DNA of 64,000 nucleotides from Nocardia asteroides. GTDB taxonomy: Bacteria > Actinomycetota > Actinomycetes > Mycobacteriales > Mycobacteriaceae. How positions within the stretch are numbered: position 1 is the first letter of the stretch; every line of letters starts with the position of its first letter. Below are positions 1 through 64,000 of this stretch, piece by piece. The position numbers and the translations under genes were made by a program. Under the pieces are notes generated by a model that saw nothing but the letters and a program-made list of their open reading frames with translations, had not been told where the DNA came from and did no database searches. Location: contig NZ_CP089214.1 in the NCBI RefSeq assembly GCF_021183625.1, positions 1,302,001 to 1,366,000 of the forward strand. Direction: 5' to 3'.

Positions 1-493
1 GCTGGCGCAGCGTCCGGCCGGAGCCGACCACGTCGGCGATCGCGTCGGCGACGCCGAGCTGGATGGAGATCTCCACCGCGCCGTCCAGCCGGATGACCTC
101 GGCGGTCAGCCCGCGTGCGGCCAGGTCGGCCCGGACCAGCTTCGGGTAGGAGGTTGCGATCCGCTTGCCCGCCAGTTGCTCGACCGACCACGGCTGCCCC
201 TGCGGCGCGGCGTAGCGGAAGCTGGAGCGGCCGAAGCCGAGCGCGAGCCGCTCCTTCACCGGCGCGCCGGAGTCCAGGGCGAGGTCGCGGCCGGTGATGC
301 CGAGGTCGAGCTCGCCGGAGCCGACGTAGATGGCGATGTCCTTGGGGCGGAGGAAGAAGAACTCGACCTGGTTGGCCGGGTCCAGCACGGTCAGGTCGCG
401 GGAATCGGTCCGGGTGCGGTATCCGGCCTCGGCGAGGATGGAGGAGGCGGATTCGGACAGCGAGCCCTTGTTGGGTACGGCGACGCGCAGCAC
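1..493 (-). CDS. hisG: ATP phosphoribosyltransferase (HisG), 3' end cut by the window edge
   Basis: First enzyme of histidine biosynthesis, condensing ATP with PRPP in the cytoplasm. The reverse-strand reading from a GTG at 493 begins [16 protein letters not shown], the typical start of the long-form actinobacterial enzyme, and continues through [24 protein letters not shown], the conserved phosphate-binding region, to the left edge without a stop. The C-terminal regulatory (ACT-like) part lies outside. It sits 64 bp behind hisE in the same direction, the hisE-hisG order known in mycobacteria, so the two are likely co-transcribed. The start is set by family length; no ATG precedes it. Confidence 0.93.
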
Positions 494-557
494 GATGGGG
501 TCCTTTCGGGGTGGGGTGAGTGCTCTCGACGGTCGACGGGGTGTCGGCGCGGTGCCG

Positions 558-830
558 TCACAGATGTCGGTACACGTCGTCCAGCGTCAGCCCGCGGCCC
601 ACCATCAGCACCTGTACCCAGTACAGGAGCTGGGAGATCTCCTCGGCGAGGGCGTCGTCGCTCTCGTGCTCGGCGGCGATCCAGACCTCGCCCGCCTCCT
701 CGAGCACCTTCTTGCCCTGGGTGTGCACCCCCGCGTCCAGCGCGGCCACGGTTCCCGAACCCTCGGGGCGGGTGGCGGCGCGGTCCTGCAGCTCGGCGAA
801 CAGGGCCTCGAAGTTCTTCACGCGGGTCAT
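558..830 (-). CDS. hisE: Phosphoribosyl-ATP pyrophosphatase (HisE)
   Basis: Second step of histidine synthesis: hydrolysis of PR-ATP to PR-AMP. The 90-residue product has the MazG-like all-alpha pattern, with the acidic metal-binding helices visible as [16 protein letters not shown] and [17 protein letters not shown] place the start at the ATG at 830 ([14 protein letters not shown]), which gives the usual family length; an in-frame ATG further upstream would add 21 residues without homology. hisG follows on the same strand after 64 bp. The gene is a stand-alone HisE, not fused to HisI, as usual in Actinobacteria. Confidence 0.93.
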
Positions 831-902
831 TCTTTCAGACCCGGGTGCTCCCCCTCCGTTCCGGTGCCGCGACGGGGAGGCCCGCCGCGGCACCGGCCGA
901 GC

Positions 903-2723
903 TCAGCCCGCGTCGGTCGCCAGCAGTTCGCGCAGGTCCGCGACGGCGGTGCGGAGGTGCTCCGCGAAGGCGTGCATCTCCCCTGCCACCGGCTGCGGGG
1001 TGGCGAGGTAGAGCTTCCACCGGTCCGGCAGCAGCACGTAGGCGACGCCGATGCAGCTCGGGCTGGTGGAGCCGAAACCGAACTGGCGGATGTGCACCGA
1101 CGGCGCCGAGCTGGTGCTCAGGTAGTCGTCGCGCAGGATCCGCCAGCCCGGGCTGGTGTACAGCGGCAGCGGCTCGGTGACCCCGAGCTCGGCGCCCCGG
1201 CGGCGCTGGATCCACTCCAGCTCCCACAGGTGCTGCTCGGGCGCGGCCCCGGCCTGGCACTGCCTGGCCCGCTCCACGTGCGCCGCCGCGGCGGCCCGCG
1301 CGGCGGCCAGCTTGGCCTCGGTGGAGGCGCCCGCGTCCTCGAAGGCGTCCACGAAGGCGATGATCTCCGGGGTGATCACCCGCATGGCCTCGGTGCGGCC
1401 GTTGCGCCACTGCCTGGTCGCGATCGACTCGTAGGTGGCGCCGGTGAAGCCCTTGCTGCGCCGGTGCGCGATCTGGTAGCTGAGCTGCGCGAACGCGTCC
1501 GGGCTTATCTTCAGCGCCTTGGCGGCCTCGGTGCCGAAGTCGTCGAAGGAGACGACCTGGGTCGCGTTCGCCGCGGCGTAGTCGGCGAAATCGGCGGCGG
1601 CCGCGGCGATGTCGGCGCGCTGCGCGGCGGTCAGGGTGAACTCGATCGGCTCGACCGGCGGCAGCCCCTGCCCGCGCGCCCCCGAGCGCTCCGCGTGCTC
1701 GGCGAGCGGGGTGCCGAGCAGGGTGTCGACGAAGGAGAGGACGGTGGTGCCGTCCAGCCCGCAGTGCTCGACGTTGATCCCGGCCTGGCCGTCGGCGAAG
1801 ACGACGAAGGTGACGGCCTTGTCGAAGTACCGGTTGCCGCTGTCGCCGTGCAGCAGCTGGTCGCTGGCCTGCTGCTCGTCCTGCGGCGCGAAATCCTCCA
1901 GCGCGACCACGAACAGCGCCGACTCGATGGTCTCGATGGCCGCGGCGTTGCCCGGGTCGGCCAGCAGCTCGGCCCGGCTCGCGGCCCACTCCGCGCGGGC
2001 CTTGGTGGTCAGGTGCCCGATCGCGGTGTCGGTGGCGGCGGCCTTCGCCCCCGCCTTGAGCACCGCGCGCAGCCCGTCGGTGATGTCCTCGGCCGAGTAG
2101 GGCGCGCCGTCCGGGCCGACCACGTCGAGCCGGAAGGCGTTGCCGCGGTGGAAGACCAGGATGTGCCGCGCGGTGGCGGGGCCGGGGTACTCCTCGGAGT
2201 AGGGCACCCGCACCGAGTCCTGCTCCGCGCCCGGGATCCTGGTCTCGGCGAAGAGGTACTTGTTCTGCCACATGGAGAGCTGCTTGCCGCGCTGGGTGAC
2301 CGGCGGGATCTCCTCGGCGTCGAGCGCGAGCTTGTAGTCGACGGCGGCGAGCGTGATGGCGGCGGCCCGCTCGGCCTGGTCGGCCGAGGTCGCGGCGGCG
2401 AGCGGGGTGTCGTCGCGGAACAGGAAGAAGAAGTTCGCGTTCAGCGCGATCCGGTCGCGGCGGCCCAGGTAGCGGGAGGGCCAGAACAGGTCGAGCCAGC
2501 TGCCGACGCCGGGAGTGGCGTCGTACTCGGCGAGCGCGGCGTGCAGGGTGCGGCCGGGGCCGTCCGGGCGCAGCAGGTCGGCCACGGCGGCCTCGGTCGC
2601 TGCGCGCTCGTCGTCGGTGAGGAGCGGGGCGCTCCACTCCAGGAACCGGGCGGCGCTGTCGTCCAGGGTCGGCAGCGGCACCCTCGGCAGCTGGTCCTCG
2701 GCGGCGAAGGTTCGTGGGCTCAC
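903..2723 (-). CDS. Carnitine/choline O-acyltransferase family protein
   Basis: A 606-residue protein of the Carn_acyltransf family, close to the length of animal carnitine acetyl- and octanoyltransferases. Visible family marks: the catalytic-histidine segment NVEHCGLDG (His about 320) after GNRYFDKAVTFVVFADG, the GATYESIATRQWRNGRT segment, the LSTSSAPS substrate motif and FGFGSTSPSCIGVAY near the end. Family members move an acyl group between CoA and the hydroxyl of carnitine or choline. Such enzymes are scarce in bacteria. The GTG start at 2723 overlaps the stop of the upstream methyltransferase by 4 bp (GTGA), so translation is probably coupled. With the oxygenase and methyltransferase upstream it is the last gene of a three-gene operon; the true acceptor is unknown and might be a hydroxylated, methylated amine made by those enzymes. 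Confidence 0.88.
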   Translation of the reverse strand: MSPRTFAAEDQLPRVPLPTLDDSAARFLEWSAPLLTDDERAATEAAVADLLRPDGPGRTLHAALAEYDATPGVGSWLDLFWPSRYLGRRDRIALNANFFFLFRDDTPLAAATSADQAERAAAITLAAVDYKLALDAEEIPPVTQRGKQLSMWQNKYLFAETRIPGAEQDSVRVPYSEEYPGPATARHILVFHRGNAFRLDVVGPDGAPYSAEDITDGLRAVLKAGAKAAATDTAIGHLTTKARAEWAASRAELLADPGNAAAIETIESALFVVALEDFAPQDEQQASDQLLHGDSGNRYFDKAVTFVVFADGQAGINVEHCGLDGTTVLSFVDTLLGTPLAEHAERSGARGQGLPPVEPIEFTLTAAQRADIAAAAADFADYAAANATQVVSFDDFGTEAAKALKISPDAFAQLSYQIAHRRSKGFTGATYESIATRQWRNGRTEAMRVITPEIIAFVDAFEDAGASTEAKLAAARAAAAAHVERARQCQAGAAPEQHLWELEWIQRRRGAELGVTEPLPLYTSPGWRILRDDYLSTSSAPSVHIRQFGFGSTSPSCIGVAYVLLPDRWKLYLATPQPVAGEMHAFAEHLRTAVADLRELLATDAG

Positions 2724-3595
2724 GAGTTGTCCTCGGGGTCGGCGGAGTGTTCCGGTAGCGGTCGGGAGAGGTGAAGGGTCGCATACAGCGACCCGTCGGC
2801 CTCGTACCCGGTGGTATCGATGCCCTTGTCCGCCAACGCCTTCAACACCTGCGCCTGCTCGTCGGCGGAGGCGAAGCGCCGCTGTGCGTGGAGTCCGGGC
2901 ACCTGCTCGGTGCGGTACCCGAGCGCCGCGAGCTCCGCGGCGACGGGACCGTAGTCGAACATGCGCAGCACGAAGTGTGCCATCCACGGCCTGCGGCGCG
3001 GATGCGCGGTGGCCACCCGCACCAGCGTCTTCTCGGTGACATAACCGATGCACCCGGTGGAGATCACCAGGTCGGCGCGGGCCAGCACCTCACGCTGGTC
3101 CTCGTCCGGATCGGCCGACTCCAGGTCGGCGTGCACCACCTCGTCCAGCAGCCCGGCCTCGGCCGCGTACTCCAGAGCCGGGCGCGACGCGTCGATCCCG
3201 AGGAAGCGGGCGTCAACGCCAGGCACCTCGGCCCTCCCCTTGTCGAGCGCGAGCGCGGAATCCCGGTCGGTGGTGCCCGCGTAGCTCTCGGCGAGCTCGG
3301 CGAGGCTGGTGCCGAAGCGCAGCAGCGCCGCGTTCACCCCGTAGGAGCAGCCGATGTCGAGCACCGTCGGCACCGCGACCCGGGCCGAGGCCCGATACTC
3401 GCGGAGCTGCTGCTGGAAGAAGGGTGCCGCCGAATCGGGGATCGAATAGCCCAGCTCCGACATCCGCCGGTAGTACTCACGGGGATCGGGGCGATCGTAG
3501 ATGTGGTCGAAGGAGGCTTTCCCGGTCGTGTGCAAGGGTACCGGCACTGTGCGTTCCTCTCGGTCGAGCCAGAAATCAATCGAGTAATCGGTCAC
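2720..3595 (-). CDS. Class I SAM-dependent methyltransferase
   Basis: About 291 residues. The Rossmann motif I VLDIGCSYGVN, an acidic loop (FLGIDASRPALEYA) and LVISTGCIGYV (motif IV region) mark a class I methyltransferase. The substrate cannot be read from the sequence. The N-terminus DYSIDFWLDREERTV and the C-terminal half are not of a methyltransferase family I can name. Two starts are possible: GTG at 3595 (VTDYSIDFW, chosen because conserved-looking sequence begins there) or ATG at 3625, which adds ten Pro/Arg-rich residues. Either overlaps the upstream oxygenase gene, and the stop overlaps the acyltransferase GTG, so all three proteins are probably made in coupled fashion. Given the neighbours, N-methylation of an amino acid or amine is a reasonable guess, not a demonstration. 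Confidence 0.85.
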   Translation of the reverse strand: MTDYSIDFWLDREERTVPVPLHTTGKASFDHIYDRPDPREYYRRMSELGYSIPDSAAPFFQQQLREYRASARVAVPTVLDIGCSYGVNAALLRFGTSLAELAESYAGTTDRDSALALDKGRAEVPGVDARFLGIDASRPALEYAAEAGLLDEVVHADLESADPDEDQREVLARADLVISTGCIGYVTEKTLVRVATAHPRRRPWMAHFVLRMFDYGPVAAELAALGYRTEQVPGLHAQRRFASADEQAQVLKALADKGIDTTGYEADGSLYATLHLSRPLPEHSADPEDNS

Positions 3596-4439
3596 CGCGG
3601 ACGGCGGAGGCCGCCGCGGCGACATGGTCCGGCAGCACCCGGCCGAAAAGCTGCCTGGTCCGTTCCACGGTGCCGATCACACCGGGCCGGTCGGTGTAGG
3701 CGAAGATCGCCGAATGCCGCTGCACCGCGCCGGAAACCGGGGAGACGCGGTGCAGGGAGAAGCGCCCCTGGAAGAGCTGCAGATCGCCGGGGCGCAGGTC
3801 GAGCCGCTGCACCGGGTACGAGCCGGTGCCGGTGAGCACGGCGCGGACGTCGTCCAGGTTCTCCGCATCGGTGCTGCGGATGTTCGGGCAGAACTCGAAG
3901 ACGCCGCCCGCCTCGGCGGGCTGGGTGAGCATGCTGACGGTGAACTCGTTGGTGTCGAAGTGCCACGGGTGCGACATGCCGGGCGCCACCACGTTGAGGC
4001 AGAGCCCGGCCAGCGGGTCGGCGAACTCGTGCAGCCCGGGCAGCCCGAAGCAGTCGGCGACGAAGCGCTGGAAGACCTCGCTCACGTACAGCCGGTGGAT
4101 CAGCGCGTCGGCGGGGATCAGATCCCGCGGCACGAAGGCATTGCCGCGCTCGAGCACGATGGCACCCGGATGATCCGGTGGCAGTTCGGAATCGAGCGGG
4201 ATGTTGTAGGCGTTGACCCGCTCCACCTTGTAGTAGGCGTCCGGCGCGATGGCGGCGCCCTGCGCGCGCAGCGTCTCGACCAGCTCCGGCCGGACGAACT
4301 CGCGCAGGACGTGGCAGCCGGTGGCGGCCAGCTCGGTTCTGGCGGCGCCGACCGCGGCGCGCCACCCCTCCCCCCCGGGATCTGCCAGCGAATACCGTGC
4401 GGTATCGACGATTTCGTCGAGGACCCCCATCACCGTCAT
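3576..4439 (-). CDS. Fe(II)/2-oxoglutarate-dependent oxygenase, HalD/ArpA-like
   Basis: A 287-residue protein with a cupin-type facial triad: HPWHFDTNEF supplies H160 and D162, and GRFSLHRVSPV supplies H230, with R241 a candidate for 2-oxoglutarate binding. The layout resembles the HalD/BesD/ArpA group, which includes free-amino-acid hydroxylases and halogenases. Halogenases replace the Asp of HxD by Gly; here the Asp is kept, so hydroxylation is expected. First gene of the operon with the methyltransferase and carnitine acyltransferase. ATGs at 4439 and 4430 are both possible; neither has a clear ribosome site. Two palindromes lie upstream (4496-4521). Substrate unknown; lysine or a methylated derivative is an attractive guess from the family and the carnitine context. 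Confidence 0.82.
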   Translation of the reverse strand: MTVMGVLDEIVDTARYSLADPGGEGWRAAVGAARTELAATGCHVLREFVRPELVETLRAQGAAIAPDAYYKVERVNAYNIPLDSELPPDHPGAIVLERGNAFVPRDLIPADALIHRLYVSEVFQRFVADCFGLPGLHEFADPLAGLCLNVVAPGMSHPWHFDTNEFTVSMLTQPAEAGGVFEFCPNIRSTDAENLDDVRAVLTGTGSYPVQRLDLRPGDLQLFQGRFSLHRVSPVSGAVQRHSAIFAYTDRPGVIGTVERTRQLFGRVLPDHVAAAASAVRGDRLLD

Positions 4440-4495
4440 GGCGATATTGTGAGGCAGCGCGCCAGAAACACGCCCGGGATTCGCCGAGCTGGCCG

Positions 4496-4521
4496 GTGAC
4501 TACTGTCACACGTCCGACGTG
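4496..4521. promoter_or_regulatory. Overlapping palindromes upstream of the oxygenase operon
   Basis: GTGAC-TACT-GTCAC (4496-4509) is followed, sharing one base, by the perfect inverted repeat CACGTC-C-GACGTG (4509-4521). They lie 57-82 bp upstream of the oxygenase ATG in the 114-bp gap to the HAD gene. The pair looks like operator sequence, but no regulator is encoded next to it. Confidence 0.4.
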
Positions 4522-4553
4522 CGGATATTCCTGTTGCCACGCAGTAACTCTCG

Positions 4554-5243
4554 CTACGGGCGGGCGGCGGGCTCACGTTCGCCGGAGGTGAGCGCGGCGC
4601 TCAGATCGGCCATCGAGAGCCCGGTAAGCGATTCCCGGAAAACGAGTCCGGGCGCGGCGGGAACGGCGATCTCGCAGGGCACGACCAGGACCGCGCAGCC
4701 TGCGGCGGCGGCCGCGGCGGAACCGGTCGGCGAGTCCTCGATCGCGACGCAGTCGCCGGGGTCGGCGCCGAGGAGTTCGGCGGCGCGCAGGTAGACGTCC
4801 GGCTCCGGTTTGCCGTGCGGCACCTCGTCGCCGCAGACGGTGACCGCGAAATTGTCCCGGCCGAGCGTATTCAAGGCGAGTTCGGTCAGTGACCGCTTGG
4901 TGTTGGTGACCAGCGCGGCGGGCACCCCGGCCGCGGCGATCATCGCCAGCGCCTCGACCGCGCCCGGCCGCCACGGGATCGGGCCGGTCATGAGCGCGGT
5001 GACGCGGCGCTCCAGGAACTCGCCCGCCGCCACCAGCGCAGCGCGGGTCGGCTCGATGCCGAGGCCGGTGAACATGATGCGCAGCGCGTTCGGCCCGGAG
5101 GCGCCGATCAGGGCGTGCCTGATCTCGTCGGTCATCTCGCGACCGTGCTCCCTGGCCAGCTCGCGCACCGCGACATCCCACAGCTTCTCGGAGTCGAGCA
5201 GGGTGCCGTCCATGTCCCAGAGCACACCCGCCGGTCGGGTCAT
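4554..5243 (-). CDS. HAD-superfamily hydrolase, beta-phosphoglucomutase-like
   Basis: A 229-residue haloacid-dehalogenase phosphatase: motif I DMDGTLLDS at residues 10-18, motif II VTNTKRS, motif III Lys in HGKPEPDVY and motif IV EDSPTGSAAA. The cap is of the helical C1 type after motif I. Such enzymes remove phosphate from small sugar phosphates or interconvert them; the substrate cannot be told. The ATG at 5243 is preceded by a GAGAGAGG ribosome site. It lies 114 bp upstream of the oxygenase operon in the same direction, with palindromes in between, so membership in that operon is uncertain. Confidence 0.88.
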   Translation of the reverse strand: MTRPAGVLWDMDGTLLDSEKLWDVAVRELAREHGREMTDEIRHALIGASGPNALRIMFTGLGIEPTRAALVAAGEFLERRVTALMTGPIPWRPGAVEALAMIAAAGVPAALVTNTKRSLTELALNTLGRDNFAVTVCGDEVPHGKPEPDVYLRAAELLGADPGDCVAIEDSPTGSAAAAAAGCAVLVVPCEIAVPAAPGLVFRESLTGLSMADLSAALTSGEREPAARP

Positions 5244-5305
5244 CGTGGTCCGCCTCTCTCGTGCCGCCGCCGGTCAGCCTATCGGGACGGCCGTACCGGT
5301 GCCGG

Positions 5306-7684
5306 TCAGAGCCCGGAGCCCGCGAGCAGGAAGCGGCCGCCCTCGTTGGCCACCCGGAACCAGCGGCTCTCCGAGCTGGTGCCGCCGCCGGCCAGGGTGT
5401 AGGTGAGCGAGGCCACCACGGTGTCCGGGCCGGTCGGGGTGATCGAGCCGACCCGCACCCCGCGGATCGTCGACCAGAACTGCGAGTACGCGCCGAAGCC
5501 GCCGGTCTGCGCCTGGTACCCCGGGGAGAGCTGCGCCCACGCGCCGTTGATGTCGCCCGGCAGCATGCCGTAGTAGCCCTGCACGAACTGGGCCTGCTGC
5601 TCCGTGGTCGGCGGGCCGTTCTGCGGGGCCGGGGCGTTCGAGGTGGCCGGGGCCGGAGCCTCCGTGGTGGGGGCCGGAGCCTGCGTGGTCACGGCCGATG
5701 GGCTCGGGGGCGGGGGCGCCGCCTGCTGGTCGTCGTCGCCGGTGCCGCGGGCGATCAGGGCGATGAGCACGCCCGCCAGGAGGATCACCGCGAGGGCGAT
5801 CGCGCCCAGCGCGGTCAGCTGCAGCCGCTTGCCCGCCGCCGGGTCGCGGCGGGGCGGGGTGTACTCGAGCGGGGTGACGGGGGTCGGGCGCGCGGCGGCC
5901 GCGAAGGCGGCGTAGTCGGGGGTGTAGGGCGAATCGTTCGCTGCTGGTGGGAGCGCGGTGGTGGGGTCGGGGTTCGGGCCGGAGTCGGATGCCGTCCCGG
6001 AAGCCGAGGGACCGCTCCCGGCCGCACCCGGTGCGGCCGCACTCGGGCCGGTCCCACTCGGGCCGGTCCCACTCGGGCCAGCCGCACCCGGGCCACCCGC
6101 ACTCGGGGCGGCTGCGCCCGCGTCGGCGGAGACACCGTCGGACGCAGCGCCAACTGCCGCTGCGGAGCCCGCGAGTACATCGCCGGGCGTGGAGGAGTCG
6201 TCGGCGGCACCGGCGCCCGAGGCTGCATCGCCTGCGGACTTTCCCGCCGCACCGGAACCCGAGGCACCGCCCTCGGCGGGGCCCGCTGTCGCGCCGGAAT
6301 CCGAAGCGGCGCTCACCGCATCGGAATTCGGAGCGGCGCTCCCGGCCGCGCTCGACGCGGCGCTGCTCGCGTCATCGCTCGGCGAGGCGGAGCCGGCCAC
6401 GCCGGAATCCTCGGCCGCACCTTCACCGTCACCGGAGTTCGGCGCGACGGCGGCACTCGCCACACCGGCCGCGACCGAGCCGTCCCGCTTGCGCAACTCG
6501 ACCCGCTCGCCGGAGCCCGGCGCGGGCGCGCTCTCCGCCCCCGGCGCACCCCTGGCACCGGCTACCGAACCGCCGGTCGGCCCACTCGGCGGCCCCTGCG
6601 GCACCCGGGCAGGCCCGGACCCCGGAGCGACCGGCCCGCTCCCCGGCGTCCCCGGCCCGTACACCCCGGGCGCACCGGCCCTCGGCCCGTAGGCGGGCCG
6701 AAACGCGTTCACCCGCGGCCCCGGCGGCGGAGCACTGCGCGGATCGTTCGGCGGCGGCCCCCCGAACCGCCCGGGATCGGGCAGAACGGTGGTCCCACTC
6801 GGCCCGGCCAGGACTGCCGTCCGCGGATATCCGCCGGGCGGCAGCACCGAGGTCGGCCCGGCGGGCCGCCCGACGGCGACCCCCTCGAGCACCCCGGCCG
6901 CCTCCTGCATGGTCGGCCGCGCCTCGGGCGTCGGCGCGAGCAGATGCATCAGCACCGGCCCGAGTGCCCCGGCGTGCTGCGGCGGCTGCACATGCCCCCG
7001 CGCCACGGCGTGCAGCACCGCGAGCGGATTGTCCCCCTCGCCGAACGGCGGGCTCCCGGTCACCGCGGCGTACAGCGTCGACCCGAGCGCGAACACGTCG
7101 GAGGCGGGCTCCCCGTCTTCCCCGCGCGCCACCTCGGGTGCCAGGTACGCGGGAGTCCCCGCGAGAAATCCGGTCGCGGTGACGGTCACATCCCCGACCG
7201 CCCGCGAGATCCCGAAGTCGGTGATCTTGACCGTGCCGTCATCCCCGACCAGCAGATTCCCCGGCTTCACATCCCGATGCAGAATCCCGGCCCGGTGCGC
7301 GGCGGCCAGCGCGGCGGCGGCCTGCGCCCCGATCCGCGCCACCTCCATCGGCGGCAGCGTGCGCCCCCCGGAGATCCGCGCGGCCAGACTCGGCGCGTCC
7401 ATGAACTCCATGACGAGCCACGGCCGCCCGTCCTCCTCGGCCACGTCGAAGACGGTGATGGCGTTCGGATGGTGCAGCCGGGCGGCGATCCGCCCCTCGC
7501 GCATGGCCCGCGCCCGCGCCTCGACCCGCTGCGACGGGGTGAGCTGCGGATCCAGCCGCAGCTGCTTGACCGCGACGGTCCGCTGCAACCGGACGTCGGT
7601 CGCCTTCCACACGACGCCCATGGCGCCGGTGCCGATCGGATCGGAGAGCCGATACCGTCCCGCGATCAACCGGTCCGACGTCAT
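5306..7684 (-). CDS. Membrane-anchored Ser/Thr protein kinase (PknB/Hanks type)
   Basis: A 792-residue sensor kinase. Kinase domain at about residues 10-270: glycine loop GTGAMG (18-23), Lys40 in VAVKQL, catalytic HRDVKPGN (D138), DFG at 156-158 and GTPAYLAPE in the activation segment. A very long Ala/Pro/Ser/Gly linker (about 270-615) includes back-to-back GPSGT units. One membrane segment (about 623-645) is followed by a Pro/Thr stalk and a roughly 100-residue extracellular domain (FVQGYYGMLPGDINGAWAQL) of NTF2-like appearance that may sense an outside ligand. Start at ATG 7684 with AAGGAG nearby; an upstream in-frame ATG would add 15 residues. It stands alone between a HAD gene and metH; its targets are unknown. 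Confidence 0.92.
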   Translation of the reverse strand: MTSDRLIAGRYRLSDPIGTGAMGVVWKATDVRLQRTVAVKQLRLDPQLTPSQRVEARARAMREGRIAARLHHPNAITVFDVAEEDGRPWLVMEFMDAPSLAARISGGRTLPPMEVARIGAQAAAALAAAHRAGILHRDVKPGNLLVGDDGTVKITDFGISRAVGDVTVTATGFLAGTPAYLAPEVARGEDGEPASDVFALGSTLYAAVTGSPPFGEGDNPLAVLHAVARGHVQPPQHAGALGPVLMHLLAPTPEARPTMQEAAGVLEGVAVGRPAGPTSVLPPGGYPRTAVLAGPSGTTVLPDPGRFGGPPPNDPRSAPPPGPRVNAFRPAYGPRAGAPGVYGPGTPGSGPVAPGSGPARVPQGPPSGPTGGSVAGARGAPGAESAPAPGSGERVELRKRDGSVAAGVASAAVAPNSGDGEGAAEDSGVAGSASPSDDASSAASSAAGSAAPNSDAVSAASDSGATAGPAEGGASGSGAAGKSAGDAASGAGAADDSSTPGDVLAGSAAAVGAASDGVSADAGAAAPSAGGPGAAGPSGTGPSGTGPSAAAPGAAGSGPSASGTASDSGPNPDPTTALPPAANDSPYTPDYAAFAAAARPTPVTPLEYTPPRRDPAAGKRLQLTALGAIALAVILLAGVLIALIARGTGDDDQQAAPPPPSPSAVTTQAPAPTTEAPAPATSNAPAPQNGPPTTEQQAQFVQGYYGMLPGDINGAWAQLSPGYQAQTGGFGAYSQFWSTIRGVRVGSITPTGPDTVVASLTYTLAGGGTSSESRWFRVANEGGRFLLAGSGL
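6041..6085. repeat. Short tandem repeats inside the kinase linker
   Basis: The unit CACTCGGGCCGGTCC occurs back to back, followed by a diverging copy, encoding repeated Gly-Pro-Ser-Gly-Thr in the disordered linker of the kinase gene. Copy number is likely to vary between strains. Confidence 0.55.
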
Positions 7685-8050
7685 CTGATCGTGCTCCTTC
7701 CCGCCGAGCAGTACCGCAACTCGGCGCACGCGCTCCGGAGCCCGGCGAAAATCCTACGCCCCGAGCCGCTTCGACTCCGGGCGGGCCGCACGCCACCCGG
7801 TGCGGCATACGACGAGCGCTCCGGTGCGCGACGTCCGACAGTGGCATACCCGGAACGGGCCGTTCCATCGGCCGACCTCAGCACGGTACGCCACCGGCGC
7901 GCGGGCTCCGCGTCGAGCGCGCGCCGGGCAGCTCCGGGCGCCGCGACGATTCCGTTCCCCGGCACCCGGTTTCACGGGCAGCCGTGCCCGCGCCATGATC
8001 CGGTACGAACGCCGGCGCCGTGGTCCGTTTCCGCCGTGAAACCGCTCACA
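7685..8050. other. 366-bp intergenic region between metH and the kinase
   Basis: No supportable gene. It follows the metH stop and precedes the kinase, both on the reverse strand, so it must hold the kinase promoter. It contains a perfect 15-bp palindrome GGAACGG-G-CCGTTCC at 7852-7866 and two GGCATAC copies about 40 bp apart, which could be regulatory. I see no riboswitch fold or U-tract terminator. Confidence 0.5.
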
Positions 8051-11000
8051 CTAGGCGTTGAAGTACTTGGCCTCCGGGTGCAGCAGCACGAACGCGTCGG
8101 TGGACTGCTCCGGGTGCAGCTGTAGCTCCTCGGAGAGCCGGACCCCGATCCGCTCCGCCGCGAGCAGGTCGACCAGCTTGGCCCGGTCCTCCAGCTCCGG
8201 GCAGGCGCCGTAGCCGAAGGAGAAGCGCGCGCCGCGGTACCCGAGCTTGAAGTACTCCTGCACGTCGTCCGGGTCGGACTCGGCGACCGCGTGCCCCTCC
8301 AGCACCAGCTCCTCGCGGACCCGCCGGTGCCAGTACTCGGCCAGCGCCTCGGTGAGCTGCACGCCGATGCCGTGCACCTCGAGGTAGTCGCGGTAGTTGT
8401 CGCCGGCGAAGAGCTGGTTGGCGAAGTCGGCGATCGGCTGCCCCATCGTCACCAGCTGGAAGGGGAACACGTCCACCTGCCCGGTCCGCTCCGCGTGCTC
8501 GCGGGAGCGGATGAAATCCGCGATGCAGAGGAAGCGGTCGCGCTGCTGGCGCGGGAAGGTGAAGCGGTAGCGCTCGGGGGCGTCCGGGCGCGGCTCGGTC
8601 AGCACGATCACGTCGTCGCCGTCGGAGACCGCGGGGAAGTAGCCGTAGACGACCGCCGCGTGCTGCAGCACGCCCTCGGTGCTGAGCCGCTCCAGCCAGG
8701 CGCGCAGCCGCGGCCTTCCCTCCGACTCCACCAGCTCCTCGTAGCTCGGCCCCTCGCCGCCGCGCTGGCCGCGCAGCCCCCACTGGCCGAGGAAGAGCGC
8801 GCGCTCGTCCAGCAGCCCGGAGTACTCGTGCAGCGCGAGCCCCTTGATCACCCTGGTCCCCCAGAACGGCGGCACCGGCACCGGCAGCTCGGCGGCCACG
8901 TCGGAGCGGGCGGGCACCTCGACCGGCACCTCCTTGGCCTTGCGCTCCTCGGCGATCCGCCGGGAGCGCTCGTGCCGCGCCCTGCGCTCGGCCGCCTTCT
9001 CGCGTTCGGCGATCGCCTCCGGGCTGTCCGGGTCGGGGCCGCCGCCGCGCTTGCGGGTCATGATGGTGTCCATCAGCCGCAGCCCCTCGAAGGCGTCCCT
9101 GGCGTAGTGCACGTCGCCCCGGTAGACGGCGGTGAGGTCGTTCTCCACGTAGGAGCGGGTGAGCGCGGCGCCGCCGAGCAGGACCGGGAACTGGTCGGCC
9201 ACACCCCTGGTGTTGAGCTCCTCCAGGTTCTCCTTCATGATCACCGTCGACTTCACCAGCAGCCCGGACATCCCGATGACGTCGGCCTTCTTGTCCACGG
9301 CGGCGTCGAGGATGGTCGCGATCGGCTGCTTGATGCCGAGGTTGACCACCTCGTAGCCGTTGTTGGAGAGGATGATGTCGACCAGGTTCTTGCCGATGTC
9401 GTGCACGTCGCCCTTGACCGTGGCGAGCACGATCCGGCCCTTGCCGCTGTCGTCGGTGGCCTCCATGTGCGGCTCCAGGTAGGCGACCGCGGTCTTCATC
9501 ACCTCGGCCGACTGCAGCACGAACGGCAGCTGCATCTGCCCGGAGCCGAACAGCTCGCCGACGGTCTTCATCCCGGACAGCAGCGTCTCGTTGACGATCT
9601 GCAGCGGCGGCACCTCGCGCATGGCCTCGTCCAGATCCGGCTCCAGGCCGTTCCGGTCGCCGTCCACGATCCGCCGCGCCAGCCGCTCGAAGAGCGGCAG
9701 CGCCGCCATCTCCTCCGCCCGCGAGGCGCGCGAGGACGCGGTGGAGACGCCCTCGAACAGCTCCATCAGCGTCTGCAGCGGGTCGTACCCCTCGCGCCGC
9801 CGGTCGTAGACCAGGTCGAGCGCGGCCTGGCGCTGATCCTCCTGGATCCGCGCGATGGGCAGGATCTTGGAGGCGTGCACGATCGCCGAATCCAGCCCGG
9901 CCTGGACGCACTCGTGCATGAAGACCGAGTTCAGCACCTGCCTGGCGGCGGGGTTGAGCCCGAAGGAGATGTTCGACAGGCCGAGCGTGGTCTGCACCGC
10001 GGGGTGCCTGCGCTTGAGCTCGCGGATCGCCTCGATGGTCTCCAGGCCGTCCCTGCGCGACTCCTCCTGCCCGGTGCCGAGGGTGAAGGTCAGGGTGTCG
10101 ACGATGATGTCGGACTCGTGCAGCCCCCAGTTGGTGGTGATGTCGGTGATCAGCCGCTCGGCGATCTCCACCTTCTTGGCGGCGGTGCGGGCCTGGCCCT
10201 CCTCGTCGATGGTCAGCGCGACCACCGCGGCGCCGTGCTCGGCGACCAGCGCCATGGTCTGCTGGAACCGCGACTCCGGCCCGGCGCCGTCCTCGTAGTT
10301 CACCGAGTTGACCGCGCAGCGCCCGCCCAGGTGCTCCAGCCCGGCGCGCAGCACCGGGGTCTCGGTGGAGTCGAGCATGATCGGCAGCGTCGAGGCGGTG
10401 GCGAGCCTGCCCGCCAGTTCGTTCATGTCGGCGGCGCCGTCCCGGCCGACGTAGTCGACGCAGAGGTCGAGCATGTGCGCGCCGTCGCGGGTCTGGTCCT
10501 TGGCGATCTCCAGGCACCGCTGCCAGTCGCCCGCCAGCATGGCGTCGCGGAAGGCCTTGGAGCCGTTGGCATTGGTGCGCTCGCCGATCATCAGGACGCT
10601 GGCGTCCTGCTCGAACGGGACCGCGGTGTACATGCTGGAGACGCTCGGCTCCGGCTCCGGGTGCCTGCGCTCCGCGATCGGCGGCAGCGCCCGCTCGACC
10701 TCGCGCACCGCCGCGCTCACCTGCCGGATGTGCTCCGGCGTCGTCCCGCAGCAGCCGCCGACCAGCGCCAGCCCGAACTCGCTGACGAAATCGCGCAGCG
10801 CGATCGCCAGCTCCTCCGGGGAGAGCGGGTACTCGGCGCCGTGCTTGCCGAGGACCGGGAGCCCGGCGTTCGGCATGACCGAGACCGGCAGCCGCGCGTG
10901 CCGGGAGAGGTGCCGCAGGTGCTCGCTCATCTCGGCCGGGCCGGTGGCGCAGTTCAGCCCGATCATGTCGACGCCGAGCGGCTCGATCGCCGTCAGCGCG

Positions 11001-11638
11001 GCGCCGATCTCGCTGCCGACCAGCATGGTGCCGGTGGTCTCGACGGTGACGTGGGTGATGATCGGGATCCGGCGGCCCGCGCTCGTCATGGCGTGCCTGC
11101 TGCCCACCACCGCCGCCTTGACCTGCAGCAGGTCCTGGCAGGTTTCGATGAGGATGGCGTCGGCGCCGCCGTCCAGCATGCCGAGCGCGGCCTCGGTGTA
11201 GGCGTCGCGCAGCGCGGCGTAGGGGGCGTGGCCGAGGGTGGGCAGCTTGGTGCCCGGCCCCATCGAGCCGAGCACGTAGCGCGGCGTGCCGTCGGCGCCC
11301 GGCCCCATCTCGTCGGCGACCTCGCGGGCCAGCCTGGTGCCGCGCTCGGAGAGATCGCGGATCCGGTCGGCGATGTCGTAGTCGGCGAGGTTGGACAGGT
11401 TGCAGCCGAAGGTGTTGGTCTCGACCGCGTCGGCGCCCGCCTCGAAGTAGGCCCGGTGGATGTGGCGCAACACGTCCGGTCTGGTCTCGTTCAGGATCTC
11501 GTTACAGCCCTCCAGACCGCGGAAGTCGTCGAGGGTGAGCTCCGCGGCCTGCAGCATGGTGCCCATCGCCCCGTCGCCGATCACGACGCGGCGCGCGAGG
11601 GTATCCAGCAGGGTGGTGTCGAACCGGGACGCAGACAT
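8051..11638 (-). CDS. metH: Cobalamin-dependent methionine synthase (MetH)
   Basis: Transfers the methyl of 5-methyltetrahydrofolate to homocysteine via B12. The 1195-residue product has all four modules in order: homocysteine domain (GDGAMGTMLQ at the start; zinc cysteines in LNCATG and GGCCGTTPEHI), pterin domain (MIGERTNANGSKAFRDAM), cobalamin domain with the base-off motif DVHDIGKN, and the C-terminal AdoMet reactivation domain ending LLHPEAKYFNA. I start at ATG 11638 (MSASRFDTTLLDTL); a TACCCT hexamer six bases upstream suggests a leaderless transcript. The divergent PAC2 gene begins 100 bp away, the same neighbour as in M. tuberculosis. No B12 riboswitch was seen in that gap. Confidence 0.97.
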   Translation of the reverse strand: MSASRFDTTLLDTLARRVVIGDGAMGTMLQAAELTLDDFRGLEGCNEILNETRPDVLRHIHRAYFEAGADAVETNTFGCNLSNLADYDIADRIRDLSERGTRLAREVADEMGPGADGTPRYVLGSMGPGTKLPTLGHAPYAALRDAYTEAALGMLDGGADAILIETCQDLLQVKAAVVGSRHAMTSAGRRIPIITHVTVETTGTMLVGSEIGAALTAIEPLGVDMIGLNCATGPAEMSEHLRHLSRHARLPVSVMPNAGLPVLGKHGAEYPLSPEELAIALRDFVSEFGLALVGGCCGTTPEHIRQVSAAVREVERALPPIAERRHPEPEPSVSSMYTAVPFEQDASVLMIGERTNANGSKAFRDAMLAGDWQRCLEIAKDQTRDGAHMLDLCVDYVGRDGAADMNELAGRLATASTLPIMLDSTETPVLRAGLEHLGGRCAVNSVNYEDGAGPESRFQQTMALVAEHGAAVVALTIDEEGQARTAAKKVEIAERLITDITTNWGLHESDIIVDTLTFTLGTGQEESRRDGLETIEAIRELKRRHPAVQTTLGLSNISFGLNPAARQVLNSVFMHECVQAGLDSAIVHASKILPIARIQEDQRQAALDLVYDRRREGYDPLQTLMELFEGVSTASSRASRAEEMAALPLFERLARRIVDGDRNGLEPDLDEAMREVPPLQIVNETLLSGMKTVGELFGSGQMQLPFVLQSAEVMKTAVAYLEPHMEATDDSGKGRIVLATVKGDVHDIGKNLVDIILSNNGYEVVNLGIKQPIATILDAAVDKKADVIGMSGLLVKSTVIMKENLEELNTRGVADQFPVLLGGAALTRSYVENDLTAVYRGDVHYARDAFEGLRLMDTIMTRKRGGGPDPDSPEAIAEREKAAERRARHERSRRIAEERKAKEVPVEVPARSDVAAELPVPVPPFWGTRVIKGLALHEYSGLLDERALFLGQWGLRGQRGGEGPSYEELVESEGRPRLRAWLERLSTEGVLQHAAVVYGYFPAVSDGDDVIVLTEPRPDAPERYRFTFPRQQRDRFLCIADFIRSREHAERTGQVDVFPFQLVTMGQPIADFANQLFAGDNYRDYLEVHGIGVQLTEALAEYWHRRVREELVLEGHAVAESDPDDVQEYFKLGYRGARFSFGYGACPELEDRAKLVDLLAAERIGVRLSEELQLHPEQSTDAFVLLHPEAKYFNA

Positions 11639-11738
11639 GAGACCAGGGTAGTGGGCTGGTCCGACGCCATCGGCCGGACCTCCGGACGCGCCATCACCGG
11701 AGGCCGCGTCCCGGCGGGCCACGTCGTAGGCTGACCGG

Positions 11739-12623
11739 GTGAACCGCAGTGAAACTCCCGATTCGGAACTGCCGACGTTGCGGGATCCGGTGCTCGTCGC
11801 GGCCTTCGAGGGCTGGAACGACGCGGGCGATGCCGCCAGCGGCGCGGTGGAGCACCTGGAACTGATCTGGGACGCCGAACCGCTCGCCGAGCTCGACTCC
11901 GAGGACTACTACGACTACCAGGTCAACCGGCCGACGGTGCGTCAGGTGGACGGCGTCACCCGGGAGATCCAGTGGCCGTCGACCTCGCTGTCGGTGTGCT
12001 CGCCGCCCGGCAGCGACAAGGACATCGTGCTGCTGCGCGGCATCGAGCCGAACATGCGCTGGCGCAGCTTCTGCGCCGATCTGCTGGAGTTCATCGAGCA
12101 GCTCGGGGTGCAGACCGTGGTGATTCTCGGCGCGCTGCTCGCCGACACCCCGCACACCAGGCCGGTCCCGGTCACCGGCTCGGCCTACAGCCCCGAGGCC
12201 GCCGAGCGCTTCGCCCTGGAGCAGACCCGCTACGAGGGCCCCACCGGCATCACCGGCGTCCTGCAGGACCAGTGCGTGCGGGCGGGCGTCCCCGCCGTCT
12301 CGTTCTGGGCCGCGGTCCCGCACTACATCTCGCAGCCGCCCAACCCCAAGGCCACCATCGCCCTGCTGCACCGGGTCGAGGAGGTGCTCGACATCGAGGT
12401 GCCGCTCGGCGAGCTGCCCAAGCAGGCCGAGGAGTGGGAGGAGACGGTCAACGAGATGACCGAGGGCGACGAGGAGATCAGCGAGTACGTGCGCTCGCTG
12501 GAGGAGCGCGGCGACGCCGCGGTCGACCTCAACGAGGCCATCTCCAAGATCGACGGCGACGCCATCGCGGCCGAGTTCGAGAAGTACCTGCGGCGCCGGG
12601 GGCCGGGGAACTTCGGGCTGTGA
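11739..12623 (+). CDS. PAC2-family protein (proteasome assembly chaperone 2-like)
   Basis: A 294-residue actinobacterial protein of the PAC2 family, homologous to the metH-adjacent Rv2125 of M. tuberculosis. Marks: VLVAAFEGWNDAGDAA near the start, DIVLLRGIEPNMRW, TVVILGALLADTPHTRPV and a highly acidic C-terminal region (KQAEEWEETVNEM, EGDEEISEYV). The molecular role is not established; the eukaryotic PAC2 relatives are assembly chaperones. GTG start at 11739 lies six bases after TAGGCT, a good -10 hexamer, so the message may be leaderless. It ends before a strong hairpin shared with the convergent gene. Confidence 0.9.
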   Translation: MNRSETPDSELPTLRDPVLVAAFEGWNDAGDAASGAVEHLELIWDAEPLAELDSEDYYDYQVNRPTVRQVDGVTREIQWPSTSLSVCSPPGSDKDIVLLRGIEPNMRWRSFCADLLEFIEQLGVQTVVILGALLADTPHTRPVPVTGSAYSPEAAERFALEQTRYEGPTGITGVLQDQCVRAGVPAVSFWAAVPHYISQPPNPKATIALLHRVEEVLDIEVPLGELPKQAEEWEETVNEMTEGDEEISEYVRSLEERGDAAVDLNEAISKIDGDAIAAEFEKYLRRRGPGNFGL

Positions 12624-12629
12624 GGCGCG

Positions 12630-12660
12630 CCGGCCCCGCCGGGGATGGAGGCGGGGCCGG
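12630..12660. terminator. Bidirectional hairpin terminator
   Basis: A perfect 11-bp stem (CCGGCCCCGCC / GGCGGGGCCGG) with a 9-base loop, just after the PAC2 stop and before the end of the convergent small gene. It has no U-tract, as common in high-GC actinobacteria. Confidence 0.65.
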
Positions 12661-12672
12661 GCGCCGGGCCGC

Positions 12673-12990
12673 TCACCCGTCCAGGGTGAGCACGAGTGCG
12701 GCGGCATCGCGGGCCAGCCGGGCGATCAGGATCTCGCGCGGGATGGTCTGGCCGCCCAGGTGGTCAAGCGATGGCGTCAGCACGTGGTGCGCGTCGGCGC
12801 GCTTGAGCTCGTGGGTGAGCTCCGCGAGCGCCGTGCCGTCGCCGTCACAGGACTCGTGGAAGGTCGCGGCGAAACAGAGGCCGCGGGACCGGGCCAGGTC
12901 ACGCAGCGCGTGCTCCAGCTCCTCCCCCCGTCCGTCGGCCAGATCGTCCCGCACGTATCCGTAGGTCAACGCTTGCACCGAAACCTCCAT
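12673..12990 (-). CDS. Small resolvase-N-terminal-like protein without catalytic serine
   Basis: A 105-residue protein. QALTYGYVRDD followed by EELEHALRDLARSRG, then a FHE(S)CDGDGTALAELTHELKRA stretch and HVLTPSLDHLGG, resembles the fold order of the serine-recombinase N-terminal domain (strand, helix, strand, acidic loop, helix, LDRLGR-like end). The serine expected after YxR is Asp here, so DNA cleavage is unlikely. Similar small proteins occur in actinomycetes, perhaps as DNA-binding or regulatory relatives; this is from memory and structural likeness. ATG at 12990 chosen for length. It is divergent from the XRE/TPR regulator across 247 bp, suggesting a functional pair. Confidence 0.72.
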   Translation of the reverse strand: MEVSVQALTYGYVRDDLADGRGEELEHALRDLARSRGLCFAATFHESCDGDGTALAELTHELKRADAHHVLTPSLDHLGGQTIPREILIARLARDAAALVLTLDG

Positions 12991-13225
12991 TGGACTCGGT
13001 ATGTCTTCGCGTCCTGCGATCCCCGAGAGCGCCTCCAGGGACCACCCGCCGGTTCCACCCCTGCGCACGTGTATCGGTTGCGGATGCACGTCCATCTGCA
13101 CTTACAGGAACCTTTGGGCAAACTTCTCGCTCCCCTACAGGATGCCGAACGACATAGTGCGAATGCAGATGTCAACCCGGTGACATCCGGTTGCCCTATC
13201 GAGGACGCCGAAGGTTAACTGGTGC

Positions 13226-13231
13226 GATACT
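13226..13231 (+). promoter_or_regulatory. -10 hexamer for leaderless XRE-regulator mRNA
   Basis: GATACT, preceded by TGC, ends six bases before the GTG start at 13238, the spacing expected when transcription begins at the start codon. No ribosome site is present. The rest of the 12991-13237 gap shows no gene. Confidence 0.5.
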
Positions 13232-13237
13232 GGCGGC

Positions 13238-14470
13238 GTGGCCATAGCCGACGATCGACCCGTCTGGGCAGTCCGCATGCGCTCCGAACGCGACGCGAGG
13301 GGGTGGTCCCAAGCCGACGCGATCCGGGTGATGCGTGCCAAGTCCGCGCACAATCTGCCGACCGACAGCACGCTGCTGCGCAATTGGCGCAGGTGGGAGG
13401 CGGGTGAGTCGAAGCCGGACGACTTCTACGCCCCCATCATCGCAGCGGCCTTCGACTCCGCGGCGGCCTCGTTCTTCCCGAAGGCCAGGCCGAACCGGGA
13501 CGACGAGCTGCTCTCCGCGACCGGCATGGACACCCTCGAATTCGTCGGCAGGCTGCGGATATCGGATGTCTCCGGCTCCACGCTGGACGCGGTGCGGATC
13601 ACCGCGGAGCGGCTTTGCTGCGAGTACGCCTACGCCGACCCGATCGAGCTGCACAGCGAGGGCACCGCCTGGCTGCGACGGATCGCCGCCCTGCTCGACG
13701 GCAGGCTCACCCTCGCCCAGCACCGGGAAATCCTCTCCCTGGCGGGCTGGGTGGCACTGCTGGTCGGCTGCGTGGAGTACGACCTCGGCAAGCGGGCCTC
13801 CGCAGAATCCACCCGGCAAGCGGCGCTGTCGCTCGGCACCGAGTCGGAGAACCCGGAGATCATGGGCTGGGCGGCCGAGATGGCGTCGTGGTTCGCGCTC
13901 ACCCAGGGCAACTACCGCGGCGCGATCGAGGCCGCGGAGCCGCTCATGGACGCGTGCCGCGGCTACGGGGTCGGGGTGCAGCTGGCCGCGCAGCAGGCCA
14001 AGGGCTGGGCCCGGCTCGGCGACCGGGCCAGGGTGGAGACGGCGCTGGAGCGCGGCCGCGCGATCCTCGACCAGCTCGAGCACCCCGCCGACCTGGACAA
14101 CCACTTCGTGGTCGACCCGCAGAAGTTCGACTTCTACGCCATGGACTGCAGCCGGGTGGTCGGCGACGACCGCGCCGCGCGGGCCTACGCCAAGGAGGTC
14201 ATCCGGGATTCGTTCCGGGTGGACGGCACCGTCCGCAACCCCATGCGCGCCGCCGAAGCGCACCTGACCCTGGCCGTGCTCGCCGCCCGCGAGCGCGACC
14301 TGGAGCGCGCGCTGGCCGAGGCCGAGCTGGCATTCGGGCACGATCGGCGCTCGCTGCCCTCGCTCGGCTGGATCGCCGGGGAGCTGGCGCGCGAGATCAC
14401 TGATCGTTTTCCCGGGGATCCACGCGGCCAGGACTATCTGGACCAGCTCCGGGCGCTGGCCCGGGTGTAG
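13238..14470 (+). CDS. XRE-family transcriptional regulator with TPR-like C-terminal domain
   Basis: A 410-residue cytoplasmic regulator. The N-terminal 60 residues form a helix-turn-helix of the XRE type (VRMRSERDARGWSQADAIRVMR ... LLRNWRRWEAGESKPDDF). The remaining 300 residues are helical repeats rich in Ala/Glu/Arg (LAGWVALLVGCVEYDLGKRA, AAEMASWFALTQGNYRGAIEAAE, AAEAHLTLAVLAARERDLERAL) typical of the TPR part of many actinomycete XRE proteins that bind peptides or ligands. GTG start fits a leaderless message. It is divergent from the resolvase-like small gene and convergent with the VanY gene. Target genes are not evident. Confidence 0.85.
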   Translation: MAIADDRPVWAVRMRSERDARGWSQADAIRVMRAKSAHNLPTDSTLLRNWRRWEAGESKPDDFYAPIIAAAFDSAAASFFPKARPNRDDELLSATGMDTLEFVGRLRISDVSGSTLDAVRITAERLCCEYAYADPIELHSEGTAWLRRIAALLDGRLTLAQHREILSLAGWVALLVGCVEYDLGKRASAESTRQAALSLGTESENPEIMGWAAEMASWFALTQGNYRGAIEAAEPLMDACRGYGVGVQLAAQQAKGWARLGDRARVETALERGRAILDQLEHPADLDNHFVVDPQKFDFYAMDCSRVVGDDRAARAYAKEVIRDSFRVDGTVRNPMRAAEAHLTLAVLAARERDLERALAEAELAFGHDRRSLPSLGWIAGELAREITDRFPGDPRGQDYLDQLRALARV

Positions 14471-14485
14471 GGCGGGTCCGGATCT

Positions 14486-14519
14486 GGAGCCGCGCGGGGT
14501 TCAGCGGACGGGCGGCTCC
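14486..14519. terminator. Hairpin between convergent XRE and VanY genes
   Basis: An 8-bp perfect stem GGAGCCGC / GCGGCTCC with an 18-base loop lies in the short gap between two convergent genes and probably ends transcription on both strands. Confidence 0.45.
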
Positions 14520-14544
14520 GGCTACGGGGCCGCCGGTGGCGGAT

Positions 14545-15162
14545 TCAGTTCCTGGCGCTCGCGTCCGGGATACGCGCCGGGCACGCCGTACCCGGCGCGG
14601 TGGCGAGCTCGAAGTGCCACCACTCGTTGTCGAAGGTGCGGCAGAGCCCCCAGCGGTAGCCGTCGGCCTCCAGCCACTGCGCGCCCTGCTGCGGCCCGAC
14701 GTCGATCGCGTCCCCGCTGACGTGCGTGGATTCGTCGGGCGGCAGCACCCAGCGCCGCGCCTCCCCCTGGCTGCCGTAGGTGGCTAGGCCGTCGTCCCAG
14801 AGCGCCTGCTGCTCGGCCGGGCTGCGGTACCCGGAGGTGATCGAGAGCGGTACGCCCTCGGCGTGCGCCTCGCCCTCGGCCAGCGTGTAGGCCAGGGCGA
14901 GCGCCGGGCTCAGCCCCTCGGTGCCGGTGGCCGAGCCGATCCCCTCGCGCTGATCGATCGCCTCCGCCCCGGTGGCCGGTGCGCCGCCCGCGAGCCCCCC
15001 GGCGGGAAGCTCCGAGGCAGGGAGCCCCGCGGCGGGAAGCTCCGGCGCGGCGTGGGCAACCGGCGCGGCCAGCGCGAGCCCGGCGGCGAGCAGCGCCGCC
15101 GCACCGCTCCTGCGCAGCCCGATTCGAACCCCGGCACCCACCCCGTGCTCCGCTTCGATCAT
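14545..15162 (-). CDS. Secreted M15-family D-Ala-D-Ala carboxypeptidase (VanY-like)
   Basis: A 205-residue exported peptidase. Arg-containing N-terminus and hydrophobic stretch (AAALLAAGLALAAPVAHA) form a Sec signal peptide with AHA-A cleavage near residue 39, followed by an Ala/Gly/Pro spacer. The catalytic zinc signature of M15B enzymes is present: SGYRSPAEQ, ESTHVSGDAIDVG (His and Asp ligands) and EWWHFE (Glu and His). These enzymes trim D-Ala from peptidoglycan stem peptides in the cell wall. No VanHAX-type resistance genes are nearby, so a wall-housekeeping role is likelier than glycopeptide resistance. ATG at 15162 has TACGAT six bases upstream (candidate leaderless start). Confidence 0.88.
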   Translation of the reverse strand: MIEAEHGVGAGVRIGLRRSGAAALLAAGLALAAPVAHAAPELPAAGLPASELPAGGLAGGAPATGAEAIDQREGIGSATGTEGLSPALALAYTLAEGEAHAEGVPLSITSGYRSPAEQQALWDDGLATYGSQGEARRWVLPPDESTHVSGDAIDVGPQQGAQWLEADGYRWGLCRTFDNEWWHFELATAPGTACPARIPDASARN

Positions 15163-15181
15163 GCCGCGATCGTAGGCGCGC

Positions 15182-16858
15182 TCAGACCCGCTCGGCGGAC
15201 CGGGTCCGCACCCGCAGCGCGATCGGCTTCTGCGTCTCCGCGAAGAAGTCGTTCCCCTTGTCGTCGACGACGATGAAGGCCGGGAAGTCCTCGACCTCGA
15301 TCTTCCACACCGCCTCCATGCCGAGCTCCTGATACTCCAGCACCTCGACCGACTTGATGCAGTCCAGCGCCAGCCGAGCCGCGGGCCCGCCGATCGACCC
15401 CAGGTAGAACCCGCCGTGCTCCTTGCACGCCCTGGTCACCTGCGCCGAACGATTCCCCTTGGCCAGCATGACGTGCGAGCCGCCCGCCGCCTGGAACTGG
15501 TCCACGTAGGAATCCATCCGGCCCGCGGTGGTCGGCCCGAAGGACCCGGAGGCGTACCCGTCCGGCGTCTTGGCCGGCCCGGCGTAGTACACGGCCATAT
15601 CCCGCAGGTACTGCGGCATCGGCTCGCCCGCGTCCAGCCGATCCTTGATCTTCGCGTGCGCGATGTCCCGCGCCACCACCAGCGGCCCGCTCAGCGAGAG
15701 CCGCGTCTTCACCGGGTACTTCGACAGCTCCGCGCGAATATCCGCCATCGGCCGGTTCAGGTCGATGCGCACCACGTCGCCGCCGAGAATCTCGTCGGTC
15801 TGCTCCGGCAGGTACTGCGCGGGCTCCCGCTCGAGCTGCTCCAGGAACACACCCTCCGCGGTGATCTTCGCCAGCGCCTGCCGGTCGGCGGAGCACGACA
15901 CCGCGAGCGCCACCGGGCAACTCGCCCCGTGCCGCGGCAACCGCACCACCCGCACGTCGTGGCAGAAGTACTTGCCGCCGAACTGCGCCCCGATCCCGAA
16001 CGACTGGGTGAGCTTGAAGACCTCTTCTTCCAGCTCCAGATCACGGAAGGCGTGCCCGGCCGGCGAGCCCTCGGTCGGCAGCGAGTCCAGGTAGTGCGCG
16101 GAGGCGTACTTCGCGGTCTTGAGCGCGAACTCCGCACTGGTGCCGCCGATCACCACGGCCAGGTGATAGGGCGGGCACGCCGCGGTGCCGAGCGACCGGA
16201 TCTTCTCGTCCAGGAACTCCAGCATCCGCGCGGGGTTCAGCACCGCCTTGGTCTCCTGGTACAGGAAGGACTTGTTCGCCGAGCCACCGCCCTTCGCCAT
16301 GAACAGGAACTTGTAGGCCGGGTTCGCCGGATCACCCGGCGCCGAGTACAGCTCCACCTGCGCGGGCAGGTTCGACCCGGTGTTCTTCTCGTCCCACATG
16401 GTGATCGGCGCCAGCTGCGAGTACCGCAGGTTCAGCTTCGTGTAGGCGTCGAACACACCCCGGCTGATCCACTCGGCATCGTCCGCGCCGGTCAGCACAC
16501 CCTCGGACTTCTTGCCCATCACGATGGCGGTGCCGGTGTCCTGGCACATGGGCAGAATCCCGCCCGCCGAGATGTTCACGTTCTTGAGCAGATCCAGCGC
16601 GACGAACCGGTCGTTGCCGCTCGCCTCCGGATCGTCGATGATCCGCCGCAGTTGCCGCAGATGCGCCGGGCGCAGGTAGTGGCTGATGTCGTGCATCGCC
16701 TCCGCGGTCAGCAGCCGCAGCGCCTCGGGCTCGACCTGCAGGAAGGTGCGGCCACCGGCCTCGACGGTGGAGACACCCTCGGTGGTGAGCAACCGGTACG
16801 GCGTCTCGTCGGCGCCGATCGGCAGCAGATCGGAATAGCGGAACTCGGGCGCGGTCAC
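15182..16858 (-). CDS. Class I (Fe-S) fumarate hydratase
   Basis: A 558-residue fumarase of the oxygen-sensitive class I type with alpha and beta parts in one chain, catalysing fumarate to L-malate in the TCA cycle. Marks: [15 protein letters not shown] with a cluster cysteine, [28 protein letters not shown] with the second cysteine, and C-terminal beta part GPTTAGRMD and [27 protein letters not shown] start at 16858 ([13 protein letters not shown]) follows an AGGAG ribosome site; reading further upstream would give an over-long protein. A MarR gene diverges from the same 150-bp gap and might regulate it, but that is only a positional hint. Confidence 0.95.
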
Positions 16859-17008
16859 GGAACGCACTCCTTCGGGCGAGCTGACTTCGAAGCACCCGGA
16901 GCGTAACGACCGCGTTTCGGCCGACCGTTGCTTAGGCTCCCCTATGCAAGCCACCCAACGCCCAGGTTGTACCTTCAACCAGAGCGCGACGACAGCAGAC
17001 CGGCGAGG

Positions 17009-17488
17009 ATGGGAACACAGGCGGTGACCGACCCACAGTGGCTCGACGACCTGGAGATGCGGGCGTGGCTCGGGTACGTGCGCACCCGGGATCTGGTCGC
17101 CGCGGCGGTCGGGCGGGACTCGACCCGGGACTCGAACCTGACCTTCGCCGAGTACTCGGTCATGGCCTATCTCTCGCTCAGCGGGGAGTCGCTGACCTTC
17201 GCCGAGCTGGCGGCGAAGCTGGAGTGGTCGCAGAGCCGGCTGTCGCACCAGATCACCCGCATGGAGCGGCGCGGGCTGGTCGCCCGTGAGCCGCTCCCCG
17301 ACGATGCGCGCCGCACCGCCGCCCGGCTCACCCCCGACGGAATACTGGCCCTGGGTGACGCGGCGCCGATGCACGTCGGGAGCGTGCGGCGGAACATGAT
17401 CGACGTCCTGGACCGGGATCAGCTGTCCGCCCTCGCCGACATCTACGACACCCTCCTCGCCCATCACCGCCGCTCCGCGAATCCCTGA
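17009..17488 (+). CDS. MarR-family transcriptional regulator
   Basis: About 159 residues with the winged-helix MarR fold: [45 protein letters not shown] (recognition helix), [18 protein letters not shown] (the wing with the typical DxR) and a C-terminal dimer helix. These proteins usually respond to small phenolic or oxidative signals and repress neighbours. Start choice is uncertain: ATG 17009 ([11 protein letters not shown]) or GTG 17024 (VTDPQW). It diverges from the fumarase gene. Confidence 0.88.
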
Positions 17489-17540
17489 CCCTCCGCACCG
17501 GTCCGCGCCGGGAGCAGCAGCCTGCCCGGCGCGACCGACC

Positions 17541-17912
17541 TCAGCTCGCGCCCGGGTCGAACTGCATGGCGCCGATGGCATTGCCGTTCGGGTCGGCGAA
17601 GAAGATCAGATGGCCGACGCCTGCGATGGTGAAGCGCTCCAGGACGATGGTGCCGCCCGCCGCCAGGACGGCGCGGGCGGTGGCGTCCACGTCGTCCACC
17701 GCGAAGGTGCACTCCACCCCGCCGGGCTGCCCCTCGATCAGCGAACGGCGCTGCTGTAGCGCGCCGTCGATACCGCCGGCTCCCGTGCGGATCTTGTAGA
17801 AGCCGGGCGGGCCCCAGGCGTCGAACTGCCAGCCGAGCACCTTCTCGTAGAAGGTCTTGGTGGCGGGGATGTCGTCCGCGTTGAGCGCGAAATGCGCGAG
17901 GTTCGCTGTCAT
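17541..17912 (-). CDS. VOC-family (glyoxalase/bleomycin-resistance-like) protein
   Basis: A 123-residue vicinal-oxygen-chelate protein: two beta-alpha-beta-beta-beta units, [24 protein letters not shown] at the start and [20 protein letters not shown] end (here [19 protein letters not shown]). Metal-ligand His and Glu (ECTF) are in plausible places. The family covers glyoxalases, dioxygenases and antibiotic-binding proteins; the substrate is unknown. ATG at 17912 is 54 bp from the divergent AraC-type gene, so that regulator may control it. Confidence 0.85.
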
Positions 17913-17966
17913 GCGCCGATCGTCGCATCGCCCACCGGCGTCGGACCACGTAATCTTTGCCAGGAA

Positions 17967-18716
17967 ATGTCGGAGAAACGACACGCGGACGAACCGCTGC
18001 TGCGCGGGTACGCCGTCACCCACCCCGCCGGCCGCACCGCCCTGCCGGTGCACCCCGGCTGGGATCGGCTGGTCTATACCGCCGCGGGCACGCTCTCGGT
18101 GCGGGCGGGCGCGCGGCTGTGGACCGTGCCGCCGCACCGCGCGCTCTGGCTGCCGGACGGGGTCGCCGCCGGCATGCACAATCGCTACCCGGCGGCCGTG
18201 CGCGTGCTCTACTTCGCCGTCCGGCTCGGCGCCGCCCGGACCGAGCCGGGCGTCCTCGCGCTCACCGGGTTTCCGCGCGAGCTGCTGCTGCACGTGGTCC
18301 GGGTCTGCCCGCTCGACGATGCCGACCGGGGCCGCGCCGCCCTGCTCACCGTGCTGCTCGACCAGTTGCGCGCACTGCCCGCCGCCGACCTCGACCTGGC
18401 CGTGCCGCACGACCCGGACACCGGCCGCGCCGCCGACCTGCTGCGCGCCGAGCCGGGGATCGCCGTCGGCGCCGTCGCCAGGACGGTCGGGCTCAGCGTC
18501 CGGACGCTGGAGCGCCGCTTCCGCGCCGAGACCGGCATGACGCTCGGCGCCTGGCGGCGCCGTGCGCGCATCCTGGACACCCTGGAGCCGCTGGCCGCCG
18601 GGGTGTCGGTGACCAGGGCCGGGGCGGACGCCGGGTACTCGACGCCCTCCGCCTTCGTCGCGGCCTTCACCCGCGAACTGGGCGCACCGCCCAGAGGTTT
18701 CCTGCGGAGCGGTTGA
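17967..18716 (+). CDS. AraC-family transcriptional regulator
   Basis: A 249-residue regulator. The N-terminal half is a cupin-like sensing domain (HPAGRTALPVHPGWDRLVYTAAGTLSV ... WLPDGVAAGMHNRYPAAVRVLYF). The C-terminal 90 residues carry two helix-turn-helix units: GAVARTVGLSVRTLERRFRAETG and RAGADAGYSTPSAFVAAFTRELG, the second close to the AraC signature. Start at ATG 17967 (MSEKRHADEP) because TAATCT and AGGA lie just upstream; a longer reading from 17892 would overlap the VOC gene. Probably controls itself and the divergent VOC gene. Confidence 0.87.
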   Translation: MSEKRHADEPLLRGYAVTHPAGRTALPVHPGWDRLVYTAAGTLSVRAGARLWTVPPHRALWLPDGVAAGMHNRYPAAVRVLYFAVRLGAARTEPGVLALTGFPRELLLHVVRVCPLDDADRGRAALLTVLLDQLRALPAADLDLAVPHDPDTGRAADLLRAEPGIAVGAVARTVGLSVRTLERRFRAETGMTLGAWRRRARILDTLEPLAAGVSVTRAGADAGYSTPSAFVAAFTRELGAPPRGFLRSG

Positions 18717-18805
18717 TCGAAGAAGACTGCACCGAGTGCGGGGTATTCCGCGGGGTACCCCGCCCCGGAGCGACATCCTCGGGATTCCCCGGCCAGAACA
18801 AGTCA

Positions 18806-18821
18806 GCGTACGCATGTACAC
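18806..18821. promoter_or_regulatory. Distal operator copy upstream of the desaturase operon
   Basis: GCGTACG-CA-TGTACAC matches the proximal site at 18915-18930 with one change in each 7-bp arm. It begins 143 bp before the reductase ATG. Two copies spaced 109 bp suggest cooperative or looping repression. Confidence 0.5.
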
Positions 18822-18914
18822 TGAAAGATGAATATTGGGGCGGCGCATGCGTTCCCGCCCACGGTGGTATACATCAGCCGACTGGACGATTTCCGCACCG
18901 CCCGAACAGCTCGG

Positions 18915-18930
18915 GTGTACGGTCGTACAC
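18915..18930. promoter_or_regulatory. Proximal operator of the desaturase operon
   Basis: A perfect inverted repeat GTGTACG-GT-CGTACAC, ending 18 bp before the ATG of the reductase gene. Size and symmetry fit a TetR-family repressor site, and position would block the promoter or early elongation. The regulator is not identified; none is encoded directly beside it except an AraC-type gene. Confidence 0.62.
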
Positions 18931-18948
18931 AGAAGTGAGGGACTACCG

Positions 18949-20061
18949 ATGGACCTGCTGAAGTGGAGTAAACGGCCGGCCGCGGACGTCGACGCGACGA
19001 GACCGCCGGTCAATATCGTGCGCGGGCTGGTGGCGCGGGCCACCACGCCGCTGCTCCCCGACGACTACCTGCGCCTGATCAACCCGCTCTGGACCGCGCG
19101 CGAACTGCGCGGCAAGGTGGTCGATGTCGTGCGGGAGACCGCCGACTCGGCCACCGTCGTGATCCGGCCGGGCTGGGGTTTCCCGGCGACCTATCGGCCG
19201 GGGCAGTACGTCGGCATCGGGTTGCAGATCGGGGGCCGCCTGCACTGGCGCTCCTACTCGCTCACCTCGATCGGCGACACCGGGGACAGGACGCTGTCGA
19301 TCACGGTCAAGGCGAATCCCGACGGGTTCCTCTCGACCCACCTGGTCGACGGCGTCGAACCCGGCACGATCATCCGGCTGGCCGCGCCGAAGGGCGACTT
19401 CCACCTGCCCGAACCGGTGCCGGGGAAGATCCTGTTCGTGACCGCGGGCAGCGGGATCACCCCGGTGATGGCGATGCTCCGGTCGCTCACGGCCCACGGC
19501 CAGGCACCCGACATCCGGCACATCCACTCCGCGCCGACCCGCGACGACGTCATCTTCCTGGACGAGATGCAGTCCCGCGCGGACGAGACCGACGGCTACG
19601 ACCTGACCCTGCAGCTCACCCGCGAGATGGGCAATTTCGACGCCGCGCGGCTCGAGGAGTGGGTGCCGGACTGGCGGGAGCGGGACTGCTGGGCGTGCGG
19701 GCCGCCCGCGCTGCTCGACGCCATGGAGGCGGAGTACGAGGCGGGCGGGCTGCGCAACCGCCTGCACACCGAGCGGTTCACGATCGCCCGGACCGACCAC
19801 GGGGGCGAGGGCGGGACTGTGCACTTCGCCGTCTCCGGCAAGAAGGCCGAGATCGACGGCGCGACAACGCTGCTCGAGGCCGGGGAGAACCTGGGCGTCG
19901 CCCTTCCGTTCGGCTGCCGGATGGGCATCTGCCAGACCTGCGTCGTCCCGCTGGCGGGGGGATATGCCCGCGACCTCCGCTCCGGCGAGGAGCGGCGCGA
20001 AGGGGAACGAATTCAGACCTGCATCAGCACCGTGTCCGGAGAATGCACGCTCGACCTGTAG
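18949..20061 (+). CDS. Ferredoxin reductase feeding the fatty-acid desaturase (Rv3230c-like)
   Basis: A 370-residue electron-transfer protein with three domains: FAD domain (YRPGQYVGIGLQIGG, HWRSYSLTS), NAD(P)H domain (ILFVTAGSGITPVMAMLR, CWACGPPALLDAME) and a C-terminal plant-type 2Fe-2S ferredoxin with cysteines in PFGCRMGICQTCVVPL and IQTCIS. In mycobacteria the homologue Rv3230c passes electrons from NADPH to the membrane desaturase DesA3, the gene that follows here after 8 bp. ATG 18949 has a GTGAGGG site. The 232-bp leader carries two copies of a TetR-type operator. Confidence 0.93.
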   Translation: MDLLKWSKRPAADVDATRPPVNIVRGLVARATTPLLPDDYLRLINPLWTARELRGKVVDVVRETADSATVVIRPGWGFPATYRPGQYVGIGLQIGGRLHWRSYSLTSIGDTGDRTLSITVKANPDGFLSTHLVDGVEPGTIIRLAAPKGDFHLPEPVPGKILFVTAGSGITPVMAMLRSLTAHGQAPDIRHIHSAPTRDDVIFLDEMQSRADETDGYDLTLQLTREMGNFDAARLEEWVPDWRERDCWACGPPALLDAMEAEYEAGGLRNRLHTERFTIARTDHGGEGGTVHFAVSGKKAEIDGATTLLEAGENLGVALPFGCRMGICQTCVVPLAGGYARDLRSGEERREGERIQTCISTVSGECTLDL

Positions 20062-20069
20062 GAGGTTCG

Positions 20070-21311
20070 GTGGCCATCACCGATATCGACGTCTACGCGC
20101 ACCTGACCGCCGAGGACATCGAGGCGCTCGGCGCCGAACTCGACGCCATCCGCCGCGATATCGAGGAGTCCCGCGGCGAGCGCGACTCCCGGTACATCCA
20201 CCGCACGATCGCGTTCCAGCGGGCGCTGGCCGCCGGTGGGCGCGCGACGCTCATGTTCAGCAATCGCAGGGCCGCGTGGCTGGCGGGCACCGCCATGCTC
20301 TCGGCCGCGAAGATCATCGAGAACATGGAGCTCGGGCACAACGTCATGCACGGGCAGTGGGACTGGATGAACGATCCGGAGATCCACTCCTCGTCCTGGG
20401 AGTGGGACACCACCTGCCCCAGCGTGCAGTGGAAGCATTCGCACAATTTCGTGCACCACAAGTACACCAATATCGTCGGAATGGACGACGATGTGGGCTA
20501 CGGGATCCTGCGCATCACCCGCGACCAGCGGTGGCTGTGGTGGAACGTCGGCAATCCTGTCTACAACTTCCTGCTGGCGACCTTCTTCGAGTGGGGTGTC
20601 GCGCTGCACCACCTCGAGGTCGAGAAGATCCGGAAGAAGGAGAAGAGCTGGGGGCAGGTCTTCCGTGACCTGCGCGTCATCGGCACCAAGGTCGGCAAGC
20701 AGGCCGCCAAGGACTACCTGATCTTCCCCGCGCTGGCCGGGAAGAACTGGAAGACGACGCTCACCGCCGATGCCACCGCCAATATCGTCCGGAACTACTG
20801 GGCGTACATGGTGATCTTCTGCGGCCATTTCCCGGACGGTGCCGAGAAGTTCACGAAGCAGGAATTCGCCGATGAGGACCAGCCGCGCTGGTACCTGCGC
20901 CAGATGCTCGGCTCCGCCAACTTCCACGCGGGTCCGCTCATGCGTTTCATGAGTGGCAACCTCAGCCATCAGATCGAGCACCACCTCTTCCCCGATCTCC
21001 CCAGCAATCGGTACGAGGAGATCGCGGTGCGGGTGCGCGCCCTCTGCGACAAGTACGACCTCCCCTATACGACCGGGTCGATCGGCCACCAGTACCTGCA
21101 GACCTTCCGCACCATCGCCAAACTCTCGGTGCCGAACGGCCTGCTGGCCGCCACCGCCGACGACGCGCCGGAGACGGCCTCCGAACTCCGCTTCGCCATC
21201 CGGGAGGGGCTGTCGGACCACTTCGGGGTCGACCCCGACACCGGCCGGCGCCGGGGCCTGCGCACCGCGTTGCGCGAGCTGAACCAGGCCCCGGTCCGGT
21301 CGGGAGGGTGA
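20070..21311 (+). CDS. desA3: Membrane acyl-CoA/fatty-acid desaturase, DesA3-like
   Basis: A 413-residue integral membrane di-iron desaturase. The three histidine boxes are clear: HNVMHGQWDW, HSHNFVHHKYTN and HQIEHHLFP; hydrophobic spans lie between them (WLAGTAMLSAAKII; NYWAYMVIFCGHFP). DesA3 of M. tuberculosis makes oleate by delta-9 desaturation of stearoyl-CoA. GTG start at 20070 with GGAGG eight bases before; the upstream reductase stops at 20061, so they form one operon. The stop abuts the stop of the convergent mftD with no gap. Confidence 0.93.
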   Translation: MAITDIDVYAHLTAEDIEALGAELDAIRRDIEESRGERDSRYIHRTIAFQRALAAGGRATLMFSNRRAAWLAGTAMLSAAKIIENMELGHNVMHGQWDWMNDPEIHSSSWEWDTTCPSVQWKHSHNFVHHKYTNIVGMDDDVGYGILRITRDQRWLWWNVGNPVYNFLLATFFEWGVALHHLEVEKIRKKEKSWGQVFRDLRVIGTKVGKQAAKDYLIFPALAGKNWKTTLTADATANIVRNYWAYMVIFCGHFPDGAEKFTKQEFADEDQPRWYLRQMLGSANFHAGPLMRFMSGNLSHQIEHHLFPDLPSNRYEEIAVRVRALCDKYDLPYTTGSIGHQYLQTFRTIAKLSVPNGLLAATADDAPETASELRFAIREGLSDHFGVDPDTGRRRGLRTALRELNQAPVRSGG

Positions 21312-22523
21312 TCAGGCCGAGGTAGCGGCGTCCAGGGTGCGGGTGGGGGCGACCGGTGCGCCGAGGTCGCGGACGAAGCCCTGGGGGACGACGATGTCGT
21401 CCCGGTCGAGGTCGTGGATGCTGGTCTTGCGCAGCCCGAGCAGGGCGGAGTCGATGCCGCCCTTCAGGATGTCCAGCACGTTCTCGACCCCGGCCTGGCC
21501 GTTCGCGGCCAGGCCCCACAGGTAGGCGCGGCCGATCAGCACCGCGCGGGCACCGAGCGCGACGGCTTTGACCACGTCACTGCCGCGGCGGATGCCGCCG
21601 TCGAGCAGCACCTCGACGTCGTGCCCGACCGCGTCCGCGATGGCGGGCAGGGCGCGGATGGCGGCGGGGGTGCCGTCCAGGTTGTTGCCGCCGTGGTTGG
21701 AGACGGAGATGCCCGCGACCCCGGCATCGACCGCGCGCTGTGCGTCGTCGACCCGGATGACGCCCTTGAGCAGCACCGGCCCGTCCCAGCTCTCGACCAC
21801 CCAGCGCACGTCCGACCAGTCCGGCGGCGGGGTGCCCATCCACTCGCCGTAGGCGGCGAAGAAGCCGGGGGCCTTGGCGTCGCCGGTGACCAGGTTCGGC
21901 ACGGTGAGATCGGGCAGGGTGCGCGACTTCAGGTAGGTGGTGAGCCAGCGCGGCTTGACAATGGTGGCGGGGGCGAACTTGAGCATGGTGCGGAAGTCGA
22001 GACCCTGCGGGATCTCCGGGCTTCCCCAGTCGCGGCCGTGCGAGAAGGACCAGTCCAGGGTGAGGATCAACCCGACCGCACCGGCCGCCTTCGCCCGCGC
22101 CATCCGCAGCAGGATGTCGTCCTTGGACCCGCTCCAGTACAGCTGGAAGAAGGTCGCGGGGTTGGCCGCGATCACCTCTTCGACAGGCTTGCTCGCGAAC
22201 GAGCTGAGCCCCATCGCGACCCCCCGGGCGGCGGCGGCGCGGGCGACCGCGACCTCGCCGTCGGGGTGCACGGCCTGGACGCCGGTGGGCGAGATCAGCA
22301 CGGGCATGGAGACGCTCTGCCCGAGCACCGTCGTGGCCTGCGAGCGCTCGCCGATCGGCCCGGCGACGTGCGGGGCGAAGCCGAGTTCGGTGAACGCCTT
22401 CTGGTTGTCCTCGATGGTCTGCCCCCGCTCGGAGCCGGCGATCAGCGCGCCGTACACCGGCTTGGGCAACCGCTTCTTCGCTCGCCGCTGGGCCTCGGCC
22501 ACGGTCTCGAACCAGGGATTCAT
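21312..22523 (-). CDS. mftD: Mycofactocin-associated FMN oxidoreductase MftD
   Basis: A 403-residue member of the alpha-hydroxy-acid oxidase family. It closely follows mycobacterial MftD (LldD1): NPWFETVAEAQRRAKKRLPK, GFAPHVAGPIGERSQATTVLGQ, ISPTGVQAVHPDGE and the FMN-binding SVSNHGGNNLDGTPAA ... LLDGGIRRGSDVVKA. MftD converts the decarboxylated, MftE-released C-terminal dipeptide cyclised as AHDP to the redox-active pre-mycofactocin. ATG 22523 overlaps the mftE stop by 4 bp (ATGA). Unlike the usual locus, mftA, mftB, mftC and mftF do not flank it. Confidence 0.88.
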   Translation of the reverse strand: MNPWFETVAEAQRRAKKRLPKPVYGALIAGSERGQTIEDNQKAFTELGFAPHVAGPIGERSQATTVLGQSVSMPVLISPTGVQAVHPDGEVAVARAAAARGVAMGLSSFASKPVEEVIAANPATFFQLYWSGSKDDILLRMARAKAAGAVGLILTLDWSFSHGRDWGSPEIPQGLDFRTMLKFAPATIVKPRWLTTYLKSRTLPDLTVPNLVTGDAKAPGFFAAYGEWMGTPPPDWSDVRWVVESWDGPVLLKGVIRVDDAQRAVDAGVAGISVSNHGGNNLDGTPAAIRALPAIADAVGHDVEVLLDGGIRRGSDVVKAVALGARAVLIGRAYLWGLAANGQAGVENVLDILKGGIDSALLGLRKTSIHDLDRDDIVVPQGFVRDLGAPVAPTRTLDAATSA

Positions 22524-23254
22524 CGTCGGATCCTTTCCGGGGAGGACACCGGCCACCACTGGCCGGTGCGCTCGATCAGGTCTGTGCCGAGGCGGTCGAG
22601 GAGGACCGTTCCCTCGTCGGCGGTGGCGCCGGTCGGGTCGCCGAGTACGCCGTTGGCGCTGACGGCGGCGACGCCGCCCGCCCGCAGCGCGGGGAGCAGG
22701 TCGCGCAGTGGCCCGGTCGCCCCCGGCTCGGCGCGGTCGAGCCGCACCCGCGCGGGGTCGAGCGCGAGCTGCAGCGCCGTCTCGCTGCGCCCGGCGTGTG
22801 CGTCGCCGGGGTACTGCGGCAGGAAGAACCGCACGTCGCGGCCCTCGCCGCGCAACAGCGCAGCGGCCCGCCGCAGCGGCTCGGCATTGCCGCCGTGCCC
22901 GCTGACCAGCAGCACCCGGTCGAGGAAGTCGGTGGCCGAGCGGCACAGCTCGACCAGCACCTGCTCCAGGGCGGCCTGCCCGATGGAGAGCGTGCCGGGG
23001 AACCCGGCGTGCTCCCCACTGGACCCGTACGGCAGCGCGGGCGCCACCAGTACATCCGGCCGGGCACTCGCCAGCCGCGTACAGAGAGAAACAGCGAGGT
23101 CGGTGTCGGTCGAGAGCGGCAGGTGCGGCCCGTGCTGCTCGGTCGCCCCCAGTGGAACCACGAGGATCGCCGAGCGGCCGGATGCAGCCACGTCAGGCCA
23201 GGTGAGCGCGGCCACTTCGGCGCCCGCGCGACCCTGCGATGTGAGTTCGGCCAC
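22520..23254 (-). CDS. mftE: Mycofactocin peptidase MftE (creatininase family)
   Basis: A 244-residue creatininase-fold metallopeptidase. Metal-binding motifs are visible: VVPLGATEQHGPHLPLSTD (Glu, His, Asp), GSSGEHAGFPGTLSIG and LLVSGHGGNAEPL, with PGDAHAGRSET later. MftE releases the C-terminal Val-Tyr-derived piece of the MftA peptide. Start at GTG 23254 (VAELTSQG) with TAATGT seven bases before it, a candidate leaderless start. It is translationally coupled to mftD and diverges from mftR over 54 bp. Confidence 0.88.
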   Translation of the reverse strand: MAELTSQGRAGAEVAALTWPDVAASGRSAILVVPLGATEQHGPHLPLSTDTDLAVSLCTRLASARPDVLVAPALPYGSSGEHAGFPGTLSIGQAALEQVLVELCRSATDFLDRVLLVSGHGGNAEPLRRAAALLRGEGRDVRFFLPQYPGDAHAGRSETALQLALDPARVRLDRAEPGATGPLRDLLPALRAGGVAAVSANGVLGDPTGATADEGTVLLDRLGTDLIERTGQWWPVSSPERIRR

Positions 23255-23308
23255 GACGAGAACATTAACGTCACCGACTGACAAAATCAAGCCTGCGATA
23301 ATCGCCCG
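23255..23308. promoter_or_regulatory. Divergent mftE/mftR promoter region
   Basis: Back-to-back -10 hexamers: TAATGT (reverse, 23262-23267) for mftE and GATAAT (forward, 23297-23302) for mftR. Between them GTCA-CCGAC-TGAC is a weak inverted repeat that might bind MftR. Confidence 0.5.
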
Positions 23309-23962
23309 GTGACCGAGCAGGCGAACACCCGCAGCCGCGGCAGGCCGCGCGGCACCAGCCGCCGCCAGCTCGAGCTCATCGCGCTCGAGCTGTTCACCGA
23401 GCGCGGCTTCGAGGACACCACGGTGGACCAGATCGCGGCAGCCGCCGGGATCAGCGAGCGCACCTTCTTCCGCTACTTCCCGAGCAAGGGCGAGCTGCTC
23501 TGGTACCAGTTCGACGACGAGGTGGCGACGCTGCGCGGCCTCTTCGCGACCGTCGCCGACGACGTCCCGATGATGACGGCGGTGCGCCGGGTGGTGGTCG
23601 CGGCCAATGCCTATCGCGCCGAGGACGTCCCGGAGCTGCGCACCAGGATGCATCTGCTGGCAACGGTTCCGGGGCTGGCGGCCACCGCGGGCGCGCACTA
23701 CGACGCCTGGGAGCGGGCGGTCAGCGAATTCGCGGCACGCAGGCTGGGCGGTGCCCCCGACGAGCTCGTCCCGCTGGCGATCGGGCGGGCGACCCTGGCG
23801 ACCGCGCGCGCTGCCTTCGACGCCTGGCTCGGCCGCGCCGACGACGACCTCACGGTCTACCTGGATCGGGCGCTGGCGGCGCTCGCCGCCGGCTTCGCGG
23901 TGCCCGCCTCGGCTGCCGCCGAGCTACCCGCAGGTTTGGGGGGCGGTCCCGCCGGGGTATGA
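23309..23962 (+). CDS. mftR: TetR-family regulator MftR
   Basis: A 217-residue TetR protein: helix-turn-helix LELIALELFTERGFEDTTVDQIAAAAGISERTFFRYFPSKGELL, then a helical ligand-binding domain. Sequence and position fit MftR, which in mycobacteria represses the mft cluster and responds to acyl-CoA. It diverges from mftE with a 54-bp gap holding both promoters; GATAAT ends six bases before the GTG start, so the mRNA may be leaderless. In the usual arrangement mftA follows on the opposite strand; here it is absent. Confidence 0.82.
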   Translation: MTEQANTRSRGRPRGTSRRQLELIALELFTERGFEDTTVDQIAAAAGISERTFFRYFPSKGELLWYQFDDEVATLRGLFATVADDVPMMTAVRRVVVAANAYRAEDVPELRTRMHLLATVPGLAATAGAHYDAWERAVSEFAARRLGGAPDELVPLAIGRATLATARAAFDAWLGRADDDLTVYLDRALAALAAGFAVPASAAAELPAGLGGGPAGV

Positions 23963-24034
23963 GTAGGCTCGGTGCCGACCTGTCCGACCGGCAGAACTAC
24001 CCCGTCCAACCGATGAGAAGGGGCCTGGAATTCC

Positions 24035-24940
24035 ATGTCCGAGGTGTCCATGAGCCTTTCGGCGGATCCGCTCGTAGCGGGGCCGGTCGACAACCTGCTG
24101 CCCCAGCTCGTGGAGCACCTGCGGCAGAATCGCACCGCGCTGCGCGAGGAGTGGGCGCGCCGCATCACCGACGCGCAGCTGCTGACCGCGATGACCCCGG
24201 AGGAGATCTTCTCCGAAATCACCTCGGTCTACGACAATTACGTGGCCGTGCTGGAGACCGGCAGCGTCGAGGCGCTGCAGGCCTACGCCCGCGACCTGTC
24301 CGAGCGCATCATCCCGCGCGGCGTCGAGACCGACGAGGTGCTCGGCATCGTGCTGCTGCTGCGAGATGTGCTGGCCCGCTCGCTGTTCGAGAAGTACCAG
24401 TCGGACTTCAACCTGCTCAACCACGTGCTCGACGCCTACGAGCCGGCCGCGAACCGGATCGCGAGCACGGTCGCCATCTCCTTCGTGCAGGAGCGCGAGC
24501 GCGTCATCCGGCAGCAGCAGGAGGCGATCCGCGAGCTCTCCACCCCGGTGCTGCAGGTGCGCGAGCAGCTGCTCATCCTGCCGATCATCGGCGTGCTGGA
24601 CAGCCAGCGCGCGCGCCAGCTCACCGAGCAGCTGCTGCGCGCGATCCGGGCCAATCGCGCCAAGGTGGTGGTCATCGACATCACCGGTGTGCCGAACATC
24701 GACTCGACGGTCGCCAACCACCTGGTGCAGACGGTCGACGCCTCCGGGCTGATGGGCGCGAACGTGATCATCACCGGGCTCTCGTCCGATATCGCGCTCA
24801 CCCTGGTCACCATCGGTCTCGACCTGTCCAAGATGAACGCGGTCGGCGACCTGCAGGGCGGCATCGAGGAGGCGGAGCGGCTGCTCGGCTACGAGGTCAC
24901 CCGGGTCACGGACCGGCTCATCGAGCGCGACGGCCGCTGA
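24035..24940 (+). CDS. rsbR: RsbR-like stressosome protein with C-terminal STAS domain
   Basis: A 301-residue protein. The N-terminal half is a helical, globin-like sensing region (HLRQNRTALREEWARRITDAQ ... LNHVLDAYEPAANRI), then a linker helix (QERERVIRQQQEAIRELS) and a STAS domain (LLILPIIGVLDSQRARQL ... VVVIDITGVPNIDSTVANHLVQT ... IITGLSSDIA). RsbR proteins form the stressosome shell with RsbS and are phosphorylated on STAS Ser/Thr residues by RsbT. Two start codons lie close together (24035 and 24050). First gene of a five-gene operon; it starts 72 bp after mftR and may have its own promoter. Confidence 0.9.
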   Translation: MSEVSMSLSADPLVAGPVDNLLPQLVEHLRQNRTALREEWARRITDAQLLTAMTPEEIFSEITSVYDNYVAVLETGSVEALQAYARDLSERIIPRGVETDEVLGIVLLLRDVLARSLFEKYQSDFNLLNHVLDAYEPAANRIASTVAISFVQERERVIRQQQEAIRELSTPVLQVREQLLILPIIGVLDSQRARQLTEQLLRAIRANRAKVVVIDITGVPNIDSTVANHLVQTVDASGLMGANVIITGLSSDIALTLVTIGLDLSKMNAVGDLQGGIEEAERLLGYEVTRVTDRLIERDGR

Positions 24941-24956
24941 ACGGGCTGGCGAGCAG

Positions 24957-25343
24957 ATGCCGGTTCCGATTCTCAAGCAGGGCACCTATCTGATCGCGTC
25001 GGTGCAGTCCGCGCTCACCGACGCCGACACCGAACGGCTGCAGGACGACCTGATGCGGCAGGTCAGCAAATACCGCGCGAACGGCATCATCGTCGACGTC
25101 ACGGCGATCGACATCATGGATTCGTTCGCCGCACGGTCGCTGCGTACCATCGCGCACATGACGCAGCTGCGGGGGGCGGAGACGGTGATCGTCGGGCTGC
25201 AACCCGAGGTCGCGTTCGCCATGGTGCAGCTCGGGCTGACCTTCGAGGACATGCACACCGCGCTCGACCTCGAAGAGGGCCTGGCCTGGCTGAACGCCAA
25301 GACCTCCCGACGCCACCGAGACGGCCGTGACAGTGGCCGCTGA
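24957..25343 (+). CDS. rsbS: RsbS-like STAS-domain antagonist
   Basis: A 128-residue single STAS domain: MPVPILKQGTYLIASVQSALTD, IIVDVTAIDIMDSFAARSLRT (Ser of DS is the expected RsbT phosphorylation site) and ETVIVGLQPEVAFAMV. In stressosomes RsbS with RsbR holds RsbT until phosphorylated. It starts 16 bp after rsbR and its end overlaps rsbT by 17 bp; the C-terminus (TSRRHRDGRDSGR) is basic and probably shaped by that overlap. Confidence 0.92.
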   Translation: MPVPILKQGTYLIASVQSALTDADTERLQDDLMRQVSKYRANGIIVDVTAIDIMDSFAARSLRTIAHMTQLRGAETVIVGLQPEVAFAMVQLGLTFEDMHTALDLEEGLAWLNAKTSRRHRDGRDSGR

Positions 25344-25746
25344 GAGCCACGTGATCCTGGTCAAGGTGTCGGGTGACATCGTGATCGCGCGTCAGGCAGG
25401 CCGCGAGCTCGCGGCCGAGCTCGGCTTCTCGCTCACCGACCGCACGATGATCTCCACCGCCATCTCCGAGATCGCCCGCAACATCACCAGTTACGCGGGC
25501 ACCGGCGAGATCCGGCTGCTCGTCGACGAGCGCGAGGGCAGGCGCGCGCTCATCGTGCAGGCCGAGGACCAGGGGCCAGGCATCCGCGACATCACCAGGG
25601 CGCTGGAGGACGGCTACTCCACCGGCCGCGGCCTCGGGCTCGGGCTGCCCGGCGCGCGCAGGCTCATGGACCGGCTCACGGTCGACTCGGATCCCGGGCA
25701 GGGCACCCTCATCGAGATGTGGAAGTGGGTGCCGGAGAATGTTTGA
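25327..25746 (+). CDS. rsbT: RsbT-like serine/threonine kinase (GHKL ATPase)
   Basis: A 139-residue GHKL kinase. N-box: MISTAISEIARNITSYAG; G1: AEDQGPGIRDI; G2: STGRGLGLGLPGARRLMD. RsbT phosphorylates RsbR and RsbS, leaves the stressosome and activates a PP2C phosphatase of the RsbU type, here the last gene of the operon. GTG start at 25327 lies within rsbS; the end overlaps the next gene by 8 bp, indicating strong coupling. Confidence 0.92.
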   Translation: MTVAAESHVILVKVSGDIVIARQAGRELAAELGFSLTDRTMISTAISEIARNITSYAGTGEIRLLVDEREGRRALIVQAEDQGPGIRDITRALEDGYSTGRGLGLGLPGARRLMDRLTVDSDPGQGTLIEMWKWVPENV

Positions 25747-26371
25747 CCACGGTTTCGTCGACCGGGTCGAGTGGGCGGTCGCCGGCCGGCCCTACCCCGG
25801 CCACGAGACCTCCGGTGACCGCGGCGTCGTGCTCGACGCGGGCGGCGGCCGGGTGCTCTTCGGGGTGCTGGACGGGCTCGGGCACGGCAGCGGCGCCGCC
25901 GAGGCGGCGGACCGGGCGGCGCGGGTGCTCGCGGAGAACCGCTCGGAGCCGCTGGACGTGCTGCTGGTGCTGTGCCACCGGGCCATGGCCGACACCAGGG
26001 GCGCTGCGGTCTCGCTCGCCTCGTTCGGCGCCGACGAGACGGTGCACTGGCTCGGCGTCGGCAATGTGGAGTCGCGGGTGCTGACCGCGGGCCCGGCCGG
26101 GATCGCGGTACGCGCCACCATGCTGCTCACCGCGGGGATCGTCGGCTACCGGCTGCCGCCGACGCTGCAGCCGCAGAGCATTCCGGTGCGCCCGGGCGAC
26201 CTGCTGCTCATGTACACCGACGGCATCCTCGCCGACTCCGACGGCGCCGTCGACCTGGCCCGCTCCACCGCCGACATCACCGCCGCGATCCTGGAGACCT
26301 ACGCCAAGGCCACCGACGACGCCCTCGTCCTCGCGGCGCGGCACCGCGGCGCCACCGACCCGGTGGCATGA
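25739..26371 (+). CDS. RsbX-like PP2C phosphatase
   Basis: A 210-residue single SpoIIE/PP2C domain: RVLFGVLDGLGHGSGAAEAADRAA supplies the metal-binding Asp-Gly, HWLGVGNVESRVL, and DLLLMYTDGILADSD the second Asp. In Bacillus, RsbX dephosphorylates RsbR and RsbS to reset the stressosome; its position directly after rsbT supports this. ATG 25739 overlaps rsbT; the stop overlaps the next ATG (ATGA). Confidence 0.85.
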   Translation: MFDHGFVDRVEWAVAGRPYPGHETSGDRGVVLDAGGGRVLFGVLDGLGHGSGAAEAADRAARVLAENRSEPLDVLLVLCHRAMADTRGAAVSLASFGADETVHWLGVGNVESRVLTAGPAGIAVRATMLLTAGIVGYRLPPTLQPQSIPVRPGDLLLMYTDGILADSDGAVDLARSTADITAAILETYAKATDDALVLAARHRGATDPVA

Positions 26372-28683
26372 CGATGGACGCCGGGGAGCGCGGCGACGAC
26401 GCCGGTGCGGTGCTCACCGCCTTCCTCGACGACTACGCGGCGGTGCTGCGCAGGCACCTGGCCGCGCCGGAGCAGGGCGGGCTCGGCGAGGGGTACGAAC
26501 TCGGCAGGCGCGCCCTGGTCGAGCGGATCAGCCTGCTCGACCTCACCGAGAACCACTTCCGGGTGGCGCAGGCCGCGCAGCGCTCACCGGCGGCGCCGGA
26601 CCAGCGGATCGCGGAGAACGCGCTGGAGTTCCTGCTGCAGACGCTGGCCGCGCTGGACATCGCCACCCGCGGCTACCTGGACGGCACCAAGGCCTACGAG
26701 CAGCAGCGCACCCGCGCCGACGACCTCGCCGGGCGCGACGCTTTCCGCACCGCGCTGGTGGAGTCGCTGCAGGACGGCTTCTTCGTGGCCGAGGCGGACG
26801 GCACCGTCGTCGAGGTGAACTCGGCGTTCGGCGCGCTCACCGGCTACGGCCCCGGCGACGTCCCGTTCGCGCTGCCGCACCCGTGGTCGCCGCCGGCCGC
26901 ACCGCGCTACCCCGACCTCGGCAGCGAGTCGCTGCGCTGGGTGATGCCGATCCAGCACCGGGACGGCCGCAAGGTCTGGCTCGCGGTGAGCACCAGCACG
27001 CTGGTGAAGCCGGAGAACGACGAGCGCATCGTCGTCGGCACCATCCGCGACGTCACCGCCGAGCACGACGCGCAGGCCCGCGACCAGGCCGCCTCCCGGC
27101 TGGCGACCGCGGTCGGCGCGGCCACCAGCGTGGCCGAGGTGCTCGCCGTCGGGCTGGACGAGCTGCGCCGCACCGCGGGCGCGGCCGAGGCCGTCGTCGC
27201 GGTCTGGCCCGCGCGCACCGCGGAGCCGGAGATCTACACCTCCGGCCCGGACCGCCCGGACGAGGACGAGTTCGCCGACGTCCCGGCGCGCGCGGTCCCG
27301 GACGGGCCGGACCGGGAGACCAGGGCGCTGCTGGAGCGCGCGCGGCGCCGCGCGCCGCGCTCGCTGCAGGTGCTGCCGGACGGAACGGACAGCGCCGCGG
27401 GCATCGTCGCCCCGCTCGGCGAGACCGGGGACGCCGCGCTCTGGCTGCGCTTCGCCGCACCGCGCGCGGTGGCCGCCGCCGACCGCACGCTCTTCTCGCT
27501 GCTCATCGGGCACCTGAGCCTGGCGATGCAGCGGGCCCGCAACTTCGACCAGGCCCGCGCCACCTCGCTCACGCTGCAGCGGGCCATGCTCGGCCCGATC
27601 GAGCTGCCGCCGCGCTTCTCGGTGCACTACGAGCCGGCGCTGCCGCCGCTGGAGATCGGCGGCGACTGGTACGACGTGGTGCCGCTGCGCGACGGCACCA
27701 TCGGCGTCGTGGTCGGCGACTGCGTCGGCCGCGGGCTCTCCGCCGCGGTGGTGATGGGCCAGCTGCGCACGGCCGCGCGGGCGCTGCTGCTGCGCGGGGC
27801 CGGTCCGGCGCAGCTGCTGGCCGAGCTGGACGCGGTGGCGGCGCGGATCCCCGGCGCCATGTGCACGACGGTCTGCGCGGCGGTGCTCGACCCGGTGCGC
27901 GGCGTCGTCCGGTACAGCAGCGCCGGGCACATGCCGCCGATCCTGGCCGACGTCGGCGAGGTCGGGCGGCTGCTCGAGGGCGGGCGCGCGGTGCCGCTGG
28001 CCACCTTCGACACGCCGCGCAGGCCGGAGGCGAGCACCGCGCTTCCGCCCGGCGCCACGCTGGTGCTCTTCACCGACGGGCTGGTGGAGCGCAGGGGCGT
28101 CGACATCGACGACAGCTTCGCGCAGATCGCCGACGTGCTGGCCGGGACGCCGGGGCGGCTGCCGCGCGAGGTCGCGGACGCGGTGCTGAGCAGGCTGCGC
28201 CCGGCCGCCGGGTACGACGACGACGTCGCCATGGTGGTCTACCGGCAGCCGCCCGCGCCGCTGCTGCTCGACGTGCCCGCCGCCGCCGAGCAGCTCACCG
28301 TGCTGCGCCGCACGCTCAAGGCGTGGTTCGCCGCCGCCGCGGTGCCGCACGACCTGGCCGCCGACCTGGTGGCCGCCGCCAACGAGGCATGCAGCAACAG
28401 CGTCGAGCACGCCTACCTGCACAAGCGCCCGGGCCGGGTGGTGCTGGCGGCCGAGTGCGACACCGAGACCGTCGTCATCGTGGTCCGCGACGACGGCGAC
28501 TGGAAGCCGCGCGCGGCGGACCCCGGCTACCGCGGCCGCGGCATCGAGATGATGAAGGCGCTCACCGAGGACGTGGAGATCGAGCACACCGGGGAGGGGA
28601 CGCGGGTGCGCATGTGGGTCACGCTGCCCGCCATCACCTTCCCCACCGCGAACCCGATCCGCAGCGCCGGTCAGCCCGGGTAG
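26368..28683 (+). CDS. PAS-GAF-PP2C-HATPase signalling protein (RsbU/RsbW fusion type)
   Basis: A 771-residue cytoplasmic protein. Order: helical N-terminal region (1-110, RsbU/RsbR-N-like), PAS (about 120-230: LQDGFFVAEADGTVVEVNSAFGALTGYG), GAF (about 235-395), SpoIIE-type PP2C phosphatase (about 405-630: IGGDWYDVVPLRDG, VGDCVGRGLSAAV, LFTDGLVERRG) and a C-terminal anti-sigma kinase-like HATPase (about 640-765: AANEACSNSVEHAY, PGYRGRGIEMMK). The phosphatase would act on an STAS anti-sigma antagonist and the HATPase on the same or as anti-sigma factor; neither partner nor sigma factor is encoded here. Its 3' end overlaps the convergent F420 enzyme gene by 13 bp. Confidence 0.9.
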   Translation: MTMDAGERGDDAGAVLTAFLDDYAAVLRRHLAAPEQGGLGEGYELGRRALVERISLLDLTENHFRVAQAAQRSPAAPDQRIAENALEFLLQTLAALDIATRGYLDGTKAYEQQRTRADDLAGRDAFRTALVESLQDGFFVAEADGTVVEVNSAFGALTGYGPGDVPFALPHPWSPPAAPRYPDLGSESLRWVMPIQHRDGRKVWLAVSTSTLVKPENDERIVVGTIRDVTAEHDAQARDQAASRLATAVGAATSVAEVLAVGLDELRRTAGAAEAVVAVWPARTAEPEIYTSGPDRPDEDEFADVPARAVPDGPDRETRALLERARRRAPRSLQVLPDGTDSAAGIVAPLGETGDAALWLRFAAPRAVAAADRTLFSLLIGHLSLAMQRARNFDQARATSLTLQRAMLGPIELPPRFSVHYEPALPPLEIGGDWYDVVPLRDGTIGVVVGDCVGRGLSAAVVMGQLRTAARALLLRGAGPAQLLAELDAVAARIPGAMCTTVCAAVLDPVRGVVRYSSAGHMPPILADVGEVGRLLEGGRAVPLATFDTPRRPEASTALPPGATLVLFTDGLVERRGVDIDDSFAQIADVLAGTPGRLPREVADAVLSRLRPAAGYDDDVAMVVYRQPPAPLLLDVPAAAEQLTVLRRTLKAWFAAAAVPHDLAADLVAAANEACSNSVEHAYLHKRPGRVVLAAECDTETVVIVVRDDGDWKPRAADPGYRGRGIEMMKALTEDVEIEHTGEGTRVRMWVTLPAITFPTANPIRSAGQPG

Positions 28684-29492
28684 CGGGCGGCGAGCTTCGC
28701 GAGATCGTCCAGCACGCGCAGCGTCTCGTCCGCGGGCAGGGTCTCCAGCTTCAGGGTCGCGCGGACCGCGCCCGCCTCGGCGTAGGCGTCGAGCACCGCC
28801 GGGTCGGCCGGGGCCGGGGTGACCGCGATCGGCAGCCCGCTGTCCAGGAACGGCGCGAGCTGCGCGGCCACCGCCGCCGGGCTGCCGACGCCGTTCGGGA
28901 TCCAGCCGAAGCCGAGCCGCCGGGCGCGTTTCGCCGCCGCCTCCGCGCCGCCGACGAAGATCGGCGGGTGCGGCCGCTGCACCGGCTTGGGCCACGCCTG
29001 GAACGGCGCGAAGTCGAGGTGCTCGCCGTGGAACTCGACCGTCTCCTCGGTCCAGACCCTGGTGAGCACCTGCAGCTGCTCGTCGAGCAGCGTGCCCCGC
29101 GTGCGCGGATCGGTGCCGTGGTCGGCCATCTCCTCGCGGTTCCAGCCGACGCCGACGCCGAACACCACCCGGCCGTTCGAGATCCGGTCGAGCGTCGCGA
29201 CCTCCTTGGCGGTGTGCAGCACATCGCGCTGGATCAGCAGCGTGACCCCGGTGCCGAGCAGCAGCCGCTCGGTGACCGCCGCGATCCCCGCGAAGGCCAC
29301 GAACGGGTCGAGCGTCCGGTAGTAGACCCGGGGCAGCTCACCGCCGGCCGGGTAGGCCGTCTCCCGGCTCAGCGGGATGTGCGAATGCTCCGCGAGGAAC
29401 AGCGATTCGAAGCCGCGCTCCTCGAGTGCCTGCCCCAGTTCCAGCGGGCCGATCCCCTCGTCGGTCAGGAAGGTGTTGATTCCGATCCTCAT
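28671..29492 (-). CDS. LLM-class F420-dependent oxidoreductase
   Basis: A 273-residue luciferase-like TIM-barrel enzyme: MRIGINTFLTDEGIGPLELGQ, ERGFESLFLAEHSHIP, LLLGTGVTLLIQRDVLHTAKEVATLDRISNGRVVFGVGVGWNREE (the classic GxGxGWxxEE segment), PHPPIFVGGA. The subfamily with these motifs in Actinobacteria uses coenzyme F420; the substrate is unknown. ATG 29492 chosen because it opens with the conserved strand. A small ORF lies upstream on the same strand. Confidence 0.88.
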   Translation of the reverse strand: MRIGINTFLTDEGIGPLELGQALEERGFESLFLAEHSHIPLSRETAYPAGGELPRVYYRTLDPFVAFAGIAAVTERLLLGTGVTLLIQRDVLHTAKEVATLDRISNGRVVFGVGVGWNREEMADHGTDPRTRGTLLDEQLQVLTRVWTEETVEFHGEHLDFAPFQAWPKPVQRPHPPIFVGGAEAAAKRARRLGFGWIPNGVGSPAAVAAQLAPFLDSGLPIAVTPAPADPAVLDAYAEAGAVRATLKLETLPADETLRVLDDLAKLAARYPG

Positions 29493-29561
29493 ACCGATGC
29501 GGAACGGCCGGCCGCGCGGGGAAATTCCGTTTCGCGCGCGCTGCGCGAGACCCTTGCCCGG

Positions 29562-29708
29562 CTACCGCCCGGGCCGCCCGTCCTCACGGGCGACGGTGCG
29601 CTCACCGCTGCTGAAAACCGGCAGCGGGACGGCGGTCTCGGGGGCGGTGCCGGTGGCGACCGCGGCCTCGAGATGACTGAAGAGCGGGGCCTGATCGATA
29701 TTGCTCAC
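29562..29708 (-). CDS. Possible small protein of 48 residues
   Basis: GTG at 29708 is preceded by AAGGAG at a good distance. The product starts VSNIDQAPLFSHLEAAVAT and ends GERTVAREDGRPGR. I do not recognise it. It lies between the SDR and the F420 oxidoreductase on the same strand, 103 bp after the SDR stop and 69 bp before the oxidoreductase. It could be a real small protein, a peptide precursor or the relic of a longer enzyme N-terminus. The ribosome site is the main support. Confidence 0.4.
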   Translation of the reverse strand: MSNIDQAPLFSHLEAAVATGTAPETAVPLPVFSSGERTVAREDGRPGR

Positions 29709-29811
29709 GACGGACTCCTTCGGGCGAAACAAGGCGATCGGGCACAGCATTACCCAACCCGCCGACACTATTCTCCCCGAAAAAGAGGTTTCGTGGTGAC
29801 GGATTCGCCGG

Positions 29812-30630
29812 TCAGTAGTGCGCGGCCCCGCCGTCGATGGCGAGCGGGATCGAGGTGATGTACTTCGATTCGTCGCTGACCAGGAAGAGCACGGCGTCGG
29901 CGATCTCCTCGGCGGTGGCGGCCCAGCGCGGCAGGAACGGGGTTCCCATGTTCCCGAGCAGCGGATTCGTCTCGCCCGCGGCGGCGATGGCGGCCTGCAT
30001 GTTGCCCGAGCCCATCGGCGTGTTCACCCCGCCCGGGTGTACCGAGTTGACCCGGATCTCGTGCTTGCCGAGCTCGGCGGCGAAGGCGCGCGCCATGCCG
30101 GTGACGGCGTGCTTGCTCGCGGTGTAGTGCACCATGAACGGCTGCATCTTGACCCCGGCGTAGGAGCTGATGAGCGCGATCGAGCCGCCGCGGCCGCCCG
30201 CGATCAGGTGCGGGGCGGTGACGGTGACGGTGTTCCAGACGCCGATCACGTTGGTGTCGATGACGTCGCGGAACTCCTGCGGGCTGATGGCGTCCCAGGC
30301 GTTCGGGATGCAGATGCCGGCGTTGGCGATCACGATGTCGAGCCTGCCCAGCTCGGCGACCCCGGCGTCGGCGGCGGCGCGCATGGCCTCGATGTCGCGG
30401 ACGTCGGCGATGCTCGCGACGATCCGCCCGCCCGCCTTCTCGACCAGGCGGACGGTCTCGTCCAGGTCGTCGGGGGTCGGCGAGTCGTAGGGCACGCCGG
30501 GCAGCGGGCCCGCGAGGTCGACGGCGATGATGCCCGCCCCCTCCTCGGCGAGGCGCACGGCGTGCGCCCGGCCCTGTCCGCGCGCCGCGCCGGTGATCAG
30601 CGCGACCTTGCCTGCTACACGTCCGGTCAT
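29812..30630 (-). CDS. Mycofactocin-coupled SDR oxidoreductase
   Basis: A 272-residue short-chain dehydrogenase: cofactor motif VALITGAARGQGRAHAVRLAEEGA, IANAGICIP, catalytic Ser in IALISSYAGVKM, YTASKHAVTGMARAFAAELG (Tyr-x-x-x-Lys) and VNSVHPGGVNTPM. The GAARGQGR motif and the insertion around PDDLDETVRLVE are typical of the subfamily with tightly bound NAD that is recycled by mycofactocin. Likely an alcohol or carveol-type dehydrogenase. It lies 11 bp downstream of a TetR gene on the same strand, so that regulator probably controls it. Confidence 0.9.
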   Translation of the reverse strand: MTGRVAGKVALITGAARGQGRAHAVRLAEEGAGIIAVDLAGPLPGVPYDSPTPDDLDETVRLVEKAGGRIVASIADVRDIEAMRAAADAGVAELGRLDIVIANAGICIPNAWDAISPQEFRDVIDTNVIGVWNTVTVTAPHLIAGGRGGSIALISSYAGVKMQPFMVHYTASKHAVTGMARAFAAELGKHEIRVNSVHPGGVNTPMGSGNMQAAIAAAGETNPLLGNMGTPFLPRWAATAEEIADAVLFLVSDESKYITSIPLAIDGGAAHY

Positions 30631-30641
30631 GGGTAATCCTC

Positions 30642-31301
30642 TCAGAGATGGATGAGCGTGGGGTCAGGGGCGAAGCCGCCGGGAGCGGTGACGGGGGCGG
30701 CGAGCATGCCCGCCGCGGCGTCGGTGAGGAAGCAGCCGAGCGCACCCCAGTCGGGCTCACGCTCGCCCGCCGCGACCTCGGCCTCGTAGGCGGCGCAGAC
30801 CTCGAAGACCATGCCGGTGAGCATCCAGCCGCGGCCGTTCAGCACCGGCTGGTCGACGTGGCGCAGCTGCTCCCCGGTGGCGGCCATGATGGCGGCGGTG
30901 GCGGTCTTCCCGGCGACCGGGCGCTCCAGCAGCGCGGCGGTGGACGGCGTGGCGCGCACCTGGTTCAGGAAGCGGGCCCGCCAGCAGGGCGCCGGCCGGT
31001 CGAGCAGGCCGCGGACGGCGGGCAGCACCAGGCAGCGCAGCAGCTCGACCAGCGTGGGGCCGGGGCCGAGCGCGGCCAGCAGCTCGGCGCGCAGCGGCTC
31101 GGACTGCTCGGTGTAGCGGTCCAGCATGGCGGTGATCAGGCCGTCCCGGTCGCCGAAGTGGTAGGCGACCGCGGAGTGGTTGGCATTGCCCGCGCGCTCG
31201 GCGATGCGCCGGTTCGACACCTGGTCGATGCCGTCCCGGCCGTAGAGCTCCTCGGCGGCGTCCATGAGCGCGCCGCGGGCCACCGCGCTGTGCCGTGCCA
31301 T
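30642..31301 (-). CDS. TetR-family regulator
   Basis: A 219-residue TetR protein: RGALMDAAEELYGRDGIDQVSNRRIAERAGNANHSAVAYHFGDRDGLI is the DNA-binding unit, followed by a helical sensor domain rich in Ala/Leu. ATG 31301 (MARHSAVARG) chosen; a longer reading from 31388 would run through the operator. A 20-bp imperfect palindrome sits 26 bp upstream. The mycofactocin-type SDR follows after 11 bp and DoxX diverges; both are candidate targets. Confidence 0.88.
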   Translation of the reverse strand: MARHSAVARGALMDAAEELYGRDGIDQVSNRRIAERAGNANHSAVAYHFGDRDGLITAMLDRYTEQSEPLRAELLAALGPGPTLVELLRCLVLPAVRGLLDRPAPCWRARFLNQVRATPSTAALLERPVAGKTATAAIMAATGEQLRHVDQPVLNGRGWMLTGMVFEVCAAYEAEVAAGEREPDWGALGCFLTDAAAGMLAAPVTAPGGFAPDPTLIHL

Positions 31302-31326
31302 CTCGCTCCGATCGTTCGTCCGCGAG

Positions 31327-31346
31327 ATTAAGTCAGCTGGCGTAAT
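31327..31346. promoter_or_regulatory. Candidate TetR operator
   Basis: Imperfect 20-bp palindrome ATTAAGTCAG/CTGGCGTAAT (16 of 20 positions symmetric) in the divergent TetR-DoxX gap, 26 bp from the TetR start. Probably an autoregulatory site. Confidence 0.5.
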
Positions 31347-31420
31347 TTGTCGACCATCGCCGTGCGAGCCTCGGCGCGATATTGTCATGCCGAGTGGCTA
31401 TCAGCGACGGAAGGACCGAC

Positions 31421-31840
31421 ATGTACGGCTCACGCGACGCGGCGCTCTTCCTGGCCCGCCTGATCCTCGGCTTCATCTTCGTCATGCACGGCTGGCAGAA
31501 GCTGCACACGAACGGAATCTCCAACGTGGAGAAGGGGTTCGATGCCATGGGGATCCCCGCGCCGGGGATCGCCGCGCAATACTCCACCTGGGTCGAGTTC
31601 CTCGGCGGGATCTTCCTCATCATCGGCCTGCTGCTGCCGATCGTCTCGCTGCTGCTCATCCTGAACATGCTCGGCGCCATCTGGTACGCGCACCGGGACA
31701 GCGGCTTCTGGAACAGCGACGGGGGCTACGAGCTCCCGCTCGCCCTGATCGCCGGGCTGCTCGCGGTCGGGCTCTCGCACGCGGGCCGGGCCGCCGCCGA
31801 CCACTACATCACCCGCAGGCGCGGGGTCAGGGCCGACTGA
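31421..31840 (+). CDS. DoxX-family membrane protein
   Basis: A 139-residue protein with four predicted membrane segments (AALFLARLILGFIFVMHGWQKL; YSTWVEFLGGIFLIIGLLLPIVS; LLLILNMLGAIWY; ELPLALIAGLLAVGLS), the DoxX/SURF4-like layout. Mycobacterial DoxX works with superoxide dismutase and a thiosulfate sulfurtransferase in thiol homeostasis; those partners are not nearby. ATG 31421 with AAGGA upstream fits the family start; it is followed by a perfect 11-bp hairpin. Confidence 0.88.
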   Translation: MYGSRDAALFLARLILGFIFVMHGWQKLHTNGISNVEKGFDAMGIPAPGIAAQYSTWVEFLGGIFLIIGLLLPIVSLLLILNMLGAIWYAHRDSGFWNSDGGYELPLALIAGLLAVGLSHAGRAAADHYITRRRGVRAD

Positions 31841-31845
31841 GGCGC

Positions 31846-31876
31846 GGCGGTGGCCGTTCGACGGGCGGCCACCGCC
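31846..31876 (+). terminator. Terminator hairpin after DoxX
   Basis: Perfect 11-bp stem GGCGGTGGCCG / CGGCCACCGCC with 9-base loop, five bases after the DoxX stop. It separates DoxX from the NRPS locus. Confidence 0.6.
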
Positions 31877-32010
31877 GGATCGCCTCACCAAGGGTGGGGA
31901 TTCGCAACCCCTCGGAGGTGCGCACACACTCGCTGGGGTCATATCGGGATGGCCGCCGGGGGCGGAGTATTTGAGGTACCCCTCGTACGCTCTATCCGAA
32001 GGACCCCCTC

Positions 32011-32412
32011 ATGCCTTCCACCGCACCCAGGCACCCCGCCGACCGGAACACCGTCGTCGTCTCCGGCCCCGACACCGACCTGACCGCCGAAGAGCTGCAC
32101 CGCTGGTCGAACCGGCTGGCGCGGATGCTGCTCGGGATGGGCGCCAAGGCGGGTGCGGTGATCGCCATCGCGATCGACTCCCCGGTCGAGGCCGCCGTGG
32201 CCGAGCGCGCGATCGCCAAGGTGCGCGGGATTCCGCTTCCGGTCGGGGACGGGGCGCTGCCCGCGGGCACCGCGCTCGGGATCACCCATCGGGCGCGCCG
32301 GACGCGGCTGACCGACGACGTGCGCTGGCTGATCCTGGACGAGCCCGCCACGCTGCGCCGCTACCTGGTCGGGTCGGACTCCACGATCACCGTGGCCGAC
32401 CGCTCCGCCTGA
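32011..32412 (+). CDS. Small protein resembling the N-terminal part of an NRPS adenylation domain
   Basis: A 133-residue protein that aligns by eye with the first 130 or so residues of the adenylation domains of the NRPS that follows 42 bp later: LTAEELHRWSNRLARMLLGMG against [21 protein letters not shown] of module 2, then AIAKVRGIPLPVGDG, LGITHRARR and WLILDEPATLRRYLVGSD against [19 protein letters not shown]. It stops before the A3 TSGSTG loop, so it cannot activate an amino acid. ATG 32011 is preceded by AAGGA. It opens the NRPS operon. It may be a relic of a deleted adenylation domain or a stand-alone accessory protein; it has no stop or frameshift inside. Confidence 0.75.
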   Translation: MPSTAPRHPADRNTVVVSGPDTDLTAEELHRWSNRLARMLLGMGAKAGAVIAIAIDSPVEAAVAERAIAKVRGIPLPVGDGALPAGTALGITHRARRTRLTDDVRWLILDEPATLRRYLVGSDSTITVADRSA

Positions 32413-32454
32413 CCCCGATCGCCGTCCCGCGGTCGCGGGTAGAAGGACGTCTCC

Positions 32455-35400
32455 ATGCAGCAGCTCACTCCCCCGGTCACCCCTGCCCCCGACGGCTCGT
32501 TCGAGCTCTCCGCGGCGCAGCTCGGGATCTGGTTCGCGCAGCACATCGCCGGCGCGACGCCCATCTCCATCGCGCAGTACGTCGAGCTCAGCGGCGCCGT
32601 CGACGTCGCCGAGCTGGAGCGCGCGGCGCGGCGGGCGGGCCGCGAGTTCGGCACCGGTTACCTGCGCATCGGGGAGGCCGACGGCAGGCCCTACCAGCTG
32701 GTCGACCCGACCCTGGACGACAGCCTCGAGCTGCTCGACCTGCGCGCCGAGCCGGATCCGGAGGCGGCGGCGCAGGCATGGATGCGGGCCGAGTACCGGG
32801 CGCCGCTCGACCCCGCCACCGACCGGCTGGTGCACGTGGCGGTGCTGCGGCTCGCGGAGGACCGCTGGTACTGGTACTCGCGCATCCACCACCTGGTGCT
32901 GGACGGCATGGGCGCGCTGGCCATGGTGCAGCGCACCGGCGAGCTGTACAACGCGGCGGTCGACGGCGTCGAGCCGCCCGCCGCCAAGGCCGACGACCTG
33001 CGCACCATCGTCGCCGCGGACCGCGCCTACCGCGAGTCCGGCCGCTTCGCGACCGACCGCGAGTACTGGCTGGAGCACCTGGCCGGGATGGCCGACCCGG
33101 TGAGCCTGGCCGGGCGGGTCGCCGCGGTCGACGGCCACCCGGCGCTCGTCTCCGGCGCGCTGCCGGAATCCACCGCCGCGCTGCTGGACTCGGTGGCGGC
33201 CGCGGTGAACTCCGGCGTCGCCCCGACCGTGGTCGCCGCCTTCGGCGCCTACCTGGCCGCCATGACCGGCGCGCCGGAGGTGGTGCTCTCGCTGCCGGTC
33301 TCGGCGCGCACGACGGCGAGCCTGCGCCGCTCCGGCGGGATGATCGCCAACGTGGTCCCGCTGCGGCTCGCGGTGGGCCCGGCGACCACGGTCGGTGCCC
33401 TGATCCGGGCCGCGCAGGGCGAGCTGACCGGCGCGCTGCGCCGCCAGCGCTACCGCCAGGAGGACATCTTCCGCGACCAGGGCCGCGCCATGGACGAGGC
33501 GGTCTCCTTCGGCCCGTCGGTGAACCTCATGATGGTGGACACCAGGATCCGGCTCGGCGCCGTGACCGGGCGGCTGCACGTGCTCACCTCCGGGCTGATC
33601 GACGACCTCTTCGTGAACCTCTACCCCGGCGTCGGCGGCGAGAGCACGCACATCGACTTCCAGGGCAACGCCAACCTCTACAGCGAAGCCGAGCTGGCCG
33701 CGCAGCACCGCCGCTTCCTGCTCTTCCTGCACCGCTTCCTGGCCGCCGGGCCGGATTCTCCGCTCGCCGGGCTCACCGTGCTCACCGATGCCGAGCGCGC
33801 GGAGCTGGCGCCGCGACACGGCGCTGCGGGCCCCGCCGTGCGGGCGCTGCCCGAGATCATCGCCGCCGGCATCGATCTCGACCGGAGTGCCGTCGCGCTC
33901 ACCGGGGACGGGGCCGCGCTCACCTACGCCGAGCTGGATGCCCGCACCGCGCAGCTGGCCCGCGAGCTCGTCGCCCGCGGTGCCGGGCCGGAACGCGCCG
34001 TCGCGGTCTCGATCCCGCGCTCGGTCGACTCCGTCCTCGCCACCCTGGCGGTGGCGCGCACGGGTGCCGCCTTCGTCCCGATCGACCCCACCTACCCCGC
34101 CGACCGGATCGAGCACATGCTCTCCGACAGCGGCGTGGTCACCGGCGTGACGGTCGCCGCCGGGCTGCCGGGCCGGATCGACTGGCTGGTGCTGGACGAT
34201 CCCGCCACCGCGGCCCGGATCGCCGGGCAGAGCACCGAGCCGCCCGCCGTCCGGGTGCATCCGGACCAGGCCGCCTACGTGATCTACACGTCGGGTTCGA
34301 CGGGGCTGCCCAAGGGGGTCGTCGTAACGCACCGCGGCCTGGCCGGGCTGGTCACCGGCTCCGGCGACGGCTTCGGCGTCACCGGTGATTCCGTTGTCGC
34401 GCACGCGGTCTCGCCGAGCTTCGACATCTCGGTGGAGGAGATCCTGGTGACGCTGGCGCGCGGCGCCACGCTCGCCGTCGTCCCGCCGTCGGCCTACGCC
34501 GGTGCGGAGCTGGCCGCGGTGCTGCGCGGCCACGGCGTGACGCACCTGAACGTCACCCCGACCGTGGTCGGCTCGCTCGACCCCGCCGCGCTGCCCGCGC
34601 TGCGCACCGTCGTGGTCGGCGGCGACGCCTGCCCGCCGGAGCTGGTGACCCGCTGGGCCGGCCGCACCCTGCTGAACGGCTACGGCCCCACCGAGACCAC
34701 GGTCACCGCGACGCTCACCGGGCCGCTCGACCCGGACGCCCCGGTCACCATCGGCACCCCGCAGCCCGGGGTGGCCGCGGTGGTGCTCGACCCCTGGCTG
34801 CGCCCGGTGCCCGCGGGCACCACCGGCGAGCTGTACCTGGCCGGGCCGGGGCTGGCGCGCGGCTACCACCGCCGCACCGGGCTCACCGCCGCCCGCTTCG
34901 TGGCGAACCCGCACGCCGCGGGCGAGCGCATGTACCGCACCGGCGACCTGGTGCGCTGGACCGACCGCTTCGAGCTGGAGTACCTGGGCCGCAGCGACTT
35001 CCAGGTGAAGGTGCGCGGCTTCCGGATCGAGCTGGGCGAGATCGACGCCGCGCTGCACCGGCACCCGGAGGTCGAGTTCGCGCTCACCGTCGGGGCCGAG
35101 ACCCCGTCCGGGGCGACCGCGCTGGTCTCCTACGTGCTGCCGCGGCCGGGTACCGCGCCGCACCCGGAGGCGCTGAAGGCGGCCGCCGGGGAGTCGCTGC
35201 CCTCGTACATGGTGCCGTCGGTGGTGCTGCTGCTGGACCGCGTCCCGCTGACCCCGCTCGGCAAGGTGGACCGGAAGGCGCTGCCCGCACCCGATTTCGG
35301 CGCCCGCGCGAGCACCGGCCGGACGCCGTCGACCCCGCGCGAGGAGCTGCTGGCGCGGCTCTTCGCCGAGGTGCTCGGGCTGGAGTCGGTCGGGGTGGAC

Positions 35401-38400
35401 GAGAGCTTCTTCGCGCTCGGCGGCGACAGCATCGTCTCCATCCAGCTGGTGTCGCGGGCCAAGGCCGCCGGGCTCGGCTTCGGCGCCCGCGACGTGTTCG
35501 AGCGCAAGACGGTGGCCGCGCTGGCCGCCGTCGCCACCGACGTCACCGCGGTCGCGGTGCGCGAACTGCCCGGCGGCGGAACGGGTCCGGTCGAGCCGAC
35601 CCCGATCGTGCACGCCATGCTGGACGGCGGCCACTGGCGGCGCTTCGGCCAGGCCGTGCTGATCGGGCTGCCCGCCGGCACCGACCTGGCCCCCGCGCTG
35701 CAGACCCTGCTCGACCACCACGACCTGCTGCGCTCGACGCTGCGCCGCGACCCGGACACCGACGGCTGGACCTGGGATGTGGCCGCTCCCGGCGCGGTCG
35801 ACGCGGGCGACCTGATCGAGACCGTGCCCGGCGGGACCGATCTCGACGCCGCGCTGGACGCCGCCGCCGACCGGCTGGACCCGGAGCACGGCGTCGTTGT
35901 CCGGGTGGTCGTCGTCGAGCGGGACGAGCCGCTGGCCTGGCTGGTGCTGCACCACCTGGTCACCGACGGCGTCTCCTGGCGCATCCTGTTCCCCGACCTC
36001 GCCACCGCCGCGCTCGGCGGCACGCTCGCCCCGGTCGGCACCTCGTTCCGGCGCTGGGCGCACGGCCAGCGCGAGCACGCCGCCACCAGGGCGGCCGAGC
36101 TGCCGGTCTGGCAGCGCATCGCCGCCACCGACGACCCGCCGATCGGCTCCGCGCCCTTCGACCCCGCGCTCGACGTGGTGGGCACGATGGCGCAGGAGCA
36201 CACCGTCATCGCGCCCGAACTGGCCGACGCCACGCTCGGCGCCACCGCCGAGCGGTTCCACTGCGGCCCCGACGACGTGCTGCTCGCCGCGCTCGCCCTG
36301 GCCATCACGCGCTGGCGGGACCGCCGCACGGCGGTCTTCACGCTGGAGGGCCACGGCCGCGCCGAATCGGTCCTGCCCGGCGCCGACATCGCCCGCACGG
36401 TCGGCTGGTTCACCACCGTGCACCCGGCCGCCGTCGACCTCACCGGCATCGACCTCGCCGACCCGGGCGCGGCGCTCAAGGCCGTCAAGGAGCAGCTGCG
36501 CGCGGTGCCGGACAAGGGCATCGGCTACGGCATGCTGCGCTACCTGAACCCGGAGACCGCGCCCGCGCTCACCGGGCACCCCGAGCCGCAGATCAGCCTG
36601 AACTACCTGGGCCGGGCCGAGACCGACGGCAGCGGCCCCTGGCTGCCGCGCCGGTTCGCCGCCACCCAGGACGACCGCGCGCCGCTGGCCGCCGCGCTCG
36701 ACATCAACGCGGTGCGCACCGCGGCCGGGCTCGAGGTCACCTGGGCCTACGCCGCCCGGCTGCTCACCGCCGCCGAGGTCACCGAGCTGGCCGCGCACTG
36801 GGAGTCGGCGCTGCGCGCGCTCGCCGCCGCGGAGACCGGGGGCCGGACGCCGTCCGACTTCCCGCTGCTCGCGCTGGAGCAGCCGCAGATCGAGAGCTGG
36901 GAGCGCGAGTACCCGGCGCTCACCGACGCGTGGCCGCTCTCGCCGCTGCAGTACGGGCTGCTCTTCCACGCCGTCTACGACACCGACACCGCCGACGGCT
37001 ACACCGTGCAGTCGCTGCTCACCCTGGCGGGCACGGTCGACGCGGCCCGGCTGCGCGCCGCCGCGCAGGCGGTGATCGACCGGCACGAGAACCTGCGGGT
37101 CGCCTTCGTGGAGACCGCGGACGGGCCGCGGCAGCTCGTCGTCGCCGCCGCCGAGGTGGGCTGGCGCGAGCTGGACCTGCGCGCGGTGGCCGACCCCGAG
37201 GCCAGGCAGCGCGAGCTGGATCGGATCGTCGCCGTCGACGCCCGCACCCGCTTCGAGCTGACCCGCCCGCCGCTGGTCCGCTTCACCCTGGTCCGGCTGC
37301 CCGGCGACACCTGCCGGCTGATCCTCACCAACCACCACCTGGTGCTCGACGGCTGGTCGACGCCGCTGCTGGTCCGTGAGCTGCTCACCCTCTACGTCAC
37401 CGCGGGCGACGCCGCCGCGCTCCCGCCCGCGCACTCCTACCGCGAGTTCCTGGCCTGGCTGGCCGAGCGCGACGACGCCGCCTCGCTCGCCGCCTGGACC
37501 GCGTCGCTGGCGGGCATCGACACCCCCACCCGGGCGCTGCCGAGCCTGGCCGGGATCGAGACCACCGAGACCGGCGCGGTCACGCTGGAGTTGCCGCGCG
37601 CGACCGTCGCCCGCTGGGAGAGTACGGCCCGCGCCGCCGGCGCCACGGTGAACACCCTGGTGCAGGCGGGCTGGGCGCTGCTGCTCGCCATGCTGACCGG
37701 CCGCACCGACGTGGTCTTCGGCGGCACCGTCTCCGGGCGCCCGCCGGAGCTGCCCGGAGTCGAGGAGATGATCGGGCTCTTCATCAACACGCTGCCGGTG
37801 CGGGTCCGGCTGGACCCGGCGGAGAGCGCGGCCGCGCTGCTGGCCCGGGTGCAGGCCGAGCAGGCGCGGCTGCTGGATCACCAGCACGTCGGGCTGGCCG
37901 CCATCCACGAGGCGGTCGGGCTGGCCGAGCTCTTCGACACGCTCACCGTCTTCGAGTCCTACCCGATCGACCGGGCGGCGCTCTCCCAGGCGCTGGACAT
38001 CGCCGGGATGCGGGTGCTGGACGTGGCGGGCACCGACGCCACCCCCTACCCGCTGAACCTCATGGTGATCCCGCAGCGCGGCGACGACGGCGACACCCTC
38101 GAGGTCACGCTCAAGTACCTGACCGGGCACCTCGCCCCCGACGCCGCGCGGCCGCTGCTGGAGCGCTTCGTCCGGCTCACCGACCAGCTCGCCGCCCGCC
38201 CGGAGGCCCCGCTCGCCCACCTGCGCACCTGCGCCGACGCCGAACTGGCCGCGCTGGCCCCGGTGCGCGGCCCCGCGGGGGTCCCCCCGCGCACCCTGCC
38301 CGAGCTGCTCACCGCGGGCGCCGCGCTCGACCCCGACGCGATCGCGGTGCGCGCGGGCGACCTGAGCATGACCTACCGCGAGCTCGACACCTGGTCCAAC

Positions 38401-41400
38401 CGGTTCGCGCGGATGCTGCTGCGCCGCGGCATCGGCCGCGAGGTGTTCGTGATCCTGGCGCTGACCCGCTCGCTGGAGTCGGTGGTCGCGGTCTGGGCGC
38501 TGGCCAAGACCGGTGCCGCCTTCGCCCCGCTGGACCCGAACCACCCGGTGGAGCGGATCGAGCACATGCTCACCGATTCGAAGGCCCCGATCGGCGTCAC
38601 CGTCACCGCGACCGGCGAGACGCTGCCGAGCACCATCGACTGGCTGCTGCTCGACGACCTGAACACGATCCGCCGGGTCATGACGGTCTCCGCCGACCCG
38701 ATCACCGACGCCGAGCGCGGCGGCCCGATCTTCCCGGACCAGACCGCCTACCTGATCTACACCTCCGGCTCCACCGGCAAGCCGAAGGCGGTGCTGCTCA
38801 GCCACCGCGGCATCGCGAACATCGTCGCGGACCAGCGGGAAAGGCTCGGCCACGACTCCGCGACCAGCGCGCTGCAGGTGGCCTCGCCGAGCTTCGACGC
38901 CTCGGTGTACGAGCTGCTCAGCGCGCACGCCTCCGGCGGGCGGCTGGTGGTGGCGCCGCCGGAGGTCTACGGCGGCGCCGCGCTGGCCGAGCTGCTCCGC
39001 ACCGAGCGGGTGACGCACGCGGTGATCACCCCGTCCGCGCTGGCCACCATGGAGCCGGCCGGGCTGGACGAGCTGCGGGTGCTCGTCGTCGCGGGCGAGG
39101 CCGCGACCCCCGAGCTGCTGGAGCGCTGGGCGCCGGGCAGGCGCATGGTGAACGAGTACGGCCCCACCGAGTTCAGCATCTGGGCCACCGGCCCGGCCGA
39201 GCTGGTCGCGGGTGAGCGGATCACCATCGGCGGGCCGATCCGCGGTGCCGCGGCGGTGGTGCTCGACAGCTGGCTGCGCCCGGTCCCGGTCGGCGTGCCC
39301 GGCGAGCTGTACCTGGCCGGGCCCGCGCTGGCCCGCGGCTACTTCAACCGGTTCGGCATGACCGCGGCGCGGTTCGTCGCCGACCCGTACGGCGCGCCGG
39401 GCAGCCGCATGTACCGCACCGGCGACATGGTCCGCTGGACCGAGCGGCACAAGCTGGAGTACCTGGGCCGCAGCGACTTCCAGGTGAAGATCCGCGGGCT
39501 GCGGATCGAGCTGGGCGAGATCGACGCGGTGCTCTCCCGCGACGAGCAGGTGGAGTACGCGGTCACCATCGGCCGCGCCGGGCCGGCCGGCGCGACCGTG
39601 CTGGTGTCGTACGTGCTGCCCGTCGCTGGCGTCCCGCTCGACGTCGAGCTGCTGCGCGAGCGGGTGGCCGCGGTGCTGCCCGGGTACATGGTGCCCGCGT
39701 ACGTGGTGGTGCTGGACGCGATCCCGCTCACCCCGGTCGGCAAGCTGGACCGGGCCGCGCTGCCGATCCCGGACTTCACCGACGCCGCCCGCCCGTACCT
39801 GGCGCCGCGCACCCCGGTCGAGGAGGCGGTGGCCGCCGTCTTCGCCGAGGTGCTCGAGGCCGAGCGGGTCAGCGCCGACCAGTCCTTCTTCGAGCTGGGC
39901 GGCAACTCGCTGAGCGCCACCAAGGTGGTGGCGCGGGTGAACGCGGCGCTCGGCGCGCGGATCGCGCTGCGCGACCTCTTCGACGCCCCGACCGTCGCGC
40001 AGCTCGCGGCGCGGGTGGTGCCCGCGCTCGACGCGGGCGGCGGGCGCGCGCTCGCCGCGCGGGTCCGGCCGGACCGGATCCCGCTCTCCCCCGCACAGCA
40101 GCGCATGTGGGTGCTGAACCGGATGGATCCGGGCTCGCCCGGCTACAACATCGCGGTCGCGCTGCGGCTCACCGGCGCGCTGGACACCGGCGCGCTGCGC
40201 GCCGCCTTCGGTACCGTCGCCGCCAGGCACGAGAGCCTGCGCACCGTCTACCCGCAGGACGCCGACGGCGCCCGCCAGGTGGTGCTCGACGCCGCCGACG
40301 CCACCCCCGATGTCGCCGTGCGCGACGTGGCGCCCGCCGCGCTGCGCGCCGAGATCACCGCCGCGGCGGCCGTCGGCTTCGACCTGGTCGAGCAGGTACC
40401 GCTGCGCGCCACCGTCTTCCGGCTCGCCCCGCAGACGCACGTGGTGCTGCTGGTCGTGCACCACATCAGCGCCGACGGCGCCTCCATGGCCCCGCTCGCG
40501 ACCGACCTGGTCACCGCCTACGCCCGGCACACCGCGGGGAGCACCGAGGCGGCGCCGCCGCTGCCGGTGCAGTACGCGGACTTCGCGCTGTGGCACCGGG
40601 AGCTGCTCGGCACCGAGTCCGACCCGGATTCGGTGGCGGCGCGGCAGCTCCGGTTCTGGACCGACGCGCTGACCGGCGCACCGGACGTGGTCGAGCTCCC
40701 CGCCGACCGCCCGCGACCGGCGGTGCAGTCGCTGCGCAGCGCCGACCTGGAGTTCAGCCTGGACCCGGCGCTGGCGGGGGCGCTGCGCGCCCTGGCGAAC
40801 GAGCACGGCGCGAGCCTGTTCATGGTGGTGCACGCGGCGCTCGCGGTGCTCACCGCGCGGCTCAGCGGCACCGGCGACGTCGTGATCGGCACCCCGGTGG
40901 CCGGCCGCGGCGACCGCGCCCTCGACGACCTGGTCGGCATGTTCGTGAACACCCTCGCCCTGCGCACCCCCGTCGATCCGGCCGCCACCTTCGGCGAGTT
41001 CCTCGCCACCGTGCGCGGCGCCGACCTGGATGCCTTCGCGCACGCCGACGTCCCCTTCGAGCGGCTGGTGCAGGTGCTCGACCCGGCCCGCTCGACCGCG
41101 CACCACCCGCTCTTCCAGGTCACGCTGAGCCTGCAGAACTACGTGGCGCCGGTGCTGGAGCTGCCCGGCCTCCGGGTCGAGGTCGAGGACTTCGACCGCG
41201 GCTCCTCGCAGTTCGACCTCACCGTCGACCTGCGCGAACACGCGGACGGGCTGACCGGCGTGCTCACCTACGCCACCGACCTCTTCGACGAGCCGAGCGC
41301 CCGCGCGCTGATCCGGCGCTGGCAGCGCATCCTGAGCGCCGTCACCGCCGCGCCCGGCGTCCGGATCGGCGACATCGACCTGCTCGACGCGGCCGAGCGC

Positions 41401-44400
41401 AGCGAGCTGGCCACCGTCGCCGGGCCGGAGACCGCGGGAACGGCAACGCTTCCCGCGCTCCTCTCCGGCACCGCCGACCGCTACCCGGACCGCACGGCCG
41501 TGATCGCCGACGGCGTGACGCTCAGCTACCGCGAGCTGGCCGAGCGCGGCACCCGGCTGGCCCGGCTGCTGCGCGGCGCGGACACCGACTCGGTGGTGGC
41601 GCTCGGGCTGCCGCGCGGCGCCGCGCTGCTCACCGGGGTGTGGGCGGCCGCGCTGGCGGGCGCCGCCTTCCTGCCGGTGGATCCGAAGCACCCCGCCGAG
41701 CGGATCGAGCACATGCTCACCGACTCCGGCGCCCGCACCGGCATCACCCTCGCCGCGTACCGGGACCGCCTGCCGGACACCGTCGACTGGCTCGTCCTCG
41801 ACGACCTCGGTGACCGGCCGAAGGCCGCGCTGCCCGCCGTGCACCCGGACGACCTCGCCTGGCTGATCTACACCTCCGGCTCCACCGGCACCCCCAAGGG
41901 CGTCGCGGTCGCGCACCGCGGCATCGCCGACCTGGTCGCCGCGCAGCGCGAGCTGCTCACCCTGGACGAGACCGCCCGGGTGCTGCAGGTGGCCTCGCCG
42001 AGCTTCGACGCCTCGATCTTCGAGGCGCTCATGGCCTTCGGCCACGGCGGCGCCGCGGTGGTGTCGCCGCCGGAGGTCTTCGGCGGCGCCGCGCTGGCCG
42101 AGCTGATCGCCGCCGAGGCGGTGACTCACCTGGTGATCACGCCGTCGGCGCTGGCCACCATCGACCCGGATACGGTGCCCGGCGTGCGGGTGCTCGCCGT
42201 CGCGGGCGAGGCCGTCGGGCCGGAGCTGGTGGCGCGCTGGGCGACCGGGCGCGACCTGGTGAACCTGTACGGCCCGACCGAGAGCACGATCTGGGCGACG
42301 GCCTCCGCGCCGCTGGCCGCCGACGAGCCGGTGACCATCGGCTCCCCGATCCGCGGGGCGTCGGTGCTGGTCCTGGACGACCGGCTGCGTCCGGTGCCGG
42401 TCGGCGTCGCGGGCGAGCTGTACCTGGCGGGCCCGGCGCTGGCGCGCGGCTACCACGGCCGCCCCGGGCTCAGCGCCGCCCGCTTCGTGGCGCACCCGTT
42501 CGCGCCGGGGCAGCGCGCGTACCGCACCGGTGACCTGGTGCGCTGGACCCGCGCCGGAGCCACGCTGCGGCTGGAGTACATCGGCCGCACCGACTTCCAG
42601 GTCAAGGTGCGCGGCCAGCGCATCGAGCTCGGTGAGATCGACGCCGTGCTCGGCCGGGTCGACGGCGTGCGGCAGGCGGTGACGCTCGGCGTGCCCGGCC
42701 CCGGCGGCACCGCGCTCGCCGCCTACCTCGTGCGCGCCCCCGGCGCCGAGCTGGACACCGCACTGGTGCGCGCCGCCGCGGCGGAGACGCTGCCCGGCTA
42801 CATGGTGCCCGCGGCCTTCGTCGTCCTCGACGAGCTGCCGCTCACCGCCGTCGGCAAACTGGACCGGAACGCGCTGCCCGCGCCGGAGTTCAGCACCGAG
42901 CGCGCGGGGTATCGGGAACCCGCGACGCCGACCGAGCAGATCCTGGCCGAGGTCTACGCCGAGCTGCTCGGGCTGGATCGGGCCGGGGCCGACGACTCGT
43001 TCTTCGCGCTCGGCGGCGACAGCATCCTCGCCATCCAGCTGGTGTCGCGGGCCAAGCAGCACGGCGTCACCTGCACGCCGCTGCAGGTCTTCGAGCACCG
43101 CACGGTGGCCGCGCTGGCCGCCGCCGCGGACGCGAGCGGCCCCGCGGTGGTGCTGGAGGAGCTGCCCGGCGGCGGGGTCGGCGAGTTCCCGCTGCCGCCG
43201 ATCGGCCACTACATGCTCGAGCGCGGCGGCGACCACCGCCGCTTCGCGCAGACGGCCGTGCTCGACCTGCCCGCCGGAATCGACCGGGCGGGCATCGTGG
43301 CCACGCTCGCCGCGGTGCTCGACCGGCACGACATGCTGCGCGCCCGCCTTGTCACGCACGGCGAGCCGCGGGTGCTGGTCGCCGAGCCCGGCTCGGTTGC
43401 GGTGGACGGGCTGCTGCACCGGGTGCGGCACAGCACCACCGACCCGATCGAGCTGCGCGAGCACGCGGCGAGCGAGCTGGACGCGGCGCTGGACCGGCTC
43501 GATCCGGCGAACGGCACCGTGCTGCAGTTCGTCTGGCTGGACCCGGAGTCCGGCACCGGCCGGTTGATCATCGTCGCGCACCACCTGGTGATCGACGGCG
43601 TCTCCTGGCGCATCCTGATCCCGGACCTGATCGGCGCCTGGGCGCAGGTCTCGGCGGGCGCCACCCCGGTGCTCGCCGAGACCGGCACCTCGGTGCGGCG
43701 CTGGGCCACCGCGCTCACCGAGGAGGCGCACAGCGCGCACCGCACCGCCGAGCTCGGGCACTGGCAGGCGGTCGCCGCCACCCCGGACCCGCTGCTCGCC
43801 GGCCGCCCGCTCGACCCCGCGATCGACACCACCCGCACCCTGCGGCTGCTCGACCGCGAGGCGACCGCCGAGGTCACCGCCGCGCTGCTCACCACGCTGC
43901 CCGGCATCTTCGGCGGTGGCGTGGAGGACGCGCTGCTCGCCACGCTCGCGCTCACCCTGCTGCGGCTGCGCGGCGGCACCGACCCGGTGCTGCTCCGGCT
44001 GGAGGGGCACGGCAGGCAGGAGGAGGTGATCCCGGGCGCCGAGCTCTCCCGCACCGTCGGCTGGTTCACCAGCCTCTACCCGGCGCGGCTCGACCTCACC
44101 GGGATCGACCTCGCCGATGCGCTCGCCGGCGGCCCGGCCATGGGCGCCGCCATCCGCGCCACCGCGCGGCAGCTGCGTGCCATTCCGGACAAGGGCATCG
44201 GTTTCGGGCTGCTGCGCTACCTGAACGCCGAGACCGCCGCGCAGCTCCCGGCCGGGCTGCCCGGCCAGGTCAGCGTCAACTACCTGGGCCGCTACGCCGC
44301 GGGCGACATCCCGGCCGGGCTGGACGGGCTCGGCTGGCTGCCCACCGACGCGCTCGGCGAGCTGCCCGCCGGCGAGCACCCGGATGTGCCGCTGCAGTCC

Positions 44401-45378
44401 GTGATCGACATCAACGCCCTCGTCGTCCGCGACCGGCTGCAGATCACCGTCGGCTACCCCGGCGAGCTGCTGGACGAGCCCTTCGCGGCCCGGCTGGCCG
44501 AGCTCTGGCTGGACACCCTGGCCGCGGCCGCCCGCTTCGCCGGCTCCGACGCGGCCCGCGCCTTCACCGAAACCGCATCGGCCCCGGCCGGTTCCGGACT
44601 CGGCCTGGACGTGGTGCTGCCCATCCGGACCGGCGGAGCCGAGCCCGCGCTGTTCTGCGTGCACCCCTCCTCCGGCATGGCCTGGACCTACCTCGGCCTC
44701 GCCGACCTGCTCGAGCCCGGCCGCCCGATCTACGGGCTGCAGGCGCCGGACCTGAGCGGGCGCGAGCCGTCGGTGCGCTCCATCGAGGAGTTCGCCGACC
44801 GCTACGTCCGGGAGATCCGCGCGCTGCAGCCGGAGGGGCCCTACCACCTGCTCGGCTGGTCGTTCGGCGGGCTCATCGCGCACCACGTCGCGACGAAGCT
44901 GCGCGCGCAGGGCGCCGAGCTCGGCGTGGTCGCGCTGCTCGACGCCGACACCGCCGATCTCGACGGCGACAGCTTCGAACCGCTCACCCCCGGCGCGTTC
45001 GTGAACGCCTTCGGCTCGGTCTTCGGCATCGAGGACGTCCCCGCCGACGCCACCGCGGAGCGGGCCGCCGAGCACATCAGGGAGCGGCTCGGCATCGCGC
45101 TGATCGACGCCGGAACGCTGGAGCGGCTGGCCGGCTCGCACAACGCCTCCGCGCACACCAGGACCGGCTACCGGCGCCCGGTGTTCGACGGCGACATCGT
45201 CTACGTCTCCGCCACCGTCGACAGCTCGGAGATCTTCGGCGCCGAGAACTGGCGGCCCTACGTCACCGGCGCCATCACCAACCACGACGTCGCGGTCACC
45301 CACGACGAACTCACCGCACCGCACGCGCTGGCCATCGTGGCGCGCGTGCTCGATCACCACCTGGGAGGCCAGCGATGA
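32455..45378 (+). CDS. Trimodular non-ribosomal peptide synthetase (C-A-T-E-C-A-T-C-A-T-E-TE)
   Basis: A 4307-residue NRPS. Module 1: C (about 15-450; HHLVLDG at 145), A (TSGSTG at 612), carrier Ser992 in LGGDSI, epimerase (HHLVTDG at 1166; [18 protein letters not shown]). Module 2: C (HHLVLDG at 1627), A (TSGSTG 2103), carrier Ser2485 in LGGNSL. Module 3: C (HHISADG 2669), A (TSGSTG 3140), carrier Ser3523 in LGGDSI, epimerase (HHLVIDG 3709), thioesterase with GWSFGG (Ser4136). This predicts D-L-D residues released by hydrolysis or cyclisation; an epimerase next to the thioesterase also occurs in ACV synthetase. The N-terminal C domain is EntF-like and could accept an acyl or aryl starter. 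By-eye specificity residues: DIENVGGVT (module 1), DAYVVAEIW (2), DAFVAALIW (3), not assignable with confidence. No MbtH gene is nearby. The stop overlaps the exporter ATG. Confidence 0.96.
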
Positions 45379-46334
45379 CCCACGGCGTCGTCGTCAGCGG
45401 AATCGAGAAGTCGTTCGGTTCCGTACGAGCACTGCGCGGCATCGACTTCCACGCCGACCCCGGCGAGGTGCTCGGCATCCTCGGGCCGAACGGCGCGGGC
45501 AAGACCACCACCGTCAACATCCTCTCCACCCTGGTCGAGCCGGACCGCGGCCGCGCGCTGGTGGCCGGGCACGACGTGGTCGCCGACCCCGCCGCGGTGC
45601 GCCGCTCGATCATGCTCACCGGCCAGTACGCCGCGCTGGACGACATGCTCAGCGGACATCAGAACCTCGTCATGTTCGGCCGGCTCATGGGGCTGCGCAA
45701 GCGCGCGGCGCGGCTGCGCGCGGACGAGCTGATCGGCGAGTTCGGCCTCGAGCGCGCCGCCGGTCGGCCGGTCGGCACCTACTCCGGCGGCATGCGCAGG
45801 CGGATCGACATCGCCTGCGGGCTGGTGGTGCGGCCGGAGGTGGTGTTCCTGGACGAGCCGACCACCGGGCTCGACCCGCGCAGCAGGCAGGGGGTGTGGG
45901 ACCTGGTCGCCGGCTTCAAGAAGGCCGGGATCACCACCCTGCTCACCACCCAGTACCTGGAGGAGGCGGACGCGCTCAGCGACCGCATCATCGTCATCGA
46001 CCAGGGCCGGGTGATCGCCGAGGGCACCGCGGACCAGCTCAAGTCGCGCACCGGCGGCAGCTACTGCGAGATCGTCCCGCTGAGCACCGCCGACCTGCCC
46101 GCGATCGCCCGCGCGCTCGGCACGCTGCTGCCCGAGGACCGCTACCCCGGCCCGGACGCCGACCGGATCGCCATCCCGGCCCCGGACGGCGCCAAGACGC
46201 TGGCCGAGGCGCTGCGCAGACTGGACGGCGCCGGGGTCGAGCTGGTCGACATCGCGCTCCGCCGCCCCTCGCTCGACGATGTCTTCCTGCAGCTCACCGG
46301 CCACCTCGCCACCTCCATCGAGGTGACACCGTGA
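45375..46334 (+). CDS. ABC exporter ATP-binding protein (DrrA-like)
   Basis: A 319-residue ATPase: Walker [12 protein letters not shown]-loop [14 protein letters not shown], signature [12 protein letters not shown], Walker [14 protein letters not shown]-loop [11 protein letters not shown], and the C-terminal extension typical of DrrA drug-efflux ATPases ([31 protein letters not shown]). Coupled to the NRPS by a 4-bp ATGA overlap and to the next permease by GTGA. It probably powers export of the NRPS product, which also may give self-protection. Confidence 0.95.
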
Positions 46335-47158
46335 CCGCGGCGACCGGCGCAGCCTGGCTGGCGCGGGCGGGCGCCACGCCGCGCCGCGCACAGCAGTGGT
46401 GGGTGCTCACCTCCAGGCTGGTCGCTCCGGCGCTGCGCTCCGGCGAGGTGATCACCTCGGTGCTGGCCCCGGTGACCTTCACCGCAAGCTTCTACATCCC
46501 GCTGAAGACCATCATGACCTTCGCGGGCACCGGTTTCAGCAGCTACGCGCAGTACCTGATGCCGCTGGTGATCCTGCAGGCGGCCGCGTTCACCGCGGTC
46601 TCGGCGGCCTTCCGGGCCGCCTCCGACGCCGTCTCCGGGCTGAACCGGCGCTGGGGCTCGATGCCGGTTGGCCCGCTGGTGCCCGCGGCGGCGCGCCTGT
46701 CCGGCAATGTGTTCCGGCTGGTGGTGGCGATGCTCACCGCGGTGGTGTGCGGGCACGTGATCGGCTTCCGCTTCTACAACGGCGCGGCCGACACCGCCGG
46801 TTTCCTGTTGTTCTCGCTGCTCATCGGGGTCGCGCTGTGCCTGGGCGCGGATGTCATCGGCACCGCGTCGCGCAGCCCGGAGGCGACCGCGCAGGCGCTG
46901 GTACTGCCCCCGCTGATCTTCGGCATGCTCTCCACCGGACTCGCCCCCGCGGCGCAGTTCCCCGGCTGGGTGCAGCCCTTCGTGCGCAACCAGCCGGTCT
47001 CGCAGTGGGCGGCCGCGCTGCGCGCGCTGGCAGGCGACTCGCTGCCGAACGCGGGCGCCGTCACCTGGTCGCTGCTCGCTCCCCCGCTGGCCTGGGCGCT
47101 CGGCATCGTGGCGCTCTGCATCCCCCTTTCCGTCCGGCTGAGCCGCAGGAGGGCCTGA
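46331..47158 (+). CDS. ABC-2 type permease, first exporter subunit (DrrB-like)
   Basis: A 275-residue membrane protein with about six hydrophobic segments (EVITSVLAPVTFTASFYIPL; YLMPLVILQAAAFTAVSAAF; LVVAMLTAVVCGHVIGF; FLLFSLLIGVALCLGADVIG; ALVLPPLIFGMLSTGLAPAAQFPGW; LAPPLAWALGIVALCIPLSV). The PGWVQPFVRNQPVSQW stretch is typical of DrrB/DrrC permeases. GTG start at 46331 overlaps the ATPase stop; its stop shares one base with the next ATG. Confidence 0.92.
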   Translation: MTAATGAAWLARAGATPRRAQQWWVLTSRLVAPALRSGEVITSVLAPVTFTASFYIPLKTIMTFAGTGFSSYAQYLMPLVILQAAAFTAVSAAFRAASDAVSGLNRRWGSMPVGPLVPAAARLSGNVFRLVVAMLTAVVCGHVIGFRFYNGAADTAGFLLFSLLIGVALCLGADVIGTASRSPEATAQALVLPPLIFGMLSTGLAPAAQFPGWVQPFVRNQPVSQWAAALRALAGDSLPNAGAVTWSLLAPPLAWALGIVALCIPLSVRLSRRRA

Positions 47159-47964
47159 TGATTCCCACCGCAACCCCGCCGCCCGCCGCCGAGCACTCGC
47201 TGCTCGCGTTCGGCGCGCACACCCTGATCCAGACCCAGCGGCTGCTGATGCGCTGGGTCCGCAACCCGGTGTCGCTGCTGGAGACGCTGATCGTCCCGTG
47301 CCTGCTGCTGGTCATGCTGGACACCGTGATCGGCGGGCAGATCCGCCGGTTCACCGGCAGCGAGGCGCTGTTCGGCTCGGTGCCGCTGGTCGCCGTCGTC
47401 GGCGCGCTCTCCGGCGCGGTGGCGGGCGGCATCCTGCTCGGCCGGGAGCGCGACGCCGGGCTGCTGGCCCGGTTCTGGGTGCTCCCGGTGCATCGCGGCT
47501 CCGGGATCGCCTCCCGGATCCTGGCCGAGGGCTGCCGCATCCTGGCGGGCACGGTGGCGATCGTCGCGGTCGGGTACCTGCTCGGCTTCCGGTTCCAGCG
47601 CGGGCTGCTGCCTGCGCTGGCCTTCTTCGGCATCCCGGTGCTCTTCGGCCTCGCCTTCGCCACCCTGGTGACCGCGGTCGCGGTCTTCACCGCGAAATCG
47701 ACGCTGGTGGAGGGGATCACCATCGTCACGTCGCTGATGATGTTCTTCAGCACCGGCTTCGTCCCGCTGGCCGCGTACCCGCAGTGGATCCAGCCGGTGG
47801 TGCGCAACCAGCCGCTCTCCACGGCGGTGGACACCATGCGCGCGCTCGCCGAGGGTGGTGCGCTGGCCCGGCCGCTCACGCTGACCGTGGCGTGGTCGCT
47901 CGGCGCGATCGTGGTCTTCTCGGTTCCGGCGGCGATCGGGTACCGGCGGGCGAGCAGGCGCTGA
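47158..47964 (+). CDS. ABC-2 type permease, second exporter subunit (DrrC-like)
   Basis: A 268-residue paralogue of the preceding permease, with the same six-segment pattern and ending segment YPQWIQPVVRNQPLSTAVDTMRAL. LLMRWVRNPVSLLETLIVPCLLLVMLD near the start matches DrrC-type permeases. Start ATG overlaps the previous stop by one base (TGATG). Last gene of the NRPS-exporter operon. Confidence 0.93.
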   Translation: MIPTATPPPAAEHSLLAFGAHTLIQTQRLLMRWVRNPVSLLETLIVPCLLLVMLDTVIGGQIRRFTGSEALFGSVPLVAVVGALSGAVAGGILLGRERDAGLLARFWVLPVHRGSGIASRILAEGCRILAGTVAIVAVGYLLGFRFQRGLLPALAFFGIPVLFGLAFATLVTAVAVFTAKSTLVEGITIVTSLMMFFSTGFVPLAAYPQWIQPVVRNQPLSTAVDTMRALAEGGALARPLTLTVAWSLGAIVVFSVPAAIGYRRASRR

Positions 47965-47989
47965 GCCTGGGAGGCCGCACGAAGCCCAC

Positions 47990-48205
47990 CCCGCCCGAGT
48001 CGGTCCCGGTCACTATGTCGCCCTGGCCGGACATCCGGCCATTGACGATGAGTTCGGCGAGGTCGTAGCCGAACGGGGCCAAAGTCAAGTCGTCGAAGTC
48101 GAGGATGGCGACTTGGTCGTCGGCGAGGATGAAGTTGCGGATATCGCTGTCTTTGTACAGGGCGACGGGATGTCGGGCGATGGCGGTCGTCGGGTCAGCA
48201 ATGCG
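47990..48205 (-). pseudogene. Remnant of an APH/choline-kinase-like phosphotransferase
   Basis: Reverse-strand translation from 48205 gives PVALYKDSDIRNFILADD, then VAILDFDDLTLAPFGYDLAELIVNG: the metal-binding DFDD and the N-containing segment before it, as in aminoglycoside phosphotransferase-like kinases. The frame is closed upstream by TAA at 48206-48208, there is no start codon, the N-lobe and most of the catalytic loop are missing, and similarity stops near 47990. Base composition here is slightly lower in GC than the flanks. A decayed gene fragment just beyond the NRPS-exporter operon, opposite in strand. Confidence 0.65.
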
Positions 48206-48411
48206 TTAGCTCAGACTCCCGCAAGGGCCAGACGCTGAGCCGGCAAGGTGGCCGAGGGGATCGGCCCGACGTGCACGGTGCACGAGCGCGCAGAGCAGCC
48301 GTCGGCCGCAGCACTGATCCTGGTGCGGGGTTCGAGTCCTGATGCGACCACCGCTCGACGGAGGTCGGGACCTCGAGAGACCAGCGAGGTTAGGACGATG
48401 CAACGTCACTC
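48206..48411. other. Gene-free stretch with stem-loop and T-arm-like motif
   Basis: Together with the remnant this makes a 447-bp gap between the exporter and the lipoprotein gene. It contains GCTCAG...CTGAGC enclosing CCCGCAAGGG (48209-48239) and a GGTTCGAGTCC that resembles a tRNA T-loop near 48330, but I could not fold a tRNA. Confidence 0.4.
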
Positions 48412-48936
48412 TCACGGCAGTCTGCACCCGGTGTGCGCCGTGATCGTCACAGATCCCGCGTCGGCGTACACCGAGATGCCGGGCCCGCTCTCCCGCGCGC
48501 TCTCGAAGGTGACGCTGTAGTTCGGCGGCGTGCCGGTGCCGGGCCGCATGTCGTCGGCGCCGATCGCGGCGGCGAGGTCGCGGGCCTGCTGCTGGAAGCC
48601 GAGCCAGCGGTCGGCCGGGATCGTGCCCGCAGCGACGTAGTGCGCCAGCCCGACGTTCAAGCCACCGGTAGGGCCGTACACCCCCGTGCAGCCGCCCTCG
48701 ACGCGCGGCCGCTCCGGATCCCGGCGCCACTCGAGCCCACCCGCCGCGGCGGTGATCCGCTCGACGGCGTCGAGAAGTGCCCGCTCGGACTCACCGGAGC
48801 GCGGCAGCGCCGCGACCTCGGCGGCGGCCGCGTCGAACTCGGCCGGGCCCGGTGGGTCCGCCGGGTAGCCGAGCAGGGTGGCGCACCCGCTCACCGACCA
48901 CGCCGCCGCGAGCAGGGCGACAAGACGAACCGACAT
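48412..48936 (-). CDS. Lipoprotein, LppA-like
   Basis: A 174-residue exported lipoprotein: short signal with lipobox VSGC (Cys18), then an alpha/beta domain with EGGCTGVYGPTGGLNVGLAHYVAAGTIPADRW and a final HTGCRLP. The pattern W/R...GCxGxY...GG...Y/W and the terminal TGCRLP resemble mycobacterial LppA-type lipoproteins (unknown function). Four cysteines besides Cys18 is not the case; two remain, perhaps disulfide-bonded. ATG 48936 has GGGGAGG. It follows phoD by 58 bp on the same strand. Confidence 0.78.
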   Translation of the reverse strand: MSVRLVALLAAAWSVSGCATLLGYPADPPGPAEFDAAAAEVAALPRSGESERALLDAVERITAAAGGLEWRRDPERPRVEGGCTGVYGPTGGLNVGLAHYVAAGTIPADRWLGFQQQARDLAAAIGADDMRPGTGTPPNYSVTFESARESGPGISVYADAGSVTITAHTGCRLP

Positions 48937-48994
48937 GTTTCCTCCCCGGAACAGTTCACCCGGGTTTTCGCCGATCCGGCACGCGGCGTTTCGC

Positions 48995-50632
48995 TCAGCC
49001 GACCGGCCCCGGCCGCAGCTCGATCCGGCCGGTCGCGCCGACCGCGAGCGAGATGCCGTGCCGGACGCCGGAATTCGGGTCGGCGACGTCGAGCAGGTAG
49101 AACCAGTCCAGCTGCGCCTGCCCGGCGTCCACGTGCAGCACGCCGTACCCGTGCGAGGTCAGCTCCAGGTGGCGCAGGTGCCGGTTCACCTCGCACACCG
49201 CGTGCTCCGCGGCGACGATGCCACCGCGCGCCGCGGCCCCGGCGATATCGCCCGGGCTCTGCGAGGTCACCGACGGCACGACGAACTCCGCGCCCGCCAC
49301 CGGCCCGGCCGGGTAGGCCGCCGCGTCGAGCGGGAGGTCGGCGGCCCAGGAGCTGTGGATGTCGCCGGTGAGGAAGAGCACCCCGCCGACCCCGCCGTCG
49401 TGCACCGCGCGGAACAGCCGGTTCCGGTCGGCGGTGTAGCCGTCCCACTGGTCGGCGTTGAACGGGATGCCGCCCGCCGGGATCCCGATCGTCCGGGCCA
49501 GCCCCTCGGTCACGGCGGGCTCGAGCGGCGGGAAGAGCACCGGCGCGATCATCACCGGGTTGCCGACCAGCTTCCACCGGACCGGTGCGGACTCCAGCCC
49601 GCCGATCAGCCAGTCCAGCTGCTCCCGGCCGGTGATGCTGCGCTCGGGTGCGTCGACCTCGCGCCAGCCCGCGCCGGGGCGCACCTGCCGGTCGCGGTAG
49701 CTGCGCAGGTCCAGCATCGAGAGCTCGGCCAGCGTGCCGAAGCGCAGCCGCCGGTAGAGCCTGCCGTCGGCGGTGTCGCGGACCGGCATCCACTCCCGGT
49801 ACGCCTGCCGCGCCGCCGCGCGCCTGGCCGCCCAGTCGCCCTCGGTGGCCGGGTCGTGGTTCTGCGCGCCGCCGGACCAGGCGTCGTTGGCGGTCTCGTG
49901 GTCGTCCCAGGTGGCGATGAAGGGCACCGAGCCGTGCAGCAGCGCCAGGTCGGGGTCGGTCTTGTACTGGCCGTGCCGGATCCGGTAGTCGGCGAGCGTG
50001 ATGATCTCGTGCTCCGGGTCGTGCGCGCGCACCGCGCCGCCGCGGCCGCCGAACTCGCCGCGCTCGTACTCGTACAGGTAGTCGCCGAGGTGCACAACGG
50101 CGTCCAGGTCGCCGCGGGCCGCCAGGTGCCGGTAGGCGCCGAAGTACCCGGCCTCCCAGTTCGAGCAGGAGACCACGCCGAAGCGGAGCCGCTCGGGGGT
50201 GTCGGCGGCGGCGGGGGCGGTCCTGGTGCGGCCGGTCGGCGACGTGCCGCCGAGCGCGGTGAAGCGGTAGCGGTAGTCGGTGCCGGGGGCGAGGCCGGAT
50301 GCGTCGATCTTCACGGTGTGGTCGGAAGCCGCTGTCGCCCTCGCGGTTCCGGTGGCGACGATGCTGCCGAAGGAGTCGTCGCGTGCGACCTCCCAGCGGA
50401 CGGTGACGTCCGGGCCGCGGTTCGAGCCGGGGGTCGCCTCCGGGACCGGGGTCACCCGGGTCCAGAGGAGCACGCCGGTCGGCAGCGGGTCGCCGGAGGC
50501 GACGCCGTGCGCGAAGACCTGGGTCTGCGCGGCGGCGCGCGCGGTCCCCGCGAACGCGGCCGCCGCCGCGACCGCACCGCCCTTCATCACGGTCCGGCGG
50601 CCGACCGGCGGCCCCTCGATCGGTGCTCCCAC
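48995..50632 (-). CDS. phoD: PhoD-type alkaline phosphatase, Tat-exported
   Basis: A 545-residue secreted phosphodiesterase/phosphomonoesterase of the PhoD family. N-terminal twin-arginine signal GRRTVMKGGAVAAAAAF. Then FAHGVASGDPLPTGVLLWTRV (PhoD N-domain), and metal-ligand motifs VVSCSNWEAGYF, VVHLGDYLYEYERG, ATWDDHETANDAW and TGDIHSSWAADL. PhoD enzymes use Ca and Fe and release phosphate outside the cell. No Pho box was evident in the 216-bp upstream gap. ATG 50632 chosen because it places the Tat motif near the start. Confidence 0.92.
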   Translation of the reverse strand: MGAPIEGPPVGRRTVMKGGAVAAAAAFAGTARAAAQTQVFAHGVASGDPLPTGVLLWTRVTPVPEATPGSNRGPDVTVRWEVARDDSFGSIVATGTARATAASDHTVKIDASGLAPGTDYRYRFTALGGTSPTGRTRTAPAAADTPERLRFGVVSCSNWEAGYFGAYRHLAARGDLDAVVHLGDYLYEYERGEFGGRGGAVRAHDPEHEIITLADYRIRHGQYKTDPDLALLHGSVPFIATWDDHETANDAWSGGAQNHDPATEGDWAARRAAARQAYREWMPVRDTADGRLYRRLRFGTLAELSMLDLRSYRDRQVRPGAGWREVDAPERSITGREQLDWLIGGLESAPVRWKLVGNPVMIAPVLFPPLEPAVTEGLARTIGIPAGGIPFNADQWDGYTADRNRLFRAVHDGGVGGVLFLTGDIHSSWAADLPLDAAAYPAGPVAGAEFVVPSVTSQSPGDIAGAAARGGIVAAEHAVCEVNRHLRHLELTSHGYGVLHVDAGQAQLDWFYLLDVADPNSGVRHGISLAVGATGRIELRPGPVG

Positions 50633-50848
50633 GGTTCGCCATCCTCGACGGTCCGGCGTCGAAACGCCACCGGCGTCGGCCCCGGCACCCGCTGTTCACC
50701 GAGGCTTCAGCCGGACACCGCGCGTGGGTCCGGTCGCCGGCAGCGAGGGGGCGCCGGGATCGCGGGCGGCGCACCTGCGGATCTGCTACCTTCCGAGTGT
50801 TCGCCGGGGCGGGTCGTCGCGCGCCGGCCCCTGTCGCGGGAGTCCGTC

Positions 50849-51346
50849 ATGTCGTTCCTGAACAAGCTGCTGAACAGCGGGTACACCGTCACCCGGCTGA
50901 TGGACCTGGCGGATAAGGCCCCGCAGTGGCGGTCCCAGCTCATGTCGAAGAAGAACGAGTTCACCAGCGGCGCCTTCCGGGACGCGGCGATGGGGATGTG
51001 CGCGCTGGTCGCCGCCGCCGACGGCACCGTCACCGCCGAGGAGCGGGCGCAGGTCGCCGGGCTCATCACCGGGGACTCGGTGCTCGACAACTTCCCGGCC
51101 GAGCAGCTGCGCACCCTGTTCGACGGCAACTGCGACCGGCTGGTCCAGGACCCCGCCTTCGGCCGGGCGCACGTGCTGCAGCAGATCACCAAGGTGGCGG
51201 GCAAGCCGGAGCAGGCGCGCGCGGTGGTGCAGATCGGCATCCTGATCGCGAACGCCGACGGCACGCTCTCCCCCGCCGAGGTGCACGCCGTGCGCGACGC
51301 CTGCGCCGCGCTCGGCATCCCGCCCATGCTAGAGCTGCCCCGCTAG
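50849..51346 (+). CDS. TerB-family tellurite-resistance-like protein
   Basis: A 165-residue all-helical protein: DAAMGMCALVAAADGTVTAEERAQVAGLI and VVQIGILIANADGTLSPAEVHAVRDACAALGI are the paired acidic EF-like repeats of TerB, which may bind metal. TerB proteins are linked to tellurite, phage and stress responses; no other ter genes are nearby. ATG 50849 has GGGAG upstream. Confidence 0.88.
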   Translation: MSFLNKLLNSGYTVTRLMDLADKAPQWRSQLMSKKNEFTSGAFRDAAMGMCALVAAADGTVTAEERAQVAGLITGDSVLDNFPAEQLRTLFDGNCDRLVQDPAFGRAHVLQQITKVAGKPEQARAVVQIGILIANADGTLSPAEVHAVRDACAALGIPPMLELPR

Positions 51347-51462
51347 GACCCGATCCGGACTCTCCGCAAACCGCGGGCACACGCGTGGCGAATCTCCGGT
51401 ATGGCACGCTCGGAGCGGTCCGCGCCCGGTGTCGTGCGCCCCGACGATCGACGGAGGAATCC

Positions 51463-52287
51463 ATGAACGCCCGCCGAACCGCCCGCTTCCGCCGCCGCGC
51501 CGCGGGCACCGCCGTCGCCGCGGCGCTTGCCATCGGCCTCGCCGCCGCCCCCGCGCAGGCCGACCCCGCGCCGACGGTGGTGCTGGTGCACGGCGCCTTC
51601 GCCGACTCGTCCGGCTGGTCCGACGTGGCCGACCGGCTCACCGCCGAGGGCATCGCCGTGCGCACCTTCGACACCCCGCTACGCGGCATCGCCAACGACT
51701 CCGCGAAGCTCACCGAGTTCCTGGCCGGGATCGAGGGCCCGATCGTGCTGGTCGGCCACTCCTACGGCGGCGCCGTCATCACCAATACGCACGACCCGGA
51801 CGTCACGGCCAATGTTTTCGTCGCCGCCTACGCGCCGCAGCGGAACCAGCTGCTCGCCGAGCTGGTGAACCCGATCGCGCACCCGGGCAGCCTGCTGCTC
51901 CCGCCCGCGCTGCTGGTGAAGCCGGTCGCCGACCCGGCGGGGCCCGCCGGGGTGAACCTGGACGCCTTCGTCACCGAGCCGTTCTTCCGCGAGGTCTTCG
52001 CCCAGGACGTCACGCCGGCGAAGGCCGCGGAGATGTACCGCAACCAGCGCACCCTCGCCGCCACCGCCAACCTGGAGCGCACCGGCGACCCGTCCTGGGC
52101 CGACACCCCGAGCTGGTACCTGGTCTCCAGCGAGGACCGGGTGATCCCGCCCGCACTGCAGCGCGAGACCGCGCAGCAGGTCGCGCCCGGCCGGACCCGC
52201 GAGGTCGCCGCCTCGCACGCCTCCTACGTCTCGCAGCCGGACGCGGTCGCCGGCATCGTGCGCGAAGCCGTGCTCGCGGCGGGCTGA
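51463..52287 (+). CDS. Secreted alpha/beta hydrolase
   Basis: A 274-residue exported hydrolase. Signal peptide: Arg-rich start, AAGTAVAAALAIGLAAAPAQA with cleavage near residue 36. Core fold: VVLVHGAFADSSGWSDV (oxyanion HG), nucleophile elbow VGHSYGGAVI (Ser), Asp in VSSEDRVIPP and His in ASHASYVSQP. This is the salicylate-esterase-like (MES/HNL) subfamily by its HGAFADSSGW start. Substrate unknown. ATG 51463 with GGAGG. Confidence 0.9.
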   Translation: MNARRTARFRRRAAGTAVAAALAIGLAAAPAQADPAPTVVLVHGAFADSSGWSDVADRLTAEGIAVRTFDTPLRGIANDSAKLTEFLAGIEGPIVLVGHSYGGAVITNTHDPDVTANVFVAAYAPQRNQLLAELVNPIAHPGSLLLPPALLVKPVADPAGPAGVNLDAFVTEPFFREVFAQDVTPAKAAEMYRNQRTLAATANLERTGDPSWADTPSWYLVSSEDRVIPPALQRETAQQVAPGRTREVAASHASYVSQPDAVAGIVREAVLAAG

Positions 52288-52457
52288 CCCGGAATTTCCG
52301 TCGCCCACGCCCGTGCCCGGGGTGGGACGGCGCGCCTTCGGTCGCTGGGCCCGGCGAGCCGTCGGCCACCTTGTGGTACCACTCGGACTCACACCTCCGT
52401 GCACGCTGGTAGCGTGGACGGCCGCGCCGTGCGGCGCGACGAGAGGATGACGAGTTC

Positions 52458-52862
52458 GTGGAAGCCGTTTCGGCGCCGTGGTCCGAGCCGGGGCTGCCCC
52501 GGCGCCGGATCGAGGGGCTGCCGGTCCCGTGGATCACCCCGGTCTGGTGGGGCGCCGCCGACTGGAAGTGCGTCGACACCGACCGCCTGCGCCGCTGCCA
52601 GGCCGAGTGGCTCTGCCAGGTCTGCGGCGACCCGCTGCCGGAGCGCGCCTGGGTGGTCGTCGAGGCAGGCGACTGGGTGCTCGGCGACGCGGCCCTGCAC
52701 CAGACCTGCCTGCGCATCGCCCGCCGCTGGTGCCCGCACCTGGACGGCCTCGGCTGCCCACTGGTCCAGGTCGACCGCACCGGCATCCTGGCCGGGGGCA
52801 GGCGGCTGAGCGAGATCGCCGACTACGGCGACGAGGAGCTCCGCTGGACCCTGGCGTCCTGA
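52458..52862 (+). CDS. Cys-rich hypothetical protein
   Basis: A 134-residue soluble protein, not recognised as a named family. LCQVCGDPLPERAW, HQTCLRIARRWCPHL and a further Cys form a likely zinc-binding treble-clef-like knuckle (C-x2-C ... H-x2-C ... C-x-H). The tail ISEIADYGDEEL-like end is acidic. GTG 52458 with GAGGA nearby. It stands alone between a hydrolase and the convergent monooxygenase-like gene. Confidence 0.7.
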   Translation: MEAVSAPWSEPGLPRRRIEGLPVPWITPVWWGAADWKCVDTDRLRRCQAEWLCQVCGDPLPERAWVVVEAGDWVLGDAALHQTCLRIARRWCPHLDGLGCPLVQVDRTGILAGGRRLSEIADYGDEELRWTLAS

Positions 52863-52869
52863 GCGGAGT

Positions 52870-53166
52870 TCAGTCCCCCAGCACCGGGCGGAAGTGCTCG
52901 ACCACCGGGAACGGGTCGTAGAAGTGGTGCAGCAGCGCCTTCCACTCCGCGTACTCCGGCGACCCGCGGAACCCATCGGTGTGCTGCTCGATCGAATCCC
53001 ACCGCACCAGCAGCAGATACGTGTTCGGCGTCTCCGCGGAGCGGGCCAGTGTCAGCCCGCGGAAGCCGGGGCTGCCCGCGATGAGCGGGCGGGCCCGGGC
53101 GAAGGCCGCCTCGAACTCCGCCTCGCGGCCGGGGCGGACGGGCAGCAGGGCATGTTCGGTGATCAC
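52870..53166 (-). CDS. ABM-domain (antibiotic biosynthesis monooxygenase-like) protein
   Basis: A 98-residue dimeric alpha+beta barrel protein: ITEHALLPVRPGREAEFEAAFARARPLI, GFRGLTLARSAE, YLLLVRWDSIEQHTDGFRGSPEYAEW and HFYDPFPVVEHFRPV. The family includes cofactor-free monooxygenases and IsdG-like haem enzymes; the specific function is unknown. GTG start at 53166. It lies 44 bp downstream of efeB on the same strand, so it might belong to the iron operon. Confidence 0.82.
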   Translation of the reverse strand: MITEHALLPVRPGREAEFEAAFARARPLIAGSPGFRGLTLARSAETPNTYLLLVRWDSIEQHTDGFRGSPEYAEWKALLHHFYDPFPVVEHFRPVLGD

Positions 53167-53210
53167 CGGTCAACGGTGTCATGTGCTCCCGCTTCCGGGC
53201 AGGTCGCGCC

Positions 53211-54461
53211 TCAGCCCTCGAAGAGCGTCGAGCCCCAGTACCCGTCGGCGCCCGGCCCGGGCGGGCAGGCGAAGACCGCCGAGCCGACGTGCTGGATGTA
53301 CTCGTTGAGCGCGTCCCGGCGGGCCAGGTTCGCCTGCATCGGTACGAACTGGGCCTGCGGGTCGCGGCAGTAGGCGAGGAAGAACAGCCCGGCGTCCAGG
53401 TGCCCGAAGCCGTCCGAGCCGTCGGTGAAGTTGTAGCCGCGGCGCAGGAGCTGGATGCCGCCGAGCTCTTCGGGCGAGGCCAGCCGCACGTGCGCGTCGC
53501 GGTCGATGAAGGGGCCGTCGGGGCCTGCCGACTGCAGGTCGAGTTCGTCGAACTCGGCCGAGCGGCCCAGCGGCGCGCCGGTGCCCTTGGTCCGCCCGAT
53601 CACCCGCTCCTGCTCGTGCAGGCCGGTGCGGTCCCACGGCTCGATCAGCATCCGGATCCGCCTGCTCACCAGGTACGAGCCGCCCGCCAGCCACGGCTGG
53701 TCGTCCGCGGGGCCGACCCAGACGAAGCGGTCGACCGCCGCGGTGTCCTCGGCCTTGATGTTGCGGGTCCCGTCCTTGAAGCCGAGCAGATTGCGCGGGG
53801 TGGCCTGGCTCGTCGAGGTGGTCGAGGTGCGGCCGAACCCCAGCTGCGACCAGCGCACGCTCACCGCGCCGAACCCGGCCCGCGCCAGGTTGCGCACCGC
53901 GTGCACGGCCACCTGTGGATCGTCCGAGCAGGCCTGCACGGCGATGTCGCCGCCGCTGCGCGCGGGGTCGAGCGCGTCGCCGGTGAACTTGGGCAGCTGG
54001 GCCAGCGCCGCCGGTTTCCGCGCGCCGAGCCCGAACCGGTCGCGCTCGAAGAGCGAGGGCCCGAACCCGATCGTCAGGGTCAGCCGGGAGGCAGGGAGGC
54101 CGAGCGCCTCGCCGGTGTCGGTGGGCGGGGCGTACTCCCCCGCGCCGACCGCGCCGTCCGGGAACGCCTCCCGGCCCGCGGTCATCCGCTCGGCCATGGC
54201 GGTCCAGCCGCGCAGCAGCTCGACCAGCTCGGCGCGCGAGGAGGTGTGCACGTCGAAGGCGGCGAAGTGCAGCCGGTCCTGCACCGGGGTCACGATCCCG
54301 GCCTGGTGCGGGCCGCGGAACGGCACCGTGTCCGCAACGCCGTCCGAGACCGCCGACACCCGCCCGACGAGCGCACCCGCCCCGGCCGCGGCCACGCCGA
54401 TCCCGGCGCCGCCGATCAGGCCGCGCCGGGAGAGCCCGCGCCGGTCACTGCCCGGCGACAA
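53211..54461 (-). CDS. efeB: Dyp-type haem peroxidase EfeB, Tat-exported
   Basis: A 416-residue exported dye-decolorising peroxidase. Twin-arginine signal RRGLSRRGLIGGAGIGVAAAGA; GFKDGTRN is the catalytic GxxDG motif (Asp), and the haem-ligand His lies in the later FDELDLQSAGPDG...RDAHVRLASPEE region. In EfeUOB systems it oxidises Fe(II) or handles haem iron outside the membrane. The only start that keeps the Tat signal is TTG at 54461, overlapping efeO by 17 bp, with AAGG upstream; this is my choice though TTG is uncommon. Confidence 0.88.
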   Translation of the reverse strand: MSPGSDRRGLSRRGLIGGAGIGVAAAGAGALVGRVSAVSDGVADTVPFRGPHQAGIVTPVQDRLHFAAFDVHTSSRAELVELLRGWTAMAERMTAGREAFPDGAVGAGEYAPPTDTGEALGLPASRLTLTIGFGPSLFERDRFGLGARKPAALAQLPKFTGDALDPARSGGDIAVQACSDDPQVAVHAVRNLARAGFGAVSVRWSQLGFGRTSTTSTSQATPRNLLGFKDGTRNIKAEDTAAVDRFVWVGPADDQPWLAGGSYLVSRRIRMLIEPWDRTGLHEQERVIGRTKGTGAPLGRSAEFDELDLQSAGPDGPFIDRDAHVRLASPEELGGIQLLRRGYNFTDGSDGFGHLDAGLFFLAYCRDPQAQFVPMQANLARRDALNEYIQHVGSAVFACPPGPGADGYWGSTLFEG

Positions 54462-55575
54462 CGCCTTGCACCTGACTGACCTCGGCCGAGAGCGCGTCGA
54501 TCCGGCGGGACAGCTCGCCGCGCGCCTGCTCGGAGACCGTCTCGTAGCCGGCGAAGCCGTCGCCCGCGCGGTACTTCGCCAGTTCGGCGTCGAGCTCGGC
54601 GAACCGGCGATCCAGCCGGGTGCCGAGCTCGGCGTCGCGCGCGTCGAGCACCGGGCGCACGCTGGCGACCGCCGCCTGCGAGCCGTCCACATTGGCCTGG
54701 AAGTCCCAGAGGTCGGTGTGCGAGAAGATGTCCTCCTCACCGGTGATCTTGGTCCGCGCGACCTCGTCGAGCAGCCCCTGCGCCCCGCCGGCCACCTGGA
54801 TCGGATCCACCGTGAAATCGTTCGCGGTGACCCCGGCGACCAATTCGTCGATATCGGCCAGCAATTGATCGGCGATCTTGTTCGTGTCGGGCTGCGGCCC
54901 CTGCGCCCACAGATCCTTCTCCAGCCGGTGGAAACCGGTCCAGGTGTCGCCCGCCGCGAGATCGGCCTCGCGCAGATCGATCCGCGGGTCCAGGTCGTCC
55001 GGGAAGCTCTCGGCCACCGGTTCGATCCGCTCGTAGTAGGTGCGGGTCACCGGATACAGCGCCTTCGCCGCAGCGACATCACCCGATTTCACCGCGGCGA
55101 CGAAGGTCTTCGTGGTCTCCTGCAGCGCTGTGACCTGGCTGACCAGGTACCGCTTGTACCCGGCGGCGGCCTCGGCGAGTTCGCCGGACTCGTCGCGCTG
55201 CTGCGCCTCGCCGGTCACGGTGAAGTCGTGCCGGATGCCGTCGCCGACCATGCCCGGCTTGCACGCCGTCTGGTAGGTGCCCGGGTCCGGGACCGCCACG
55301 ATCAGCTGCCTGGTCAGCCCGGGCCCGATGTTCTCGATCTCACCGATCACCCGGTCACCGGTGCCGTAGACGTAGAACTCGGTGGTCTTGGTTCCGCTGT
55401 TGGTGATCCGGAAGCTGACCGTGCCGGTGCTCGCCGAATCGCTCGCCACGGCGCAGCTAGAGTCGTCGGCGGTGACGGCGATCTCGCCCGCCGCGGAGTC
55501 GGATTTGGCGGTGCACGCGGTCAGCAGCAGCGGCACCGCCGCCGCGGCGGCGACGGTGATCAGGGAGAGTCGCAC
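54445..55575 (-). CDS. efeO: Iron-uptake lipoprotein EfeO (cupredoxin + M75 imelysin domain)
   Basis: A 376-residue lipoprotein: signal with lipobox LLTAC (Cys21), a cupredoxin-like domain (VSFRITNSGTKTTEFYVYG ... PGTYQTACKPGM) and a helical M75 domain with the GxHxxE-type motif GFHRLEKDLW. It delivers extracytoplasmic iron to EfeU. GTG start at 55575, 17 bp after the efeU stop. Middle gene of efeUOB. Confidence 0.92.
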   Translation of the reverse strand: MRLSLITVAAAAAVPLLLTACTAKSDSAAGEIAVTADDSSCAVASDSASTGTVSFRITNSGTKTTEFYVYGTGDRVIGEIENIGPGLTRQLIVAVPDPGTYQTACKPGMVGDGIRHDFTVTGEAQQRDESGELAEAAAGYKRYLVSQVTALQETTKTFVAAVKSGDVAAAKALYPVTRTYYERIEPVAESFPDDLDPRIDLREADLAAGDTWTGFHRLEKDLWAQGPQPDTNKIADQLLADIDELVAGVTANDFTVDPIQVAGGAQGLLDEVARTKITGEEDIFSHTDLWDFQANVDGSQAAVASVRPVLDARDAELGTRLDRRFAELDAELAKYRAGDGFAGYETVSEQARGELSRRIDALSAEVSQVQGVVAGQ

Positions 55576-55592
55576 GGGGACTTGCCTTTCGG

Positions 55593-56492
55593 TCACGACG
55601 CTGGCGTCGTCTCGGTCGATGGTCGCGGGCGCGCCGGTTCGGCGGGCGCGAGCGGTTTCAGGAACAGCCACAGCACCACGGCCAGGTACGCCAGCCAGGC
55701 GATGACCTGCAGCCAGGTGGGGTCGGCGCGGAAGTTGACCAGGCCGGCCGCGACGGTGCCGTACCAGCTCGACATGTCGAACCACGAGGAGATGTCGAAG
55801 GCGCGCCGGGCGAGCCCGGGCAGCCAGCCTGCCGTCTGCAGCGCGCGCACGCCGTAGGCCAGGATGCCGGCGGCCACCACGATCAGCAGCACCCCGGTGT
55901 AGCGGAAGAACCGGGCCAGGTCGATCCGGACCGCGCCGAGGTAGAGGACAACGGTGAGCACGGCGGCGGCCAGGATGCCGAGCAGCAGCCCGACCAGCGG
56001 CCACTGGCTGCCCGCGGCGTTCTCCGCGTACCCCACCATGAGCAGCGCCGTCTCCACGCCCTCCCGGCCGACCGCGAGGAACGCCAGGCTCACCACCGCC
56101 GCGGGGCCGACGGCGAGCGCGCGCGTCATCCCCGCGCGCAGCTCGCCGGAGAGCGAGCGCGACGCGGTGCGCATCCAGAGCACCATCCAGGTCACGATCA
56201 CCACCGCGACCAGCGAGGCGAGCCCGGCGATGAGCTCGGCGGCGAGCCCGCTGACGGTCGAGGTGCCGTAGTGGATCCCGGCGAAGACCGCGGCCACCAT
56301 CAGCACCGCGGCGCCGACCCCGGCCGCGACCCACTTCAGCGCCTCGCGCCGCCCGGATTTCACCAGGAACGCCACCAGGATCATGATCACGATCCCGGTC
56401 TCCAGCCCCTCGCGCAGGCCGATCAGGCCGCTGCCGAACAGCTGGGCGGCCACGGACGGCGCGCCCGCCGCCAGAACACCCTCCACCGCCAC
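55593..56492 (-). CDS. efeU: Ferrous-iron permease EfeU (FTR1 family)
   Basis: A 299-residue membrane protein with about seven helices and the two REGLE-type iron motifs: LREGLETGIVI in helix 1 and GREGVETALLM in helix 4. EfeU imports iron in concert with EfeO and EfeB. GTG start at 56492; eleven bases upstream begins an IdeR/DtxR-like box, so expression is probably iron-repressed. First gene of efeUOB. Confidence 0.93.
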   Translation of the reverse strand: MAVEGVLAAGAPSVAAQLFGSGLIGLREGLETGIVIMILVAFLVKSGRREALKWVAAGVGAAVLMVAAVFAGIHYGTSTVSGLAAELIAGLASLVAVVIVTWMVLWMRTASRSLSGELRAGMTRALAVGPAAVVSLAFLAVGREGVETALLMVGYAENAAGSQWPLVGLLLGILAAAVLTVVLYLGAVRIDLARFFRYTGVLLIVVAAGILAYGVRALQTAGWLPGLARRAFDISSWFDMSSWYGTVAAGLVNFRADPTWLQVIAWLAYLAVVLWLFLKPLAPAEPARPRPSTETTPAS

Positions 56493-56502
56493 TCCCGAAG
56501 AC

Positions 56503-56521
56503 TGAACTAAGGCTTACCAAA
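56503..56521 (-). promoter_or_regulatory. Candidate IdeR/DtxR iron box upstream of efeUOB
   Basis: Reverse strand reads TTTGGTAAGCCTTAGTTCA, matching the 19-bp consensus TTAGGTTAGSCTAACCTAA at 13 of 19 positions by my count. It begins 11 bases before the efeU GTG, where bound repressor would block transcription when iron is plentiful. Confidence 0.5.
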
Positions 56522-56632
56522 CTCGGCTCAGTGTTGCACATTTCCGGAGTGCCGCAGTGTTGCTACCCAAATTGTCTGAATTCGGCGGGGCAATTCAGCG
56601 GCAAATTGGGATTTATCCGGCAATACCGGCTT

Positions 56633-57508
56633 TCAGAGCCCGCCCAGCCGGGTCAGCACCTCGAAGGCGGCGTCGTCGGCACGCCAGAGCGCATCGATCT
56701 CGGCGCGCGCCGCCGGGGCGGTGGCCGGGTCCTGCAGCGCGAGGCCGTTGCCGAAGATCAGGACATTGGCGCCTGCGTCCGCGGCGCGCAGCAGCGCGCC
56801 GCTGCCGACACCGGCGCCGAGCACGCGGTCCAGCCCCTCGCCGGCGAAGTAGAAGCGCCAGAGCGGGCCGAGGTCGCCGCCGTAGACCTCGCGCGTGCCG
56901 TCCACGATGAGCGAGCCGTGCCGCGCGATGGCGTCCACGATCAGGAAGTGGTCACCGGCGTTCGCCGGGGTCGCGCCGGTGGCGGCGACGGCGTAGGCGA
57001 GGTCGACCGCGAGGTGCGCGTTGTACCCGGCCATGGCGACCCGGGCGGCGGAGAGCTCGCACTGCCTGGTCAGCGCGAAGTAGTGCGCCCACTGCGGGTC
57101 GACCGGCCCGCCGGTGAGCTCGCCGTGCAGGTTGTCCAGGAAGCGGGAGAGCAGGTCGAGGCTGATCCGGTGCGCCCAGTCCGGGTCGGCGAAGGCGGTC
57201 GGGTCGCGCTGCAGCGGCATCACCGCGTGCTGCTCGACGGCGTCCAGCCCGAGCGTGAAGACACCGCGCCGATCCCGGTGCCGCACCAGCGTTTCGCTGA
57301 TCCGACGATGCCGCTCGACCGCCGTCTCCAGCCGCTCCAGCGGCGACCCCGCCAGCGTCGCGGTGTCCGACCAGGCCACCAGGTCGGCGTGCTCGCCCGC
57401 GTCGAACGCCGTGCCGCACACCGCCTCCGGCGCGGCCGCCGCCACCGGCGCGGTGAGGATCGTCGCGCAGAGCGCGGAGAGCACGAGCAGAAGCATCCGG
57501 CCGATCAT
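56633..57508 (-). CDS. Secreted DUF5995-family protein
   Basis: A 291-residue exported protein with signal peptide (MLLLVLSALCATILTAPVAAAA). The core FADPDWAHRISLDLLSRFLDNLHGELTGG, RVAMAGYNAHLAVDLAYAVAATG and GDLGPLWRFYFAGEGLDRVLG matches the DUF5995 family of actinomycetes, whose function is unknown. The conserved His and Asp residues hint at metal binding. TAGCGT seven bases before the ATG suggests a leaderless transcript. About 110 bp separate it from the iron operon. Confidence 0.85.
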   Translation of the reverse strand: MIGRMLLLVLSALCATILTAPVAAAAPEAVCGTAFDAGEHADLVAWSDTATLAGSPLERLETAVERHRRISETLVRHRDRRGVFTLGLDAVEQHAVMPLQRDPTAFADPDWAHRISLDLLSRFLDNLHGELTGGPVDPQWAHYFALTRQCELSAARVAMAGYNAHLAVDLAYAVAATGATPANAGDHFLIVDAIARHGSLIVDGTREVYGGDLGPLWRFYFAGEGLDRVLGAGVGSGALLRAADAGANVLIFGNGLALQDPATAPAARAEIDALWRADDAAFEVLTRLGGL

Positions 57509-57526
57509 GACAGCGACGCTACCGCC

Positions 57527-58426
57527 TCACTTGATCGCGAGCGCGCCGAGCGCCGGGTCGGCGAAGGCCGTGCGCGCCCGGTCCCACTCCGGATCGCCCG
57601 GGTAGAGGGCGTTGCGCAGGAAGGCGGTGCCGAGGGTCTGGATGGCGCGCACCCGGGCCGGGTCGGCGTCGGTGGTCTCGGCGGCGTCGTAGCCGGGGAT
57701 GCCGCCGAGGGAGTGCTCGGCGCCGCGCAGCGTGAGCAGGGCGCGGGCGCCGGGGCTGAGGTGGTAGGGGTCGGTGAGCCACTCCGGGCCGCGGGTGCTG
57801 AGCGGGCTGGAGTCGGCGTCGCCCGCGACGACCAGGGTGGGTGTGGTCAGGTGGGTGAAGTCCGGGTTGAGCCACGGAAACTTCGCCGCGGCCGCGGGAT
57901 TCAGGTCGGCGCCGCCGCGGCCCGCGGTGGCGAGGAGCACGCCTGCCCGGACCCGCTCATCGGCCAGGTCCGCCCCCTCGCCGGTAACCGGGTCGAGGAC
58001 GCGGAGGCCGAGCAGGATGCCCGCTGTCTGGCCGCCGAAGGAGTGCCCGGCGGCGGCGATGCGGGCCGGGTCGAGCCGGCCGGCGAGGCCGGGGACAGCG
58101 GCGGCGATGGGCTCGAGATTGTCGAGGATGCGCAGCATGTCCTCGACCCGGTAGCGCCAGAGCAGCGGATCGTCCGGAATCGGGCCGAGGGTGCGTGAAT
58201 CGCGGAACGTGGGTTGCAGCACCGCGAAACCGGCGGCGGCCCAGTGGTCGGCGAGCGGCCCGTAGGCCCGCCCGGACGACCCGAACCCGTGCGCGAACAG
58301 GATGATCGGCAGCGCCGCGCCGTGCGCGGGCGCCGACACCCGGACCCGCAGCGCCGCCCCGCGCCCCGGCGCGGGCAGCAGCACCGGATCCACCGACACC
58401 ACCGGCGTCGTCTCCACTGCAAGCAT
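57527..58426 (-). CDS. Alpha/beta hydrolase, dienelactone-hydrolase/chlorophyllase-like
   Basis: A 299-residue cytoplasmic hydrolase: LPIILFAHGFGSSGRAYGPLADHWAAAGF (oxyanion HGFGS), nucleophile AAAGHSFGGQTAG (Ser), Asp in VVAGDADSSPL and His in GAEHSLGGI. It resembles the platelet-activating-factor acetylhydrolase/chlorophyllase group of esterases. ATG 58426 chosen. A TetR gene diverges 60 bp away with an inverted repeat between them, so the pair is probably one regulatory unit. Confidence 0.85.
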   Translation of the reverse strand: MLAVETTPVVSVDPVLLPAPGRGAALRVRVSAPAHGAALPIILFAHGFGSSGRAYGPLADHWAAAGFAVLQPTFRDSRTLGPIPDDPLLWRYRVEDMLRILDNLEPIAAAVPGLAGRLDPARIAAAGHSFGGQTAGILLGLRVLDPVTGEGADLADERVRAGVLLATAGRGGADLNPAAAAKFPWLNPDFTHLTTPTLVVAGDADSSPLSTRGPEWLTDPYHLSPGARALLTLRGAEHSLGGIPGYDAAETTDADPARVRAIQTLGTAFLRNALYPGDPEWDRARTAFADPALGALAIK

Positions 58427-58446
58427 CGTTGACCTCCCACGGTTAC

Positions 58447-58474
58447 AATTCCTAGAACGACTGTACAAGGAATT
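58447..58474. promoter_or_regulatory. Inverted repeat in the hydrolase/TetR divergent promoter
   Basis: AATTCCT (58447-58453) and AGGAATT (58468-58474) flank 14 bases. The gap is only 60 bp, so a TetR dimer here would control both genes. Confidence 0.5.
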
Positions 58475-58486
58475 CGAGGAGGCGGC

Positions 58487-59032
58487 ATGGCCGGGCGGCC
58501 GATCGACCACCGGCGGCGCGCGGAGCTGCTCGACGCGGCGGTGGACCACGCCGCCGACCGCGGCTTCGCCGAGCTCTCGCTGCGCCCGATGGCCGCCGCG
58601 CTCGGCGTCTCCCCCACCACGCTGGTGCACCACTTCGGCAGCAGGGAGCAGCTGCTCGCCGCCGTTCTGGGGCGGCTGCGCGAGCGCGTCGCGCTCACCC
58701 CGGGTTCGTACCCGGATCTCGCGACGGCCGCCCGCGCGGTCTGGGAGCACAGCTCGGACCCGGAGCAGCGCAGCGTCTTCCGGCTCTTCTTCGCCGTCTA
58801 CGGCAGCGCGGTGCAGGCCCCCGGCGCCTACGCCGAGTTCCTCGCGCAGGCGGGCACCGAGCTCACCGCCGCACTGTGCGCGGCCCAGGGTCCGGAGGTC
58901 GACCCGGCGGCAGCGGCCCGGCGCGCGACCCTGGTGATCGCGACCCTGCGCGGCCTGCTCCTCGACCTGCTCGGCGGCGGCGATCCGGCCCGGATCCACT
59001 CCGCCGCCGCCGATTACCTGGCCGGACTGTGA
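58487..59032 (+). CDS. TetR-family regulator
   Basis: A 181-residue TetR protein: RRAELLDAAVDHAADRGFAELSLRPMAAALGVSPTTLVHHFGSREQLL is the DNA-binding part, followed by a helical ligand domain with FRLFFAVYGSAV. ATG 58487 with a GAGGAGG site. It diverges from the alpha/beta hydrolase and probably represses it until its substrate or product appears. Confidence 0.9.
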   Translation: MAGRPIDHRRRAELLDAAVDHAADRGFAELSLRPMAAALGVSPTTLVHHFGSREQLLAAVLGRLRERVALTPGSYPDLATAARAVWEHSSDPEQRSVFRLFFAVYGSAVQAPGAYAEFLAQAGTELTAALCAAQGPEVDPAAAARRATLVIATLRGLLLDLLGGGDPARIHSAAADYLAGL

Positions 59033-59048
59033 CCGCTACGCTCCGCCG

Positions 59049-59636
59049 GTGGCGACAACTCGGGAAGACCTCGTCGGCTACATCCAGCGGGACCTCGATG
59101 CCGATCTCGCGCGCTGGTTCGGCGACCGGCCGCGCGCCGAACTCGACGAAGCGCAGGTGCGGCCGATCGAGCCGTTCCTGACCCGGCTCGCACCGCGCGA
59201 CGCCGCCGCGCTGGCCGCCTACGACCGGCGGGCGCGCGCGGGCGCGCTCCCGGACATCCTCGACATCGCCGACTGGTCCTACGGCTTCGACTTCGCGGCC
59301 AACGACTGCGGCGTGCTGGACAGCGACCACCGCACCGCGGTGCCCTCCGACGAGGTCTACACCGTCGGCGCGGACGGCGGCGGCAACTACTACACCGTGC
59401 TCACCAACGGCCAGGTGGCGGTCTGGTTCCACGAGGAGGAGGTGCTGGAGGGCGGCACCCGCTTCGACGACCTGGACACCTTCGTCTGGTCGCTGGTCCG
59501 CTACCACGCGGTCCGCGAAGGGGCGCTCGATCCGGCGGAGGTGATCGCCGACTTCCACGCACTCGGGCAGGACGGCGCGGTGGCACCCGAGGTCGGGCTG
59601 CTCGCCTCCATGCGCCCGCGCGCCGGTCGGAGCTGA
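59049..59636 (+). CDS. SMI1/KNR4 (SUKH)-like protein
   Basis: A 195-residue soluble acidic protein. VYTVGADGGGNYYTVLTNGQVAVWFHEEE and FDDLDTFVWSLVRY match the pattern of SUKH domains (strand with GGN, then VxxxxHxx, then F-x-x-F/W-L helix). Some SUKH proteins are immunity proteins of toxin systems, but no toxin is near. GTG 59049 follows TACGCT by six bases (leaderless candidate). The identification is moderate. Confidence 0.65.
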   Translation: MATTREDLVGYIQRDLDADLARWFGDRPRAELDEAQVRPIEPFLTRLAPRDAAALAAYDRRARAGALPDILDIADWSYGFDFAANDCGVLDSDHRTAVPSDEVYTVGADGGGNYYTVLTNGQVAVWFHEEEVLEGGTRFDDLDTFVWSLVRYHAVREGALDPAEVIADFHALGQDGAVAPEVGLLASMRPRAGRS

Positions 59637-59670
59637 CGGAGCGACGCGGGGCGGACTACTGTCCAGCCTT

Positions 59671-60438
59671 ATGTCCGAGGAAGCGCAGATGACGGTCGAG
59701 AGCACCAAGCGGGGCCGGGTCACCGTCATCACGCTGCGCCGCGAGGCCAAGCGCAATGCCATCGACGCGAGCATCACCGAGGGAATCGACAACGCGCTCA
59801 ACGAGTTCGAGGACGACCCCGGGCAGTGGTGCGCCATCCTCACCGGCGGCGACCGCTTCTTCTCGGCCGGCGCCGACCTCGCCGCCGGCCCCGGCGAGCC
59901 GACCCCGCGCGGCGGAATCGCCGGAATCATCACCAGGGAGCGCGGCAAACCGCTGATCGCCGCGGTCGAGGGCTTCGCGCTCGGCGGCGGGCTGGAGCTG
60001 GTGCTCTGCTGCGACCTGGTGGTCGCCGCCACCGACGCCAGGTTCGGGCTGCCCGAACCCAAGCGCGGCCTGATGCCCGATTTCGGCGGCGCCTTCCGCA
60101 TCACCGGGGCGCTGCCGCCCAATGTCGCCAGGGAGCTGCTGCTCACCGGCGACGACATCGACGCCGCCCGCGCCGAGCGCCTCGGCTTCGTCAACCGGCT
60201 CACCGAGCCGGGCGCCGCCCTGGCCGGGGCGCTCGAGCTGGCCGAGCGGATCTGCGCCAACGCGCCGCTCGCCGTGCGCGGCGCCCTCCGGATCGCCAAC
60301 ACCGCCGTCGCGGGCGACGAATCCGCACTCTGGGAGCTCTCGCACGCCACCCACGCGGAGCTGCTGCGCTCGGCGGATCTGGGCGAGGGGCTCACCGCCT
60401 TCTTCGAGAAGCGCACACCGCGCTGGTCGGGCGAATAA
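59671..60438 (+). CDS. Enoyl-CoA hydratase/isomerase family (crotonase) protein
   Basis: A 255-residue crotonase: RVTVITLRREAKRNAIDASI, oxyanion FFSAGADLAAG, PLIAAVEGFALGGGLELVLCCDLVVAATDARFGLPEPKRGLMPDFGGAFRI. The Glu after ARFGLP is one of the usual catalytic residues; the second catalytic Glu position is not obvious, so it may be a hydratase, isomerase or other crotonase. The usual PGxGG is PDFGG. Acts on CoA thioesters. Stands alone; ATG 59671, TACTGT eight bases upstream. Confidence 0.88.
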   Translation: MSEEAQMTVESTKRGRVTVITLRREAKRNAIDASITEGIDNALNEFEDDPGQWCAILTGGDRFFSAGADLAAGPGEPTPRGGIAGIITRERGKPLIAAVEGFALGGGLELVLCCDLVVAATDARFGLPEPKRGLMPDFGGAFRITGALPPNVARELLLTGDDIDAARAERLGFVNRLTEPGAALAGALELAERICANAPLAVRGALRIANTAVAGDESALWELSHATHAELLRSADLGEGLTAFFEKRTPRWSGE

Positions 60439-60488
60439 TAGCTATTCGACATCACTAGCGGCGACGTAACAGCGGTGCGTCGCGGCCA

Positions 60489-60517
60489 TTGTCGCGGACA
60501 TGTGACCGTGCTAACGT
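60489..60517 (+). promoter_or_regulatory. Promoter of the ABC importer operon
   Basis: TTGTCG (60489-60494) and TAACGT (60512-60517) with 17-bp spacing, 46 bp before the substrate-binding-protein ATG. A good sigma-70-type promoter. GAGGA lies before the ATG. Confidence 0.5.
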
Positions 60518-60562
60518 CCAGACACCTGTCTAGATGTTTGTACAGTCTGCGAGGAACGCCTG

Positions 60563-61798
60563 ATGAACACCGCGATCACCGCCCGCCACCGAACCCGGCA
60601 CGCACTCCCCGTCCTGCTGATCGCGGCGGGGCTCACCCTGACGGCCTGCGCCGCCGACACCGGCGAATCCGCGCCGAGCGCGCAGCTCGGCAGCACCACC
60701 ACGCTGCCGGAGAAGCCCGCCTCCGGCGCCCCGATCAAGATCGGGTTCGTGAGCCCGGAGGGCGGCCCGCTCGGCCAGCTCCCGGACGCCAGGATCGCCG
60801 CGGAGGCCGCGACGAAGTACGTGAACAGCAATCTCGGCGGGGTCGCGGGCCGCCCGATCGACCTGGTGGTCTGCAAGGAGAAGGAGGATCCGGCCAGCGC
60901 CCGCGACTGCGCCAACCAGCTGGCGGGCGCCGGGGTGGTCGCGGTGGTCGCGCCGGTGACCGGGCAGGGCGACGCGCTGGTCCCGGTGATCACCGGCGCT
61001 GGCATCCCGTACGTCACCTCGGTCGGGCCGAGCGGCGCGGAGATGACGACGCCGAACTCCTTCGTGCTCACCGGCGGCGTACCCGCGGCCTTCGCGGCGG
61101 CGGCCAAGTACTCCGGGTCGCGCGGGTACAAGAAGGTCGTGATCCTGGTGAACGACGCGGGCTCGGTGGTGGCGAGCGTGAAGTCGCTGGCCGAGCCGTC
61201 CTTCGGCGGCGCCGGGGTCGGGCTGGAGACGGTGGGCGTCCCGATGGGAACGCCGGACACGACGCCGCAGGTCAGCGCGGCGCTCGGGCAAGACCCGGAC
61301 GCCATCTTCATCGTCGGCGAGAGCACCCTGTGTACCGCGGTGCTGCGCTCGCTGGACACCCTCGGCTCCGCGGTCGACAAGCTCACCACCTCGACCTGCC
61401 TGGACAGGGACGTCGCCGAGGCCACCGGCCCGGCTGTGGAGGGCGCGCGGGTGATCTCCTCGGCCGAGGTGAGCTCGGACGACCCGGACACCGTCACCTT
61501 CCGCACGGTGATGGCGCAGTACGCGCCGGGAACCGACATCTACGGCTTCGCCTTCTCCGGCTACCAGGCGCTGCTCGGGCTGGTGCGGGCCATCGAGACC
61601 GTGCCGGGCGAGTTCACCCCGGCGGCGGTGAGCGAGGCGCTGCGCACCGCGAAGGCCGTCCCGGTGCCGATCGGCGGCGGGCTGACCTTCACCTGCGACG
61701 GGCAGCAGGTATTCGTGCTGAGCTCGGTCTGCGGCCGCGGCGCGATCGTCTCCACCGTGCGCGACGGCAAGCCGAGCGACCCGCAAGTCATCGAGTGA
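60563..61798 (+). CDS. ABC importer substrate-binding lipoprotein (branched-chain amino acid type)
   Basis: A 411-residue lipoprotein: signal with lipobox LTAC (Cys29), then a two-lobed Peripla_BP_6 domain ([83 protein letters not shown]). It captures a small solute, typically a branched-chain amino acid, amide or urea, outside the membrane. Its stop overlaps the GTG of the following fused transporter by GTGA. Confidence 0.92.
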
Positions 61799-64000
61799 GC
61801 GAGCACCTCGCCTTCCTGGCGCTCGGGCTCGGCAACGGCGCGGTCTACGCCGCGCTCGGCATCGCCCTGGTGCTGACCTTCCGCTCCTCCGGCGTGGTCA
61901 ACTTCGGCACCGGCGCCATCGCGCTCTACATCGCCTACACCTTCGCCTACCTGCGCAAGGGTGAACTGCTGCTGCCGATCCCGGGGCTGCCGAGCTCGGT
62001 CTCGCTGGGCGGGCCGCTCGGCGTCGCCCCCGCCGTCGCGATCGCGCTGGTGATCGCGGCGGCGCTGGGCGCGCTGCTCTACGCGCTGGTGTTCCGGCCG
62101 CTGCGGCACGCATCGGCGGTGGCGAAAGCGGTTGCCTCACTCGGGGTGATGCTGGTCGTGCAGGATGTGCTGGCGCAGCGGGTCGGCACCAGCCCGGTGG
62201 TGGTGAAACCGATCTTCGCGACCGGCAGCATCACGATCGGCGCGTCCCGGGTCCCCACCGACCGGCTGCTGCTGGCCGCGGTGATCGTCGGTATCGCGGT
62301 GGCGCTCGGGCTGATCTACCGGTTCACCCGCTTCGGGCTGGCCACCAGGGCGGCAGCCGAGACCGAGCGCGGCGCGGTGCTCGCCGGGCTCTCCCCGGAC
62401 CGGATCGCGCTCGGCAACTGGGCGATCAGCACCGTGGTCGCCGGGGTCGGCGGGATTCTCATCGCGCCGATCGTTCCGCTGATCCCGCTCTCCTACACGC
62501 TGTTCATCGTGGCTGCGCTGGCGGTGGCGTTCGCCGGGAACTTCTCCTCGCTCACCGTCACCGTGCTGGCCGGGCTCGCGGTCGGCGCGCTGCAGGGCGA
62601 GGTCACCAATCTCCAGGTCAGCCTGGACTGGTTCCCGAAAACCGGGATGAGCGAGCTGATTCCGCTGGTCCTGGTGCTCGCGGTGCTGCTGCTGCGCGGC
62701 ACGCCGCTGCCCGGCCGCGGCGCGCTGGTGTACCGCTCGCTGGGGCGCTCGCCGCGGCCACGGCGGGTCGGGCTCGCCGCCGTCGCCTGGGGTGCGGTCG
62801 GGGTGCTCGCGGTGTTCACGACGTCGGGGAGCCTGCGCGCGGCGCTCATCGTGAGCTTCGTGCTGGCGATCATCGCGCTCTCCCAGGTGGTGGTCACCGG
62901 GCTCGCCGGGCAGGTGTCGCTGGCCCAGCTCACCCTCGCCGGCGTCGCGGCCTTCCTGCTCAGCCGCTTCGCGCACGACCTCGGCATCCCCTTCCCGCTC
63001 GCCCCGCTGGCCGCGGCGCTGGTGACCGCCGCGATCGGGGTGCTGTTCGGGCTGCCCGCGCTGCGCACCCGCGGCTTGCCCCTGATGGTGGCCACGCTGA
63101 CCCTCGCGGTGTTCCTCGATGCCTTCTGGTTCCAGAACTCCGCGGTCAACGGCGGGCTCACCGGGGCGCCGGTCCTCGCGCCCGAGCTCTTCGGGCTGGA
63201 CCTGGGAATCGGTGCGGGGCAGAGCTATCCGCGCGCCGCCTTCGCCCTGCTCTGCCTCGGCGTGCTGCTCGCGGTCGCCGTCGGCGTGGCGCTGCTGCGG
63301 CGCAGCGGGCTCGGCGCCGCCATGCTCGCGGTGCGCGCCAACGAGCGCGCCGCCGCGGCGGCCGGGGTCGACGTGCGCCGCACCAAGCTCACCGCCTTCG
63401 GGCTCGGCGCCTTCATCGCCGGGCTCGGTGGCGCCCTGCTCGCCTACCAGCAGACCCTGGCCACCGCGCCGACCTACTCGGTCTTCGCCGGGCTCGGGCT
63501 CTTCGCCATCGCCTACGTCACCGGCATCACCTCGGTGACCGGCGCGGTGCTGGCCGGGCTGCTCGGCGCGGGCGGTTTCGCCTTCACCCTGCTCGGCGAG
63601 CACCTGGAACTCGGCGCCTACTACGCCTCGATCAGCGGGCTGCTGCTCATCCTGGTGCTGATCTGGTACCCGGAGGGGCTCGCCGGCCGGGTGCACACTC
63701 TCGCCGACCGGCTTCCGGCACCACGGCGTCGTGTGCGGACCGCGGTACCGGCGGAGATCGCGCCACGGGATGGACAGCCGCTCACCGCGAGCGGGGTGCG
63801 GGTGCGGTACGGCGGGGTGGTCGCGGTGGACGACGTCGCGCTGACCGTGCGCCCGGGCGAGATCGTCGGGCTGATCGGGCCGAACGGCGCGGGCAAGACC
63901 ACGCTCATCGACGCGCTCAGCGGCTTCGCCGACGCCGCGGGCACGATCGCGCTCGGCGACACCTCGCTGGAGCGGCTCGCCCCGCACCGGCGCAGCCGCA
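61795..64000 (+). CDS. Fused LivH-LivM-LivG ABC transporter, 3' end beyond the window
   Basis: Open from GTG 61795 to the right edge (735 residues). It joins a LivH-type permease (about 1-300: [31 protein letters not shown]), a LivM-type permease (about 320-640: [58 protein letters not shown]) and the beginning of an ATPase (about 660 on: [20 protein letters not shown], Walker [11 protein letters not shown]). I checked that the frame stays open across the joins, so the fusion is real in this sequence. With the lipoprotein it forms an importer; a second ATPase (LivF) probably follows outside. Confidence 0.9.

Follow-up and report, generated by a model that had tools for sequence, protein, structure and literature searches.

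What would a carnitine-type acyltransferase, of a kind familiar mainly from eukaryotes, do in a bacterial operon beside a 2-oxoglutarate (2OG) oxygenase and a methyltransferase-like protein? The question is raised by a 64,000-nucleotide window (the whole stretch of Nocardia asteroides DNA analysed here), the minus strand of which carries genes for these proteins, here called OG, MT and AT, as a tight operon (Table 1). An initial annotation, which gave the location of all three genes correctly, had proposed that they make and acylate a hydroxylated betaine, possibly from lysine, to give an acyl-carnitine-like metabolite.

Table 1. Positions, in the window, of the three genes and of the signals at their boundaries
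Feature	Positions	Strand	Remarks
OG, Fe(II)/2-oxoglutarate oxygenase of BesD/HalD type	3576..4439	-	287 aa; H160, D162, H230 kept
MT, class I SAM-methyltransferase-like protein	2720..3547	-	likely start GTG 3547 (275 aa); fold model
AT, full-length carnitine/choline acyltransferase-family protein	903..2723	-	606 aa, GTG start; PF00755
GAGAGGAA, Shine-Dalgarno-like sequence ahead of MT start GTG 3547	3554..3561	-	read from sequence
4-nt MT/AT overlap GTGA (AT start GTG, MT stop TGA)	2720..2723	-	sequence

Linkage and spread of the unit

The longest MT reading frame runs from ATG 3625 to 2720, but GTG 3547 looks the better start because GAGAGGAA lies just ahead of it and because the N. harenae homologue is likewise 275 aa long. 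From that start OG and MT would probably not overlap but lie 28 nt apart; the two genes overlap only if MT begins at ATG 3625. Thus, the earlier description of three overlapping genes holds for MT and AT, whose -4 overlap recurs identically in 39 of 67 same-genus loci, but probably not for OG and MT.

The trio is a near-universal Nocardia trait, with OG in 69, MT in 70 and AT in 70 of the 71 genomes sampled. Strand and the order OG-MT-AT agree in 66 of the 67 same-genus loci examined, and thus the arrangement is not chance. A scan for AT across 84,980 species genomes yielded 447 loci, the best 80 of which (16 named genera and two MAG lineages) form our wider set, which overlaps with the same-genus set; neighbourhood analysis covered these 80. 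Among these best 80 of 447 loci, OG adjoins AT in every one and MT is part of the unit in 63, in two gene orders (OG-MT-AT and OG-AT-MT) and with differing flanks. OG-AT is the usual core and MT is variable. Exceptions are two genomes with MT-AT and no OG (G048 and G087, adjacent in the latter), one with AT and neither partner (G116), and one in which a distant OG relative occurs without MT and AT (G115). Outside Nocardia the distribution is patchy, reaching 35 of 298 genomes in the order and 4 of 396 in a phylum sample. The initial annotation had allowed that the genes might fail to co-occur in relatives; across the 71 Nocardia genomes and the best 80 of 447 loci they are instead tightly linked and widely co-inherited.

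Among called genes at the best 80 of 447 loci, no other protein family beside the unit is common to more than three genera, and neither is any exporter family, one MFS family being present in three; the calls rest on our own codon score and may miss or mis-call genes. One recurrent antisense 'family' opposite OG proved on checking to be mis-called frames. A flavoenzyme gene between MT and AT (G001, G025, G027 and G060) or between OG and MT (G070) was dropped as a shared pathway member, as were the flanks of the unit, which are genus-specific. Mirror-tree correlations of 0.86-0.90 (62 loci) were also set aside, because shared ancestry alone yields such values. At all four Actinomycetospora loci, in genomes without an MT-family match, OG-AT lies 83-115 nt downstream of betaine-aldehyde-dehydrogenase-like, permease and choline-dehydrogenase-like genes. 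These choline-type genes fall under the NCBIfam cut-offs (checked on L148 only), and the four loci may represent a single inherited event.

Active sites of the oxygenase and the acyltransferase

OG matches the Pfam family HalD above its cut-off (46.9 versus 26 bits), and its only Pfam hits are HalD and WelO5. Lysine/ornithine halogenases and hydroxylases head its PDB matches, and its nearest fold cluster is BesD/HalD; it groups with amino-acid hydroxylases and halogenases, not with the non-amino-acid enzymes that would have spoken against the proposed role. The metal triad (His160-Phe-Asp162 with His230) is kept in all 80 wider loci (best 80 of 447). Asp162 of the HFD motif is itself present in 80/80, in place of the halogenase-type Gly. 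HalB and HalD carry WG where the alignment puts the iron-ligand Asp of OG, and a Gly there is what we take to be the halide site of BesD-type halogenases. Retention of HxD agrees with the first description of OG as a hydroxylase rather than a halogenase. NCBI and UniRef label the OG family 'halogenase' although the Asp iron ligand is kept, and the trio therefore bears on this database label.

By analogy with its close relatives of solved structure, which use free lysine or free ornithine, OG would take as substrate a free amino acid or the corresponding betaine. However, it is only 15-19% identical to the BesD/HalD-type free-amino-acid halogenases and the HxD lysine hydroxylase homologue (PDB 7jsd, 9oet). 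HalB, HalD and the lysine hydroxylases have in common a Glu and an Asp at two positions that in OG are Leu143 (Leu 73, Tyr 6, gap 1 in the best 80 of 447 loci) and Thr163 (Thr 75, Leu 4, Val 1 in the same set). These positions align with Glu120 and Asp140 of BesD, presumably its lysine-ammonium contacts. The loss of both acidic residues probably argues against free lysine as the OG substrate, and so against the lysine origin first considered. A term search of PMC10187165 and PMC13244439 did not find these BesD residue numbers or their contact role.

AT spans positions 1-573 of the 574 in PF00755 (E 9e-153; 510.3 bits versus a cut-off of 22.3), agreeing with the initial call of a full-length carnitine acyltransferase. 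It is the sole PF00755 protein found in this genome, and none was found in 14 control genomes. AT aligns to carnitine acetyltransferase (CrAT) over residues 10-602, and its catalytic His320 and Asp324 are kept in 67/67 same-genus and 80/80 wider loci. At position 497 AT carries Gln, again in 67/67 and 80/80, where CrAT and CPT2 have an Arg; this residue, Arg518 of CrAT, we take to be the anchor of the carnitine carboxylate. Carnitine itself is thus unlikely as the acceptor, and Gln497 would imply an acceptor whose carboxylate is masked, missing or at another place in the molecule. Arg occurs at this position only in a divergent trio copy (L043), in Nocardia AT paralogues whose catalytic His is replaced by Glu, and in an outgroup sequence (L111).

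Phe550, Tyr431, Thr444 and the STS motif of AT are invariant in 80/80 loci (best 80 of 447). Presumably these are the acceptor-side residues of CrAT, and their invariance suggests that the acceptor bears an onium group. The initial annotation had named a lack of carnitine/choline-binding residues as evidence against its proposal; this applies in part, since the carboxylate Arg is gone although Phe, Tyr and Thr remain in place. The acyl-pocket position holds a bulky residue, Phe548, with Trp in 3/80 loci and otherwise Phe, and AT would therefore take a short acyl group. At the position of CrAT Lys419, presumably a CoA contact, AT has Ala in 34, Ser in 24, Thr in 18, Val in 3 and Gln in 1 of 80 loci, so that even a CoA donor is not certain. 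Where AT has Thr444, Ala446 and Gln497, choline acetyltransferase presumably has Val/Asn/Asn (the positions of CrAT Thr465/Thr467/Arg518). The acyltransferase of L111/G256, at 29-31% identity, is too remote a sequence to inform on function, and a joining of L036 with L047 in the AT tree was set aside because it may be a long-branch effect.

The variable methyltransferase-like protein

No Pfam family scores over its cut-off for MT (best 21.8 versus 27 bits). Its structural model (pLDDT 90.3) has a class I methyltransferase fold, and the motif CSYGxNAALL is conserved. Among the Foldseek matches listed, a farnesyl-diphosphate methyltransferase ranks first; MmtN, which like EgtD is an amino-acid onium-forming methyltransferase, ranks below it at 7, 8 and 13 (E about 1e-5, 13% identity), level with unrelated methyltransferases. 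The modelled fold matches N-, O- and C-methyltransferases equally well and gives no indication whether MT methylates N, O, C or S. This weakens the N-methylation assigned by the initial annotation, as does the absence of MT beside OG-AT in 17 of the best 80 of 447 loci. AT pocket residues are unchanged in the loci without MT, and 8 of these 17 genomes have no MT-family match at all; in such species AT thus does without methylation by MT.

On the AT tree, the 'no MT' label must change at least six times. Additionally, the MTs of the unit fall in two separate supported branches of the MT tree, which indicates recruitment from at least two branches of the family. Only in L043 and L123 do MT and AT share a single open frame: what looked like MT-AT or MT-flavoenzyme fusions in L077, L096 and L033 proved to be aligner read-through across a stop codon. 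MT-family genes lie elsewhere in 9 of the 17 MT-less genomes (11 matches). Ten of the 11 sequences were retrieved, and the MT tree took in nine copies from seven genomes, not including those of Salinispora G521 and G527. In six of the seven genomes the copies fall outside the Nocardia-type branch, the copy of Amycolatopsis sp. GM8 falling inside. Such copies were dropped as a clue; the nine neighbour genes examined gave none. A list of 'near-invariant' MT residues was set aside because it includes N-terminal gap columns.

Candidate product and relation to known systems

From the linkage, order and spread observed directly, together with the family membership and kept catalytic residues of OG and AT and an OG-AT core with variable MT, we tentatively propose a route that we hold at somewhat below even confidence. 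OG would hydroxylate a small amino-acid-type substrate, MT, where present as it usually is, would likely methylate it, probably on nitrogen, and AT would probably esterify the resulting hydroxyl with a short acyl group; the predicted product is a carnitine-like ester, probably not carnitine. One structure that would fit OG, MT and AT alike is a beta-hydroxylated alpha-betaine, HO-CHR-CH(COO-)-N(CH3)3+. Because no other dedicated gene recurs beside the unit, its substrate is probably a common metabolite. The acylated hydroxy-betaine first suggested thus keeps a linked trio and an amino-acid-type oxygenase, but loses the carnitine Arg and the lysine contacts, and its N-methylation step is weakened.

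A possible alternative, which we rate only a little lower, is that OG hydroxylates a non-quaternary amino acid that AT acylates directly, MT being an optional O-tailoring (for example, methyl ester) or C-tailoring enzyme and the product an O-acyl hydroxy-amino acid with no betaine. The MT-less loci with their unaltered AT pocket fit this view, a carboxyl that is uncharged or esterified would go with Gln497, and N-methyltransferases do not stand out among the fold matches of MT. However, the acceptor-side residues are invariant in 80/80 ATs, and both the repeated recruitment of one MT family and the MT-AT single frames suggest a set role for methylation. Production or use of carnitine or homocarnitine proper, by trimethyllysine-type methylation of lysine followed by hydroxylation and acylation, agrees in its reaction types, in a full-length AT and in the Arg of L043, but not with Gln in 67/67 same-genus and 80/80 wider ATs, a Pfam profile limited to HalD and WelO5 where trimethyllysine and butyrobetaine hydroxylases would be TauD-type, the loss of the BesD-type lysine-ammonium contacts, or the want of a further gene family recurring across genera. 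A precedent exists in mammals, where delta-valerobetaine is hydroxylated and homocarnitine acylated (PMC11773067). We nevertheless regard this route as very improbable.

If the hydroxylated metabolite instead served as a carrier, reversibly taking excess short acyl groups from CoA as acetyl-carnitine does in animals, near-universal retention in Nocardia and the lack of an exporter family in more than three genera would fit such intracellular housekeeping, and carnitine acyltransferases do catalyse reversibly. Yet AT no longer has the Lys419 contact to CoA, and patchiness outside Nocardia fits a specialised metabolite equally well, so that we consider a buffer rather unlikely. Altered Lys419, paralogues that suggest a fold turned to other uses, and AT or AT-MT without OG (G116, G087, G048) could also mean that AT uses a non-CoA donor or an acceptor unrelated to OG, the trio being a mere conserved neighbourhood. 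We find this improbable, given that OG adjoins AT in 80/80 loci although the flanks vary and the genes occur in two orders, and that MT and AT twice form a single frame. Returning to the carnitine-like ester, a bolder version, which we offer as speculation of low probability, is an actinobacterial counterpart of acyl-carnitine or acetylcholine: from a free amino acid, a BesD-type hydroxylase and a dedicated MT would make a beta-hydroxy betaine that AT loads with short acyl groups, as a buffer or signal independent of the eukaryotic carnitine pathway.

Within the search terms and the titles and abstract openings covered, we found no description of the OG-MT-AT trio. A carnitine-type acyltransferase thus stands beside an amino-acid-hydroxylase-type enzyme in 80/80 examined loci, in 16 named actinobacterial genera and nearly every Nocardia searched, and no product has been described for it. 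With just two or three enzymes, a hydroxylate-(methylate)-acylate unit should be tractable in a single series of in vitro assays. It could establish small acyl esters of a new class, and its biochemistry would reveal what purpose is served by the residues standing in for the carnitine anchor.

Like carnitine acetyltransferase, CPT2 and choline acetyltransferase, AT keeps the full-length PF00755 domain, the catalytic His and its acidic partner; unlike them, it is bacterial and adjoins an oxygenase gene. Positions of CrAT kept in AT include Lys423, Asp430, Tyr452, Glu453, Thr465, the STS motif and Phe566, whereas Arg518 becomes Gln, Thr467 becomes Ala, Lys419 becomes Ala/Ser/Thr/Val/Gln, and Met564 becomes Phe or Trp. 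Eukaryotic carnitine biosynthesis shares the idea of a 2OG oxygenase that hydroxylates a trimethylammonium compound before O-acylation. However, its trimethyllysine and butyrobetaine hydroxylases are of the TauD-type 2OG family, to which OG does not belong, and no further gene family recurs beside OG-MT-AT. Fungal polyketide synthases with a C-terminal carnitine-acyltransferase domain likewise recruit the PF00755 fold into specialised metabolism, but AT is a stand-alone protein encoded next to OG and MT, in a unit without a polyketide synthase.

The unit in the window and in Nocardia

We find that an Fe(II)/2-oxoglutarate oxygenase of the BesD/HalD type (OG), a class I SAM-methyltransferase-like protein (MT) and a carnitine/choline acyltransferase-family protein (AT) are encoded co-directionally in the window. 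Their neighbours are hisE/hisG at one end and, at the other, metH together with genes for a HAD hydrolase and a Ser/Thr-kinase-like protein (hisE and the HAD hydrolase named by Pfam; hisG, the kinase and metH read from translations). These genes very probably work as a unit. The initial annotation described three overlapping genes, which holds for MT and AT, with an overlap of 4 nt (GTGA). The overlap of OG with the longest MT open reading frame is probably not used by the cell, because GAGAGGAA lies upstream of the MT GTG at 3547, and the closest homologue among the database matches listed for MT (P0123, N. harenae, 275 aa) has the length given by this start. AT, initially annotated as a full-length carnitine acyltransferase, is a full-length PF00755 protein and the single one found in this genome; none was found in 14 control genomes (0/14). 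Although relatives of OG are labelled 'HalD/BesD family halogenase' or 'arpA protein' in public records, OG retains the Asp that ligates iron, as expected for a hydroxylase; the initial annotation likewise read it as a hydroxylase rather than a halogenase.

Coordinates of the unit and of other features observed
Feature	Location	Strand	Description
OG	window:4439..3576	minus	Pfam HalD match
MT	window:likely 3547..2720	minus	No Pfam family above cut-off (Pfam profile search)
AT	window:2723..903	minus	Full-length PF00755
4307-aa open frame	window:32455-45378	plus	First 1348 residues: condensation, AMP-binding and carrier domains (nonribosomal peptide synthetase); ABC transporter gene follows; open on both strands, codon score prefers plus
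Inserted flavoenzyme	L032:6465-7808	minus	Pyr_redox_2, ~450 aa, distantly related to TIGR03169; also present in L031, L033, L034 and L035
Second unit copy, Nocardia G053	L043:7961-11487		OG, then MT-AT fusion; AT keeps catalytic His and carnitine-type Arg
AT paralogue	L046:8888-10678	minus	Neighbours: MFS transporter, MppP-like PLP enzyme (TIGR04462, below cut-off), D-2-hydroxyacid dehydrogenase
Actinomycetospora locus	L148:323-7782		OG-AT downstream of three genes

The assignment of the window to Nocardia rests on how the closest database proteins are named. Among 71 genomes of this genus (the window's own and 70 others, out of 119 searched), OG was detected in 69, and MT and AT in 70 each. 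None of the three was found in G055, a fragmented assembly of ~1,340 contigs, and the single-contig genome G048 (locus L045) carries MT and AT with no OG match, apparently through loss. From the 70 AT-bearing genomes, 67 loci were examined in detail; left out were G013 and G017, with matches split across contigs, and G032, whose three matches sit together on one contig. Gene order was OG-MT-AT on one strand in 66/67 loci, and AT and MT were both detected in two pieces in G028. Inserted genes occur in five loci of the genus: in G001, G025, G027 and G060 a Pyr_redox_2 flavoenzyme separates MT from AT, and in G070 OG is separated from MT by genes for a flavoenzyme, a TetR protein and an MFS protein. 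The five flavoenzymes are 72-91% identical to each other.

Spread of the unit and its variable methyltransferase

AT was present in 4/396 genomes of a phylum sample and 35/298 genomes (13/76 genera) of an order sample. A scan of one genome per species (84,980 species) returned 447 AT-relative loci, and we examined all of the 80 loci that most resemble the AT of genome G087, a set that is not a random sample. These span 16 named genera and two unnamed MAG lineages, including Actinomadura, Streptomyces, Nocardia (15/80), Pseudonocardia, Amycolatopsis, Actinomycetospora, Salinispora and Frankia. Clustering of our own gene calls returned OG, MT and AT as the only widely recurring families; the next most widespread (four genera) was rejected as a unit member, its frames being antisense to OG. 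The initial annotation had proposed a gene-neighbourhood search; in this set OG adjoins AT in 80/80 loci (cut by a contig end in L129), and no further family occurs in more than three genera around the unit. Thus, the unit is small, autonomous and placed differently in different genera, and does not merely reflect how genes happen to be ordered in Nocardia. Beyond these 80 loci, the exceptions (E 1e-10) are G087 (AT then MT, no OG), G116 (AT alone), G108 and G091 (MT alone) and G115 (a distant OG alone).

The 80 loci comprise 58 OG-MT-AT, 5 OG-AT-MT (all Pseudonocardia) and 17 OG-AT arrangements without MT, two of the last with OG on the opposite strand. For these 17, an MT-family match lies elsewhere in 9 genomes and none was found in the other 8 at E 1e-10 (Actinomycetospora x4, Pseudonocardia x2, Amycolatopsis suaedae, one MAG). 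In a tree of 41 MT sequences, including 19 of the 63 unit MTs from the wider loci, unit MTs fall into two distinct branches with good support, the first holding those of Nocardia, Streptomyces and Frankia, among others, and the second those of Pseudonocardia and G087; supported branches force at least two changes of the unit-association label. On the AT tree (50 rows), the 'no MT' label forces at least six changes. A single open frame spans MT and AT in two loci, L043, where it codes for 888 aa, and L123 of Gandjariella thermophila, where it codes for 892 aa when read from the start chosen. The repeated recruitment of MT, in both gene orders and by fusion, points to a functional link between methylation and AT, while the repeated absence of MT suggests that some units do without it. 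Any pathway has to account for both.

In Actinomycetospora (4/4 loci: L148, L168, L192, L196), OG-AT lies 83-115 nt, measured from our called starts, downstream of co-directional genes for an aldehyde dehydrogenase, an amino acid permease and a GMC oxidoreductase. Best models, both below cut-off and scored in L148 only, were betaine-aldehyde dehydrogenase (582 bits; cut-off 669) and choline dehydrogenase (410 bits; cut-off 605), respectively. These genes, together with the missing MT, fit a supply of trimethylammonium from choline, but the four loci may represent one inherited event.

Acyltransferase residues and a candidate pathway

Residues were positioned by alignment to carnitine acetyltransferase (CrAT) and its relative CPT2, in overlapping sets of 67 and 80 loci. 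CrAT Arg518 is replaced by Gln497 and Thr467 by Ala in 67/67 and 80/80 ATs, and Met564 by Phe (Trp in 3/80). We take Arg518 to be the carnitine-carboxylate anchor, Met564 to belong to the acyl pocket and Phe566 to the acceptor side. Kept in 80/80 are His343, Glu347 (as Asp), Lys423, Asp430, Tyr452, Glu453, Thr465, the STS motif and Phe566. This pattern suggests that the acyl chain is short and that the acceptor is of onium type, with its carboxylate elsewhere than in carnitine; the L043 AT, from a full trio, keeps Arg at the Arg518 position, which counts against this reading. In CrAT, His343 is catalytic and Lys419 and Lys423 contact CoA, according to PMC11852590. The Lys419 position holds Thr (66) or Ala (1) in the 67 loci and Ala (34), Ser (24), Thr (18), Val (3) or Gln (1) in the 80, and the missing Lys, which makes CoA a less certain acyl donor, also counts against the reading above. 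A second protein of this fold in four Nocardia genomes (L046, L112, L113, L114) has Glu for the catalytic His and keeps the Arg.

What the sequences show is the gene linkage, the families and the residues; the mechanism that we propose is as follows. OG would hydroxylate a common amino acid, or the betaine derived from it, AT would turn the hydroxylated product into an O-acyl ester, and MT, where present, would make or complete a quaternary ammonium. We infer the order of steps, the substrate class and the short acyl chain, and the site of methylation is the least certain part. That AT acylates the product of OG is reasonably probable, action of MT on nitrogen is a tentative assignment, and the mechanism as a whole is somewhat more doubtful still.

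The families of OG and AT and the fold of MT are known; we found no description of their combination in the part of the literature that was searched. The mammalian homocarnitine pathway (PMC11773067) shows that onium acids beyond carnitine can be hydroxylated and acylated. Hydroxylation followed by acylation is a known scheme, and it is the partners that are new here.
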